From IMG/VR virus record IMGVR_UViG_3300036979_000173, positions 1 through 46,600 of that record: a stretch of DNA of 46,600 nucleotides, one strand, 5' to 3'. Positions within the stretch are counted from its first letter, which is position 1, and every line of letters begins with the position of its first letter. The notes under the pieces are model-generated. The model was not told the DNA's origin. It saw only the letters and a program-made list of their open reading frames with translations, and did no database searches. The stretch is from a virus. Below are positions 1-46,600 of this stretch, piece by piece. The position numbers and the translations under genes are program-made.

Positions 1-22
1 CTGACGAAAATGGAATCTATAA
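1..22. repeat. Terminal direct repeat, left copy (circular-map overlap)
   Basis: These 22 bases are identical to 46579-46600. A reading frame crosses the join without interruption, so the repeat is most simply the overlap left when a circular or circularly permuted genome was linearised. It could in principle be a short true terminal redundancy. Confidence 0.9.
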
Positions 23-752
23 CGCCACTCCTCACAATCACGGAGATACCATCCTAGTACACGGATCATGCAGAATGATCCCCTACATCAACTACATCAA
101 CGAATCTACACAGAAATATAAGGTTCTCTACCTCCGTGCCTACGGACAAGACCCTACCAAATGGGAAAATAACCAAGTCCTCCAAAAAATCCTCAAATCA
201 GTAAAAATCTTCATCTACGAACACTCCCAAAACATAGGAATCCTAAACACCGATCAATCCCAACCAAAACACATCTTCCAAATCGGACTCCAACCAGAAC
301 TCTCTATCCAAATCCCAGCATTTAACGACATCCTCATCCTATTCAACGACTACTTCGACCAAGCAACTAAAGACTATACCACCTCTCTAATCGGCCCACA
401 CGACCCTTCCTGCCTCTCCGATCACCAAATACGCACCATCTACCTAGACGGAGAACAACAGATCCAGAAATTCCTCCGCAATTGCCACAATACCTCCTTC
501 CCTGAATTCGCAGACTACTTCCTCCAAAACTACCTCTCCACTCGCCTCTTCTGCTCATTCAACCACACCCACAGAAACTACTCCTATAAAATCTGGGAAC
601 TCCTCAATAACCGCTTCCTCCACCTCCCACAACTCCCTCACCTATCCTCCCTCTCCTTCTACGAGAACACTCAAACCAAACTCCACCCTTACGACCACAT
701 CCACCGCACCTTCACATGGAAACCAGAACCAGAAGAAAACTTAAACAACTAA
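3..752 (+). CDS. Unknown protein with GSCR motif, weakly WcbI-like (5' end at 46554)
   Basis: This is the main part of a 258-residue protein whose ATG lies at 46554 and whose frame continues across the circular join into base 3. The joined N-terminus contains HGSCRMIPYINY near residues 29-40, and a later FNHTHRNYS segment sits near residue 190. A small-residue-Cys motif early and a His-rich motif late recall the WcbI/SGNH-like capsule biosynthesis fold, but this is only a resemblance. It is the middle gene of a three-gene rightward operon: the upstream gene overlaps its start by ATGA and the downstream gene begins inside its end. The coding strand is very poor in G (roughly four C per G by eye over 301-420), unlike the rest of the genome, which suggests separate origin or strong strand bias. 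Reading it from the ATG at 75 would lose the GSC motif. The reading frame is secure; the function is not. Confidence 0.75.
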   Translation, partial: DENGIYNATPHNHGDTILVHGSCRMIPYINYINESTQKYKVLYLRAYGQDPTKWENNQVLQKILKSVKIFIYEHSQNIGILNTDQSQPKHIFQIGLQPELSIQIPAFNDILILFNDYFDQATKDYTTSLIGPHDPSCLSDHQIRTIYLDGEQQIQKFLRNCHNTSFPEFADYFLQNYLSTRLFCSFNHTHRNYSYKIWELLNNRFLHLPQLPHLSSLSFYENTQTKLHPYDHIHRTFTWKPEPEENLNN

Positions 753-829
753 CTTGGCAGGAAGTAATCAAACTCTCCAACGAAAACAGGAAACTAGCGG
801 CTAATTTAGCAAAAATGATAAACAGGTAG
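716..829 (+). CDS. Small basic peptide, 37 aa
   Basis: The frame starts at ATG 716 inside the end of the preceding gene (37-nt overlap) and stops at TAG 827-829. The product is strongly basic at the N-terminus (METRTRRKLKQLTWQE) followed by an amphipathic helix-like stretch ending in NR. It shares the compact, overlapping arrangement of the operon that begins at 46300. No family is recognised. Support comes from the overlap and the plausible composition; it could be a chance frame. Confidence 0.4.
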   Translation: METRTRRKLKQLTWQEVIKLSNENRKLAANLAKMINR

Positions 830-1098
830 TGTCACTTGGGATTTTTGGGAAAAATTTGGTGGGGGTTTTTATCGTGAAATCGTCGGAAATTTTTGTCATA
901 CCAGGTGGGTGCCCGTCATGCTAGGTTTTCAAAATAAGGGATTCCTTAAATGATTGGCTAGGCATGGCAATGTAAGACAAGCTGGGGCAAGGAGTGGCGA
1001 GGAAGGAGCGTAAGACAAGTAAGGGCAAGCCATTACAGACTCGCCAGCAGGTCGTAAGACAAACTCACGCAAGGTAAGACCGCGCGTAAGACAAGCTA
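830..1098. other. Convergent intergenic region
   Basis: About 270 bases lie between the end of the rightward operon and the stop of the leftward HTH gene. I see no gene. The left half is T- and G-rich (runs such as GGGATTTTTGGG near 839), and the right half, from 972, carries the first five GTAAGAC repeats. No clear rho-independent terminator is visible for either direction. Confidence 0.6.
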
Positions 1099-1612
1099 TT
1101 ATACAACGCTCGCAGTAACTGGTAAGACAAAGTCACTCAACCCTGCCTGTAAGACATTCACATTCAACGTAGGCTTATCGCTGTCATTGCCTATCCCGAA
1201 GATCGTCTTACCTGCTGTTGCCAAGTCTACCATCTTCCTACTCGCCTCCAATGCAGATAGGTTGTCCAACTCTGTAAGACAAGAGGCCGCATTCGACAAA
1301 CCGATTGCCATCGAAGAATGAAAAGACTTTTTCCTTTCCTCTAAAGAATTCGACAAAGCGTCAGATGTGTGACAAGTAGTGACAGCGTCTCTATGCCCTT
1401 TTTCTCTTTTGATCTCCTGAATCTCTTCGGCCTTTTTAATCAGTTTAAGGGCCGTTGATGCGGTCTCCCATTGTTGACGCTTTGCCCATTGTCTGACAGT
1501 AGCTGGTTTCAGGCCGTGAAGCTTTGCCGTCTCTGTAAGACAACCTGTTGCTATGTATGTTGCCCTGACTTGTTTTTTGTCAATCGTGAGAGGGGAAGGC
1601 ATTGGTAAGACG
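972..1612 (+). repeat. GTAAGAC(AA) repeat array in and beside the HTH gene
   Basis: Ten same-orientation copies of GTAAGAC begin at 972, 1010, 1054, 1074, 1086, 1122, 1149, 1274, 1535 and 1605; seven of them extend to GTAAGACAA. The first three are bipartite: GTAAGACAA, exactly six bases, then GCAAG (987-991, 1025-1029, 1069-1073). GTGACA-type relatives occur nearby (about 1370, 1627, 1650). Five copies lie downstream of the leftward HTH gene and the rest inside it or just upstream. By chance only about six copies would be expected on both strands of the whole window. A clustered, oriented array in and around a candidate small terminase gene resembles a packaging (pac) or replication recognition region. 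Confidence 0.75.
1099..1602 (-). CDS. HTH DNA-binding protein, candidate terminase small subunit
   Basis: The 167-residue product starts with a helix-turn-helix segment (about residues 9-45, TGCLTETAKLHGLKPATVRQW), continues with a charged helical middle (residues 55-95) and ends in a hydrophobic strand-rich tail (LNVNVLQAG). That order, with this length, is typical of phage small terminase subunits, which recognise the packaging site and load the large subunit. Against this, the large terminase gene lies almost 11 kb away, and other phage HTH proteins share the plan. The gene itself contains several GTAAGAC repeats (read here as CLTE and VLQ codons), consistent with a packaging site inside the gene, as known for P22-like phages. 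It is divergent from the rightward operon that starts at 1782 and stands alone on its strand. Confidence 0.55.
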   Translation of the reverse strand: MPSPLTIDKKQVRATYIATGCLTETAKLHGLKPATVRQWAKRQQWETASTALKLIKKAEEIQEIKREKGHRDAVTTCHTSDALSNSLEERKKSFHSSMAIGLSNAASCLTELDNLSALEASRKMVDLATAGKTIFGIGNDSDKPTLNVNVLQAGLSDFVLPVTASVV

Positions 1613-1660
1613 TAGAAAAACGATTGTGTGACAATGAAACTAGATCAAGTGACAGAGAAA

Positions 1661-1677
1661 ATGCAAGCTTTTTGCAT
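1661..1677. promoter_or_regulatory. Inverted repeat in a divergent promoter region
   Basis: ATGCAA, five bases, TTGCAT: a perfect 6-bp inverted repeat placed between the leftward HTH gene (ATG at 1602) and the rightward operon. The position suits an operator acting on one or both divergent promoters. The regulator is unknown. Confidence 0.4.
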
Positions 1678-1708
1678 AAAATTATTTTTGCAATCGTGAT
1701 TTTTTTTC

Positions 1709-1736
1709 TTGGATTCATGGGTGGAATTGCTATCTT
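1709..1736 (+). promoter_or_regulatory. Candidate promoter of the rightward operon
   Basis: TTG at 1709-1711 is followed after 19 bases by TATCTTTT (1731-1738). This fits the Bacteroidota-type pattern TTG-N19-TANNTTTG better than the E. coli consensus (TTGGAT, 16 bp, TATCTT). Transcription would start close to 1743, leaving a leader of about 40 nt made of CAC and AAAC repeats before the ATG at 1782. Confidence 0.4.
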
Positions 1737-1781
1737 TTAGCCATGAACAACACCACCACCACCACCACCAAAAAACACAAC

Positions 1782-2186
1782 ATGAACACCACGACACAAG
1801 CCAAGTACCTGATAACGGACAAAAAGCACCCTGCAATCACAAGGAACAGAGAGCCTGTTCAAACGTCGCAAGAAGTTTACTTTACGGAAAACACTACCGC
1901 CGCCGTTGATACACTATTCAATCCCCATATGGGAAGAACCGCTTCAGGAACTTTCCGAAAACTTTCAGGAGGGATTCTTTTCCGAGACTTGAAAGGAGAA
2001 AAAAGAGCTTTCCTTGTGATGAATAAACAAGGAGAGAAGTTTTTTGTTTCATGCTTTCAGGATGAAAAGGGAAAAACTTTTTTCATGAATGCGCTTTCAT
2101 CCAATGATGAAAGGTTTCTTGGAATTCATGGCTTATCTTTTTCAGAAAAAAGCATTCTTGCGCACAATATAGCTTCATCATTTTAA
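1782..2186 (+). CDS. Hypothetical protein, 134 aa, first gene of the rightward operon
   Basis: Start 1782 is preferred over the in-frame ATG at 1743, because 1743-1781 encodes only Asn-Thr-Lys repeats and matches the CACCACCAAAAAACACAAC leader seen before the next gene, and because the predicted transcription start falls near 1743. The protein has a mixed alpha/beta look (GGILFRDLKGEKRAFLVMN, then GEKFFVSCFQDEKGKTFF), no membrane segment and no recognised motif. It opens a set of small, unlinked genes each preceded by an A/C-rich leader instead of a Shine-Dalgarno sequence. Function unknown. Confidence 0.7.
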   Translation: MNTTTQAKYLITDKKHPAITRNREPVQTSQEVYFTENTTAAVDTLFNPHMGRTASGTFRKLSGGILFRDLKGEKRAFLVMNKQGEKFFVSCFQDEKGKTFFMNALSSNDERFLGIHGLSFSEKSILAHNIASSF

Positions 2187-2215
2187 GCCAACCCACCACC
2201 ACCAAAAAACACGAC

Positions 2216-2428
2216 ATGAAAACACCTAGCACATATTGCATAGTCAAAACACGTCACCTTTACGGCCCACGGGTGGAAAAAGCCCGCTTGTTAATAGACA
2301 ACGGAAACGAATATCTCGTATTGAGTCACGCCGAAGCGGTTGCCGAATCTAAAAGGAGAAATGAGGAAAGTTCATTTTTGGGTTATAACGAGCATGGCCC
2401 TGCAACCTATAGCGTCGTCAAAAATTAA
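2216..2428 (+). CDS. Hypothetical protein, 70 aa
   Basis: This small soluble protein has a beta-strand start (TYCIVKTRHLYG) and a helical centre (LSHAEAVAESKRRNEE). Upstream lies the leader CCACCACCAAAAAACACGAC directly before the ATG, nearly the same as that of the preceding gene, which supports the start. No known family is recognised. The 29-bp gap to the previous stop indicates cotranscription. Confidence 0.65.
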   Translation: MKTPSTYCIVKTRHLYGPRVEKARLLIDNGNEYLVLSHAEAVAESKRRNEESSFLGYNEHGPATYSVVKN

Positions 2429-2464
2429 TCGCCACCCACCACCAAACAACACAACACAAGCACC

Positions 2465-2551
2465 ATGAAAAGCCTACTTCATAACATCGCAGGAATTCTT
2501 TTAGTTGAAGCAATAATTGCAGGTATTTTCTTCGCAATTTTTTGGAATTAG
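2465..2551 (+). CDS. Single-pass membrane peptide, 28 aa
   Basis: ATG at 2465 and TAG at 2549-2551 enclose MKSLLHNIAGILLVEAIIAG followed by IFFAIFWN. Apart from the first few residues the whole peptide is one hydrophobic helix. It has the same A/C-rich leader (ACAACACAAGCACC) as its neighbours and sits in the 160-base gap between two genes that would otherwise be unusually far apart. Role unknown; small membrane peptides of this kind can act as lysis modulators or exclusion factors, but nothing shows that here. Confidence 0.5.
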   Translation: MKSLLHNIAGILLVEAIIAGIFFAIFWN

Positions 2552-2590
2552 TAGCAACAAAACACAACAAAAAACACAACAAAAAAGCAT

Positions 2591-2917
2591 ATGAAAATAA
2601 CGATGAAGGATCTACAGGGTGCTGTTAATAGGCTTAACACGCTAGTCAAGGCAAATCCTGATCCATATACCAAAATCGGCGAGGTGCCCAACCAAACATA
2701 TAGGGCCAATGTTGGCACTTATTTCATCAGCGGCGCATATGGGGGGCACAAGTTGGAACGGATGGCAACGTCAGGAGGTGGAACGTGTGACCCATTGCGA
2801 AGCGGGTACACAACTAAAAAGGATCTGTATCACCTAATATGGTCATATATTTATGGAATAGAAGAGGGGGAATATCAAGTGATGAAGCGTTATCACGAAT
2901 CGGGAAAAGTAGAATAA
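2591..2917 (+). CDS. Conserved-type hypothetical protein, 108 aa
   Basis: The protein starts with a helix (MKDLQGAVNRLNTLV), then a strand-rich centre with the sequence TYFISGAYGGHKLERMA and a glycine stretch SGGGTCDPL, then a helical end (TKKDLYHLIWSYIYGIEEGEY). This layout is familiar from small hypothetical proteins of phages and plasmids; I know of no assigned function. The leader before the ATG is a run of ACAACAAAAAAC units without a Shine-Dalgarno sequence. It lies in the rightward operon. Confidence 0.7.
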   Translation: MKITMKDLQGAVNRLNTLVKANPDPYTKIGEVPNQTYRANVGTYFISGAYGGHKLERMATSGGGTCDPLRSGYTTKKDLYHLIWSYIYGIEEGEYQVMKRYHESGKVE

Positions 2918-2948
2918 AAACACAACAAAAAACACAACAAAAAACAAA

Positions 2949-3866
2949 ATGAACAACACACAAGTCGCCCACCTTTGGGCATCGGGCAACAAAGAAAACG
3001 GGAAAGGCTCCAATTTCTTCTTTGAAGGAGACACGATCTTTTCCTATGGCAATCACTTTCCGATTGCTAGGCGGGTGCATGAGAATCTTTATCTCATAAC
3101 GCAAAGAGGTTACAGCGTATCAACATCAAGGCATATCTCTCTCACACGGCGAGCCATCCCCAGTTACGCAAAAGCATTCCCGGTTGCGTATCGCCCGGAC
3201 TCCTCATTTGAAACAATAAGGGGGGAGAAGATGGAAGAAGCCCGGAAAATGCTTGAAAACGTGGAAGCAAAAACAAAGCCATTGACTTATGAAAGGGCAA
3301 GATCACTTTCTCTTTTCATCCGTGACACGTTGGACCTTTTCCGCGCATTTGAAGATTTCGACGCGCAATTTCTTGCCGCATTAGAGGAGGAAGAACTTCA
3401 AGGGATGCTTGGCAAGGTGGAGTTGGTGCGGGAACTCAATCGGGAAGCCTTTGACTTATCGGAAGCAAAGAAACAAGCGCAACGGGAAGCGCGGGAAGAG
3501 AAGTGGCGCGCCAAGTATGCAAGGCAAGTGGAGCTTGAGAAGATGGAATTGGAAAAGCTTGTCCCGCTTTGGCGAAATGGCGAGGCCGTCCACACTTGGA
3601 AGATTCGCAACTTCCCGCCGATGCTTCGAATTGTTGGCGAGACGGTTCAAACATCGCATGGCGCAGAAGTCACAAGAGAAGAGGCGAAAAGGGCCTTTTC
3701 CTTTATCGTCGCCAAAATTGAACGTGGCGAGACTTGGCGCAGAAACGAGGAAACTTGTGCTGTTGGCCCGTTTTCCCTTGTTGCTATTGATTCAGAAAAC
3801 GTCACCGTTGGATGCCATAGGTTCACGGTTCAAGAGGTATTGGATTTTGGGAAGCTGATTTCATAA
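2949..3866 (+). CDS. Large hypothetical protein with coiled-coil centre, 305 aa
   Basis: The N-terminal 80 residues (VAHLWASG, FFFEGDTIFSYGNHFPIARR, SVSTSRH) resemble a domain often found in phage and plasmid hypothetical proteins. The middle (about residues 130-205) is a long, highly charged helix rich in Glu, Lys and Arg. The C-terminal 95 residues are mixed and end in VGCHRFTVQEVLDFGKLIS. The leader is ACAACAAAAAACAAA before the ATG at 2949. It is by far the largest gene of the rightward operon, so it probably carries the operon's main activity. The presence of a DNA-binding or protein-binding coiled coil is inferred; no catalytic motif is visible. Confidence 0.75.
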   Translation: MNNTQVAHLWASGNKENGKGSNFFFEGDTIFSYGNHFPIARRVHENLYLITQRGYSVSTSRHISLTRRAIPSYAKAFPVAYRPDSSFETIRGEKMEEARKMLENVEAKTKPLTYERARSLSLFIRDTLDLFRAFEDFDAQFLAALEEEELQGMLGKVELVRELNREAFDLSEAKKQAQREAREEKWRAKYARQVELEKMELEKLVPLWRNGEAVHTWKIRNFPPMLRIVGETVQTSHGAEVTREEAKRAFSFIVAKIERGETWRRNEETCAVGPFSLVAIDSENVTVGCHRFTVQEVLDFGKLIS

Positions 3867-3889
3867 CAAAAAAACTAAATCAGAAAAAT

Positions 3890-3931
3890 ATGGAAACATA
3901 TAAAAATCAATCGCAAATAAGAAAAGCATGA
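3890..3931 (+). CDS. 13-aa leader-like peptide coupled to the next gene
   Basis: ATG at 3890 opens METYKNQSQIRKA and stops at TGA 3929-3931, which overlaps the ATG of the next small gene as ATGA. The A-rich leader before it (ACAAAAAAACTAAATCAGAAAAAT) resembles those of the other genes. It may be a real micropeptide or a translational on-ramp for the following membrane peptide. Confidence 0.35.
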   Translation: METYKNQSQIRKA

Positions 3932-4005
3932 TCGCACAAATAGCCCTTTTCCTTGGCTTGTTTCCCCTCGCCCTGTTCCTTTGGGAGTGGGGAAGGGGAA
4001 GATAG
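3928..4005 (+). CDS. Single-pass membrane peptide, 25 aa
   Basis: ATG 3928 to TAG 4003-4005 encodes MIAQIALFLGLFPLALFLWE followed by WGRGR: one hydrophobic helix with a positively charged C-terminus. It overlaps the preceding 13-residue frame by ATGA and is followed 14 bases later by the operon terminator, which marks it as the last gene of the operon. It is the second membrane micropeptide in this operon. Function unknown. Confidence 0.5.
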   Translation: MIAQIALFLGLFPLALFLWEWGRGR

Positions 4006-4019
4006 AAGCCCTTCAATCA

Positions 4020-4051
4020 AAGCCCTTCCCATTATCGGGAAGGGCTTTTTT
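4020..4051 (+). terminator. Rho-independent terminator of the rightward operon
   Basis: AAGCCCTTCCC (4020-4030), loop ATTATC, GGGAAGGGCTT (4037-4047) form a perfect 11-bp stem followed by a T run to 4051. It ends the operon that starts near 1743. The T run lies only on the right, so it acts mainly on rightward transcripts. Confidence 0.9.
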
Positions 4052-4204
4052 GTGCCCTTGTTCAATTCCGGCCCTGAATCGCAACGCCTGAGAATGCCCT
4101 GTAAATCGCTTTGATTTTTGGGGTGGCATTCTATCATCCAACAATTCCCGACGATTCTGCGGCCTTTTATGCTTTGTATTACAGTCTTATACAACCGCTT
4201 GCAA

Positions 4205-4300
4205 TTGCTCGCTTTTACGCACGATGTATTTTGTAAGACGATTGCTAACTTTTACACACATTGTGGTTTGTAAGACAAATGCTAACAATTGCACACATCG
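4205..4300 (+). repeat. Three direct repeats of about 37 bp carrying GTAAGAC
   Basis: Imperfect units begin near 4205, 4242 and 4279. The pattern is TTGCTAAC, TTTTACACACAT, a short spacer, then TTTGTAAGACAA; the third unit is partial. The GTAAGAC motif (4233, 4270) is the same as in the array at 972-1612, and an inverted GTCTTAT lies at about 4182. Iteron-like arrangement in the convergent gap between the two operons; no gene is visible in 4052-4379. Confidence 0.6.
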
Positions 4301-4324
4301 ACTGACTTTGCCGCCGCCGCTGGA

Positions 4325-4379
4325 TTCCGTCGGGCGTTTTTCCGTCGGGCGTTTTTCCGTCGGGCGATTTCGTCGGGCG
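4325..4379 (+). repeat. Tandem CCGTCGGGCG repeats
   Basis: CCGTCGGGCG occurs at 4327-4336, 4342-4351 and 4357-4366 with a 15-bp period, plus a slightly altered fourth copy CGTCGGGCG at 4371-4379. It lies just past the stop of the last leftward gene. It forms no obvious hairpin, so it is not a standard terminator; a protein-binding array or slippage product is possible. Confidence 0.7.
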
Positions 4380-4604
4380 TTATAGAAGGTTGTCTATCTC
4401 GTGATGCTTGGCAGACTGTATTACAAGCTCCCTCACCATGTGCAGGGTGATGGGATCTCCGCTTTTAAGCTTGCCAGAATCGTGTTTGTCGCTCAATCGG
4501 ATCTCTGCCAGCAAGCCCTTGATCACCTCTAGGATGTCAAGGGATTTGAATGCCACCTCGTGTTCAAAGGATTCCAATCCGTCAAATTCTATTTTGTATT
4601 TCAT
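4380..4604 (-). CDS. Hypothetical protein, 74 aa, last gene of the leftward operon
   Basis: An acidic N-terminal strand region (MKYKIEFDGLESFEHEVAF) precedes a helical remainder (ILEVIKGLLAEIRLSD). The start overlaps the preceding stop as ATGA. Forty-four bases of this gene (4534-4577) recur exactly at 4814-4857, where they form the 3' end of another gene. No family is recognised. It is the final gene of the long leftward transcription unit. Confidence 0.7.
   Translation of the reverse strand: MKYKIEFDGLESFEHEVAFKSLDILEVIKGLLAEIRLSDKHDSGKLKSGDPITLHMVRELVIQSAKHHEIDNLL
4534..4577. repeat. 44-bp exact direct repeat, copy 1
   Basis: Identical to 4814-4857. Here it lies in frame inside the gene at 4380-4604 and encodes the LESFEHEVAFKSLDI segment. 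Confidence 0.9.
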
Positions 4605-4786
4605 GGATTGAGTCTTTCTATTTCCTGCTCAAGCTTTTTGATGAGGCGATCACGGATGTCGATCTCGTTGGAGAAGTATAACGCACGATCAATTGCCTCT
4701 AGCCTCTCACGTTCTGCAATCGCCAGTTCGTTCTCAAGACGTTCTGCGTATTCTGCTCTTACCCATTTTGCGAATAGTGTTTTCAT
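4601..4786 (-). CDS. Short coiled-coil protein, 61 aa
   Basis: Almost the whole product is charged helix (AEYAERLENELAIAERERLE, then IRDRLIKKLEQEIERLNP), predicted to be a coiled coil. The repeated ENEL/EIERL heptads resemble the TPRTDA-family proteins upstream, but the N-terminal tag is absent. It is coupled to the next gene by ATGA, and its own start overlaps the end of a remnant frame left by the 44-bp duplication. Role unknown; oligomerisation with the neighbouring coiled-coil proteins is a guess. Confidence 0.65.
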   Translation of the reverse strand: MKTLFAKWVRAEYAERLENELAIAERERLEAIDRALYFSNEIDIRDRLIKKLEQEIERLNP

Positions 4787-4813
4787 TTGATGCGTTCAGT
4801 TAATATGTCAAGT

Positions 4814-4857
4814 ATGTCAAGGGATTTGAATGCCACCTCGTGTTCAAAGGATTCCAA
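4814..4857. repeat. 44-bp exact direct repeat, copy 2 (gene remnant)
   Basis: Identical to 4534-4577. On the minus strand the copied frame still reads LESFEHEVAFKSLDI and runs on to a TGA overlapping the next ATG at 4786, but it has no start of its own. It supplies the stop codon of the gene at 4844-5263 in another frame, so it looks like a recombination scar. Confidence 0.75.
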
Positions 4858-5263
4858 GTACCCGATTGATTCTATCGTTGAGGATTCCAATTTTGTTTCC
4901 GTAATAGACGTTGCCATCTAGGCAAGCATTCTTCTCGGATTGTAATGCCGCAAGCTCTTTTTTAAGCACCAAGACCTCGGCCCCTAGCTTGTGATTTGTT
5001 TCGCTGGCATCCGCAAGAAGATGATCTAACCTCTCGACCTCTGCCTCTGCTCGTTCCGCTCGTTCGCAGTAGCTTAAACACTTTTCCTTCCAGTATTGAG
5101 GAGTTGTTTCCTGTTCTAATTTTTGGATTGCTTTATATTGACGAGCGCACAGAGCCTTTGCTTCCGTTAGTTCACGCTCAAGTTGTCTGGCGAAAAGATA
5201 AGGTTCGCAGTCATCGCCGCAGGTATTCCATGCGGCATCCGTTCTTGGTGTGTCGGTGTTCAT
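4844..5263 (-). CDS. TPRTDA-family coiled-coil protein, 139 aa
   Basis: Begins MNTDTPRTDAAWNTCGDDCE, giving the shared TDTPRTDA tag followed by a CxxxC pair (residues 15 and 19). The remainder is mostly coiled coil (RQLERELTEAKALC, ERAERAEAEVERL, VLVLKKELAALQSEKN). The leader CAAAAAAACAAA precedes the ATG, with no Shine-Dalgarno sequence, and the ATGA overlaps the preceding stop. The last residues (RVLGIL) and the stop are supplied by the duplicated 44-bp block, so the C-terminus may be shortened or altered compared with its ancestor. Function unknown. Confidence 0.75.
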   Translation of the reverse strand: MNTDTPRTDAAWNTCGDDCEPYLFARQLERELTEAKALCARQYKAIQKLEQETTPQYWKEKCLSYCERAERAEAEVERLDHLLADASETNHKLGAEVLVLKKELAALQSEKNACLDGNVYYGNKIGILNDRINRVLGIL

Positions 5264-5628
5264 TTTGTTTTTTTGTATGGGTTATGTTTATCGCAATAGA
5301 TTTGCAGGTAGTTGTCGCAACCGCATCCGTAGACGGCTGTCTCCAGTTTCTCCTTCAGCCTCTCGACCTCGGCCTCGGCTTTCTCGGCTCGCTCCTGCTC
5401 TCGTTTGGCGCGGGTGCCGTAGTCCCAATCGGCAAGCTCCTTCTTCAGCCGCTCGACCTCGGCTTCTGCTTCCATCTGCGTATCGAAGCGTGACCAAAGT
5501 TCGTTCAATTCTCGTTCCAGCTCTCTGGATAAAGCATACGAGTCCTCATGCTTTTTCAGCAGATCCTTTGGTTGTGGGGGGCAATGCCGAAACTCAATGG
5601 CATCGGTTCTCGGTGTGTCGGTTGTCAT
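5260..5628 (-). CDS. TPRTDA-family coiled-coil protein, 122 aa
   Basis: Starts MTTDTPRTDAIEFRHCPPQP. A coiled coil (about residues 25-100) includes ELERELNELWSRFD, which is almost repeated in the paralogue at 6013-6417, and two AEAEVERLKxxL heptad blocks. A Cys-rich end (YGCGCDNYLQIYCDKH) could bind a metal. ATGA-coupled to its neighbours on both sides. No known family; the duplicated modules show that the genes of this cluster exchange parts. Confidence 0.75.
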   Translation of the reverse strand: MTTDTPRTDAIEFRHCPPQPKDLLKKHEDSYALSRELERELNELWSRFDTQMEAEAEVERLKKELADWDYGTRAKREQERAEKAEAEVERLKEKLETAVYGCGCDNYLQIYCDKHNPYKKTK

Positions 5629-5903
5629 TTGTTGGTTGTGTTTAGAGCTTCTACAAATGCGTGGATTTGCTTGAGTAGGGTTTCGGCTTTTTCAGCCCTT
5701 TCTATTAGATGCTTGGATCGTTCATCGCTTATTTTAGCGCAGTCCATTACCATCTCGTTCAGCCTCTCGACCTCGGCTTTTGATGCGGCGAGTTCTCGCT
5801 CTAGTCCTTCGGCAAACTCTACTGGAACTGCTTCCACCATAAATGGACGATCTCCGTAGAGTTCAATGGCGGCATCGGTGCGTGGTGTGTCGGTGGTGGT
5901 CAT
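5625..5903 (-). CDS. TPRTDA-family coiled-coil protein, 92 aa
   Basis: Begins MTTTDTPRTDAAIELYGDRP. Residues 30-85 are coiled coil (GLERELAASKAEVERLNEMV, RSKHLIERAEKAETLLKQI). It lacks the Cys-rich tails of two paralogues. It starts a short run of three ATGA-coupled family members. Function unknown. Confidence 0.75.
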   Translation of the reverse strand: MTTTDTPRTDAAIELYGDRPFMVEAVPVEFAEGLERELAASKAEVERLNEMVMDCAKISDERSKHLIERAEKAETLLKQIHAFVEALNTTNK

Positions 5904-5905
5904 TT

Positions 5906-6016
5906 TTAGTGTTTAAGCAGGCGGACAATTAAACTACCGATGCCGAAGCAAACGCAGATTAATAAGTAAGTGCATAACGCAATCCAGATTCGTTTTTTTA
6001 TTTCAGTTTGTTTCAT
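5906..6016 (-). CDS. Small membrane protein, 36 aa
   Basis: MKQTEIKKRIWIALCTYLLI continues into CVCFGIGSLIVRLLKH: a basic N-terminus, one membrane helix of about 22 residues and a basic end. The start at 6016 is fixed by an ATGA overlap with the upstream TPRTDA-family gene. It is one of several tiny membrane proteins interspersed with this family (also 6596-6724 and 9118-9339), which makes a membrane-linked complex conceivable but unproven. Confidence 0.6.
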   Translation of the reverse strand: MKQTEIKKRIWIALCTYLLICVCFGIGSLIVRLLKH

Positions 6017-6417
6017 TTGTTTAATAGGTCGTGGTATCTGTTCATAATCTCTCGGACTTCCTGCTCGGTTGGAAAGTCGCGGCGAGACCATTCATAAAAC
6101 TCTTGGATGAGTTCTTGAAGGCAGACATTTTCAGTATGGAGTTTATCAATTTCCGCTTGAGCGTTTTTACAGGTTTCAAGGTGGGCTTTCCTTGCCTTCT
6201 TCCAGCCATCGTGAAGCCCTTTAATAAGGTCTTCTGCTTCTTTCATGCGTTGTGTAAGCCTCTCGACCTCGGCCTCCGCATCCATCTGCTTATCAAATCG
6301 TGACCAGAGTTCGTTGAGTTCTCGTTCCAGCTTCTGCATCTCGCTTGTGATGTGATAGGGCCAGTTGGACGATGCCATGACGGCATCCGTTCGCGGGGTG
6401 TCGGTGGTGGGTGTCAT
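6013..6417 (-). CDS. TPRTDA-family coiled-coil protein, 134 aa
   Basis: Starts MTPTTDTPRTDAVMASSNWP. Its middle (LERELNELWSRFDKQMDAEA) matches the paralogue at 5260-5628, while its C-terminal 75 residues (from EDLIKGLHDGWKKARKAHLE to the end in LLNK) are nearly identical to the C-terminus of the gene at 7041-7484. It is therefore a mosaic of two relatives. The conserved tail ends with an aromatic, acidic segment (QEFYEWSRRDFPTEQEVREI). ATGA-coupled at both ends. Function unknown. Confidence 0.8.
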   Translation of the reverse strand: MTPTTDTPRTDAVMASSNWPYHITSEMQKLERELNELWSRFDKQMDAEAEVERLTQRMKEAEDLIKGLHDGWKKARKAHLETCKNAQAEIDKLHTENVCLQELIQEFYEWSRRDFPTEQEVREIMNRYHDLLNK

Positions 6418-6599
6418 TTTGTTTCTAAGTGTTTGACTATGTGATCGACGGCTAACCCAAGGGATTGAATTATGCGAGCCAGTCGCCGACCATCCGAAGT
6501 TGTTGATTCAAATGTTCTACTTAACAAGGACGCATCGTCTAAAAGCTTTTTGGCATCAGTTAGGTCAGCATCGGTTCGCGGGGTGTCGGTGGTTGTCAT
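6414..6599 (-). CDS. TPRTDA-family protein, 61 aa, short form
   Basis: Start 6599 is set by the ATGA overlap with the membrane protein upstream and by the family N-terminus MTTTDTPRTDADLTDAKKLL. It is the shortest member: the tag is followed by about 50 helical residues without the long heptad repeats of the others. This shows that the tag is kept even when the coiled coil is not. Role unknown. Confidence 0.75.
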   Translation of the reverse strand: MTTTDTPRTDADLTDAKKLLDDASLLSRTFESTTSDGRRLARIIQSLGLAVDHIVKHLETK

Positions 6600-6724
6600 T
6601 TTGATTTGGTGAGTTTGTCGATGGCATACATCACTACGAACAGAGCGCAAAAGACGAAGATAAAACCAAGTACCTCGCTTGCGGCCTTGGCTAACCAGAA
6701 CATGATTGCGTCGTGAAAGCTCAT
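6596..6724 (-). CDS. Small membrane protein, 42 aa
   Basis: MSFHDAIMFWLAKAASEVLG is followed by FIFVFCALFVVMYAIDKLTK and SK: an amphipathic start, one membrane helix (about residues 17-35) and a basic tail. ATGA overlaps on both sides (with 6414-6599 downstream and 6721-7044 upstream) fix the start and make it a convincing gene despite its size. Function unknown. Confidence 0.7.
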   Translation of the reverse strand: MSFHDAIMFWLAKAASEVLGFIFVFCALFVVMYAIDKLTKSK

Positions 6725-7044
6725 TTTAATTCGGTTGCGTGCTTCCAAGTGTATTCATCATTTTCCTCGGAATACTCCTGCTCCCAAGTGACGATGGCTT
6801 TCGCTTTTCCGTTGTTTCCCCAACCGGAGAAGCCCATAGCCCGTTCCCTGATTTCAATGGTAACTGGGCCATCATTAACATCGGTGCATGGTTCTGATCC
6901 TGATGTTGCGACTTCTAACGCTTCTTCCAACGTATAATACAATCCGAGGCAATAATAAGTTTCGTCGCAAGTTTGATCAACGAGTTCAAAAATTGAGTTC
7001 GGTAGGGCTTCAGCGATGGCGCGGTTGATTTTGTCAGGTGTCAT
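6721..7044 (-). CDS. Hypothetical acidic protein, 107 aa
   Basis: Start 7044 (MTPDKINRAIAEALP) is chosen for its ATGA overlap with the upstream gene. The protein is acidic and soluble, with a helical N-terminus, a Cys/Tyr-rich stretch (DQTCDETYYCLGLYYTLEEA) and a strand-rich end (AKAIVTWEQEYSEENDEYTW). No motif is recognised. It lies between two TPRTDA-family genes but has no tag itself. Confidence 0.7.
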   Translation of the reverse strand: MTPDKINRAIAEALPNSIFELVDQTCDETYYCLGLYYTLEEALEVATSGSEPCTDVNDGPVTIEIRERAMGFSGWGNNGKAKAIVTWEQEYSEENDEYTWKHATELK

Positions 7045-7484
7045 TTGTTTAATAGGTTGTAGTAGCGATCCATGATCTCTCGGACTTCGGATTCGGTCGG
7101 GTAGTCTCGCCGTGACCACTCGTAAAACTCTTGGATGAGTTCTTGGAGGCACACGTTTTCGGCGTGGAGTTTGTCGATTTCTCGTTGAGCGTTTTTACAA
7201 GTTTCAAGGTGGGCTTTCCTTGCTTTCTTCCACCCATCGTGAAGCCCTTTAATTAGGTCTTCTGCTTTTTTCGTTCTGCCTGTAAGCATCTCGACCTCGG
7301 CCTCTAGCTTATGGCTCTTATCGCGTTCGCGGCACAACCTAGAACGAGGGTCGGAGCAGAACATATTGTGGTCAGCCATAGTTCCGCACCCGTATTCGGC
7401 TCCAAAGTTTCCAGCCCCGCAATGGGGGCAGGCATCCGTTCGCGGCGTATTGCTCACTTTGTTCGTGTCGGTGTGTGGGTTCAT
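7041..7484 (-). CDS. TPRTDA-family protein with zinc-ribbon-like Cys, 147 aa
   Basis: The start at 7484 is favoured by the ATGA overlap; an ATG two codons earlier (7490) is also possible. The tag appears as SNTPRTDACPHCG near residues 11-23, followed by CPHCG, FGAEYGCGT and further Cys residues that could form a zinc site. The C-terminal 75 residues are nearly identical to those of the paralogue at 6013-6417, including the segment EDLIKGLHDGWKKARKAHLE. It appears to be the most elaborate family member. Confidence 0.8.
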   Translation of the reverse strand: MNPHTDTNKVSNTPRTDACPHCGAGNFGAEYGCGTMADHNMFCSDPRSRLCRERDKSHKLEAEVEMLTGRTKKAEDLIKGLHDGWKKARKAHLETCKNAQREIDKLHAENVCLQELIQEFYEWSRRDYPTESEVREIMDRYYNLLNK

Positions 7485-7690
7485 TTCCATTCTTTGGCTA
7501 GGGGTGAGTTTTTGATTGCCTTCATAAGCATGTCGGCAAGAGGTTCGTGTTTTTCTGGATCTGTTGCCCTGTATCGCCCAATAACACTAGGCCATTTCCA
7601 AATCCTTGCTTCTCGGATTCGGCCTGTGTAATCGAGCGACCACCCAAGATCCAAGGCTTCAAGTTGCCTAATTATTTCATCGGCGTTCAT
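7481..7690 (-). CDS. Hypothetical protein, 69 aa
   Basis: MNADEIIRQLEALDLGWSLD begins a small mixed protein with a Trp-rich centre (REARIWKWPSVIGRY). Both ends overlap neighbours as ATGA. No motif recognised; codon pattern and packing are like those of its neighbours. Confidence 0.7.
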   Translation of the reverse strand: MNADEIIRQLEALDLGWSLDYTGRIREARIWKWPSVIGRYRATDPEKHEPLADMLMKAIKNSPLAKEWK

Positions 7691-7845
7691 TTTCCGTTCT
7701 CTTGTTTTGCAAGGTCTGTAATAAAATCCACAAGCAACCCTAAACGGGCGTAGTAGGTTTCTTTTCCGTGGTAAGGTTTCAAATTCTTTTCTGCCCATTC
7801 ACAGGCAAGTTCGATCAATTCCTCTTCGGTTATGTGTAGGTTCAT
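7687..7845 (-). CDS. Hypothetical small acidic protein, 52 aa
   Basis: Start 7845 (MNLHITEEELIELACEWAEK) is chosen because earlier in-frame codons overlap the upstream gene. It is a helical acidic protein ending DLAKQENGK. ATGA-coupled to the next gene. No family recognised. Confidence 0.6.
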   Translation of the reverse strand: MNLHITEEELIELACEWAEKNLKPYHGKETYYARLGLLVDFITDLAKQENGK

Positions 7846-7855
7846 TTTGGGTCTT

Positions 7856-8089
7856 TCATCTGATATTCCTGTGTTGGTGCTTCGCTTCCTGCATCCGCTT
7901 ATAGTCCAGTCGTGCCATGCACAAGGCTTGCTTCTCAATGCAGTCCCTTCGGTAGGAGTCGAACCTTTCTACTGGAACCCACCTCTGCCTCCTCTGTCCA
8001 GTCTTCTTCGACAACTCCGCCTGATAAGCCCAGAACTTCTTTGTCCCACATGGCGATAGGTCACCCCTCTTTAGTAGTGTTGTTTCCAT
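7856..8089 (-). CDS. Hypothetical basic protein, 77 aa
   Basis: Start METTLLKRGDLSPCGTKKFW at 8089 lies within the end of the upstream gene (29-nt overlap). The product is rich in Arg, Lys and Gln, with KTGQRRQRWVPVERFDSYRR in the middle and a His/Arg-rich end, suggesting a nucleic-acid-binding role. The leader AATTCTACTCTAACAAAA before the ATG is A-rich. No family assigned. Confidence 0.6.
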   Translation of the reverse strand: METTLLKRGDLSPCGTKKFWAYQAELSKKTGQRRQRWVPVERFDSYRRDCIEKQALCMARLDYKRMQEAKHQHRNIR

Positions 8090-8279
8090 TTTTGTTAGAG
8101 TAGAATTTGTAGTTGTTGTATGTTGTTTGCTCATTCGGGTTGATACCCCTACGCTCCCAAAACTTGTCAATCGCTCGTGAGACAATTGATGACAAGGCGT
8201 ATTCGCTACCTCCCAATCCATCCGTGGATTGAGAGATGCGTAATACATTGCCATTCATTTTGGATTGGCAATCATTCAT
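8061..8279 (-). CDS. Hypothetical protein, 72 aa
   Basis: Starts MNDCQSKMNGNVLRISQSTD, ATGA-coupled to the upstream gene, and ends in an Asn-rich tail (NNYKFYSNKNGNNTTKEG). The middle is helical (SSIVSRAIDKFWERRG). Its 3' end overlaps the next gene by 29 nt in another frame. No motif recognised. Confidence 0.6.
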   Translation of the reverse strand: MNDCQSKMNGNVLRISQSTDGLGGSEYALSSIVSRAIDKFWERRGINPNEQTTYNNYKFYSNKNGNNTTKEG

Positions 8280-8584
8280 GCCAGCTTTGCGATAGCTTTT
8301 TCCACCCTGTTTAGGAGGTTGCCTTCCTCGTCAACATAGCCTTCCGTGTTTGCGGCAACAAGCTTCAATGTGATGTAGCACTCTCCCAATAGCTGGAACA
8401 TTTCAGGAGCGAGCGAGAATAGTTTGGAGAATTTCAGGGCCTCCGATGGTGCGATTGATTCGTCGATTGTCATGACAACTCGTCCATTGTAATCAAGAAC
8501 TGTGTCTGCGTCCGCTCGTAGGGGGAACTGCATTGGAACCCTGACGCTATCTTCGTCAACTCCTGCTGGGATGATGATGCTCAT
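8276..8584 (-). CDS. Hypothetical protein, 102 aa
   Basis: MSIIIPAGVDEDSVRVPMQF opens a soluble, slightly acidic protein with the line ADTVLDYNGRVVMTIDESIA and a helical C-terminus (FSKLFSLAPEMFQLLGECYI). The leader AACAAACAAACACAAAT before the ATG is A/C-rich with no Shine-Dalgarno sequence. The sequence pattern of a short date- or mask-like phage protein is familiar, but I cannot assign a family. Confidence 0.7.
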   Translation of the reverse strand: MSIIIPAGVDEDSVRVPMQFPLRADADTVLDYNGRVVMTIDESIAPSEALKFSKLFSLAPEMFQLLGECYITLKLVAANTEGYVDEEGNLLNRVEKAIAKLA

Positions 8585-8599
8585 ATTTGTGTTTGTTTG

Positions 8600-8914
8600 T
8601 TAGTTGATTTTTCCGTGCCATGCCTTTTGCGTCTGGATCAAACGCTTCTGCATTTTCTGGATGCGTGATCTGAAACCTCGCTCCCATTCAGCAAACTCCG
8701 TGGGGCTTGTCTTGGATGTAAGACGATAGCCCTTGTCGCTACCAATGATTTTGCCCTCGCTCGCTTCAGCGATGAAGCGGCAGGTTCTGGGGCAATAGCC
8801 GAGGCTATCACGAATGTCGCTTGCCGTGGCGATTTTGTGCTTTCGCAGGTATGCCATGAGGAATGGCAGTTCCTTGATTGACTTCTGTTTCTTTACGATC
8901 AGTTCTTTTTGCAT
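8600..8914 (-). CDS. Winged-helix-like DNA-binding protein, 104 aa
   Basis: Start 8914 (MQKELIVKKQKSIKELPFLM) follows the leader AACCAAAAAACCAACACC. Residues 15-65 (FLMAYLRKHKIATASDIRDS, then RTCRFIAEASEGKIIGSDKG) have the spacing of a winged helix in which a recognition helix precedes a beta hairpin. The C-terminus is a basic helix. A small transcription or replication regulator is likely; the target is unknown. Confidence 0.6.
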   Translation of the reverse strand: MQKELIVKKQKSIKELPFLMAYLRKHKIATASDIRDSLGYCPRTCRFIAEASEGKIIGSDKGYRLTSKTSPTEFAEWERGFRSRIQKMQKRLIQTQKAWHGKIN

Positions 8915-8930
8915 GGTGTTGGTTTTTTGG

Positions 8931-9134
8931 TTAGTTGAGTGGAGTGTTCTGCAATGTTTCGTCTGCGATGTCTGACAGTTGTTTGGTTTTTCCGTACGTA
9001 TTGCAACGCTTGAGTTCGTCAATGACGGAGACAAGGTGGTTAATGATTGCCTTCTGGTCAATGATTTTATCTTCCATGAGGCGAAGTCGTAGCTCGTAAC
9101 GATCAAGCTCGTGCGAATCAATCTTCAATGTCAT
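8931..9134 (-). CDS. Short coiled-coil protein, 67 aa
   Basis: Start 9134 (MTLKIDSHELDRYELRLRLM) overlaps the preceding gene by 17 nt. The product is largely one helix with leucine/isoleucine heptads (LMEDKIIDQKAIINHLVSVI). No tag of the TPRTDA type. Function unknown. Confidence 0.65.
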   Translation of the reverse strand: MTLKIDSHELDRYELRLRLMEDKIIDQKAIINHLVSVIDELKRCNTYGKTKQLSDIADETLQNTPLN

Positions 9135-9339
9135 CTTCGTTTCGTGCGGCGATTTCCTGCTTGGTGATGTCAATCGCTATATTATAAAAATAAAGATTGA
9201 ACTTTTCTTGGTTCTCCCTGAAGAGGAGTGCTAGTTCTCGCAGTTGCTTTTGCCTTACGAAGTTTCCGTAGAACAAAAGGCCGAGGACGTATGATCCGAC
9301 CAGCCCGATTGATGCGGTGGTGATTACGAGGATGTTCAT
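9118..9339 (-). CDS. Membrane-anchored helical protein, 73 aa
   Basis: An N-terminal membrane helix (ILVITTASIGLVGSYVLGLL, residues 3-22) is followed by a basic turn and a charged helix (RQKQLRELALLFRENQEKFN) and an acidic end (NEDDIED). The start overlaps the preceding stop as ATGA. The layout, with an inner-membrane anchor and a cytoplasmic or periplasmic coil, is common in phage accessory proteins. Function unknown. Confidence 0.7.
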   Translation of the reverse strand: MNILVITTASIGLVGSYVLGLLFYGNFVRQKQLRELALLFRENQEKFNLYFYNIAIDITKQEIAARNEDDIED

Positions 9340-9515
9340 AGTTCGTCGTTCAGTTTTTCAATGTCGTATTCCAAGCTAGCGATTTCATCTTCGATCAATG
9401 CCCTGCGGTCATCGTCGGCTGTTGCCATCTCCTTCTCCAGTTCTCTGATCTCGCACTCCTTGTCTGCGATGATGCGGAGAGTTGTGTTGCGGTCGTCTGT
9501 GTCGTGAATGCTCAT
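9336..9515 (-). CDS. Acidic coiled-coil protein, 59 aa
   Basis: MSIHDTDDRNTTLRIIADKE continues CEIRELEKEM and ends LEYDIEKLNDEL. Both ends overlap neighbours as ATGA, which fixes the frame in a stretch of 170 bases that would otherwise be empty. It is a short acidic coiled coil. Function unknown. Confidence 0.7.
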   Translation of the reverse strand: MSIHDTDDRNTTLRIIADKECEIRELEKEMATADDDRRALIEDEIASLEYDIEKLNDEL

Positions 9516-9757
9516 TTTACAATCTCCACTTTGATTTCGATTGGCTCCTGCCTTTTAGAGAACAGGTCTTTGTACATCTCATAAACCATCACATCACTAG
9601 CCTCAACATTCCTGCGTGGAGACTCCACGGAGAGAACACGAGTTCTGAATGGGATGTTGTCGTTGCATGGTACTGGAACATCATATGCTCCAGCGGTTCC
9701 GATCATTGCCGCAACTGCGGCGGCATATGACATTTTGTAGTATTGTGTGTCTTTCAT
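9512..9757 (-). CDS. Hypothetical protein, 81 aa, first gene after the terminator
   Basis: Start 9757 (MKDTQYYKMSYAAAVAAMIG) is chosen over the in-frame ATG at 9829, because the extra residues are Lys/Ser-rich and the A-rich leader lies before 9757. An Ala-rich N-terminal stretch could be a weak signal or membrane segment. The remainder is soluble and acidic. It is the first gene of the block that follows the terminator at 9884-9930. Confidence 0.6.
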   Translation of the reverse strand: MKDTQYYKMSYAAAVAAMIGTAGAYDVPVPCNDNIPFRTRVLSVESPRRNVEASDVMVYEMYKDLFSKRQEPIEIKVEIVK

Positions 9758-9883
9758 TTTAATCACGGAGGTTGTTCCGCTTGAGATGAGTCTTTCAGAT
9801 TTTTTATTCCACGCAAGATTTTTTTTCAAAAAATTTCATCGCCTATAGAGCCGCATGGACACTTGATCCGTACGCTTGTCAAC

Positions 9884-9930
9884 AAAAAAATTCCCCCCAA
9901 CACCTGCTCACAATCAGGCATTGAGGGGAT
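9884..9930 (-). terminator. Rho-independent terminator after the SSB-like gene
   Basis: On the minus strand TCCCCTCAATGCCTG, an 8-base loop, and CAGGTGTTGGGGGGA form a long, partly mismatched stem followed by AA and a run of seven T (9890-9884). A short T run on the other side could make it bidirectional. It separates the replication genes from the small-gene block. Confidence 0.8.
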
Positions 9931-9963
9931 TTTTATCGGGAGTGGTTCAACCCCCACTACCAA

Positions 9964-10221
9964 TTAAAATGGGATATCCTCGTCCCGATCCTTCGGGGCG
10001 TATCCGTTTGACTTTTCCTTGTTGTGGGAGTCAAGCCCTTTCTTGAAAGGCTCCTTGATGGAGCCAGAAATGAACGAGCCTCCACGCTTGTCCATCTTGT
10101 TCCATGCGCTCATCTCCCACTCCTTGCCATCAATGGTGATTGATCCTGTCCAGTTTGGAGCCTTGGGATTGACGTTGTTTTTTGTGAAGAGGACAAACCT
10201 CTTTTCGTTATCGTATTGCAT
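9964..10221 (-). CDS. Single-stranded DNA-binding-like protein, 85 aa
   Basis: Start 10221 (MQYDNEKRFVLFTKNNVNPK) has the leader AACCAAAAACAAAATACA. The body is strand-rich (WTGSITIDGKEWEMSAWNKM, GGSFISGSIKEP), compatible with a small OB fold, and it ends in an acidic tip DEDIPF, the signature of SSB C-termini that recruit partner proteins. It lies directly downstream of the replicative helicase. It is shorter than bacterial SSB (about 170 residues), as often in phages. The fold assignment is inferred from the tail, strand pattern and context. Confidence 0.6.
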   Translation of the reverse strand: MQYDNEKRFVLFTKNNVNPKAPNWTGSITIDGKEWEMSAWNKMDKRGGSFISGSIKEPFKKGLDSHNKEKSNGYAPKDRDEDIPF

Positions 10222-10237
10222 TGTATTTTGTTTTTGG

Positions 10238-11476
10238 TTACTTCTCGTCAAAGCGCATATAGCTCTCACGAAATGCCAAAGGAATGCTAGCACGACCGCA
10301 AGCCCTTGCAAGCTTTATGTTCAGATACCAGTTCCCTGAATCGTCACGTTCAATTACCAGAAAAAGGTCACAGTCGTGTTCGATTGCCCTTGACTCACGG
10401 CTAGCACCCTCCGCATTGAGTTGTGTCAATGCGATGATTGTAATTCCAAGCTCCTTGGCAAGTTGCTTGAGCGTCCTAGAAGCCTCTGCAACCTGCCTTT
10501 CCCTGCTGTCCTTTCGGTCGGTCGGTGATAGAAGCTGGATGTAGTCTACGACGATTATGCGAGTCTTGTGGACGGCGCACATACGGCGCATAGCGGCACG
10601 AAGCTGAAGCGGATTAACATCCCCTTCATCACGGATGAAGATGGGAAGGAGAGACGCTTGATGAGCGGCCCTACCAATGTTTCCAATGTCTTGCGCTGTT
10701 GGAGCCTTGGATAGAACGCTCACATCGACCCCTCCGTAGGAGGCAACGAAACGATCAAACAACTCGCCACTACTCATCTCAAGAGATATGAAGCCAACAG
10801 GATGCCCAGCGTTTGCGGCCCTCGTCGCCATGTTGACTGCCATAGAGGTTTTGCCTCCCTTTGTTGCCGCACCGATAACGATGAGTTGCCCTTCTCGGAA
10901 TCCCCCTGTGAGGTCATCAAGAGGCTTAAAGCCAGTCGTAACGCCAATCAGCTTTCCCTTGTTTTTGTAAATCTCCTCATAAGCAGAGATCCGTGCAAGA
11001 GCCACCTCCTTCAGCGATTCAATCCTTCCCTTGCTTTCAGCGTCAGCGGCTACTGCCACCAGAGCCTTCTGGACTACCTCGCTCAACTCTCCTGCCTCCG
11101 CTGGATTATTTGCAGATGCGATGATCCGTTCAGCGGCACTCACGGCTAGCCTCCGTGTATGGTTCTGCCGCAGAATCTCAAGGTACTCACGCCAGTTGCT
11201 CGTAACGGCTGGAGACATGAAGCACTCCGTCAAGAATGCCGCACCACCAGAAAGCTCAAGCGTGCCAGCGTTGGACATTGCATCCGTGAGCGTGACTAGA
11301 TCGCAATCCTTGCCTTCCTTCCAAAGCTCCAAGGCAGACTCAAAGATCCGCTTGTGCGCTGGATGATGGAACAACTTTGGCGATGCGTAGTCAGCGGCTT
11401 CGTTAAGAATGCTGATGTTCTGAATGGCGCATGAGAGGAAAGCCCTCTCTGCGTCTAGGTTTGCTGGTGTTGTCAT
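10238..11476 (-). CDS. dnaB: DnaB-type replicative DNA helicase, 412 aa
   Basis: This enzyme unwinds DNA ahead of the host replisome. The N-terminal DnaB domain (residues 1-100) starts ANLDAERAFLSCAIQN, the RecA core has a Walker A motif GAATKGGKTS (202-211), then SLEMS and a Walker B IIVVDYIQLL (305-314), and the C-terminal arginine-containing region includes AKELGITIIALTQLN. Length is slightly below that of bacterial DnaB (about 470). Start 11476 is taken from the ATGA overlap; an ATG three codons earlier is possible. No primase or polymerase gene is recognised, so host enzymes must do the rest. Confidence 0.95.
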   Translation of the reverse strand: MTTPANLDAERAFLSCAIQNISILNEAADYASPKLFHHPAHKRIFESALELWKEGKDCDLVTLTDAMSNAGTLELSGGAAFLTECFMSPAVTSNWREYLEILRQNHTRRLAVSAAERIIASANNPAEAGELSEVVQKALVAVAADAESKGRIESLKEVALARISAYEEIYKNKGKLIGVTTGFKPLDDLTGGFREGQLIVIGAATKGGKTSMAVNMATRAANAGHPVGFISLEMSSGELFDRFVASYGGVDVSVLSKAPTAQDIGNIGRAAHQASLLPIFIRDEGDVNPLQLRAAMRRMCAVHKTRIIVVDYIQLLSPTDRKDSRERQVAEASRTLKQLAKELGITIIALTQLNAEGASRESRAIEHDCDLFLVIERDDSGNWYLNIKLARACGRASIPLAFRESYMRFDEK

Positions 11477-11685
11477 AGTTCCCATACATCCTCTCCGTCT
11501 TCGTTTTGTCCTATAATGGTTGCTGAAAATCCAAGGTGCTTCAGCAGGTCAATAAGCCTATTATGCTCGCATGGGCCAGATGCCGCCATCACTCCGTCAA
11601 CCAAGATGGTTTCGCCAGCTTCATAGCAACAGCCATCAGCGCATTGATGCGTGTATGGCATTGTGGTGATTGTGATGCTTTTCAT
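11473..11685 (-). CDS. Cys-rich hypothetical protein, 70 aa
   Basis: Starts MKSITITTMPYTHQCADGCC at the ATGA overlap with the nuclease gene and ends ATIIGQNEDGEDVWEL. Cys residues 15, 19, 20 and 38 (QCADGCCYEAGE, SGPCEHN) suggest a metal site or disulphides. It is coupled at both ends to replication genes. I recognise the general look of a small phage protein but no function. Confidence 0.65.
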   Translation of the reverse strand: MKSITITTMPYTHQCADGCCYEAGETILVDGVMAASGPCEHNRLIDLLKHLGFSATIIGQNEDGEDVWEL

Positions 11686-12470
11686 TTCTTCTTCCTTCCC
11701 CTCGGCTTGGGCGCAGGCTTGGCGGCTTGCATGGCCCAGTAAAGCTCCACCTGCTTTTGGAACACGAACCACTCCTTTGAAAGATCGTCCTTCCAGACAA
11801 CCTCAAAGTCCCCCTCGTCCTGCTTGCCAATGCGAACAATGGCGTGGTTGATGATTTGGTTTACTGGAACCATTACATCAACTTTAACGCCATCTGGTAT
11901 CAGTTGGTATCCCCCCATAAAACCACAATCTTTTCCATCTATCTTTTTTGAAACCTTGGGTTGATTGCTGTTCCATAGCTGTGCGTATCCAGCACATTGC
12001 CGCCAGTAGGATTCACTAATCTTCTTGCTGGTCTTGAAGTCAATAAGGATGTGTTCTCCTTTTTGATTACAAGCAATCAAGTCAATCGTTCCTCCGTACT
12101 TGTGCTTCTCATTTACCAACTGGATCTCCGTGGCAACTTTCTCAAGCTCCTGACCATCCCACCAATCGACGAATTTGTTGTAGCAGATCAGAGCCTTATC
12201 AATGTCCTCCTGCCCGTAATCGGAAAGGTCGGCAACTTGGTTGTTCAGGAAACATTCGATGAGGAAGTGGGCTATCGTTCCAATGTCAGCGGCTTTATCT
12301 CGCTCCTTCTTGTAATCCTTGCCCTCCCTGCCGAGGTTCCATGCCCAATGGATTAGAGCCGCAGGATCGTCTCCGATTTTGCATATAGTGCTACCCCCAG
12401 CAACTTGGGTTCCATCAGATAGATGGTATTTTTGATGAGGCGCATTACGCACCAGTTTTGTTTTTTCCAT
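11682..12470 (-). CDS. PD-(D/E)XK exonuclease, RecB/Cas4-like, 262 aa
   Basis: A phage recombination nuclease that probably resects double-strand ends for the ERF annealing protein. Motifs: GTIAH (residues 64-68), Glu near 115 and TID near 129-131, LIDFKTSKK (142-150) with the catalytic D-x-K, and QCAGYAQLW (158-166), the usual QxxxY motif of RecB-family nucleases. The C-terminus is basic (PKPRGRKKK). The start follows the terminase stop without a gap. Pairing of an exonuclease with a single-strand annealing protein (here 10 kb upstream) is standard for phage recombination modules; the pairing here is inferred. Confidence 0.85.
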   Translation of the reverse strand: MEKTKLVRNAPHQKYHLSDGTQVAGGSTICKIGDDPAALIHWAWNLGREGKDYKKERDKAADIGTIAHFLIECFLNNQVADLSDYGQEDIDKALICYNKFVDWWDGQELEKVATEIQLVNEKHKYGGTIDLIACNQKGEHILIDFKTSKKISESYWRQCAGYAQLWNSNQPKVSKKIDGKDCGFMGGYQLIPDGVKVDVMVPVNQIINHAIVRIGKQDEGDFEVVWKDDLSKEWFVFQKQVELYWAMQAAKPAPKPRGRKKK

Positions 12471-14162
12471 TCACGACCGATAGTCAGATTCTATCTCATG
12501 GTCAAGCGCATATTTTTCCCACTCCTCAGAATTTTGCTCTTGACTTCCAGACGCATCGCCAATGCCGTTTTGAGAGACGAAGAGTTCAGCGAGCAATGCA
12601 AGGGCATCCGCTCTGTCTGGCGAGTTGCCCTTCGTGCGCTTCTTCAAATCCTTCTTGCTTTCCAGTAACGTGCGTTCGTTCTTGAGAGTGTAGATACGAG
12701 CGCAAAGCTCCCTAGCTGTTTGATCGTCAAGCCCTCTCAACCTGCCGCCCATCACGATCACCTTGATCTGCCCCCAGAGTTGTGTCACCCGATTGGCGTA
12801 GACTTGCTTTGCAGGACGATTGTCTTCCACAGATATTGGTGCATCAGTAGCCGCTCCTCCAAAGCTGACTCGCACAAATCCAGACTTCCACCGCTGGGAG
12901 ATGATGTCGGCAATGCCAGCACCAGCACCAGTTGCGTCCAGAGCGAAATCTTCTGGCTCCACGCCTCTCGACTTTAGCTCGCTGATGGTCTGGTCTGCCA
13001 CTTGGTAGAACAAAGGATAGTTTGGATCGTCTTGCAGGTTCAGACGAACTGTGTCGGTGAGTAGCATGGTGAGTTGACCATCGTCTGCCTTGCCAACCTT
13101 GGCGAAGCGCAGGATGCAATCATCGCCCTCCGTGGTGAACGCTGGGTCAAGACCTGCAATAACCTTCACTCCACCCCCCTGCCAGATCACCCCCTCCCTA
13201 GCTCCTCCCTCCGTGATCATTGCGGAGTCCAGCATCGTGTTCCTAGCTCCAGATCGTGACCACATCCCTCGGCAATAGCTATTCCACTCAAGGCTACCCT
13301 CCCCGAAGTTCTTCTTGATGGTGTCCACGTTCTCCTGACCAAACAAATAGGGGTAGATTGTGCGACCAGCCTTAATGTTCGGTGATTTCAGCCCATCGAA
13401 CCTCACGCATACCCCCGACTTGGTTTCCCAATGCTCGTCCGAATCCTGTATGCTCCCCCATCCCATGCGAGGCTCGCAGAATAGCCCATGCGAATCGAAC
13501 ATGGACGATGCGTTGGCAATGGCAATGAATCGGAAGAAGTCCGTTCCAACTTCAAGGTTTGCCCTAGCGGAGAACACGGCTGGATTTGTCTGTGCCGCCT
13601 CGTCAACCATGATAACCATGCGAGGCAAGTGGACACCCTGTAGCTTTCCAACCGCTTGCTCAACTGCTCCACTATCGACGGCAAGGGCAATAATGCTACT
13701 GCGATCATCGCCCCTCTGCGACTGGATCTTGGTCTGCGAGTCAACTACATTCAATCCAAACAACGGAACCGCAGGACGCACAAACCGCATCATTTCCGAC
13801 CAGATACGTCCACGCAAAGATGGGACTGTGGTGGAGGTTAGGGCGACACGAGTTCCCATCGGCTTCGCTAGGTATTCAACCAGCGATAGCAGAGTAAAGG
13901 TGAATGTCTTACCAGCCGCCGCACAGCCAGTCACTCCAATCTCATTGTGATTAGTCCATGCCCACAGAGCCAACTCGTTCCAGTCATTCCAGCTTTTAAT
14001 CACATCAGGCCAAAGCATATGCACAACGTGCTTGATATGCTGACCCCTTGAAATGCCAGAGATCCTAGACGGATCGGAATCGCCAACCATCAGCAACTCG
14101 ATTTCAAGTTGCGTGATGTTTGGATATTTACTGAAATCTAGTCCGTACGTTTGAAGCTTCAT
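12471..14162 (-). CDS. terL: Terminase large subunit, 563 aa
   Basis: The packaging motor and headful nuclease. ATPase: Walker A TGCAAAGKT (78-86) and Walker B MVIMVDEAAQ (182-191). Nuclease: acidic residues in AGLDPAF (D339), ALDATGAGAG (D408) and NSPDRADAL (D515/D518). The order and spacing are those of a complete terminase. A GAGGGAG Shine-Dalgarno-like sequence precedes the ATG, which overlaps the stop of the membrane protein gene as ATGA. The candidate small subunit lies far away at 1099-1602, an unusual separation. Confidence 0.97.
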   Translation of the reverse strand: MKLQTYGLDFSKYPNITQLEIELLMVGDSDPSRISGISRGQHIKHVVHMLWPDVIKSWNDWNELALWAWTNHNEIGVTGCAAAGKTFTFTLLSLVEYLAKPMGTRVALTSTTVPSLRGRIWSEMMRFVRPAVPLFGLNVVDSQTKIQSQRGDDRSSIIALAVDSGAVEQAVGKLQGVHLPRMVIMVDEAAQTNPAVFSARANLEVGTDFFRFIAIANASSMFDSHGLFCEPRMGWGSIQDSDEHWETKSGVCVRFDGLKSPNIKAGRTIYPYLFGQENVDTIKKNFGEGSLEWNSYCRGMWSRSGARNTMLDSAMITEGGAREGVIWQGGGVKVIAGLDPAFTTEGDDCILRFAKVGKADDGQLTMLLTDTVRLNLQDDPNYPLFYQVADQTISELKSRGVEPEDFALDATGAGAGIADIISQRWKSGFVRVSFGGAATDAPISVEDNRPAKQVYANRVTQLWGQIKVIVMGGRLRGLDDQTARELCARIYTLKNERTLLESKKDLKKRTKGNSPDRADALALLAELFVSQNGIGDASGSQEQNSEEWEKYALDHEIESDYRS

Positions 14163-14458
14163 CTCCCTCGTTTAATTAAAAACCGCATCATGGCAACAGA
14201 TCCTTCTGATGTGGAGATTGTATAAACTAATCCTGTAGCAACAATTTTCCAAAATCCACCAGTAGTCATGGATGACCACAATTGACCCCAAATCAAGGCA
14301 GACACTAGGAAGTAAATGCCGTTGGATGCAATTGCCGCCCACCTATGATGTTCAACGTCCTGTTGATTCCTTGATCTTGAGGCCCAAGTTCCAGCCATGT
14401 TTTGAACAAATCCCAACACACCAATGGCAATTAGCATTATGATCTCTTTATCCGTCAT
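14159..14458 (-). CDS. Three-helix membrane protein, 99 aa
   Basis: Start 14458 (MTDKEIIMLIAIGVLGFVQN) overlaps the PP-loop enzyme's end by 11 nt, and the stop overlaps the terminase start as ATGA. Membrane helices lie near residues 6-24, 45-64 and 67-88 (ASNGIYFLVSALIWGQLW, GGFWKIVATGLVYTIS). A membrane protein wedged between packaging genes is unusual; holin- or exclusion-type roles are possible but unsupported. No homologue is recognised. Confidence 0.65.
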   Translation of the reverse strand: MTDKEIIMLIAIGVLGFVQNMAGTWASRSRNQQDVEHHRWAAIASNGIYFLVSALIWGQLWSSMTTGGFWKIVATGLVYTISTSEGSVAMMRFLIKRGR

Positions 14459-15242
14459 AGCATCCGCATGGAACTTTAGCCGCATCATTTTCATCAAGCC
14501 ATTCAAACATTTTCATTTGCTCGTCATCAGCGGCAACAATGTCGCTCCACTTCACTCCAAAATGCAACCCCTCAACCCTGCCCTTGATGTTCATGTTTTG
14601 CTCAAGCTGAATCGCCCTCTCAAAGTATTCTGGGTAATCTTTGCGTAGCCGAATTATTTCGGACAACTTCATTGATGGGCAGAAAAAGCAAGACGATTTT
14701 CCGACCAATGGCAGGCCATGCCGCTTGATTGTTGCGATGCAATCCTGTCTTTTCCACATCCATTCAATTAATGGAAACCATGATGTCTCAACCCTGCCAC
14801 GACCAACTTCATTTTGCTTAATTCCTATTGATCTGTGCCCCTCACCAGCGTCATATCCAACGGCAGAAATGACATTGTTGTAATCTCGTTCTGCCATCCA
14901 CTTGTTTACAAATTTGTGCTTTGGCTCTAGTTTGTATTTAACCGAGCAAGCCTTGGAACCGAATGCAAGTGCTGGAAGTGTTTTATTCCTCAAGCAATCA
15001 GCCTCTAGTGATGTTTGTTCCTTTTTGTATGTTTTGGCAACAATTTCAATTGGCAAGCCCCACCACTCCCTTGTCTTTTCAGACATCATTTTGATATGGT
15101 TGTAAGTATGTGGAAGCTCACCACCAGTATCAGAAAATATGATAAGCTCTGGTTTTATGTTGCGATCCAAGAATCCACATAGCATTGCAACGCTGTTTGT
15201 GCCGCCACCATAAGCGACAACTATTGGAAGTTCATCTTTCAT
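14448..15242 (-). CDS. PP-loop ATP-pyrophosphatase / PAPS reductase-like enzyme, 264 aa
   Basis: Adenine-nucleotide alpha-hydrolase fold. The PP-loop reads AYGGGTNSVAM (10-20), where the canonical SGGxDS has become GGGTNS, so catalysis may differ. FSDTGGE (36-42) is the second family motif, and Cys motifs ACSVKYK (98-104) and KSSCFFCP (182-189) could bind an iron-sulphur cluster or zinc. Related phage enzymes are annotated as PAPS reductases; DndC-type sulphur modification and base-modification enzymes share the fold. The target is unknown. A GGAGG ribosome site eight bases before the ATG is buried in a perfect hairpin (15248-15273). Confidence 0.8.
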   Translation of the reverse strand: MKDELPIVVAYGGGTNSVAMLCGFLDRNIKPELIIFSDTGGELPHTYNHIKMMSEKTREWWGLPIEIVAKTYKKEQTSLEADCLRNKTLPALAFGSKACSVKYKLEPKHKFVNKWMAERDYNNVISAVGYDAGEGHRSIGIKQNEVGRGRVETSWFPLIEWMWKRQDCIATIKRHGLPLVGKSSCFFCPSMKLSEIIRLRKDYPEYFERAIQLEQNMNIKGRVEGLHFGVKWSDIVAADDEQMKMFEWLDENDAAKVPCGCYDG

Positions 15243-15247
15243 GCAGA

Positions 15248-15273
15248 AAGCCTCCCAGATTTATGGGAGGCTT
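15248..15273 (-). promoter_or_regulatory. Hairpin masking the ribosome-binding site of the PP-loop gene
   Basis: On the minus strand AAGCCTCCC, loop ATAAATCT, GGGAGGCTT form a perfect 9-bp stem. The right arm contains GGAGG, the Shine-Dalgarno sequence placed eight bases before the ATG at 15242. The stem would block ribosomes unless opened, so translation may depend on upstream translation, on temperature or on a binding protein. The short T stretch after the stem also allows a weak terminator. Confidence 0.7.
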
Positions 15274-15281
15274 GTCAAGCA

Positions 15282-16481
15282 TCAATATGATCGAAGCTGG
15301 GATCGGATAGCATCCATTGCAGAACGAGGCTTGCCCTTGGTGTCAGCTTCAGGCTCGCTGGCAGATCCCTTGCTGATCCTTGGCTGGACAGCGGAATCCT
15401 GTGCAATGCGGCTCTTGTATTTGGCAAGCTCTGCCTTCAGCTTCGCATTCTCATCCACGGCTTCTTTGGCGATGACTGCGAGGAATGGAGCAACCAGCAT
15501 TTCATTCTGCGAGGCATTGCCATGCATGATGTTCTTTGCCGCATCAATCCTTGCCTTAACTGCCTTGTCGTTGACATCATCACCAGTTAAGCGGAAGAAC
15601 TCGCTTTTGTTTGCAAGGTGAGATGCCATGCGGTCAAATCCCTTGTTGATCTGCTCAACAGTCTGGATGTGCTGAGCCTCCTCTGCTTGCAAAATCTGGT
15701 TGTGTGTTGCCTTGTAGTCCTGCAATGCAGACTCAAGCGTTCCACGCTTGCTGTCAGCGTTGTTAATGAGCGACAGGAATTGAGCCGCCGCCGCACCCCC
15801 TCCGAAGGAATCGTCAATAAAGTCAATGCGCTCCCTGCCTTTCAGGGCAAGAGCCTTCTCAACAATTGCGGAATCAGCCGCATATTCATTAGCAAACTCT
15901 ACAGCGGAGTTGACGGAAGCATTGTAAGGGTCTTGATACTTCTCAAGGAACTTTGGAGACTTCTCAAATGCCGTGCGCTCAAGCTCTGCCTCAAGCTTCT
16001 CAAGCTTCTCCCGATAGGTGGAAAGCTCCGTGTCTTTGGTCTTGAGGGTTTCCTCATAGCTCTCTGCCTTCTTGCGAAGCTCTGCAATGTTGTCTTCCCT
16101 GCTCTTCTTCTTTGGCTTATCCTCAATCGGTGCTGGGTCTTGCGAAAGATCAAGGTCAGATACGTCAAAGCTATTAGATACTTCAGTCTCTACTTCAATC
16201 TTAACCTTCTTCTCCTTCTTCGGCTCAACATCAATGTTGTCCATGCTCTTCAGGAAGTCACCAGCCTCTTGAGCGGAAACGCTATCAAAGCCATCAACTG
16301 CCACATCATCTGGCAGGGATTCAAGGCTCTTCAAGTCCGTCTTTGGGATCTTTGGCTTGTTTGTAAGCTGTCTGGAAATCTGCGACTCCCAGCTTTCATT
16401 GATTGGCTCTGGAGTTGTCGCAATGACTGGATCAGCGGCTTGCGTGGTGGATGCGATGGGGCTTTCGTTTTGGTCTGACAT
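15282..16481 (-). CDS. Probable scaffolding protein, 399 aa
   Basis: The product is acidic, Glu/Lys-rich and largely helical, with a disordered N-terminus (SPIASTTQAADPVIATTPEP), a long coiled coil around residues 130-175 (ELRKKAESYEETLKTKDTEL) and a helical C-terminal part ending in PRSAMDAIRSQLRSY. That composition and its place just downstream of the portal gene are typical of capsid scaffolding proteins, which form the inner core of the prohead. The major capsid gene, however, lies 14 kb away. The leader is AACAAACACATAT. Function inferred from context. Confidence 0.6.
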   Translation of the reverse strand: MSDQNESPIASTTQAADPVIATTPEPINESWESQISRQLTNKPKIPKTDLKSLESLPDDVAVDGFDSVSAQEAGDFLKSMDNIDVEPKKEKKVKIEVETEVSNSFDVSDLDLSQDPAPIEDKPKKKSREDNIAELRKKAESYEETLKTKDTELSTYREKLEKLEAELERTAFEKSPKFLEKYQDPYNASVNSAVEFANEYAADSAIVEKALALKGRERIDFIDDSFGGGAAAAQFLSLINNADSKRGTLESALQDYKATHNQILQAEEAQHIQTVEQINKGFDRMASHLANKSEFFRLTGDDVNDKAVKARIDAAKNIMHGNASQNEMLVAPFLAVIAKEAVDENAKLKAELAKYKSRIAQDSAVQPRISKGSASEPEADTKGKPRSAMDAIRSQLRSY

Positions 16482-16492
16482 ATATGTGTTTG

Positions 16493-16768
16493 TTAAAATT
16501 CCGTGGTGTAGCTAGGAGGAAGTTCTTTCATTTCCTCTGGGACAACGGAAAGGTTTTGCAGGTCGGATAAAACAGATGCTCGTCCAGCATCGTACCCGAA
16601 CAGAACGTGTGCCTTATCGGAAAGCTGAAGCAGTCCATTGCCAGCCAACGTCCTCGCCATTGTCTGGGAATCCAGAATAGAAATAGCGGCCTTTAATACT
16701 GGAAGATCAAGGATCTTCTTTAATTCGATAGCAAGGGAAACATCCGCTCGCCACTCTTCGTGCGTCAT
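16493..16768 (-). CDS. Hypothetical protein, 91 aa
   Basis: MTHEEWRADVSLAIELKKIL begins a helical protein with QTMARTLAGNGLLQLSDKAH and GYDAGRASVLSDLQNLSVVP. The GYDAGRxSVLxDL pattern resembles small proteins encoded near the portal of some podovirus-like phages. Role in head assembly is plausible from position only. It lies between the portal-side small genes and the scaffold gene. Confidence 0.65.
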   Translation of the reverse strand: MTHEEWRADVSLAIELKKILDLPVLKAAISILDSQTMARTLAGNGLLQLSDKAHVLFGYDAGRASVLSDLQNLSVVPEEMKELPPSYTTEF

Positions 16769-16774
16769 ATAATT

Positions 16775-16963
16775 TTATTTGTTTTTGTTTTCCATTTCTT
16801 CAGCTTGCGCGTCTCTGATGGAATGAATTAAATTTTTGTGTGCTAGTGCTATTTCCGAATCTTTCCCATGAAAGGTTCTGTGATACATATACCTGTCGTA
16901 TATAAGAGAGACTATTTGTTCGGTTGCCTCTGCTTTACCAGCATCGAATGGATGCGTTTCCAT
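16775..16963 (-). CDS. Hypothetical small helical protein, 62 aa
   Basis: METHPFDAGKAEATEQIVSL and a Tyr/His-rich middle (YDRYMYHRTFHGKDSE) lead to an acidic helix (RDAQAEEMENKNK). No motif recognised. It has the A-rich leader CAAACACACAAT and is spaced six bases from the next gene, so it belongs to the portal-scaffold operon. Confidence 0.6.
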   Translation of the reverse strand: METHPFDAGKAEATEQIVSLIYDRYMYHRTFHGKDSEIALAHKNLIHSIRDAQAEEMENKNK

Positions 16964-16978
16964 ATTGTGTGTTTGTAA

Positions 16979-17239
16979 TTACCGACAATTCCAAGCTCGC
17001 AATGATTTGTTGATTCGGCTATCGGGATCACGCTTTGTTTTCTCGCTGGTGAGTTTGCTCTTCATCCCTTTCATCCTAGCGCAAAATGACTTTCTCCTTG
17101 CGGCATCTTTTTCTGTTTTTGGATTAGGAGCAGGTGGCTTTAGGTTGCCTCCAGTCGCCTTGTTATAGGATGCTCGGCCTTTGGCATTCAAGCCACCCTT
17201 TGGGTTCTTGCCTTCCTTTCTTGTCCATGCTCCGCTCAT
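16979..17239 (-). CDS. DUF6321-like small basic protein, 86 aa
   Basis: Starts MSGAWTRKEGKNPKGGLNAK and continues with RASYNK, AARRKSFCARMKGMKSKLTS and a DPDSRINKSLRAWNC ending. This tail and the GAWTRKEGKNPxGGLN start are what I know as the DUF6321 family, common in marine and freshwater phages next to portal genes. The function is unknown; the strong positive charge suggests nucleic-acid or capsid-interior binding. It directly follows the portal gene. Confidence 0.75.
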   Translation of the reverse strand: MSGAWTRKEGKNPKGGLNAKGRASYNKATGGNLKPPAPNPKTEKDAARRKSFCARMKGMKSKLTSEKTKRDPDSRINKSLRAWNCR

Positions 17240-17241
17240 AA

Positions 17242-19464
17242 TTATGGTTGGATTGCTCCGTATTTCTGCGCCACCTTGATGCGGTCAACCATCATACGCT
17301 GTGCCGTCTTGCGGTCTTGTAGTTGCATCTGGTGTTGCGCCTTTGCCTGTTTGATCTGTGCATCGTTCTGGAACTTCATGCGATCAATCTCAATCTTGTT
17401 CATGGCAACCATTGCCTTTGGATCTTGCTGTTGCGGCTGTTGCTGTTGGGCCATTTCCTCCATTTGCCTCTGCTGAATCTCCTGCGACATCCTCGCAAGC
17501 TGGTCTGCAATCTTCATAAGCTCGCTTACCTGCTCATTCATGGCATTGAACTGATCCGCACGAGTAGGATCTTCCTCCATGTATTTAAGGTGAGTAAGCA
17601 TATGCGGAATAACTGCCTGCATTGTCTTATCCGCACCCACAGGATCAATCTGCTGATCTTGCACGGACTGTACGATCTGACCAGCGAACTGGAGGTGAAC
17701 AGCCATGTGCGTGGCATGGTTTTGGTCTGGGTCAATAAGCACCTGCCCCCCTGTCTGGAGTGCATTGTTCTCAAGAGACGCAATGGATAGGTCGCTTCCA
17801 TCTGGCTTTGTTTCCTCTGGGATTCCGAATGTGTCCACGCCAGTCTGTCCTGCGATAGCCGCAATGTTGGCATTGATAACACGCTTCCTGTTGGACTCTG
17901 GGAGTTGTGGGAGATACTGACCGATCAGTTCCATCGCTTGCATACGAGCCGCAGATGATCCCTGACCAATGCTTCGTGTTGCCTTAACGCTATCAATGTC
18001 CAGCATAGCCGCTTTGGGAACTCCACGATTGAAGCAAGCATTCTGGAACTCCAAAGCCTCCTTGCCTCCATGATCCTCCTCAACGAGGTTTGGATTAGAT
18101 GCACGACGATAAACTTCTGCGTAATGCACATCAAGAGCCTGAAGGTAGATTTCAGCACGAGTGTTAGTTAGGCGAGACTTCTCACCGATCTCTGCCTCAA
18201 CCTCTTTATTGCTCTTCTTCCTGCCTCCCGAAACGGATGGCATGAATGATCCAATGTCATCACTCTCCTGCCCTTGGAAGTATTGAGCCGTCTGCATTGC
18301 GGCGGCAAGATTAGATGCAACATTGACTTGCGTTAGGTTAAGTCCGGGCGGCAAGATGCGATAAGGCCCTACCTGTACAGTCTTTAGCTTCTCTGCATCA
18401 GCCGCAGAATTAGGCTGGAACATAATAGCAGAGCCAACAATCACTCCCTCAAGGAGCGAGTTGTTAACCCTATTCATTGCCTCTGCGTACTTATAAACCT
18501 TTTGACCAAGACCCCTGACGCTATGGTAATAGCCATTGCCAACTCCATTAAGGAAGATGGTGAAAGCGTTAGAGAAGTTCTTATATCGTCCTACCTTCTG
18601 GCACAAAAATTCGGTGCTGTTGAGGCGATCAAAAATGTAATGTGAAATCCTGCCATCGTATTCACGCACATAGAAATGGGCGATCTTGATTACCTTGCTC
18701 TTGGCATACGAGTAGTAAAGAGCATTGTTTTTAAGCTCCCTCTGATACCACTCCCAAGGACGGCGTTGATCCTGCTCATCAACCCTAGCTTGCATGATTG
18801 CCTGTCTGCACTCTTCCACATCCCACCCTCCACGAGTGGCGGCTTCTTCATTCTCAACGTAGCTGTAAAGCTCCTCGCAATACATCTCATCAAGGATATA
18901 GCAGAACTCCCAGTTGTCCCAATCAACCTTTGATCCTTTGGGAACCACCATAGCGTAAGGCTCAATAGCCTTGGCTCGCCAATCCACGCCATCTGGGAAA
19001 TACATACAAGCCATTCCATGAATGACAAGCTCCTTGTGGCAAACTTGATGCTGGGCTAGGAAGTTGGGATTGCTGGACGACAGGAGCCTGTGGAACTCCT
19101 CCGTGATGATCCTGCTCCATTCCTCCCTCTTGCCCATGTCCTTGCCATACTTGGTCTTTACAGTTGCGTAATGACCCACGGAAGTGAGGATGTCAAAGTA
19201 AGGAATGACTGCTGACTCCACCTTGGCTTCTGCATGACCCCAATTGACATTGATGCGGTCTCCCTGACCCATCTCACGAAGCTGTTGTTCGTTATACGGA
19301 GGGTTGCCATCAATGATTCCCTGAATCTGTGCCCTGCGATACGATGCTATCTGATCGTCATTGATCAGTTCAAATAGCATTGACCTAGCGGATTCAGCGT
19401 CCTCAATTCTAGTGCGAGGAGGCTTTTCGCCAACTTTAGGGTCAGTTAATCCAGATGAAATCAT
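17242..19464 (-). CDS. Portal (head-tail connector) protein, 740 aa
   Basis: The portal forms the dodecameric ring through which DNA is packaged. The sequence has the podovirus-like portal order: an N-terminal helical domain (IEDAESARSMLFELINDDQI), a central WNxEFCYILDEM region with a Cys/Tyr-rich segment, a long hydrophobic strand region (SNAFTIFLNGVGNGYYHSVR, GLGQKVYKYAEAMNRVNN), and a C-terminal Gln/Met-rich coiled coil (residues 655-735, EEMAQQQQPQQQ), as in large P22-like portals. Length 740 is normal. Position between the zinc protein and the scaffold gene agrees. Confidence 0.9.
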   Translation of the reverse strand: MISSGLTDPKVGEKPPRTRIEDAESARSMLFELINDDQIASYRRAQIQGIIDGNPPYNEQQLREMGQGDRINVNWGHAEAKVESAVIPYFDILTSVGHYATVKTKYGKDMGKREEWSRIITEEFHRLLSSSNPNFLAQHQVCHKELVIHGMACMYFPDGVDWRAKAIEPYAMVVPKGSKVDWDNWEFCYILDEMYCEELYSYVENEEAATRGGWDVEECRQAIMQARVDEQDQRRPWEWYQRELKNNALYYSYAKSKVIKIAHFYVREYDGRISHYIFDRLNSTEFLCQKVGRYKNFSNAFTIFLNGVGNGYYHSVRGLGQKVYKYAEAMNRVNNSLLEGVIVGSAIMFQPNSAADAEKLKTVQVGPYRILPPGLNLTQVNVASNLAAAMQTAQYFQGQESDDIGSFMPSVSGGRKKSNKEVEAEIGEKSRLTNTRAEIYLQALDVHYAEVYRRASNPNLVEEDHGGKEALEFQNACFNRGVPKAAMLDIDSVKATRSIGQGSSAARMQAMELIGQYLPQLPESNRKRVINANIAAIAGQTGVDTFGIPEETKPDGSDLSIASLENNALQTGGQVLIDPDQNHATHMAVHLQFAGQIVQSVQDQQIDPVGADKTMQAVIPHMLTHLKYMEEDPTRADQFNAMNEQVSELMKIADQLARMSQEIQQRQMEEMAQQQQPQQQDPKAMVAMNKIEIDRMKFQNDAQIKQAKAQHQMQLQDRKTAQRMMVDRIKVAQKYGAIQP

Positions 19465-20123
19465 ATTTTAAGTGAATCGACAGCTTGATTCAGGTCATCA
19501 TTTTTGACCCAGCACCACTCTGGTCTAGTGTTTGTTGTCTCCGATTTCTCACCAGAAAGCAACACTTTTCTATTGACATGAACAATAGCCTCGTTCCTGC
19601 AACCACATACGCCACAGGTATATAACTTGGAATCCAAAGGAGTTGTGCGTGATCCCTTAACCTTTGCAACCAAGGATGTTATCTGTTGCATGGCAGAGCA
19701 TCCAGCGCAAAAGTTTGTGGTCATGTTGTTGTAGCACCTAGCGCAGATTTCGGCTCTTTTATTTGCTTCTTCCTGACTAACAAAGACTTCCTGTCCTGAC
19801 ACAGCGTCCATTGCCATAGTTGCAAGAGATTTAATTCCCTTGATGATGTTCTCTGCTGACAGGTTTGCTCTAGTTCCTTGCGCTGGATTGCCATCAGAAT
19901 AACTGCACCAACCATGAGGAAGCTGACGGCAAAGATGGTCTTCCACAACATCCTTCCAATCGGGAGGCAATGGGATGCCATTTTCCATATAATGCTTCTT
20001 AACCCTAGACAAGAGGGATTCCATCGTGAGTTCGCCTTCAATGCGAAACCCCGTCTCTGGAACTACGAAGCGATAACGATTCGGAGGAACGCTATCGTGA
20101 ACTATCAGCTTTTGACGTATCAT
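19461..20123 (-). CDS. Zinc-binding phage protein upstream of the portal, 220 aa
   Basis: The C-terminal half carries CARCYNNMTTNFCAGC (residues 131-146) and CGVCGCRNEA (169-178), pairs of Cys suited to one or two zinc sites. The N-terminus is mixed (VPPNRYRFVVPETGFRIEGE). The start overlaps the upstream gene by 32 nt in another frame, and the stop is coupled to the portal start as ATGA. Cys-rich proteins of this kind often precede portal genes, but their function is unknown. Confidence 0.7.
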   Translation of the reverse strand: MIRQKLIVHDSVPPNRYRFVVPETGFRIEGELTMESLLSRVKKHYMENGIPLPPDWKDVVEDHLCRQLPHGWCSYSDGNPAQGTRANLSAENIIKGIKSLATMAMDAVSGQEVFVSQEEANKRAEICARCYNNMTTNFCAGCSAMQQITSLVAKVKGSRTTPLDSKLYTCGVCGCRNEAIVHVNRKVLLSGEKSETTNTRPEWCWVKNDDLNQAVDSLKI

Positions 20124-20283
20124 TTTTAATAATCTCCTGTATGTCTTTAAGTGCTGAATGATAACCGCTCATCCAAGCGATTGCCATGTATTCTTCATGT
20201 CCTTCGGCAGATCCATGATTTTTAGAGTATGAGCGGATTCCAACGCTTCCATACCACTCGTCAAATTGTTGTTTAGCTGTCAT
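20092..20283 (-). CDS. Hypothetical protein, 63 aa
   Basis: MTAKQQFDEWYGSVGIRSYS, a GHEEYMAIAWMSGYHSALKD centre, and an acid/basic end. Phage proteins with the order FxxW...A...W..G..A are common single-domain helical proteins; I cannot assign one. It overlaps both neighbours in other frames (11 and 32 nt). Confidence 0.65.
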   Translation of the reverse strand: MTAKQQFDEWYGSVGIRSYSKNHGSAEGHEEYMAIAWMSGYHSALKDIQEIIKNDTSKADSSR

Positions 20284-20581
20284 GTGTGTTCCTTTCTTGT
20301 TCAATGCTCTTTGATAGTTTCTTTTCCATGTCCCCAACTGTGTTCCCAAATCTTTCAACGAAATCTTCGTTTGCGAAGGGAATGTAGGCATGAAGCACCT
20401 CATGCGCCACAACGTCTGACAGTCTGCATTCTGCATGGTATTTTTTGTTGATCGTGATTCGCCTGTTTTGGTAGTAGCACTTCCCGATTGCTGGGCCATT
20501 GGGAGTCATCCCACAATCTCCCCACCCAAACTCCCAGCGTTCTCCATTAATGTCTACATTGCCAATCTTCTTGAATTTCAT
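20273..20581 (-). CDS. SprT/ImmA-like zinc metallopeptidase-like protein, 102 aa
   Basis: The motif AHEVLHAYIP (residues 59-68) contains HExxH, the zinc and catalytic signature of metallopeptidases such as SprT and ImmA. A strand-rich N-terminus with Trp (ERWEFGWGDCGM) and a Cys pair precede it, and KKYHAECRLSDVV leads into the motif. At 102 residues it is a minimal domain. Start 20581 is set by the ATGA overlap. Phages carry such proteins in host-takeover or repressor-cleavage roles; the substrate is unknown. Confidence 0.75.
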   Translation of the reverse strand: MKFKKIGNVDINGERWEFGWGDCGMTPNGPAIGKCYYQNRRITINKKYHAECRLSDVVAHEVLHAYIPFANEDFVERFGNTVGDMEKKLSKSIEQERNTHDS

Positions 20582-20784
20582 TTTGTGAGCTTGGTTATCT
20601 CTCGCTGAATAAGCCATGCCGCTTTCTGCAAGTCTTCCAGTTCCTTGTCTGGATTCTTTTTGCCAGCACGGAATATGTATTTCATTGCAGATGCACGAGC
20701 AAACGGCATTTCGTCAATAATGTCTATTAACTCAACACCATTTGCGTTGATATAATGGGACGGATGTGAAACTGGGTTGCTCAT
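20578..20784 (-). CDS. DUF3310 protein, 68 aa
   Basis: The sequence SHPSHYINANGVELIDIIDE, FARASAMKYIFRAGKKN and KELEDLQKAAWLIQREI is the signature of DUF3310 (SaV-like), found in many phages and sometimes called nucleotide kinase on weak grounds. The complete domain is present. It is ATGA-coupled on both sides. Molecular function unknown. Confidence 0.9.
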   Translation of the reverse strand: MSNPVSHPSHYINANGVELIDIIDEMPFARASAMKYIFRAGKKNPDKELEDLQKAAWLIQREITKLTK

Positions 20785-20981
20785 CGTTTTGGAAGGATCA
20801 TTCCCTTGCGCTCCACATAGCGTAGCGGCCCACAGCTGACAATAGTGTAATGGATGTTCCCACGCTTCATGTCATCCACTACATTCTGTAGGTATTGATC
20901 GTGACGCTTGTTGCCAATTACATACGGCCCTGCAAGGATGCTGTAATCTTCTTCAATATAATATTCTGCTTCGTTTTTCAT
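20781..20981 (-). CDS. Hypothetical protein, 66 aa
   Basis: Starts MKNEAEYYIEEDYSILAGPY and has the core RHDQYLQNVVDDMKRGNIHY and a basic end KGMILPKR. No motif is recognised. The ATGA overlaps at both ends support the frame. It sits among regulators. Confidence 0.65.
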   Translation of the reverse strand: MKNEAEYYIEEDYSILAGPYVIGNKRHDQYLQNVVDDMKRGNIHYTIVSCGPLRYVERKGMILPKR

Positions 20982-21217
20982 GTAATGATTTTGTAATGCG
21001 GTGTTGAGTGCAATCCTTTAAGTGGATGGTTGATTCTAAAGTTCTTTCTTTCTACTTTTCCTGCCTTGATGAGAAATTCCAGTTTTGCCCGAAGGGTTCT
21101 GCATGGAATGTTCAATTCCGTAGAAAGATCCTTTGATGTCTTGAAGTCATCTGGAACAACATCTGGATTCCCGACCTGCGTGTTGGCGATAATCTCTGCC
21201 CACTTATTTGCGCTCAT
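20978..21217 (-). CDS. Winged-helix DNA-binding protein, 79 aa
   Basis: Residues 18-65 fit a winged helix: FKTSKDLSTELNIPCRTLRA is a helix-turn-helix with a recognition helix in CRTLRAKLEFLIKAG, followed by the wing VERKNFRI. Start 21217 is fixed by the ATGA overlap. It could be a small regulator of the recombination-portal genes; no operator is evident. Confidence 0.65.
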   Translation of the reverse strand: MSANKWAEIIANTQVGNPDVVPDDFKTSKDLSTELNIPCRTLRAKLEFLIKAGKVERKNFRINHPLKGLHSTPHYKIIT

Positions 21218-21984
21218 AGCGGCAACCTCCATTCTTTGTCGAACTCTCCTCTGGTGATAAGCCACACGGCTGAATCCTTTGGCCCGATCTCTCCATACAC
21301 AAGTCCCTGCCGCCATCCAAGCGTTGCTCGCCTTGCTTTCGCATAATCCATCTCACCTCTGCGAGTAAGCGTACCTGTGCAGTAGCCCGTGCTTTCTTTG
21401 ATCGTTCTGCCTTCAGCTTGCTGGCTTCTATGAGTGTGCCCGAAAATAACTTTCCCACCATAGATTTCAGCCATGTCTCTAGCAGAGTTTTCATTATAGA
21501 TTGTTCCGTGCGTAAATGTCACATCACCAATGACTAGCGTTTGAAACACTCCATCATACGGAATCCTGCGGCAACCAATCTCCACAAAAGTCCTGTCAAT
21601 ATAATCCGTAGCCTGTTGAGCGGCGTATGAGACAAGAGCGTTGCGGTGATTAAGCATTCTGGGAATTCGATCTTCATGGTTCCCATCCAACACATGAGTT
21701 GGTCGATACTTTCGCAAGAACGAAAGCCCACCATCAATGTCGGGAGCAACAGGTTCGGATTCGTCGGAGCTTCCAACCGCACCAGAGCGAAATGCCGTGG
21801 TGTCGCACCAATCTCCGAGATGCACCACAATATTTGGGTTCCATTTGTCCCGCATTTTAAGCACAGCATCAATTGCCGTTTCGTCTGCGTACTTACCATG
21901 ACTGCATGAGATTGCGATAAAGCGTTCATACTTTGTGGCAATATGGGGGGCTTTCGCCCCCCTTGATTTTGCTTTAGGCTTCAT
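21214..21984 (-). CDS. Calcineurin-like metallophosphoesterase, 256 aa
   Basis: Motifs of the family are in order: ISCSHG (25-30), HLGDWCD (55-61), GNHED (101-105), THG (158-160) and GHTHR (182-186). The first metal-ligand motif, normally DxH, reads CSH here, so one Asp ligand is replaced by Cys. The family hydrolyses phosphoesters and often processes DNA ends in phage recombination. The start lies 11 nt inside the end of the ERF gene, suggesting joint expression. A very stable hairpin lies 22 bases after the start. Confidence 0.85.
   Translation of the reverse strand: MKPKAKSRGAKAPHIATKYERFIAISCSHGKYADETAIDAVLKMRDKWNPNIVVHLGDWCDTTAFRSGAVGSSDESEPVAPDIDGGLSFLRKYRPTHVLDGNHEDRIPRMLNHRNALVSYAAQQATDYIDRTFVEIGCRRIPYDGVFQTLVIGDVTFTHGTIYNENSARDMAEIYGGKVIFGHTHRSQQAEGRTIKESTGYCTGTLTRRGEMDYAKARRATLGWRQGLVYGEIGPKDSAVWLITRGEFDKEWRLPL
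21945..21962 (-). promoter_or_regulatory. GC hairpin with GAAA loop inside the phosphoesterase start
   Basis: On the minus strand GGGGGGC, GAAA, GCCCCCC: a 7-bp stem closed by a GNRA tetraloop, 22 bases after the ATG at 21984. In coding terms it is only RGAKAPH. Its stability and place suggest control of translation or transcription; it lacks a T run, so it is not a terminator. Confidence 0.7.
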
Positions 21985-22708
21985 TAGGTGTAATGGTCAC
22001 AAGCTCCCACTTGCTTGGGTCTTTCTTTCCTACTGCAACGCCAGCATCAACCAGCGTTCCATTAGATCCGAAGTCGGTTGCCGCAATGAACAGCTTCTCA
22101 TCAAATGTCATTGCCTCAATCGTCTTGCCATTGTCGTTGAACTCAACGGAGTAGAGAGTCCACTTCTTGGCAGATCCTTCCTTGCTCTGTGCGGCGACCT
22201 TGGCTTGAACAGGGAGAACTCCCCTCCAAGTTGCGGTCACGTTTCCAGCAGGACGGACAGTCGGGTTCTTATCCATTACTTTCGCAATGGCTGGACGAGG
22301 GGAATCAACAGGCCGCTTTCCTTCAGCTACATTTCCATCATCGTCATCCTCTGACGCAACACCAAGAACAGCCGCCAAGGCGTAGCGACGAGCGTAGGTG
22401 ATTGCAGACCCGACTCCCTGTGGCGACTGATCCTTGAGAGGAAGCAGTAGCGTGGTAGTCGTGCTGTGACCATCCTTGTGCATGATCGTCGTTTCAACTC
22501 CAGCCGCACCATCCATGAACAATGGCTGTTGAGTTACTGCCAGACCATGCTTGGACAGGATAGGGCGAGTCGCATCAATGATCGCATCCAGAGGAGCATA
22601 CTTGCTCTTGAAGTACGGATTGTTTGCGGTTTTCGGAACATTTGATAGTTCCCCGATAGCGGCTACAAGAGCCGTGGCGTATGCTTTCTGTTGTGCTGTG
22701 TTTTCCAT
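21974..22708 (-). CDS. erf: ERF-family single-strand annealing protein, 244 aa
   Basis: The ERF signature is clear in residues 5-115: QQKAYATALVAAIGELSNVP, NNPYFKSKYAPLDAIIDATR, HGLAVTQQPLF, GVETTIMHKDGHS and QGVGSAITYARRYALAAVLG. Such proteins anneal complementary strands during phage recombination and circularisation, using ends resected by a nuclease (candidate at 11682-12470). The C-terminal part (from 130) is variable, acidic and ends TITPNEA. The leader is CTGAAAAACACAAAT, without a Shine-Dalgarno sequence. Confidence 0.95.
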   Translation of the reverse strand: MENTAQQKAYATALVAAIGELSNVPKTANNPYFKSKYAPLDAIIDATRPILSKHGLAVTQQPLFMDGAAGVETTIMHKDGHSTTTTLLLPLKDQSPQGVGSAITYARRYALAAVLGVASEDDDDGNVAEGKRPVDSPRPAIAKVMDKNPTVRPAGNVTATWRGVLPVQAKVAAQSKEGSAKKWTLYSVEFNDNGKTIEAMTFDEKLFIAATDFGSNGTLVDAGVAVGKKDPSKWELVTITPNEA

Positions 22709-22729
22709 ATTTGTGTTTTTCAGTTTAGG

Positions 22730-22870
22730 CTATCCACGCTCGTCAACCTGAATCATCGAATCGTCGAGGAATGAAATAGCTTCGTCAAGAGTTGAGCGCA
22801 ATTCCTCAAACGAGGAAAGCAAAAAATCAATCTTTTCTCTATCCGTCATTGGAACGGCAGATTCGCTCAT
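22730..22870 (-). CDS. Short helical protein, 46 aa
   Basis: MSESAVPMTDREKIDFLLSS and ELRSTLDEAISFLDDS form a short acidic helix pair. The start at 22870 lies just after the stop of the upstream membrane protein gene. No motif recognised. Size and packing are the only support besides the plausible sequence. Confidence 0.6.
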   Translation of the reverse strand: MSESAVPMTDREKIDFLLSSFEELRSTLDEAISFLDDSMIQVDERG

Positions 22871-22872
22871 TG

Positions 22873-23142
22873 TTATCGGGCGATGAACACGACAAGAGCC
22901 GTTGTGATGGACAGGAGGATTGAGGCAATGCTCGTCCAGAACAGGACGCAAACATGATCCTTGAGTTCATTGATGATTGTTTCTGTTTCATCAATGTAGC
23001 TCATTGCCATGTGCGACTGCGCTTGTGCGTTGAGGGTGATGACAGTCAACTCGTGAATGACATCATCAACATTCTTCTCGCAAGGCTTTGCTGGCTTGCT
23101 GGCGGTTGGTTTCTTTGTGGATTTGGTGGTGTTGTTTTTCAT
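22873..23142 (-). CDS. C-terminally anchored membrane protein, 89 aa
   Basis: A basic N-terminus (KNNTTKSTKKPTASKPAKPC) and a helical centre lead to a single membrane helix near the end (VCVLFWTSIASILLSITTAL), finishing VVFIAR. The type II orientation with a long cytoplasmic helix resembles phage antiholins or membrane-recruited regulators. Next to the lysis cassette this is a candidate lysis modulator; no family is recognised. Confidence 0.65.
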   Translation of the reverse strand: MKNNTTKSTKKPTASKPAKPCEKNVDDVIHELTVITLNAQAQSHMAMSYIDETETIINELKDHVCVLFWTSIASILLSITTALVVFIAR

Positions 23143-23182
23143 AACGCAATCACCATTACCGCTGGAGCCATTCAATGGCAAG

Positions 23183-23202
23183 AAATATTTTCAGAAATAT
23201 TT
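23183..23202 (+). terminator. AT-rich hairpin with T run
   Basis: AAATATTT, TCAG, AAATATTT followed by TTTTTATTTTT on the plus strand. It lies in the 130-base gap between endolysin and membrane protein genes, both leftward. Its T run suits rightward transcripts, although no rightward gene is known here; it may block antisense transcription or mark an RNA processing site. Confidence 0.4.
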
Positions 23203-23275
23203 TTTTATTTTTATGCTTGACTTTTCGATACCCATGCCGTTTAAAATCTCGGCAGAAGGCAAGACAGATATATCG

Positions 23276-23731
23276 TCAACTTTGAAGAACTTGTTTTCGC
23301 AAGTCCGCTGTTCGGTTAAGCCATCCTTTCAAAAAAACCCTGCTGGCTGGTCTCTTCTCAACGAGCCTCCTGTAAAATGCGTCTCTCTCATCCATGAATT
23401 TTTTGACATTCAATCCTGAAATCTTCTCAATCTTCATCGCTCGTCCAAACCCACAATTCACGCAAGCATCGAAGAATGCCCAGTCATAGTTTTGAGGAAG
23501 GTGATCACAACCATACTTCACCCAATACTCATTCCAATAAATATCTGTTGCTCTTTCAGCGGTAAGATTGGCAATGTCTTCATTCGGATGAGAACGAGCG
23601 TCAATCCCATACTTTGTTCCAACTAGCTTGCCATTGACGTAGTTTCCTGCGTCATTTGGATGCAAGTCCAGCTTGGTTCCCTCCCACTTGAAGAGGAATG
23701 GAATGATCTTTTCCTTAAATCGTTTCGTCAT
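23276..23731 (-). CDS. Endolysin, glycoside hydrolase family 108, 151 aa
   Basis: N-acetylmuramidase-type lysozyme that cuts the peptidoglycan glycan strand. The GH108 domain begins FLFKWEGTKLDLHPNDAGNY with the catalytic Glu at residue 17, continues to LVGTKYGIDARS (the family's TKYGI element) and IYWNEYWVKYGCDHLP, and ends in a PG-binding-like stretch (FFDACVNCGFGRAMKI). It lacks a signal peptide, so a holin is needed. The start lies 17 nt inside the end of the holin gene. Confidence 0.9.
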   Translation of the reverse strand: MTKRFKEKIIPFLFKWEGTKLDLHPNDAGNYVNGKLVGTKYGIDARSHPNEDIANLTAERATDIYWNEYWVKYGCDHLPQNYDWAFFDACVNCGFGRAMKIEKISGLNVKKFMDERDAFYRRLVEKRPASRVFLKGWLNRTADLRKQVLQS

Positions 23732-24032
23732 CGAATGACTTTGGTTTTGGAGTTCTCTCTATGATCTCTTCTTTGATCTTGGATACTGTTCCAACAACTT
23801 CTTGAACTTGGCTAGTTCCCATCTTCCAGTCATAGACCATACGACCAGTTACCAAGAACACAACAATAGCTCCAGTCACATACAGGGTGTTGGTGGTTAT
23901 GGTCACGAATCCAGCAAGGGCAATCTCTGGAAGAGTGTATAGATGGGCAACGGCCCACCTCCATGATGCTTGGATCAGGGCAATCCCGATCAAGGAAACT
24001 ATAAGACGCTGGGATACCATCTTGGTAATCAT
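23715..24032 (-). CDS. Holin candidate, 105 aa
   Basis: Two membrane helices, LIVSLIGIALIQASWRWAVA (10-29) and IALAGFVTITTNTLYVTGAI extending through VVFLVTG (37-63), precede a charged cytoplasmic tail (MVYDWKMGTSQVQEVV). Start 24032 is chosen because GGAGG lies eight bases before it and the ATG overlaps the spanin stop as ATGA. Placed between spanin and endolysin it fits a holin releasing the enzyme, but the sequence is not that of a well-known holin family. Confidence 0.7.
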   Translation of the reverse strand: MITKMVSQRLIVSLIGIALIQASWRWAVAHLYTLPEIALAGFVTITTNTLYVTGAIVVFLVTGRMVYDWKMGTSQVQEVVGTVSKIKEEIIERTPKPKSFDDETI

Positions 24033-24457
24033 GGCCTGAACCTCCATGCCGTCTTTAGTCCAATATAGACCACTACACACAAGATGCCAGAAAGTGCAAT
24101 CATACGCCAAGTCCATAGCTCCTTGAGTGCCTTTTCGTGCTTTCCATGCCAGTAAACAATGTTGCTCTGCGCTTCTGACAGGTCTTGTGACTGCTTGTCA
24201 ACCTGCTCCTCATAGGTGTCGATTGCGGTGATTACGTCCTTAATCGCCGCATTTCCTGCGGAGGTTGTGATATGTGGCTTGAGACGCTCCACCCCAACCT
24301 TAACGGCAACCGCAGATGGAGCAACATAACGCTCCTGCTTTGGAGCGGAACATCCAGCTAGCCAGACTATGGCAGACAAGATGGCGATCTTCACGGAAAT
24401 GATTGCATATTCAATCAACTTCCCAATGTAGGTAATAATAAGTTTAATTGTGTTCAT
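24029..24457 (-). CDS. Unimolecular spanin (u-spanin), 142 aa
   Basis: The N-terminus has a hydrophobic signal ending in the lipobox LAGC (Cys at residue 36), giving an outer-membrane lipoprotein. A periplasmic helical part follows (DVITAIDTYEEQVDKQSQDL), and a C-terminal membrane helix (RMIALSGILCVVVYIGLKTA, residues 118-137) anchors in the inner membrane. That combination is the definition of a u-spanin, as in phage T1, which fuses inner and outer membranes at lysis. It implies a host with an outer membrane. ATGA coupling to the holin. Confidence 0.8.
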   Translation of the reverse strand: MNTIKLIITYIGKLIEYAIISVKIAILSAIVWLAGCSAPKQERYVAPSAVAVKVGVERLKPHITTSAGNAAIKDVITAIDTYEEQVDKQSQDLSEAQSNIVYWHGKHEKALKELWTWRMIALSGILCVVVYIGLKTAWRFRP

Positions 24458-25747
24458 TTATCGTTGTTCTATCCATGTCATTGACCCGATTGCGTTCTTG
24501 TTAGCTGTAGATGCCGCCGCAACTAATGTCAAGGTGTCGCTCACAGTCCCAATCGAACTTCTCCCAATCTGGAATTGAGTGTCCTTGTCAATGCGGATTG
24601 GGCCTCCTCCACTACCTCCAATAACAAACCCAGCGTCCAGCGTTGTGCCGCCAGTAAATGAAGTTGCAGTTACGTTGTATTGAGCAAAGCTATTGGCATC
24701 TGGCATATCATTCCAAGTTCCACCAGTAAGCGTTGCGTTCCTGACAATCCTGTAATATACGTTGGTATTGTCAATCGTGGCTACTTGGAAGTAGGATGGA
24801 AGAACGATGCCCTGCAACTGCGTTGCCTTCAGCCTAATGGAAATCAATGGGCGGTATGTATTGGCTGTGCCAGTATCAAGCCCAGCAATGGCAGTCTGAA
24901 TGTTTTGAGCAATGCCTAGCTTCTCTGGTTGTCCTTCAGAAACCAGCGAGTTTGACCCTTGGTAGATGTAGAATGGCCCACCAGCCTGACCGCCAGTAGT
25001 GTTTTTGATCTCAATACGGATAGGAAGGAAGGGGGTGCGGCTCCAAGCATTGGTTAGGACGTTTGCTGTGCTGAAGGTGTGGACAATGATAGTCTTGCCA
25101 TCAATCACCCATCCAAACTTTACCTGACCAGCCCCATACCACTCGTATTCAAAGCTGACCATCTGTTGCTTGGTTGGATCTGCTATAATTCCGCTAGGGC
25201 CATTACCATCTAGTTTATCTCCGTTCCATTGCGCTCTACCAACTCGCTGAAGCGATGGGGTTCCTCCGCTGTTGATGATGCAACAAAAGTAATCACCAGA
25301 TCCGTCATCCTCAAAATAGAAGCCATCTGACCCATTGTTAAGGCCAAACCTCTTGCGAATACCTGCAACTGGAGTGTTTAGCCTGACTGAAAACGAAAGC
25401 GTGGATGTGCGGCTAGGGATGTACCGCATAGTATGTATCGTTTGACGGATAACCTCGCTGTTAAGCGTGTTGGTAACTGCCATGTCAACCTCTGATCCAG
25501 TAGGATCGTGCGTGGCAACTCCTCCGTTAAATGTTGCCTCATCCCAAACATCCGTCTCCTTTCCATACTGGAAGGTGTTGAAAAAGACAGTTTGATACGG
25601 ACTGACCTTTAACCTCCCCTTGCTAGTGAAGTCTGCGTTTCCTAGAACCTCGTCAGATGACAGCAAAAGATCATTGATCTTCTGGAGGCTTCTATGAGAG
25701 TCATCATTTTGCCAAGGCGTATTATTCTCTGGAAAATACGCTGGCAT
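24458..25747 (-). CDS. Tail spike or fibre with shared YFPENNTPWQ head, 429 aa
   Basis: The N-terminal 25 residues (MPAYFPENNTPWQNDDSHRS) match those of the protein at 29543-29935, suggesting a common virion-attachment module. The remainder is strand-rich with a lectin-like look (VNTLRYIPSRTSTLSF-type strands and FGWVIDGKTIIVHTFSTANV), and a Gly-rich end (GGSGGGPIRIDKDTQFQIGR). It is probably a receptor-binding or spike component. No chaperone or cleavage domain is visible. Function inferred from position among fibre genes. Confidence 0.65.
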   Translation of the reverse strand: MPAYFPENNTPWQNDDSHRSLQKINDLLLSSDEVLGNADFTSKGRLKVSPYQTVFFNTFQYGKETDVWDEATFNGGVATHDPTGSEVDMAVTNTLNSEVIRQTIHTMRYIPSRTSTLSFSVRLNTPVAGIRKRFGLNNGSDGFYFEDDGSGDYFCCIINSGGTPSLQRVGRAQWNGDKLDGNGPSGIIADPTKQQMVSFEYEWYGAGQVKFGWVIDGKTIIVHTFSTANVLTNAWSRTPFLPIRIEIKNTTGGQAGGPFYIYQGSNSLVSEGQPEKLGIAQNIQTAIAGLDTGTANTYRPLISIRLKATQLQGIVLPSYFQVATIDNTNVYYRIVRNATLTGGTWNDMPDANSFAQYNVTATSFTGGTTLDAGFVIGGSGGGPIRIDKDTQFQIGRSSIGTVSDTLTLVAAASTANKNAIGSMTWIEQR

Positions 25748-25755
25748 ACGTTAAA

Positions 25756-26829
25756 TTAAGCAAAGAATGGGCTAACTGATAGTGTTCCACCAACAATGCT
25801 AGTGTTGGCATTTGCCACTACATTTGAGTGTGCGCTAGATACAATAACTTGTCTTGGATTAGCAGAAACAATGCAGTTTGTTGCGCTAGTAGAAAGCTGA
25901 ACATCTCCCATGAGTTTTAAAGATTTGTTTGTAGCGGTTGTGGCGTTGAACGTGATGCAAGGTTGAGAGTTATTGGCAATCAGTCTTCCACCTCTAAAGG
26001 TATGGGCGTTGGGTGTCGCATCTCCATTTGCAAACTTGAAAACAACAAGTTTTGTAGCAGGAGTGCCGCCAACTAGATTTTCCAACCTCAAGGATGTAGT
26101 TCCACTAACAATGCTCAACCCTTCCGTTCCAAATACCTGCACAGTCCAGCACAATGCGGTAAATTGCATTGTTGAGTTGGCTTGGGTCATGTCCAGCAGC
26201 CTTCCGCAATAAGTGAACAGCACTTGGTAAAAAACAGCACCGCTAGTTCCAGTTTCGCTGACAACAGTAGATGCAGGAGCATTAACAACTCCTGTGCTGT
26301 TAATAACCAGCGATCCAGTAGATGCCGCAAATATAGTTCCAGCACCAGCGGAGCTTGTAATTGCAAGAAATTCAAAGGACACTAATTGTGTTAGGCTTCC
26401 ACCACCGCTTTGCGTCCAAAGCCCACCAGTTCCAGAACAAGTAAATGTTCCGTATCCTCCAACAATCTTTGGTTGATCGGCAGTAAGGCTAAACGCAATC
26501 ACATTTGCCGCCACAGTTACATTAGCATCCAGTTCAAAATAAATATCAGCCTTGCCATTAAGGCTAATCTGCGAAGAGATCGTATAAGATCCAGCCTTCA
26601 CATAAACCAAGTCACCAATATCTGAAGCTGAAATAGCGGCGGCAATTGTTGCAAATGGATAATTTATGCTGTACTTGCTGTATCCAGCCCTATCGTCAGA
26701 ACCAGATGCATCTACATAAATGGTTTTTCCAGAGTTAACTTGCTGTTGTATGGATGATCCCGATTGCTGGATCAATACAACATTGCCACCAACTGGAGGT
26801 GTGATTTCAACAAGGTTATTAGCAGTCAT
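25756..26829 (-). CDS. Beta-helix tail spike, 357 aa
   Basis: After a short N-terminal segment (VEITPPVGGNVVLIQQSGSS) the sequence has the pattern of a right-handed beta-helix: TIYVDASGSDDRAGYSKYS, DLVYVKAGSYTISSQISLNG and repeated short strands rich in Gly, Thr and Asn to the end. Such spikes bind and often cut host polysaccharide; the ending SVSPFFA is short, with no evident catalytic cluster. It overlaps the next gene by a base. Together with the neighbours it forms the host-contact module. Confidence 0.7.
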   Translation of the reverse strand: MTANNLVEITPPVGGNVVLIQQSGSSIQQQVNSGKTIYVDASGSDDRAGYSKYSINYPFATIAAAISASDIGDLVYVKAGSYTISSQISLNGKADIYFELDANVTVAANVIAFSLTADQPKIVGGYGTFTCSGTGGLWTQSGGGSLTQLVSFEFLAITSSAGAGTIFAASTGSLVINSTGVVNAPASTVVSETGTSGAVFYQVLFTYCGRLLDMTQANSTMQFTALCWTVQVFGTEGLSIVSGTTSLRLENLVGGTPATKLVVFKFANGDATPNAHTFRGGRLIANNSQPCITFNATTATNKSLKLMGDVQLSTSATNCIVSANPRQVIVSSAHSNVVANANTSIVGGTLSVSPFFA

Positions 26830-27179
26830 TATGAAAAGGTAGTTGATTCAGTAACGTCACAAGTTCCTTTTATAATATGATTTACATTGCCTCCAATGGC
26901 AATTCTAATGTCGTATTGATAACGCTCTGGTGGGATTCCGGCAGATGTGGCGGCTGGCAAAAACAATCCTATAAAGCCATCCGTAGCTGGGGAGTTTTTG
27001 GTAACAGTAAATGATGCTAGCGTTGCCTCGTTCCAAGCGTTTTTAATTTGGGCAGTAATAGTTGCCGAAGTTAGATTGATGGGGTTGCCATCTGAATCCT
27101 TGTAAATCAAGGAAAAGGAAAAGTCGCTACCTTGTTCTATAGCGTTGTCATCTACTAAATTGAAAATTCCTGCTGGCAT
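26829..27179 (-). CDS. BppU-like beta-sandwich virion protein, 116 aa
   Basis: The pattern EQGSDFSFSLIYKDSDGNPI followed by NLTSATITAQIKN and a YDIRIAIGG strand is what I know as the N-terminal beta-sandwich of baseplate upper protein BppU-type domains and related phage proteins: E-Q-G-aromatic, Asp-Gly-xPI-x-L, and paired strands. It would link spikes to the tail. The start and stop touch both neighbouring genes. Confidence 0.75.
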   Translation of the reverse strand: MPAGIFNLVDDNAIEQGSDFSFSLIYKDSDGNPINLTSATITAQIKNAWNEATLASFTVTKNSPATDGFIGLFLPAATSAGIPPERYQYDIRIAIGGNVNHIIKGTCDVTESTTFS

Positions 27180-27475
27180 TATTCTTCATCCTTAAAATCT
27201 GGAAACTTGTCTAAAAGAATCGGCTCTTGAAGCACCTCCGTGATCCATGATGGAAGCGGCGTCTCGGCAGGGTCGAGGAGTGCTTGCCACTCGTAGTAGA
27301 GAGGCTCACCGACTGGGGCGGGGAATCCCTCGTAGTTAGTTGACCATGAGGCGTAGACTGGTGTGGGGATGATGTTCACCCCCCAGACTGGACGGCAGGG
27401 TGAGGGGTTCATCCATAGCCAAGGGAGATCCGAAGCATCTTGGAGAGTAGTGGCTCGGAAGGTTCTCATGTTCAT
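27179..27475 (-). CDS. Fibre-linked small protein, 98 aa (possible chaperone)
   Basis: Start 27475 (MNMRTFRATTLQDASDLPWL) overlaps the fibre stop as ATGA. The protein is rich in Trp and Pro (WLWMNPSPCRPVWGVNIIPT, PAPVGEPLYYEWQ) and ends acidic. The position directly after a fibre gene is typical of tail-fibre assembly chaperones or of a short tail-tip protein; the sequence gives no clear family. Confidence 0.6.
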   Translation of the reverse strand: MNMRTFRATTLQDASDLPWLWMNPSPCRPVWGVNIIPTPVYASWSTNYEGFPAPVGEPLYYEWQALLDPAETPLPSWITEVLQEPILLDKFPDFKDEE

Positions 27476-28818
27476 GGCAGGTTCAGTCCGAGGCCGAGGG
27501 TTTGTCGGTAGAGGTTGTAGATGGTGGCATTTTGACCAGACGAAACTTGAGTATTGATCCAAGCAAAAAACGGATAAACCCCTCCGATTGATGTGCCATT
27601 ACTTCCAAATAAAGCCAAGGATAGGCCGCTGGAATTTCCCAAAGTTGCTGCAGTTGATGAGAAACCGGAATCTTTGTTAATATATCCAACAAATGAATTG
27701 CTGGCATTTTTCGTAACGTTAACCCAATGTGTGACTAGAGTGTTGGTAGGGTTAGTTATTTGGCTTTGGGTGCTTCCAAGTTGATCGAAGTTCCCATAAT
27801 GAACATTTGTGCTTGCTGTGGTTTGGGAAAGATTTGTTGCTCCGCTTGTTCCAAGAAGGCGTCTATTCGTGCCTTCTGGAATAGTTCCGACGCCAATGCC
27901 AGAATAAGCCCCTATCGTTGAATAATTAAACGGAACTGTGGTCTGAACATACGAGTTGGATGTAGTTGCAACCATCCCATTCGCCCCCCATGCAGGCGCA
28001 TTCACCAGCGTCCCGTCGAACTGGCCCAGCCCGCCCAGCGAAAATGCGGTCGTGCCACCCCCTGCATTCTGACTACTCCTCAAAGGCCAGCAGACCATGC
28101 TGTTCCACAGGCCGAGCTGGTCGATGCCTTGGGCGAAGTCGACGATGAGTTGGCGTGGGTCTGCAAACGCCACCGCTTGAGTCACCGCTGTTGATGTGGT
28201 CGGCACATAAACCGATGCGGTTGCTCCTGTTTCAAACTGCGCGCCCCACCAATAGAGACTGCTTGTTCCATCCCCAGCGTAGATATCGCTTGTCCCGTTG
28301 TGCAGGGATGGGTAGACGGGGTTATTCACCTGCGTTGACTTGGCCGCACCTGTCACCGAACAGCGGAACCACCCGTTGCCGACATTCGTCATTGTTGCCG
28401 TCCCCATCTCGGTCACAAATGTCCCTGCCGAGAGATTGAATACCGCCGCCGCGCCCATTGCGGCATCAAAGTTGAGTCTCAACCAGCGAGTGCCGGTGGC
28501 TAATTTTGCATAGATCGAAAAGGTATAGACGACACCTAGCGTTGTGGGGGGCACCCCAAAAACCCGATGTGCTCCTGTTGTCGTGTTCTCAACGAGGACA
28601 TTGGCCGTGGTGCCACCAAGCGGGTCTGTCGTTGCTGAAGTCGTGCTGACGGCGACATTTTGTAGCGGCGTCCATTGAGCAAACGCTTGCGACCACGGGA
28701 TCAGGTTCGTCACATAAGCCGTCGGCGTCTGGGTCGCACCGATGGGTGAGCCAGCAGCAGCGCACCTATTAAAATACTCCTGACATCCCCTGATTGCATT
28801 ATTATTTCCGATATACAT
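27472..28818 (-). CDS. Large tail fibre / receptor-binding protein, 448 aa
   Basis: The N-terminal part (MYIGNNNAIRGCQEYFNRCA) would attach to the virion. A carbohydrate-binding-module-like region (residues 40-205; YTFSIYAKLATGTRWLRLNF and GWFRCSVTG) is followed by a LamG/concanavalin-like region (250-445; FDGTLVNAPAWGANGMVAT, GYINKDSG). DNA of the 5' two-thirds (about 27960-28780) is visibly richer in G and C than its neighbours, a sign of transfer. This is the strongest receptor-binding candidate. Function inferred from module types and position. Confidence 0.75.
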   Translation of the reverse strand: MYIGNNNAIRGCQEYFNRCAAAGSPIGATQTPTAYVTNLIPWSQAFAQWTPLQNVAVSTTSATTDPLGGTTANVLVENTTTGAHRVFGVPPTTLGVVYTFSIYAKLATGTRWLRLNFDAAMGAAAVFNLSAGTFVTEMGTATMTNVGNGWFRCSVTGAAKSTQVNNPVYPSLHNGTSDIYAGDGTSSLYWWGAQFETGATASVYVPTTSTAVTQAVAFADPRQLIVDFAQGIDQLGLWNSMVCWPLRSSQNAGGGTTAFSLGGLGQFDGTLVNAPAWGANGMVATTSNSYVQTTVPFNYSTIGAYSGIGVGTIPEGTNRRLLGTSGATNLSQTTASTNVHYGNFDQLGSTQSQITNPTNTLVTHWVNVTKNASNSFVGYINKDSGFSSTAATLGNSSGLSLALFGSNGTSIGGVYPFFAWINTQVSSGQNATIYNLYRQTLGLGLNLP

Positions 28819-28830
28819 AATTCTTTTTGG

Positions 28831-29538
28831 TTAGAGGACGCTAGCCTTGGTTGAGGTTTCGCAAACAAGCAAACAGATTTGATCAACACCAAGCGTGATG
28901 TTCGCTCCACCACGACATACCAGCGTAGAGGCTCCGTTAGTTATGGTTAATGCTGATCCAGTTTTGTTCTGGATTGTGTATGATGCTCCGACAATTCCCC
29001 CTGTAATTGTAGAAAGTGGCCCTGTTCCTGTTAGTAAAATGACATTCACATTTGCAGGAAGCGCAAGGTTACTTCCTGCCAATGCGATATTCGCAACGTC
29101 TTGTATAAAAATCGACGGACTGGATGTTAGATAATTTCCGCTAGTGAGCGTTCCAGAAACGAGTGCGTTTAGGGTTAGCCATGACGTTCCATTATAATAT
29201 CTAACGATCTCAAACCTTGATGGAGCATAAGCCACGCCGCCAATGGTTGCAGTCCCAGCACCAATAATAACCTCGTAGTTGTCACCAAGTGCCGCAGTCG
29301 TTGGGTCGGTAATAGTTAACGTCGCAGTAGTAACGTAACGAGATCCCGTTGCCGCCGTGAAATTCACGCTGGATACAACAGCCGCAGACCCCGCGCCGGG
29401 GGAGCCCCTTGGGATCGTAAGAGAAAGCGTCTGGAGTGGGGCTGAACCAGAGATTGCCGCAGATGCGGAAGTTCCAGCCGCTCCAGTCGTAACAGGAACA
29501 GTTGGGGCAAGTGCGGTTGGGCTTCGTAAGATAGCCAT
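28831..29538 (-). CDS. Fibre protein, 235 aa, Ala/Thr/Gly-rich
   Basis: A low-complexity N-terminal half (TGAAGTSASAAISGSAPLQT, IPRGSPGAGSAAVV) is followed by strand-rich repeats ending in a Cys-containing tip (QICLLVCETSTKASVL). The short Gly-Ser-Pro stretch is collagen-like. It lies between two spike-type genes and probably forms a fibre shaft or tip. No enzymatic motif. The leader is A-rich and overlaps nothing. Confidence 0.65.
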   Translation of the reverse strand: MAILRSPTALAPTVPVTTGAAGTSASAAISGSAPLQTLSLTIPRGSPGAGSAAVVSSVNFTAATGSRYVTTATLTITDPTTAALGDNYEVIIGAGTATIGGVAYAPSRFEIVRYYNGTSWLTLNALVSGTLTSGNYLTSSPSIFIQDVANIALAGSNLALPANVNVILLTGTGPLSTITGGIVGASYTIQNKTGSALTITNGASTLVCRGGANITLGVDQICLLVCETSTKASVL

Positions 29539-29542
29539 AGTA

Positions 29543-29935
29543 TTAGGAACCGATTGTTACTTCTGCGTTGCTTCCTGCGGCGGCAAAGATTCCACGATGC
29601 TCAAGACCAACCTCATTTGGGTTGGCAACGTATGTGTCACCAGCGTTTAGGAGGTAGGTGAAGTCCGTGGTAGAAACAGTCGTGCTTCCTTGACCAATAT
29701 AAAGAACGGCAGGGCCAGTATTGTAGATAGCTAGAGCCGCCCTTGTTGCACTCGCTGGTGCAATCTCGGTGCTGGCATTTGCCGAAAAGTTACTGCGAGT
29801 AGCAGTTGTCGCCTTGAGCGTGATGTTGTCAACGTCAGACTGGATGGTCTGAACCAGAGCATTGATCTTCTGCAAGCTCCTTGTTACGTCATCGCTCTGC
29901 CAAGGGGTGTTGTTTTCTGGAAAGTAAATGGGCAT
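29543..29935 (-). CDS. Virion protein with YFPENNTPWQ head, 130 aa
   Basis: Starts MPIYFPENNTPWQSDDVTRS and is followed by a helix (RSLQKINALVQTIQSDVDNI) that also matches the spike at 24458-25747. The C-terminal 75 residues form a small beta domain (SATRAALAIYNTGPAVLYIG, YLLNAGDTYVANPNEV). It looks like a short adapter sharing its attachment module with the large spike. Confidence 0.65.
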   Translation of the reverse strand: MPIYFPENNTPWQSDDVTRSLQKINALVQTIQSDVDNITLKATTATRSNFSANASTEIAPASATRAALAIYNTGPAVLYIGQGSTTVSTTDFTYLLNAGDTYVANPNEVGLEHRGIFAAAGSNAEVTIGS

Positions 29936-29939
29936 ATAA

Positions 29940-30104
29940 TTATTTTTTAAGGACTCTAATAATTGTGGTTGCTGACGCTACGATACTAAACACTAGACAT
30001 AAAATACGCAAGGATTCTTCGTTTGGAAAGTAAGAGGCTATGAATGCCGCCATAGAGGTTGTAGCACCAATTAGCCCATCAAATCCATCAGAAGGGGAGT
30101 TCAT
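29940..30104 (-). CDS. Two-helix membrane protein, 54 aa
   Basis: MNSPSDGFDGLIGATTSMAA begins a helix (residues 8-27), and LRILCLVFSIVASATTIIRV is a second. The end is basic (LKK). The start at 30104 is the ATG just after the stop of the preceding gene. Its size and two helices are holin-like; as it lies among virion genes and a separate holin candidate exists, it may be a second lysis or accessory membrane protein. Confidence 0.55.
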   Translation of the reverse strand: MNSPSDGFDGLIGATTSMAAFIASYFPNEESLRILCLVFSIVASATTIIRVLKK

Positions 30105-30105
30105 G

Positions 30106-30408
30106 TTAAACCATCTCCTCCTCTTCATCAGACTCTTCCTCCATCTCCTCCATATCCTCCTCTTCCATAGAGGCACTTCCCTTCTTATCCTCCATAGCCA
30201 TCAACTGTTCCTTCATCGCTTGCTTTGCACCCTTTGGCTTATTAGACTTTTCCATCTTGGATTCAACAGGAATATTATCCTGACCGATTCCAACAACGTG
30301 CATCTTGCCATCTTTAATCTTGAAGGTGGCGATTTCGGAGAACTCTGTTCCTTCTTTAACCCCATCTGGAGCGGAGAAGCCTTTAGGAATGTTAAATGAG
30401 GTAGACAT
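30106..30408 (-). CDS. Capsid-adjacent acidic-tail protein, 100 aa
   Basis: MSTSFNIPKGFSAPDGVKEG begins a small folded domain (FSEIATFKIKDGKMHVVGIG), and residues 60-100 are a highly acidic helix (EEEDMEEMEEESDEEEEMV). Proteins with a FNIPxGF start and acidic tail next to the capsid gene are common in phages; roles as decoration or assembly factors are suggested, unproven here. It follows the capsid terminator, so it may have its own transcript end. Confidence 0.7.
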   Translation of the reverse strand: MSTSFNIPKGFSAPDGVKEGTEFSEIATFKIKDGKMHVVGIGQDNIPVESKMEKSNKPKGAKQAMKEQLMAMEDKKGSASMEEEDMEEMEEESDEEEEMV

Positions 30409-30460
30409 AATTTTTATCAGTAAGACCTTGTAATAATTTAGTCAATGCTTTTTAGGCTAT

Positions 30461-30498
30461 GAAAAAGAAAACCCCCCCTAGATTTCTCCAGAGGGGGC
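30461..30498 (-). terminator. Terminator after the major capsid gene
   Basis: On the minus strand CCCCCT, a 12-base loop, AGGGGG form a stem followed by GTTTTCTTTTTC. It lies 25 bases after the capsid stop codon. Partial read-through would lower expression of the genes downstream of the capsid, a usual way to keep capsid protein in excess. Confidence 0.75.
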
Positions 30499-30522
30499 TT
30501 CTTGAGTGCTATTTAACTCGGA

Positions 30523-31719
30523 TTAGGAGTTAGTGCAGGTCGCAAACGACAGGTCGTTCGGGCAACGCTTGTGGATAATCACCCTACCGAGATAAGGTGC
30601 AATCGGGCGGCTTCCGCTCTGGAAGATAGCCATCCAGCGACCGATCTTGCCCAGAGGGTTCGACACGGCATCACGGATGTTCAGCCAGAAGAACTGTCCG
30701 CTGTAGTAGTACGGATAGTCATCAAAGGCCGCTCCAGCGATGTTCGGCCCAACCTGCTGAACTGCTTCCTCATACACATCGGGGTGGAAGATGTATGCGG
30801 CCTCAAGAGGCGCAGTATTGTAGGCAGGGTTAGCCTCCCAACGATTGGTCGAGAGACCAGCATCACGCTGGATGAAGGGATACACTTGGGTGTAGGTTCC
30901 ACCACCAGCCGTGCTGTAGGTGAAACGAGGAACCTCAAGGTCAATCATGTGGTAGAAACCACCGAAAGAACGCTCGACACCGAGAGGAGCGATAAGCTCG
31001 CTAGGGGTAGCATAACGGATGTCGTTACGAAGCTCCGAGTTATCACGGAGAAGCGAACGGCTGGTTTCAGGCGAGGTGATGAGACCAAGCACAGGAACAC
31101 CATTCTCTTTTCCAAGAGCATTGTGACCAGCACCATCACGGATAAGCTGAACACGGATCGTGTCAAGCTGATCCTGCGAGAGTTTCAGGGTAGGAACAGG
31201 GACTCCACCAACACCATTCAGGTTGTTGTATTCCGTGCTGAAGCCAGCCTGAATCTTGGGAACGAGACGGAGGTACTCCGCACGACGACGATTATCAAGA
31301 ACAGTCTTGGTAAGCTGGGTAAGCTGTTGGACAGTCTTGGCGATCTGGCTCTCAATCTGGAAAGAGGTCTTCAGATCATCCAAGCAGATGCAAGGGGTCT
31401 GATAAGCCTTCGACTGGAGGTTCCAAGTGCGGACAGTCTGACCGAAGTTAAGATTGGCTGGAGCTGGATCGCAACCATTGGAGGAAGTTCCATTGGAGAT
31501 ACCGACATTCGTCCAATCCGCTTCAACGGAACCAGACAGAACACGCTCAATGGTGATTTCGCTCAATGTAGTGCCCATGCCCTTCGGAAATTTTCCGACA
31601 CGGACAAGGCGACCCCAAGGGCCATCAACGGAATAACGCTCATGAACGTCGACGGAGAAACGATTCGTCTCCCTTTCGAACAGATCGTTAACTGTGCTAC
31701 AAGCAATAGAAGCAGACAT
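30523..31719 (-). CDS. Major capsid protein, 398 aa
   Basis: Called from context and general shape: a 398-residue product preceded by a structured leader and followed by its own terminator, beside head- and tail-type genes, with no catalytic motifs. The sequence has the mixed helix-strand pattern of an HK97-fold shell protein: an N-terminal part with FSVDVHERYSVDGPWGRLVR, a long helix (SQIAKTVQQLTQLTKTVLDN) and a C-terminal region rich in strands and aromatic residues (ISPYYYSGQFFWLNIRDAVS-like, ending CTNS). I cannot place it in a named capsid family by eye. The leader is TAACTTT, with no Shine-Dalgarno sequence. Confidence 0.75.
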   Translation of the reverse strand: MSASIACSTVNDLFERETNRFSVDVHERYSVDGPWGRLVRVGKFPKGMGTTLSEITIERVLSGSVEADWTNVGISNGTSSNGCDPAPANLNFGQTVRTWNLQSKAYQTPCICLDDLKTSFQIESQIAKTVQQLTQLTKTVLDNRRRAEYLRLVPKIQAGFSTEYNNLNGVGGVPVPTLKLSQDQLDTIRVQLIRDGAGHNALGKENGVPVLGLITSPETSRSLLRDNSELRNDIRYATPSELIAPLGVERSFGGFYHMIDLEVPRFTYSTAGGGTYTQVYPFIQRDAGLSTNRWEANPAYNTAPLEAAYIFHPDVYEEAVQQVGPNIAGAAFDDYPYYYSGQFFWLNIRDAVSNPLGKIGRWMAIFQSGSRPIAPYLGRVIIHKRCPNDLSFATCTNS

Positions 31720-31788
31720 AAAGTTAAAAAATTATTGGTTAGGTTTAGTTGGACTGACTCTTTTTTGGAAGAGGCGACTCCTTCCTAC

Positions 31789-31829
31789 GCCTTAATTGTG
31801 GTTGCGACTCCACATACGCAAATTAAGGC
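31789..31829. promoter_or_regulatory. Nested inverted repeat in the capsid leader
   Basis: GCCTTAATT (31789-31797) pairs with AATTAAGGC (31821-31829), and inside it GTGG pairs with CCAC around an 8-base loop. It lies about 70 bases before the capsid ATG, with no gene in 31720-31853. GACTC is repeated three times around it. Possible RNA processing site, attenuator or operator. Confidence 0.6.
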
Positions 31830-31853
31830 ACTACCCTAAATTAGTTAATTAAG

Positions 31854-32258
31854 TCAACGAGATTCTATCAATTCCTGAATCCTTTGGCAGTTTTCCAATG
31901 TAATCATGCTCCCAACAAGTCTAATGACTGCCCATCCAGCAAATGCGGCTTCATTATACTTTTCAGCATCCTTTATATATCCACCACCCCTAGTATGCCT
32001 TCCACCAGACCATACGCCACCTTCTATCTCAATGGCGGTTTTGGACTCCAAATGGGCAAAGTCAAATCTCCACTTGCGAGTTTCGTGGAACCTATGTTCC
32101 TCAATAAGCTCTGGTGAGTTCTGAATGCTTGACCACAGCCTTGCGAACTTTACCTCTAGCACGCTTGGTGGCTTTGGAACTTTTGGCGGCTTTGATGATC
32201 CCTGCTTCTGCGAGCTTTCGGAGCAGTTCTTTTTTGTTTTTGTTGCTTTGTTTTGCAT
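31854..32258 (-). CDS. PD-(D/E)XK (DUF559/Vsr-like) endonuclease, 134 aa
   Basis: Residues 48-115 carry SPELIEEHRFHETRKWRFDF and KTAIEIEGGVWSGGRH, giving the D...ExE pattern (D66, E77, E79) of the restriction-like fold used by Vsr and DUF559 proteins, then AGWAVIRLVGS. The N-terminus is basic and Pro-rich (KPPKVPKPPSVLEVKF). Start 32258 (MQNKATKTKK) lies 158 bases inside the end of the upstream glycosyltransferase, so the two share DNA in different frames. It could be a phage-borne nuclease acting in recombination or exclusion. Confidence 0.8.
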   Translation of the reverse strand: MQNKATKTKKNCSESSQKQGSSKPPKVPKPPSVLEVKFARLWSSIQNSPELIEEHRFHETRKWRFDFAHLESKTAIEIEGGVWSGGRHTRGGGYIKDAEKYNEAAFAGWAVIRLVGSMITLENCQRIQELIESR

Positions 32259-33042
32259 ATTCAATAAGTGCGTCCAATGATTCTTGCGGCTTATCCTTTG
32301 TTTCATGTGGTTGCAATGGCGACACAACAACTACGCCAGCACCCGTTGCAGGATCTCCCTGCACACCATTCGGAGATAAACCATCATTAAAAAGAACACC
32401 TTGTTTGTCTGGATGGTATATCACCGCTCCTTGTTTCACGCAAGAAGCATCTACAACATCCCTGCGCCATTTCTTTTCTGGAATCCAGTCGTGCTGGATC
32501 AGTTCAGTTCTAGCCATGCGTGGAATCACATGATGCGCTGATGCGATGTCCCATGCCGCAAACTCGTTATTGTAAATTGAAGGAGCGTACCTAGATAGAT
32601 CCCAATGATATACGGCAATGCCGCTCATGTGGTCTACTCCATTTGGCATGATGCCATTGATACCAACGTAGTCTCCCATGAAAAACTGTCCACACTTGAT
32701 GTATTCAGCCTCAATGTCATCAACCCATGATGCCTTCAAAGGAATTGCGTCTGGCTCCATCCAGAGGAATGGTTGTTTCGCAATTGTTTCGCAATAGCGA
32801 GCAACCTGCTCAAATGCCAAGTTGCAGGACAAGGGCCAGCCAGATTGGGTGTGATAGCAGGACTCTACGATTGCCTTGCCGAATGCGGAAGATAGAGGCT
32901 CAAGAACCCCTTCAGTTGTAGCTTGGTGGACTGGAGCAAGTAGGATCGTGTGCTTTGGATATGATCCAAGCTTGGCAACATGATTAGCCCAACGCCGCAT
33001 AAGCGGCAAATCTCCGTTGTGATATGCGATTGCAACAATCAT
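32101..33042 (-). CDS. GT-A-like glycosyltransferase, 313 aa
   Basis: The N-terminus MIVAIAYHNGDLPLMRRWAN and the metal-binding-like WMEPDAIPL (residues 94-102) are typical of phage-encoded GT-A glycosyltransferases (xxExDxxPL, followed by GDYVGINGIM). The C-terminal 70 residues are basic and helical (KKELLRKLAEAGIIKAAKSS) and overlap the endonuclease gene. It probably modifies host surface, virion proteins or DNA. It starts six bases after the predicted transcription start of a strong promoter, with only a tiny leader. Confidence 0.8.
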   Translation of the reverse strand: MIVAIAYHNGDLPLMRRWANHVAKLGSYPKHTILLAPVHQATTEGVLEPLSSAFGKAIVESCYHTQSGWPLSCNLAFEQVARYCETIAKQPFLWMEPDAIPLKASWVDDIEAEYIKCGQFFMGDYVGINGIMPNGVDHMSGIAVYHWDLSRYAPSIYNNEFAAWDIASAHHVIPRMARTELIQHDWIPEKKWRRDVVDASCVKQGAVIYHPDKQGVLFNDGLSPNGVQGDPATGAGVVVVSPLQPHETKDKPQESLDALIEYAKQSNKNKKELLRKLAEAGIIKAAKSSKATKRARGKVRKAVVKHSELTRAY

Positions 33043-33054
33043 TTCGATGTCTTG

Positions 33055-33083
33055 CTTGTACAGCGGCTGTACTGTCTTGTCAA
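33055..33083 (-). promoter_or_regulatory. Sigma70-type promoter with palindromic operator
   Basis: On the minus strand TTGACA (33083-33078), 17 bases, TACAAG (33060-33055). The spacer contains GTACAGC C GCTGTAC (33058-33072), a perfect 7-bp palindrome around one base that covers the -10 edge. Transcription would begin about 33048, six bases before the ATG at 33042. This suits a repressed promoter driving the glycosyltransferase, endonuclease and capsid genes. Confidence 0.65.
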
Positions 33084-33090
33084 GCTATTG

Positions 33091-33582
33091 CTATACAGCA
33101 CCAAGAACCCATACTGTTTGAGATCCACCAGCTGGGGTGGCGAAAGTAATGGGGGTAAACAAGGCATCGCTTGGAAGACCACTTGGATCAATGTTGCAGG
33201 AAACGCCACCAGCGATAGCGGTGATTACTCCAGCATCAACATACGTTACGTTATCGTTATCAATAAAGTTTGTAATCGTTGCTGACCCAGCATTGGTGTC
33301 CGACTCAAGAGTAATTTTTGGAGATCCAGTTGCATCATCGCCCAGATATATTGTTGATTTATCTTGGTGATAATCTACATTAACCTCAAATTTTTGCGAA
33401 ACGCTCCTAGTGGAGTTACTGCTATATAATTCAATCTTGTCAGCAGGCTTGCGGGCTGGCATCCCACCAATGGAAGTTGACATCGGAGCAAACGCCCCTT
33501 CATATCCAACGCTCGCATTGGTTTTGGCGTTAGGCAATGGCCCGAATCCAATAAAATCTGACTTTACTTGTGTTGTATCCAT
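33091..33582 (-). CDS. Hypothetical virion protein, 163 aa
   Basis: A strand-rich protein starting MDTTQVKSDFIGFGPLPNAK with DKSTIYLGDDATGSPKITLE in the middle and ending GGSQTVWVLGAV. No membrane segment or enzyme motif. It lies between the promoter of the glycosyltransferase group and the large structural genes. A small capsid- or tail-associated structural role is likely from position. Confidence 0.6.
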   Translation of the reverse strand: MDTTQVKSDFIGFGPLPNAKTNASVGYEGAFAPMSTSIGGMPARKPADKIELYSSNSTRSVSQKFEVNVDYHQDKSTIYLGDDATGSPKITLESDTNAGSATITNFIDNDNVTYVDAGVITAIAGGVSCNIDPSGLPSDALFTPITFATPAGGSQTVWVLGAV

Positions 33583-33583
33583 A

Positions 33584-34942
33584 TTATTTTAATAGAACAA
33601 ATTGTTGTGCCACCCTCCAAATATTGGCTTTCCAATAATCAATCTCAAAAGCAATCAACTGATATGTTCCAATCTTTGCTAAATAATTATTAGCACTTTC
33701 GATAGTTGTTGGAGCCGTGTAAGATTGAGTAATATATCCGTGAACTGGGTCATTCGATGCTGTATTAAAACTCACGGAAATTCCAGAATTAGTTAATGCA
33801 TCTGGAACATTTATTTTGAAAAAGTACCCATCAAAATACAGATTTGTTGTTACTGGATCGTAAAGCGTGTACGAAGGTGTTGGCTGGTTGTATTGATAAC
33901 TTGTCTCATACTTAAACACAGTTTGATAACTGCGCTTTGCTCTCATAACTGGCGTTACAGCAACATTGAGTTCCCAATTTGGTAACTGCGTTGTTGTTGT
34001 GGTAAAACCAGTAACCAGATTCGGGCTGGAATAAGAACCAGTCTTGTATTCAATCCTATCTGCTGGCAACGACGATATGCGAGATTGAATCCTAACTGTT
34101 TGCCAAGCGTTAATCGGTTCATCCCTATACGAAAGCAATCCATTTGTGATTGCAAGAGGGGCGGCATCCTCTGCAATCAAATCCTTGGTTGTGCTAATGA
34201 TTAAATTAAGGTCTGGGTCATATTGATACCCATTCAATGTCTCTGTGCTAGAATAAGAAACATTGGTTAGCTCTGACTTTACAGAATCAACTGGACTAAT
34301 TGACGAACTAATTGTGTTAGCAGTAGGAGTGCCAATAGCAGTTCCACTAGCAACAATCTGCTTTGTTTGATCTGCAATTCCAAACTCTTGCATTACCTTT
34401 CCACTAATGGCTGGACTTGGAATTACTTCATATACCCTCTGTACAGCCACATAGCGTGAGCGCAACGGATTGCCATCTGGAAGCTCTTCCTTCTTCTGGG
34501 AAACAATCCTAGCTCCACCAAAGAATGGATCAACTGACCCCAATGGGGCTGGAGCATATTGTGACCTCGGCACAATATAAGTTCGTGTAATAATTGGAGA
34601 CAATGGATTATTGAAACTATAATCCAATCCAAAGTTCCACGGATCTTGCGATGCTAGAGTCCTATCATTAGCCCAGAAGTTAAGCACATACTTGCCATCC
34701 TCGCTTGGCTGTTGATAAACCAAATACAATGTGGAGGGCCATTTCCCAGCATCACGCTTATTGTAAACAACAGACCCATCAAGAGGCTGGGGATTGTATG
34801 CACCCTTCTCTGCGCTTACCTTTTCAACCAAGACAATGTGACCATCCTTCGTATAGAAGTCAGGGACATTCGGCGTAGGATATTGAGCAACTCCAACCTC
34901 CAATGGAGGATCGGGAAATCTAGGTTGTTTTGCTGTAGCCAT
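33584..34942 (-). CDS. Structural protein, 452 aa (tail or nozzle candidate)
   Basis: A soluble, strand-rich protein with many Tyr and Pro residues and no low-complexity coil: it starts PRFPDPPLEVGVAQYPTPNV, has a PRSQYAPAPLGSVDPFFGGA stretch, and ends IDYWKANIWRVAQQFVLLK. Its start touches the stop of the following ejection-type gene. In podovirus-like genomes genes between head and ejection proteins encode tail tube or nozzle proteins; the sequence does not tell which. Confidence 0.6.
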   Translation of the reverse strand: MATAKQPRFPDPPLEVGVAQYPTPNVPDFYTKDGHIVLVEKVSAEKGAYNPQPLDGSVVYNKRDAGKWPSTLYLVYQQPSEDGKYVLNFWANDRTLASQDPWNFGLDYSFNNPLSPIITRTYIVPRSQYAPAPLGSVDPFFGGARIVSQKKEELPDGNPLRSRYVAVQRVYEVIPSPAISGKVMQEFGIADQTKQIVASGTAIGTPTANTISSSISPVDSVKSELTNVSYSSTETLNGYQYDPDLNLIISTTKDLIAEDAAPLAITNGLLSYRDEPINAWQTVRIQSRISSLPADRIEYKTGSYSSPNLVTGFTTTTTQLPNWELNVAVTPVMRAKRSYQTVFKYETSYQYNQPTPSYTLYDPVTTNLYFDGYFFKINVPDALTNSGISVSFNTASNDPVHGYITQSYTAPTTIESANNYLAKIGTYQLIAFEIDYWKANIWRVAQQFVLLK

Positions 34943-36996
34943 TATCGTGGTGAAATGTTTTCTCTTGCGAAAGGAATAGACAATTCCATTGCCTCCCAGA
35001 TGTTTTCTGGTGCTCTCTTAACTGGATGAGGAGCAACAACGCTAGAAACATTGTGTCCCCAATCTTCCATGTTAAACGGCTCTTCCAGATCCATCACATC
35101 AGCAACGTATTGCATTGTTGATGGAATATATGGTCTAGCATAAATTTCCGTCAATGTGATTGGGAATCGCTCGCCACCATGAATGAGCTTCTCAAGGTTC
35201 ACCATTGAACTTACAAACGGAGCCTTCTCAATGAGTCCAAGCGAGGTAAGCGCAAACCCACGAGCCAGTTCTCCAGCCATTTCGGACGGATAATCGGACT
35301 CATCAATGTGCGTTTTCCAGAACCTCATCATTGTGGCTCCAATCTGCAATGCGGCAAACAGGGGGTTTTCCAGCAAGCTATGTGGGATAAAGGCAATCTT
35401 GCCGTATTCCGTCTCACCCTCTTCTTCTCCCTTGATGTAGATGCCGCCAATCTGCTCCTCAAACAAGGCTCCAATAGCCAAGAAGGTTAATCCAGCAGAG
35501 CCATTCTTTAGCTGGCGCATGATCACTTCTGCGTCCCTTTGTGGGAGTGTTTCCAATCCCTTCGATACGGCATTAATCAGTTTTGCGGTTCCAGTAACTG
35601 ATCCAAAGGCATACTCAAATGTTTGCTTGATGATGTTGGTTGGGATCTTAACGATGGGCAATGTCTGCTCCAGAGCAAAGGCTACTGCCTTGCCTCCAGC
35701 ACCCCTCCTCTTGCTTTCTGCAATTAGCCTGTTGTATTGCTGGATGACGTAGTTATCTTCCTTGAAAATAGACCTATTGGCAAATTCAAATGCCGCCAAT
35801 TCTGCTTGATTGATAATAGCTGGATCTCTAGGATTGATGTCTGGCTGGGTCTCTGCCCACTTCATATAACGATTGAATCCAGCTTCGTAATTGGCAAGCC
35901 GTGTTGGGTTTTTAACTGCTTCGTGCAACCTTCCAAAGAAGCCTAGCCAGTTTTGAGGAACGTCCATTCCCTTGCCAAACTTGACCTCAAGATACGACCC
36001 ATCTCCACGGACAATCTTCTTGAACTCCTTCATGCCAGCCGTCAATCCCTTCCAGTATGCCTGAACGTCTTCAGCCACCCTCGTATTGCCGCCACCTTCA
36101 ATTGGTGCGTACTTGGCAAGACGATCAATAACTGGCACAAATCGCTTCAGGATCATGCCAGTACCCTCCGTGAACCCACGAGCAAGTGCCACTTCGGAAC
36201 TTGCCGCAGTAAGCTTAAACAGGGACTTGGGGCTGGACAGAATGCTGAATCGCTTAAATGAGGTAAGGAAATCTAATGCTTTTTGCGTTGGAGTGCGATC
36301 ACGATATTCGATTTCGGTGATGGCTTTTTGCACTTCCCTCTGTAATCTCTTAACCTCACGATCAGCGGCCTCCATTTCTGGAGTCATAATCTTTTCCCTT
36401 GTAATTGTCTTTTTTGTAAAGTCTCCTTCAGCCAGCTGACGCTCTAGCTCCGCAGTCCTCCTGCTCATCCTCGCCATGTAATTCTTGATGGCGGCATCAC
36501 GCAGTTGATCCTGCTTCCATTCCGTTCCCTTCACCTGCTGTTTCATGTCAGCAATCTTCTGCTTGAGTGCAGTAACAGCCTCCGTATCCACTCCAGCCTT
36601 TTGTCGCCTCTCTGGAGGAACTCCATCTAGCTGGCTTTGAAGACCATCAATCTGCTTGAGCAATCTCTCTTCCTTCTTGATTTCATCATGCGTGGTGGTC
36701 AGTTGGTCAAGGGCTTGCTCCTTTGCTTCAAGGTGCTGGAGTTGAGCCTTTGATGCCTTGATCTCCTTGGATGTGACGCTATCACGAAATGATTCTTTCT
36801 TCTTTTGCCTAGACAATTCAGCGTCCTGCAATGAGGCAAGCTTCTCTGTCTCGTGTTGCTTCATGACTCGCAACGCACGTTTGGCGGCTCCAAGCTTCTT
36901 GCCAGCATCAATATTCGGATCAGATAGATCCTTATCTACCTCATCTAAAGTCTTTTTGTCAGCTTCAGCAAACTTACTCGCACGAACGCAACTCAT
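34942..36996 (-). CDS. Large internal/ejection protein, C-terminal module, 684 aa
   Basis: Start 36996 is preferred: AGGAG lies nine bases upstream, whereas a TTG two codons before is too close. Residues 1-250 are charged coiled coil (DIKKEERLLKQIDGLQSQLD-like), and residues 260-560 carry hydrophobic helical segments (SFKRFSILSSPKSLFKLTAA, ALEQTLPIVKIPTNIIKQTF) typical of the C-terminal domain of large polyvalent phage proteins that enter the host with the DNA. It begins 23 bases inside the end of the 1267-residue protein, one frame over, so the pair may be one ancestral giant protein split in two. Confidence 0.75.
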   Translation of the reverse strand: MSCVRASKFAEADKKTLDEVDKDLSDPNIDAGKKLGAAKRALRVMKQHETEKLASLQDAELSRQKKKESFRDSVTSKEIKASKAQLQHLEAKEQALDQLTTTHDEIKKEERLLKQIDGLQSQLDGVPPERRQKAGVDTEAVTALKQKIADMKQQVKGTEWKQDQLRDAAIKNYMARMSRRTAELERQLAEGDFTKKTITREKIMTPEMEAADREVKRLQREVQKAITEIEYRDRTPTQKALDFLTSFKRFSILSSPKSLFKLTAASSEVALARGFTEGTGMILKRFVPVIDRLAKYAPIEGGGNTRVAEDVQAYWKGLTAGMKEFKKIVRGDGSYLEVKFGKGMDVPQNWLGFFGRLHEAVKNPTRLANYEAGFNRYMKWAETQPDINPRDPAIINQAELAAFEFANRSIFKEDNYVIQQYNRLIAESKRRGAGGKAVAFALEQTLPIVKIPTNIIKQTFEYAFGSVTGTAKLINAVSKGLETLPQRDAEVIMRQLKNGSAGLTFLAIGALFEEQIGGIYIKGEEEGETEYGKIAFIPHSLLENPLFAALQIGATMMRFWKTHIDESDYPSEMAGELARGFALTSLGLIEKAPFVSSMVNLEKLIHGGERFPITLTEIYARPYIPSTMQYVADVMDLEEPFNMEDWGHNVSSVVAPHPVKRAPENIWEAMELSIPFARENISPR

Positions 36997-39900
36997 AATC
37001 AAGTTCTCCTTTGAATTTAGATGCCATAACGCTGATCTCGTCCACCATTGATTTCATTTGTGATTCCACACTCTTGAACTCAATATTCCTTCTTTCAAAC
37101 AATTTAGCAATATTAATCTCCCTCTCCCTAGCCGTTCTACGCTTCATCGCCTTGTTGTATGAATCAACGAACTCCTTCTGCTGGGAAATGCTATTATTAA
37201 TGGCTTTCTTTAGTCCAGTTTCTCCAAACTGAACAAATGCTCCATTGCCCTGCAAGGCATCATGCGTCTGCTCTTTTGTCCAAGAGTCGCCCATAATGTT
37301 TTTGATTCGCCTGTGAACCTCATCAGTAATCTTTGCTGGATCGGTGCTACCAGTCTTTTCTGCGAAAGCCCTTGCCAGTCCACGGACGGCAAGCCCAACG
37401 CTCATTGGGTCGTCCTGCTCTGCTTCCAAGATGGATGTGAATCGTTCCATTTCCTGCTTGGCTGTAGGTTGCTCTTCTGCAATCGAAACCCTACGAAGCC
37501 CCTTGGAATACTCAATGAACTCCATGAGAGCATTCATGGCATTTTGTTCCTTGCTTCCTTCAAGCATAGTAGCAAACTTCTCTGACTCCTTGATAACCTT
37601 TGCGCTCAAGTCAGACAGGTTCTTCTTCTCCACATCGGTCAATCTGCCATCGCCACCCATGCGCCTATTTTTAGCCATTGCCTTTGTCATCAAAGATTCA
37701 AGCGAATAGTCGGATTTAATGATGGTCTTAATGAAATTCAAAGCACGACCAGCCTCGCTATTCACACGAGATGAAAGCTCCGTCAATTGAATAAACTGCC
37801 TGTCAGCTTCGTCAAGCTCCCTAGAATACTTTTCAATCATCCGTGGGTCTGTTTCTTTGGCAAGCAATTCAGCAATGCCATCACGACGATTCATCGTCTC
37901 CAGAGTTTGATGGGCGAGAACGGCTTTGTCAGGATTGGACAGAACACGCATATCATAAGTGATGCTACGAGCCAAACGATCACCATAATCGGCATCATTA
38001 TCCAGCCTCCTCATTCCTTCCTCCCAATCTGAACCCCATGATGTAGAAGCCTCCTTCATTACTGGTGGCAATCCACGCTCCTCACGCAACTTGTCAATGT
38101 TGTCGTTGGTCATCTTAACGGATTCAGTCCTGCGCTTTGACGATGCAGTTTGAATCTCTTCTGGGGTTTTGCCAGTCCAGAAGTCTTCGTCTTTAATAGA
38201 CTCCTCCAATGACTTCTTATAATTGGCAGAATAAGACTGCATCTTCTCCGATTGCTCAAAGAGATTAAGCAACTGACGCTCTGTGTATTTTGGCTTTAGC
38301 CCCTTTTCGGTAGCTAGAAATTGTTTTTTCCATCCATCAAAATCCTTGGCTCCTTTGGCGTGGATCTTCGCTCCCTTGATGAGATCAGCATCACGATCCG
38401 CTTTGCCAAACTCAAATCCAGTAGCCCTTGCCGCACCAACAGAGACACCTGCCTCAACAGGGCCAGCATATTCATCCAGCGTCAAGCGGTTGCTATGCAT
38501 GGACAATCCAATCTGCTTGTCTTTGTCAATGCCAAGGTTGTCAGCTTGATTGCTTGCACGAGCGACCTGCTCTCCCTCCTGCCTAGTTACAAACTTGTTG
38601 GTGTTTGTTTTGTAGCCAAACTCCTTGCTTTCTCTCTGCTCTGGACTGCCATACTTTTTCTTGATGTCCGTCCAAGACATACCAGAACGCATAAGTGCGT
38701 GTTGGTGATTCGCACCATAAAACACCTCCATCTTCCCTGTCTCTGGGTTTTTGCGGCGATATGCGGCGGCTAGGACACGAGTGCCCTTTGGCTTGGCTGG
38801 CAATGGCTGTTCGACATTGACTGCCTTTGCCTTTGGAGTGCCCCGTTCTTTAGGGGTTGGTTTTGGTTCGGCTTTTTTGGCAACTTCTGCAACCCTAACT
38901 TTAGGTGCGCTGGATTCAATTTGAGAAATCCTTTCAGCAACCTTTTGTTTAATTCGACCAATTTCAGCTTTAGCTGACGGACTCTTACTAGATGCAAGTG
39001 CCTTTTGTTTTTGCTCTCCCCATGCACGAGCCTCTTCTATAGTGTTTGTTTCGGCTATGTTGTAGGGAATTTTCTTTGGCTCTTTGATTTCACTTGGTGT
39101 AGTTGGTTTTGCCTCTGTTGCGACTTCCTCTGTTTTCACTTCGGCTAGCGTAACTTCGGCTGGTGGTTGTTCTTTTACTGGAGGTTCTCCAGCGGCTTTT
39201 TGTCTTTGCTGTCCTTCAAGCGTCCTGCCTTCAGCTAGGTCAGATTGCAACCTATCAACATCAGCTTGAAGCTTTGTTCTCTTTTTCTGATTGGCTTTAG
39301 TATCTGGCTTTCCTTCCAATTCAGCAAGCTTGGCTTGCGCCTCATTCAGCCTGTCAGTAACAATCTCTTCCGTGGAGTAAATGGGCTTGCTTGGCTTTCT
39401 AACGCCAAAGCCCATAATCTCTCCAATCTGTTCAGCAGATGGGAAGGATTGCAAAAACGAGAGGTATTGAGTGTCGTTCTCTGACAACTGCTCACCAGCA
39501 TTAACTCTATCTTCAAGCGAGCGAAGGTCTGCCTCCGCTTTCTGCATGACTTGATTCTCTGTGAAAAATTGTTTGCGTTGCGCCTTTTCAGTCGCCTCTG
39601 CTTCAATGGTTGAGTCGGTGGGAGTACGGACTGCGGCGTCGGCAGTTTCAGGCCCGACATACTTCTTAATCTCCCTAGCTCCATGTGCGGCAAAAATGCC
39701 ACCCATTAATCCAGACTCAAGCAAGCTCTCCGTGGTAATAGGTGCTGGCCCTTCCTCTGCTCCTGTAACTGCTCCCAATGCAGATTCAACGCCATATCGG
39801 ATCGGCTCAAATGCCAGACCACCAGCAACTCCTGTGGCGGCTAGTTTAGCGGCTTCTTTCTTGCCTTGTTCTGCGGCAACCTGTCCAAACCCTCTTATTG

Positions 39901-40777
39901 AGGTGTATGCCATAGGAGCCATTGCCGCAAGCGACGCTCCCTGTGCTATCTCTGGATTCCTTGCCTTGGCTTCTTCAATTGCTTCATCAGCACCAACCAA
40001 GCTTTCAATCCAATTAAATGCTTTTTCAGCGGCCCAGTCTCCAGCTACAAATGCCGCCATTTCAATGGCAGGGATAGCCAACGCTCCAACTCCAGTAGCT
40101 CCAGCCGCCGCAGATATAGGAGCCACAGCCGCCGCCGCAACAGAGCCAGTTGCCTTCTTGGCAATCTGCTTTAGAAGGAACTTGCCAGTTTGCTTTGCGG
40201 CTATCTGACCAGCCTTGAGTGCGCCAGCAGTTTCAGCGGCACTAGCTCCAGCGGCAAGAGCCGCAGATGCAGGGTCTTCAATAGCCCTCTCAATAATGCC
40301 ACCTTGGGAGGGGGATGGAACCCCGCCCTCTTCCCCTACTTGCGTTTGGTTCCCCTCAAGGACTTGGCTTCGTAACCCTTGCCTCGCTTCTTGCCCGACT
40401 TGGATTCGTTGCCCTTCTGTTTCTTGGGTTTCCGCTTCACTAAAATCACCCCCTACTTCCCGACTGGAGTCGAATGTCCGCTGACGCTGTTCGGCCCCCG
40501 AAGGCTCTTGCAGTCGCATTTGGCTGGGCTGTACCCCTTCTTGAGTTCCAGTTTGCCCTTGTTCGTCGGCTTCTCGTTGTGCATTGCCTTCCAAGTATGT
40601 TTTCCCTTCATTGTTCTCACCTCCTTTGTTTGTTAAATGTTCAGATATTTCGTCTATTGAATATCCAGCTTGTTTAGCTCCATTGAAATCGAAAGAGGAA
40701 TATTGCGATGCAAGGTGCTGTTCAATCTCGTCATCGGAATACCCAGCTTGTCTTGCGGCATTAACATTAAATGGCAT
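36974..40777 (-). CDS. Giant internal/ejection protein, 1267 aa
   Basis: Residues 1-52 contain two copies of a F-D/N-x-x-A-A/K-x-A-G-Y-S-D/I-D-E-I-x-x-H-L repeat, which I associate with N-termini of large phage internal proteins. An Ala/Gly-rich hydrophobic stretch follows (about 165-265, SAALAAGASAAETAGALKAG, possible membrane insertion). The middle is disordered and basic (KPTPKERGTPKAKAVNVEQP), then a folded region (RVLAAAYRRKNPETGKMEVF, GYKTNTNKFVTRQEGEQVAR) and a long helical C-terminus. A protein ejected into the cell to start infection is likely; enzymatic activity cannot be shown. Confidence 0.75.
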   Translation of the reverse strand: MPFNVNAARQAGYSDDEIEQHLASQYSSFDFNGAKQAGYSIDEISEHLTNKGGENNEGKTYLEGNAQREADEQGQTGTQEGVQPSQMRLQEPSGAEQRQRTFDSSREVGGDFSEAETQETEGQRIQVGQEARQGLRSQVLEGNQTQVGEEGGVPSPSQGGIIERAIEDPASAALAAGASAAETAGALKAGQIAAKQTGKFLLKQIAKKATGSVAAAAVAPISAAAGATGVGALAIPAIEMAAFVAGDWAAEKAFNWIESLVGADEAIEEAKARNPEIAQGASLAAMAPMAYTSIRGFGQVAAEQGKKEAAKLAATGVAGGLAFEPIRYGVESALGAVTGAEEGPAPITTESLLESGLMGGIFAAHGAREIKKYVGPETADAAVRTPTDSTIEAEATEKAQRKQFFTENQVMQKAEADLRSLEDRVNAGEQLSENDTQYLSFLQSFPSAEQIGEIMGFGVRKPSKPIYSTEEIVTDRLNEAQAKLAELEGKPDTKANQKKRTKLQADVDRLQSDLAEGRTLEGQQRQKAAGEPPVKEQPPAEVTLAEVKTEEVATEAKPTTPSEIKEPKKIPYNIAETNTIEEARAWGEQKQKALASSKSPSAKAEIGRIKQKVAERISQIESSAPKVRVAEVAKKAEPKPTPKERGTPKAKAVNVEQPLPAKPKGTRVLAAAYRRKNPETGKMEVFYGANHQHALMRSGMSWTDIKKKYGSPEQRESKEFGYKTNTNKFVTRQEGEQVARASNQADNLGIDKDKQIGLSMHSNRLTLDEYAGPVEAGVSVGAARATGFEFGKADRDADLIKGAKIHAKGAKDFDGWKKQFLATEKGLKPKYTERQLLNLFEQSEKMQSYSANYKKSLEESIKDEDFWTGKTPEEIQTASSKRRTESVKMTNDNIDKLREERGLPPVMKEASTSWGSDWEEGMRRLDNDADYGDRLARSITYDMRVLSNPDKAVLAHQTLETMNRRDGIAELLAKETDPRMIEKYSRELDEADRQFIQLTELSSRVNSEAGRALNFIKTIIKSDYSLESLMTKAMAKNRRMGGDGRLTDVEKKNLSDLSAKVIKESEKFATMLEGSKEQNAMNALMEFIEYSKGLRRVSIAEEQPTAKQEMERFTSILEAEQDDPMSVGLAVRGLARAFAEKTGSTDPAKITDEVHRRIKNIMGDSWTKEQTHDALQGNGAFVQFGETGLKKAINNSISQQKEFVDSYNKAMKRRTAREREINIAKLFERRNIEFKSVESQMKSMVDEISVMASKFKGELDYELRSCE

Positions 40778-40779
40778 GA

Positions 40780-41769
40780 TTATTGGTCAAAAGAGGTAAT
40801 CGGCGGCCTTTCTTTTGTACCCACAGCCGAAGGTCTTGACAATGATTTCTTTTGAGGAATGGATTCAACCATCCTGTCAGAAATCTCCTGTTCAGCTTGC
40901 ATGATTGGCTCCAAGCGATTGATAATATCCCTGCGTTGCGACTCTGGAACTTTGATTTTAGGTCTTCCCTTCTTGTCCAAGAACACAGCCGTAACTGCCT
41001 TCGATTCATCGGTAGTAGCCCTGCCTGTGGCATCCAAAAGTTTTGCTGGATTCATCAATTGACGCTCATTAACGTCTGCAATTTCCTGCATAATTTGTTT
41101 GCGCTGTGATGATAGGAAACCAAGCTGTTGCCTTGCTTCAATAGTTCCCTTCGTCCTTTGCTGGGCTTGCTTTGCTTGATATTCAGGAGATTCCTCAAGC
41201 TGTGCTTGCTTTTGCCTTCCAGCGGAGGTGAACACTCCTTGCTCTCCATAGATGGAACCAGTAGGAGTTAAATCAAACTTCCCTTCCTTGGTTCTTGGGA
41301 GATCCATGACGCTTCCTTGATAGCCATATTTACCAGCTTCAGCCTGTAGCCATTGCATGGTATTGTTATGCTTTTCATTTTGCGACTTGAGCGTCTGGTT
41401 TACTTGCCTTCCATACTTGGAATTCAGAACATCCCTATATCCGCTCGTAAGCGATGACAGCTGATCGGCGTAATCTGGACGCTCGTAATCCAAGCTATCA
41501 ACGGCATTTTCAAACTCTGCGGCTTTGGTTTGAAGCTCCTCATCCTTTAATTGCTTTAGCTCTTCAAGCTCTTGCCTTCTATCTGCAAGTGCCTGCCTTC
41601 TTTCTGCTATATTAAATGCTCGCTGTGCCCTGTCCTCTTGAGCAATGTTAATTGCTTGATTGAGCGATTGATTTTGATAGGCAATTGATTGATTGACTAG
41701 TGACTCAAGATATGGAGATCCACCAGCGGTTCTAGTTGTAATCGTTTGCGCCGTGTCTTCAGTTGCCAT
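40780..41769 (-). CDS. Coiled-coil internal virion protein, 329 aa
   Basis: Residues 30-90 are helical and charged (IAERRQALADRRQELEELKQ), followed by a less regular middle with GKYGYQGSVMDLPRTKEGKF, and a second helix (SQRKQIMQEIADVNERQLMN). Its stop is next to the start of the giant ejection protein. It probably forms part of the same internal core; the sequence shows no enzyme motif. Confidence 0.65.
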   Translation of the reverse strand: MATEDTAQTITTRTAGGSPYLESLVNQSIAYQNQSLNQAINIAQEDRAQRAFNIAERRQALADRRQELEELKQLKDEELQTKAAEFENAVDSLDYERPDYADQLSSLTSGYRDVLNSKYGRQVNQTLKSQNEKHNNTMQWLQAEAGKYGYQGSVMDLPRTKEGKFDLTPTGSIYGEQGVFTSAGRQKQAQLEESPEYQAKQAQQRTKGTIEARQQLGFLSSQRKQIMQEIADVNERQLMNPAKLLDATGRATTDESKAVTAVFLDKKGRPKIKVPESQRRDIINRLEPIMQAEQEISDRMVESIPQKKSLSRPSAVGTKERPPITSFDQ

Positions 41770-41772
41770 AAA

Positions 41773-42807
41773 TTAGATTCCGTATTTTTTCTTGATTGCC
41801 TGAATGCCAGCCTTTTCAGCGGCATCCCATCTTTTGGCATCCCTTGGTGACATGGTTGCACCAGCATATGGATCGGTTAGGCTCCTAGCTGGCATTTCCT
41901 TTGCTCCCTCTGGCCTTGGTGGCGTAATAGTTCCAGCCGCTCCAGCCTCACTAGCCATAGATCCAGCAGATCCCTGACCAGACATTGCCAGTTGTTTGCG
42001 CCTCTCATATTCAGCAGATTGCTGTGAATTCTGACTGGCAAATGGGTTAAATGATGAACTGTATCCAGTTGATGCATATTGCTTCCCATCATTGGCTTGC
42101 TGGCCCTGTTGCCTTGGAGCCATAGATCCACCTTGAGATGCCTTCATTTCTGGGCTAATGCCAAATGACATTGTTTCTGCCTTTTGTGACCTGCCTTGCT
42201 CATCAGTTGGACTCATGGAAACAACTGTGTAGGGACGACCATAAACATCCCTCTTAACTTTTAAGTCAGAAGTTCCCACAACTGGGACTCCCTCACGATA
42301 CATTGACTGAATGCTGTCCCATGCATCCATTAAAGAATTGGAACTGCTTTCTGCTCTCTGCGCTGTGTTTTGTGCATTAGTAGCATCAAGGGGGCGAGTC
42401 GAGGTGACTGCTCCACTTGGCGCACCAGCAGGGGCAATATCTGATTTAATACCCATGTCAGGCATATCACCAAATCCAGCAGACAGGTATGGGGTGAACG
42501 GAGTTGAAAATGCTGACTGCGCTTGTTTCTCTCCAAAAGGAGTAAATGGCATTACGGATTCAGGCCCAGAAGGCTGGCTTGTAATGGCATTGGCAAATGG
42601 GTTATATGTAGCGGATGCCTGTGGCAAAGGGGCCGCAGAGGTTTTGCCCAATGCACCAACCTGCCCCTGCGTTCCAGCACCCCTAATCGGGTTGACTCTG
42701 GTAGGAGAAAAAAGATTGGAAGTAGAACTTGCTAGAAAATCACCAAATGCCGCATATGGAGTTTTTGGCAGATTAGCCAGTTCTTCTTTAGTAAATTGTT
42801 TAGCCAT
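41773..42807 (-). CDS. Hypothetical virion protein, low complexity, 344 aa
   Basis: Rich in Ser, Gln, Pro and Ala (TYNPFANAITSQPSGPESVM, SMAPRQQGQQANDGKQYAST) with short ordered segments (ESSSNSLMDAWDSIQSMYRE, RDVYGRPYTVVSMS) and a basic end (KWDAAEKAGIQAIKKKYGI-like). Intrinsic disorder of this kind is usual for phage internal or scaffold-associated proteins. It lies between two ejection-type genes. The function is inferred from context only. Confidence 0.6.
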   Translation of the reverse strand: MAKQFTKEELANLPKTPYAAFGDFLASSTSNLFSPTRVNPIRGAGTQGQVGALGKTSAAPLPQASATYNPFANAITSQPSGPESVMPFTPFGEKQAQSAFSTPFTPYLSAGFGDMPDMGIKSDIAPAGAPSGAVTSTRPLDATNAQNTAQRAESSSNSLMDAWDSIQSMYREGVPVVGTSDLKVKRDVYGRPYTVVSMSPTDEQGRSQKAETMSFGISPEMKASQGGSMAPRQQGQQANDGKQYASTGYSSSFNPFASQNSQQSAEYERRKQLAMSGQGSAGSMASEAGAAGTITPPRPEGAKEMPARSLTDPYAGATMSPRDAKRWDAAEKAGIQAIKKKYGI

Positions 42808-42808
42808 A

Positions 42809-43498
42809 TTAAATTAAGTTTTGAATTCCTGATGGTGAAAATGCTTTGGTCTGAATGTCAACCTGCTGTGCGCTTCCTTCCTCAAACGACGAACTTTCGT
42901 CATTAAGGCATTTATACGCAAGCTCCCAATAAACCTGCGCTCGCTCTAGCTCATTTGCGTTCTCGTAGTTATACGCCTGAACACCATAGCGCAAAGCATT
43001 GCGATTGGATGGGATAACAGCGTCCGAATCGTTCACCAGCACAACATATCCCCTGCGAACCAAGCAATACATAGTCCTGTTCTCTGGAATCCTTCCAACA
43101 ACCCTGTACCTCTGCGTATCAGCGGCAGACGGAGTAGGGCCAAGGCGAATGATCTGCGTATCTCCAGCATAAGTTGGAGGCAGGTATCCAAGACCTCCAT
43201 CATTGAACGGATACCAATCATCCATGATCTCCACAATCTCTCCGTTCTGATCGGAGTCAACTGCGATCACCTTCAAAACACTCTCCACTCCTGCAACTGT
43301 ATCAAAATAATAATTGCCATCAACGTCCTGACTAACGGAAAAGTTCCTTATAAACCTATTGCCCTTCCATTGACCAGAGGAAATAAACCTTTCAGTCACA
43401 AAGTTAATCGCACTAGCAACAACTGGGTCGGTAGATCCCTGTGAGGTTACAAAGGGATGCAACAAAGTTTTCGCTTGTGCAAAGGTAAGTGACGGCAT
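42809..43498 (-). CDS. Head-tail connector or neck candidate, 229 aa
   Basis: A soluble protein starting MPSLTFAQAKTLLHPFVTSQ, with AINFVTERFISSGQWKGNRF and a strand-rich middle (IIRLGPTPSAADTQRYRVVG, RTMYCLVRRGYVVLVNDSDA), and helices at the end (YNYENANELERAQVYWELAY). The helical start with a W-K-G turn and the place before the ejection genes resemble head-tail adaptor or tail-tube proteins of podoviruses, but no family is certain. Confidence 0.55.
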   Translation of the reverse strand: MPSLTFAQAKTLLHPFVTSQGSTDPVVASAINFVTERFISSGQWKGNRFIRNFSVSQDVDGNYYFDTVAGVESVLKVIAVDSDQNGEIVEIMDDWYPFNDGGLGYLPPTYAGDTQIIRLGPTPSAADTQRYRVVGRIPENRTMYCLVRRGYVVLVNDSDAVIPSNRNALRYGVQAYNYENANELERAQVYWELAYKCLNDESSSFEEGSAQQVDIQTKAFSPSGIQNLI

Positions 43499-43548
43499 GA
43501 TTACCCTATCACTAATAACAGAGGATCAAAGAGTCAAGGGGGATGTGA

Positions 43549-43812
43549 TTAAGCGCATTGAGGCTCGTCATCATCATCGTCTGCAATTACATCATTTAAC
43601 TCGCCTTCTGTGTAAGATTGCACCAATCCACGAATAGCAAACTTATTTCCCAGCTCAAAGCCATGATACGAAGTTCCATTCTCGCTAGAATTAGAACACA
43701 TCAGTACCGCAACCTCAAAATGCTCCCCAACCAATGCCCGAATATGATCCAAAGCGGCATCTGCCTGCTTTTTTTCATCATCATCATCCGACATTTCAAC
43801 GGAAATACTCAT
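43549..43812 (-). CDS. Acidic hypothetical protein, 87 aa
   Basis: Start 43812 (MSISVEMSDDDDEKKQADAA) is fixed by the ATGA overlap with the glycosyltransferase. A small folded core (LDHIRALVGEHFEVAVLMCS, YHGFELGNKFAIRGLVQS) lies between two acidic stretches; the tail is DDDDDEPQCA. No motif recognised. The pattern recalls acidic DNA-mimic or chaperone-like proteins, which is only a possibility. Confidence 0.65.
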   Translation of the reverse strand: MSISVEMSDDDDEKKQADAALDHIRALVGEHFEVAVLMCSNSSENGTSYHGFELGNKFAIRGLVQSYTEGELNDVIADDDDDEPQCA

Positions 43813-44486
43813 ACAAGCGAGTTGATTTCCTCTGCCACAGCGTCCAATCCTCCCCAACTCCAGAACTGACGCATATAGCTGGGCACTTCAGAGGGGTGCT
43901 TCCACTCAAATTCATCTGGATGGAAGCGATATAGCCATTGTCCGAAGGTATTGAACTCGCTAAACCTGTTCTCTGGCTGGCTGGCAATCCACTTGTCAAT
44001 GCTCATCCCATGCTGTCTCTCCATCCAAGCACGGAATGGAGCGTAAAGGTGGCGAGGGTAGATAATCGGCAATCGCCTCATATACTCGTATTCATCCCTC
44101 CACCCTAACGAGACTGCGGATATGTCCTTCCAAGGCGATTCTACGCCATCCTCACGCAAAATAATTGGCTTTCCGTTGCTGAAGAACATCGACGGCTCCA
44201 CATCCTGCGTCCAAACGCAATCGGAATCCACATGGAGGATGTAATCGGCGTTGCAATACTGATCCGCATTGAGCTTGGTAATCTGCTGGGCCAAATATCC
44301 ACCACAGGGGTCAACCACAAGGTGAACTTCCTCCCCAGCCATACGAGGCATCACCTCAAAATCTTGGTGGGGAATGGCAATGTGGATCTTTCCAAACCCC
44401 CTAGCCTTCTGATGACACGACTTCAGACAGTATTCCAGCCACTTAAAGTCATTCCTGTAGGATCGTATGAAAATGTCTGTTGTCAT
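43809..44486 (-). CDS. Glycosyltransferase, DUF6492-like, 225 aa
   Basis: MTTDIFIRSYRNDFKWLEYC, AIPHQDFEVMPRM and the DxD-type YILHVDSDCVW (residues 82-92) define a GT-A glycosyltransferase; the FIRSYxxDFxWLxYCLKS start and the late SEFNTFGQWLY motif are those of the DUF6492 group. The acceptor is unknown. It opens the long leftward structural operon, 450 bases downstream of a candidate promoter and next to the tRNA-like gene on the other strand. It is the second glycosyltransferase of the phage. Confidence 0.8.
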   Translation of the reverse strand: MTTDIFIRSYRNDFKWLEYCLKSCHQKARGFGKIHIAIPHQDFEVMPRMAGEEVHLVVDPCGGYLAQQITKLNADQYCNADYILHVDSDCVWTQDVEPSMFFSNGKPIILREDGVESPWKDISAVSLGWRDEYEYMRRLPIIYPRHLYAPFRAWMERQHGMSIDKWIASQPENRFSEFNTFGQWLYRFHPDEFEWKHPSEVPSYMRQFWSWGGLDAVAEEINSLV

Positions 44487-44588
44487 CTCACAGATACCTG
44501 CCCCATCTACTCATCCCTGTAAAGCCATTTGTCAGATTGCATGAAAATTTCTCTTGCAAGTTGTAAAGGAATACTTGATAACTCAATT

Positions 44589-44664
44589 GCAGTCCAATGT
44601 TCCAAGGTAGGCGAGCGAGACTCCAAATCTTGCTGGCTCCGTTCGATTCGGAGGGGCTGTGCCA
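44589..44664 (+). tRNA. tRNA-Trp-like gene (anticodon CCA)
   Basis: GCAGTCC (44589-44595) pairs with GGGCTGT (44654-44660) with two wobbles. The T arm is perfect: CTCCG, TTCGATT, CGGAG (44637-44653). The end reads G then encoded CCA (44661-44664). The anticodon arm is CGAGA, loop CTCCAAA, TCTTG, giving anticodon CCA with U33. The D arm GTTC...GAGC matches E. coli tRNA-Trp, with GG in its loop. Oddities: position 8 is A rather than T, three bases separate acceptor and D stem, and the D and anticodon stems share a base, so it may be divergent or decaying. It is on the plus strand, against all neighbouring genes. Confidence 0.65.
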
Positions 44665-44940
44665 ATTTTGAAAACTTCGGTGAAAACTTCGGGGGAATCT
44701 TCGGTGAACCCCTGCTTCGCAGAGTGGCCTTAAAACGTCACAAAGCGGACGCATAAATCGGAGGAGGCAATGAGGGGCGAAACTGGTCAGGAGGTGTCAT
44801 ACGCCGCTGATCGGGAGTAGTAGCGACCTGATCCTCCACCGACCTTTTTCTAATTTCGTCGAATTCGCTGGAATTAAAATGAAAACGAGCGTTTATTTGC
44901 CGATCTTGTTGCTGATCGCTTACAGAAGCTAAAGTTGCCT
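44665..44940. other. Intergenic region downstream of the tRNA-like gene
   Basis: No supported gene. Two CCGAAG-type direct repeats (ACTTCGGTGAAAACTTCGG near 44671) follow the tRNA. GGTC...GAGG (44789-44799) and CCTC...GACC (44833-44844) could pair ahead of TTTTT at 44845-44849, a weak candidate terminator for a rightward tRNA transcript. A 16-codon frame after GGAGGAGG (ATG 44770) is too short to support. Confidence 0.4.
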
Positions 44941-44980
44941 TTATCTGACAATATTGCCGATAATGTCAACTATAGTTGAC
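44941..44980 (-). promoter_or_regulatory. Candidate late promoter with perfect palindrome at the -35
   Basis: GTCAACTATAGTTGAC (44965-44980) is a perfect 16-base palindrome. On the minus strand TTGACA (44969-44964) overlaps it, and GATAAA follows after 18 bases (about 44945-44940). A repressor or activator on the palindrome would control the long leftward structural operon starting with the gene at 44486. The -10 match is only fair. Confidence 0.45.
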
Positions 44981-45052
44981 TCAAAACTTTACTTTTCCTT
45001 GACTCATCTCAACAAGTGCAGAGGTTTTGTATCATTATGGAGAGTTTGAGCA

Positions 45053-45094
45053 AGTTTAGGGAGTTTAGGGAGTTTAGGGAGTTTAGGGAGTTTA
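45053..45094. repeat. Tandem 9-bp repeat AGTTTAGGG
   Basis: AGTTTAGGG occurs at 45053, 45062, 45071 and 45080 and a partial copy at 45089-45094; a degenerate relative GAGTTTGAGC lies just upstream. About 4.7 copies, too regular for chance. Possible protein-binding array or slippage. Confidence 0.9.
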
Positions 45095-45243
45095 TCACTA
45101 GGTATTGTAAGAAAAACTGCCCACTATTTCCATCAAAAGTTATTATTCAAAAGTGGCGCAAGTCACTTACTACCAACGAGTAGTTCGCAATCAATAGTAT
45201 TCACTGGTTCACATTTAATAAGAACTAGGTCTATCCCTCTGAA

Positions 45244-45271
45244 AAGGACACTTCAGGCGGATTCTGTCCTT
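45244..45271. promoter_or_regulatory. Inverted repeat AAGGACA...TGTCCTT
   Basis: A perfect 7-bp inverted repeat with a 14-base loop (45251-45264) in a non-coding stretch. No T run follows, so it is not a typical terminator. A possible operator or structured RNA element. Confidence 0.4.
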
Positions 45272-45411
45272 CTGGGAATGACAGGAGTATTTGCGGAGAT
45301 TAACCCGATTGTTCACCGCATTATACCCGATTAGTAACAAAACGACCCATATTTCAAATACAGACCACTTTCGGGTATAACAGAATCCATATGTCAAGTT
45401 TGTAGGTTATA

Positions 45412-45500
45412 ATCGACATATCACACCACATATGTACGAAATATGCTGTTTTATCGACATATCTGACGACATATGTACGGAATATGCCGTTTTATCGACT
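45412..45500. repeat. 41-bp tandem repeats with ACATATGT palindromes
   Basis: Two nearly identical units (45412-45452, 45453-45493) and a third start (45494-45500) share ATCGACATAT, then CACATATGTACG or CGACATATGTACG, then AATATGC and CGTTTT or TGTTTT. Each unit contains the palindrome ACATATGT; a further CATATG lies just upstream (45389). AT-rich iterons like these are common at phage replication origins or regulator sites. Confidence 0.85.
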
Positions 45501-45511
45501 TAACAGGCGAA

Positions 45512-45532
45512 CTGTTGCACTTTTTGCAACAG
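45512..45532. promoter_or_regulatory. Perfect hairpin CTGTTGCA...TGCAACAG
   Basis: Eight-bp arms with a 5-base loop (CTTTT) directly after the 41-bp repeats. No T run follows in either direction, so an operator or origin element is likelier than a terminator. With the repeats it makes 45380-45540 the most structured non-coding part of the genome. Confidence 0.6.
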
Positions 45533-45659
45533 CTTTCCAGTTAAGCCCCCAAATCTGCAACGCAATTCCAGTTAGCTCGACCGCCAATATTTAACAAAAC
45601 ACATAACTTTTTTTAACACCATCGCTTGACATCCCCAAGAGTCAATAGGGAACCCTGAC

Positions 45660-45887
45660 TCATAGCATCCCCCTTTTAACAACATTTCCCACCTTTCTCT
45701 TTTGCCTTACCAGCCCCTTGTGGCCCTTTGCCATTCTCCAATAAGAAGACCAATCCACCCACCAAGGCTCATCACCATTATACCCCCAGCATACCAAGTC
45801 TTTATTGTCTGGATGAATGTCTCCATTCTTAAATTGACGCTTGCCATCAATGCGCCTTCCACCTATTATCTCTTCAGCTTCGCTCAT
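45660..45887 (-). CDS. Hypothetical protein, 75 aa
   Basis: MSEAEEIIGGRRIDGKRQFK and GDIHPDNKDLVCWGYNGDEP lead to WWVDWSSYWRMAKGHKGLVR and a basic end. The GDIHPxNxDLVxWGY line looks like a small conserved phage or bacterial protein, but I cannot name it. It is flanked by the iteron region and by another leftward small gene. The composition differs from the G-poor rightward operon next to it. Confidence 0.7.
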   Translation of the reverse strand: MSEAEEIIGGRRIDGKRQFKNGDIHPDNKDLVCWGYNGDEPWWVDWSSYWRMAKGHKGLVRQKRKVGNVVKRGML

Positions 45888-45907
45888 AGTTCAATTATGG
45901 GTTGAGG

Positions 45908-46096
45908 TTAAAGGCTGGTTGAGAACTCCATTCTCTCCAGCCTTGTTCTTTTTACCGCTTGACTTCTAAAAATGCAAGTGCTATTGATTAACCCTTCCTT
46001 AATTGGAAGTCTGTTCAATGACAGGATGTCTCTGACTCCCCTGCAAATCATTATACCTCGTGGATGGTCGCCCACCCATGCCTTAATCTTTGTCAT
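45908..46096 (-). CDS. Hypothetical basic protein, 62 aa
   Basis: MTKIKAWVGDHPRGIMICRG and a helical basic remainder (VRDILSLNRLPIKEGLINST, AVKRTRLERMEFSTSL). Start 46096 is chosen; a GTG-free region upstream prevents a clear alternative. It ends 20 bases before the gene at 45660-45887, so the two may be cotranscribed. A hairpin covers its last codons. The sequence is plausible but not secure. Confidence 0.5.
   Translation of the reverse strand: MTKIKAWVGDHPRGIMICRGVRDILSLNRLPIKEGLINSTCIFRSQAVKRTRLERMEFSTSL
45911..45944 (+). terminator. Rightward terminator-like hairpin
   Basis: AAGGCTGG, TT, GAGAA, CTCCA, TTCTC, T, CCAGCCTT form a two-part stem of 8 and 5 bp, followed by GTTCTTTTT. It would stop rightward transcription entering the region ahead of the operon at 46300. 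It overlaps the end of the leftward gene at 45908. Confidence 0.55.
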
Positions 46097-46207
46097 ACGC
46101 AATGCTTGCATACTGCCTCCATATAGAGGTAAGTGCAACGACCTGAAGGAAATAGCGAGGGGTCGAAGTTGTGAATGCTCCCTTGGTCTTGCTTTGAATT
46201 AAGACGC

Positions 46208-46284
46208 CAAAGCCCCAAGGGGCATGCTTTGTCTTTATCCAATTAGCTCTCTGCAAGAGCCTGTGATGATTATCAAAATATAAT
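46208..46284 (+). promoter_or_regulatory. Hairpin and -10 element before the rightward operon
   Basis: CAAAGC, a GCCCCAAGGGGC core, and GCTTTG make a nested hairpin (46208-46231). TATAAT lies at 46279-46284, with only weak -35 candidates around 46256. Transcription would start near 46291, leaving a leader of about nine bases before the ATG at 46300. The rest of 46097-46299 shows no gene. Confidence 0.45.
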
Positions 46285-46299
46285 CAAATAATCCTTCTT

Positions 46300-46557
46300 A
46301 TGAAATCAAATGTCATCTACCCTCCATTTATGTCCTACGCCGAACTCCAATCCCACACCTTCCAAGAAGCCACAAAACTAGCCGCTTCAGGCGAGGAATT
46401 CTCCCACCTAGTCAAACTACTCAACCCAGAATTCGCCCTCCGCTTAAAAATCTTCGTCCAATCACTACCAGAATCGGTAGCAGAACGAACAATCTACGGA
46501 GCTTCAGTAATCAAACAACTCGCTAAACCTAAATCCAAACCTAAAAAATCCAGATGA
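46300..46557 (+). CDS. Hypothetical protein, 85 aa, first gene of the G-poor operon
   Basis: MKSNVIYPPFMSYAELQSHT and a helical, basic remainder (FALRLKIFVQSLPESVAERT, KPKSKPKKSR) with no known motif. It stops at TGA 46555-46557, overlapping the next ATG (46554) as ATGA. Its coding strand is very low in G and high in C, like the next gene across the junction, and unlike all other genes in the window. It stands near a good -10 element. Probably works with the GSCR protein. Confidence 0.7.
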   Translation: MKSNVIYPPFMSYAELQSHTFQEATKLAASGEEFSHLVKLLNPEFALRLKIFVQSLPESVAERTIYGASVIKQLAKPKSKPKKSR

Positions 46558-46600
46558 TCGACACAATCGTAGCAGTTCCTGACGAAAATGGAATCTATAA
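46554..46600 (+). CDS. 5' end of the GSCR-motif protein (continues at base 3)
   Basis: ATG at 46554 starts MIDTIVAVPDENGIY, which continues in frame through the circular join (46579 corresponds to base 1) into the frame that ends at 752. The first 25 bases are unique to this end; the final 22 repeat the start of the window. See the entry at 3-752 for the complete protein. Confidence 0.75.
   Translation, partial: MIDTIVAVPDENGIY
46579..46600. repeat. Terminal direct repeat, right copy
   Basis: Identical to bases 1-22. Joining the two copies gives a circular map of 46,578 bp and restores the reading frame of the split gene. Confidence 0.9.

Follow-up and report, generated by a model that had tools for sequence, protein, structure and literature searches.

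A probable family of small, modular phage proteins with a common TPRTDA head and parts joined at conserved coding words

The window analysed here is the entire 46,600-base IMG/VR virus record, a phage-like sequence with genes for a terminase, a DnaB-like helicase and virion proteins. It also carries a phosphoadenosine phosphosulfate reductase gene (14448-15242; phrog_424, E 8e-36), a phage-borne gene of sulfur metabolism. Six small genes beginning with the peptide TPRTDA, all on the minus strand, occupy the distal end of a long run of genes in that orientation. Replication genes are among the neighbours of the run, and genes for an exonuclease and an SSB-like protein adjoin the six. Three pairs of neighbouring reading frames meet in ATGA overlaps (5260-5263, 5625-5628 and 6414-6417). 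The tagged genes and the small membrane protein genes between them are:

4844..5263, minus strand: gene 1, 139 aa; tag, FARQLEREL, coil and the C-terminal module NACLDGNVYYGNKI
5260..5628, minus strand: gene 2, 122 aa; tag, ALSRELEREL and coil, with the AEVERL word present twice
5625..5903, minus strand: gene 3, 92 aa; tag, hairpin and FAEGLEREL coil; AlphaFold pLDDT 91
5906..6016, minus strand: small membrane protein, 36 aa; hydropathy 2.4
6013..6417, minus strand: gene 4, 134 aa; chimera of a gene 2-like first half and a gene 6-like second half
6414..6599, minus strand: gene 5, 61 aa; short form with the tag and no LEREL; true start at 6599
6596..6724, minus strand: small membrane protein, 42 aa; hydropathy 2.5
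7041..7490, minus strand: gene 6, 149 aa; tag at residue 15, zinc-ribbon-like segment CPHCG...CGT, C-terminal module common with gene 4

An earlier, sequence-only reading had described these genes as six tagged proteins interleaved with small membrane proteins. The shared N-terminal TPRTDA is present in all six, at residues 5-7 in five of them and at residue 15 in the sixth; the interleaving holds for the two membrane proteins listed, whereas a third interleaved gene (6721-7044) encodes a non-membrane protein. Modules of these genes recur in other loci: the C-terminal module of gene 1 is also present in L042 and L079, and the N-terminal module of gene 2 is found with other tails in L035, L039, L086, L108, L122 and L129. 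A-rich leaders with no evident Shine-Dalgarno sequence precede several of the tagged-gene starts (upstream of 5263, 5628, 5903 and 6417). Downstream of the cluster, a 50-nt stretch (LESFEHEVAFKSLDIL) occurs twice with 96% identity (4528-4577 and 4808-4857) in two further small ORFs, the second copy lying inside an ORF (4783-4917) that shares bases with the end of gene 1 but is read in a different frame, and short GC-rich repeats (CCGTCGGGCGTTTTT) at 4314-4381, just beyond the end of the gene cluster, are possibly terminator-like.

The record contains exactly six places that encode TPRTDA, all in these genes, and none that encodes the reversed pattern:

5234..5251, minus strand: TPRTDA codons of gene 1
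5599..5616, minus strand: TPRTDA codons of gene 2
5871..5888, minus strand: TPRTDA codons of gene 3
6382..6399, minus strand: TPRTDA codons of gene 4
6567..6584, minus strand: TPRTDA codons of gene 5
7431..7448, minus strand: TPRTDA codons of gene 6

These places have six distinct DNA spellings, and all 46 pairwise nucleotide differences among them are synonymous, in agreement with the earlier proposal that the peptide rather than the DNA is under selection. Across 191 related genes the tag codons are mostly near background freedom (1.92 bits against a background of 1.96 for the second Thr, 1.87 against 1.96 for Ala and 2.15 against 2.46 for Arg). With codon freedom computed relative to background over all pentapeptides occurring in at least 20 distinct contexts, pieces of TPRTDA, FARQL and LEREL score 0.82-0.89 (TPRTD 0.85, LEREL 0.83). 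It is therefore highly improbable that the tag exists as a repeat or recombination site at the DNA level, with its peptide a by-product, a reading that the codon data, with no codon-identical copies, already largely refute. The start region (MSDTP, TTDTP) does have reduced codon freedom (0.38-0.50), and a first count placed 13 of 171 chimera junctions in the tag against 3.3% expected, but after stricter de-duplication the tag holds 5.9% of the junctions against 3.2% (p = 0.09), an excess that is not significant, and the tag was rejected as the main recombination joint. One gene in another locus (L002:5488-5742) carries a tandem-duplicated tag (TDTPRTDTPRTDA).

The N-terminal tag recurs among metagenomic phages, where 106 of 133 tag places have an ATG at most 15 codons upstream, compared with 2 of 15 places for a permuted-peptide control. 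The DTPRTDA coding pattern was found in at least 119 stretches of IMG/VR, against 15 in the whole collection for the permuted DATPRTD. A stricter pattern of the start region was found in at least 120 viral stretches, whereas 257 Gb of genomes from bacteria and archaea gave only two matches, which makes the family essentially a viral one. Of these two, one is apparently spurious and looks like a chance match in Mycobacterium; the second, a true member, sits on an 11-kb contig within a metagenome-assembled genome and may come from a mis-binned phage. Several tagged genes occur per genome, and the earlier view that the tag marks a set of phage accessory proteins is supported.

The tag makes up one half of a two-part N-terminal module of the form [M-(S/T)]-D-TPRTDA-x(~15-30)-FARxLEREL, whose conservation at the peptide level extends over about 200 non-redundant proteins from environmental phages, although the apparent constancy of the tag is inflated by the retrieval of most loci through the tag and by the requirement for a preceding D or N in two of the scans. 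The tagged proteins had been said to diverge after the tag; this does not hold as simple divergence, as the second block, V..(D/E)FAR(Q/E)LEREL, is common to 159 of 202 curated members at a median of 21 residues after the tag. When FARxLERE alone served as the query, among loci that were largely tag-fetched and partly non-independent, 121 of the 134 proteins found had TPRTD, and a further 10 had a near variant of the tag (e.g. TPLTDA, TPMTDA, TPQTDA or TPKTDS). Twelve members, and gene 6 likewise, have a CPxC zinc-ribbon-like segment after the tag in place of the second block.

The module is represented by no model in Pfam, PHROGs or NCBIfam; scans of the six proteins against these libraries gave generic coiled-coil matches, those from Pfam and NCBIfam falling below the curated cut-offs. 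Sequence and fold searches of the PDB returned coiled coils or nothing significant, and a viral fold library returned two uncharacterised phage proteins with probabilities of 0.97-0.99 but with E above 0.1. A tblastn search of cultured phages and plasmids gave no convincing member, although BLAST serves short motifs poorly, and the string TPRTDA was not found in the literature searched.

AlphaFold models of gene 3 of the window (mean pLDDT 91) and of a divergent member, L123 (mean 71), have the same topology: a short helix containing TDA, two short strands forming a beta hairpin, and a long helix starting from FA.xLEREL. The tag is thus predicted to begin a small cap (short helix and beta hairpin) at the start of the coiled coil, with the tag residues themselves modelled at low confidence (mean pLDDT of 63 over the first ten residues in both models). 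The agreement of two divergent models and the conserved bipartite spacing would fit a tag whose sole role is as a structural N-cap for hairpin and coiled coil and whose conservation serves folding alone; we regard this as possible but rather doubtful, in that all six residues are invariant, which is more than a helix cap needs, and the tag persists in members without LEREL and before the zinc-ribbon-like segment. Such a cap, predicted to be partly folded, may nevertheless explain part of the conservation of the tag. The tag had also been proposed to serve in docking or processing; nothing speaks for processing, and docking is partly supported. Docking to a partner is possible because the tag is kept in members without LEREL, which speaks for some independent role. 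In its strongest form, in which TPRTDA is a short linear motif that docks all tagged proteins to a single host or phage protein whatever fold lies behind it, this explanation is quite conceivable while somewhat short of probable: the tag is retained without FARxLEREL, for example in gene 5, gene 6 and the 12 CPxC members, the segments after it are very different, and there are several tagged genes per genome, but tag and LEREL co-occur in most members and the last tag residues are modelled as helix.

A second element of the family behaves differently at the level of DNA. The heptad of the coiled coil that reads AEVERL is encoded by a nearly fixed 17-bp word, GCCGAGGTCGAGAGGCT, almost always spelled GCC GAG GTC GAG AGG CTN, and by the measure of codon freedom applied to the tag, AEVER scores 0.29 and EVARL 0.28. 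The copies in the tagged genes are:

5028..5044, minus strand: joint word (AEVERL) of gene 1; 2 mismatches
5357..5373, minus strand: joint word of gene 2, second copy; exact
5447..5463, minus strand: joint word of gene 2, first copy; 1 mismatch
5761..5777, minus strand: joint word of gene 3; exact; junction of the L002 chimera
6257..6273, minus strand: joint word of gene 4; exact; similarity changes here from gene 2 to gene 6
7285..7301, minus strand: joint word of gene 6; 1 mismatch

Genes that carry the word are often alike on only one side of it. Gene 2 and gene 4 are 83% identical upstream of the word (60 nt) and 25% identical downstream, whereas gene 4 and gene 6 are 25% identical upstream and 85% downstream. 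A gene of L002, a relative, matches gene 3 of the window in its N-terminal half (96%, 135 nt) and gene 4 in its C-terminal half (94%, 401 nt), the two matches overlapping at 5116-5134, which is the word. Genes of the domain-shuffled kind, with two unrelated parts that are each near-identical to part of a different gene, are thus present in the family. At 103 non-redundant copies of the word, the gene pairs that resemble each other do so upstream alone in 41 cases, downstream alone in 49 and on both flanks in 4, with identity dropping at the edges of the word. An unbiased scan in which no word was named likewise found pieces of this word to be the k-mers most enriched at alignment ends. In a comparison of 118 de-duplicated three-way chimera junctions with random intervals of equal length, the word lies at 12 junctions (10.2% against 3.2% expected, p = 4e-4), its EV core at 19 (16% against 4.9%, p = 4e-6) and any conserved block at 35 (11% expected). 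About 70% of the junctions are elsewhere, so the word is a favoured joint and not an exclusive one. The gene comparisons show that genes exchange the parts behind the head, evidently by recombination, and preferentially at conserved coding words, above all GCCGAGGTCGAGAGGCT. As dN/dS over the tag is trivial, with zero nonsynonymous change, the ratio was measured instead on the C-terminal module shared by genes 4 and 6, where dN of 0.088 and dS of 0.79 (dN/dS about 0.11) indicate working proteins.

The sharp edges of this conservation, and word codons much more fixed than those of the neighbouring conserved peptides, could be taken to mean that the word is a dedicated DNA element, a binding or recombinase site, rather than ordinary homology used by general phage recombination. 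We consider this unlikely: the word is not palindromic, AEVERL is the longest open frame at 96 of 103 places, and an exonuclease and an SSB-like protein, of kinds used in general phage recombination, are encoded next to the cluster. The exact 17-mer is also present in unrelated coiled-coil genes of other phages. The idea of a word unique to the tagged family was accordingly rejected: coiled coils outside the family can use it too. The fixed codons could partly reflect recent common descent. For the exchange by general recombination, homeologous recombination by Red-like systems (PMC2327257) is a plausible engine of mosaicism, with the exonuclease and SSB-like genes of the window adjoining the cluster; no annealase was identified among the window proteins scanned.

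The closest known kind of protein is that of Ead/Ea22 and the EaE-like accessory proteins of lambdoid and other enterobacterial phages (PF13935; PHROGs 614, 492 and 368). These too are small mosaic phage proteins with an end domain, a coiled coil and a variable end, and they contain a TPxTDA block followed by a FAxQL block, an arrangement found also in the family of the window. They differ in that their block is TPATDA and lies in the C-terminal part, whereas TPRTDA lies at the N-terminus. With the enterobacterial block TPATDAFLAEVRAQGVEM as query, 250 records of cultured phages matched at E up to 10, and 118 when E was limited to 0.1; their annotations included EaE and Ea22-like. In 12 aligned proteins the Ea block is in the C-terminal part, with FAxQLR-like residues then near the very end, unlike flanks and well-conserved DNA. 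The TPATDAFLAEVRAQGV block of Ea proteins is common to otherwise different proteins; in L253, L254 and L257-L266 its DNA stays conserved while the flanks are unlike, much as that of a recombination joint would.

The window proteins nevertheless stand outside the existing models of this kind. PF13935 matched none of them at E up to 1 and none reached its gathering score, where Ea22 of phage ev099, as a control, scores 38 bits against a cut-off of 27; for PHROGs 614, 492 and 368 there were only weak phrog_614 matches of genes 4 and 6 (E 0.04-0.2), with the EaE proteins of phages HK544 and SF11 reaching 7e-57 or better. Alignment of the two modules with hhalign gave 9 aligned columns (probability 72%, pairwise E 3.5e-5). 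Full-length lambda Ea22 forms a tetramer and promotes lysogeny, and its C-terminal domain is variable (PMC10834534, PMC7093339). The window proteins and Ea22/EaE may work alike. A second comparison is with domain-shuffled phage proteins (mainly tail fibres, endolysins and replication proteins; PMC10684548), in which in-frame fragments are likewise exchanged between phages in an ongoing process; the present proteins differ in being tiny accessory coiled-coil proteins whose head is near-invariant and whose coding sequence contains a recurrent short joint. The text of PMC10684548 does not contain the term Ea22 and uses 'coiled' once.

Taken together, we consider it probable that the tagged genes encode a family of small modular phage accessory proteins that have a common head and exchanged parts joined at coding words. 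The common head would either drive assembly into homo- or hetero-oligomers or dock the proteins to one shared partner; the AEVERL word would join the halves in frame inside the coiled coil; and the swapped middle and C-terminal pieces would carry different activities, such that a phage could combine one constant head with many effectors. By gene position, small size and analogy, the tagged proteins most likely act on the host cell. More tentatively, the family may follow a scheme of combinatorial assembly, in which a constant head, exchangeable middles (of hairpin or zinc-ribbon type) and tails are shuffled in frame at the 17-bp coding word in the coiled coil, and in which the DNA of the word, unlike that of the tag, would be held constant to keep working as a joint.

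The head pattern provides a rule by which a large family of phage proteins, unannotated and missed by current family libraries, can be recognised. The family would show how many proteins can be made from one constant head through recombination inside coiled coils at a short coding word, and gives an example, open to testing, of domain shuffling within genes that involves neither introns nor a known dedicated recombinase. It also suggests that the TPATDA blocks of the lambdoid Ea proteins may obey the same logic.
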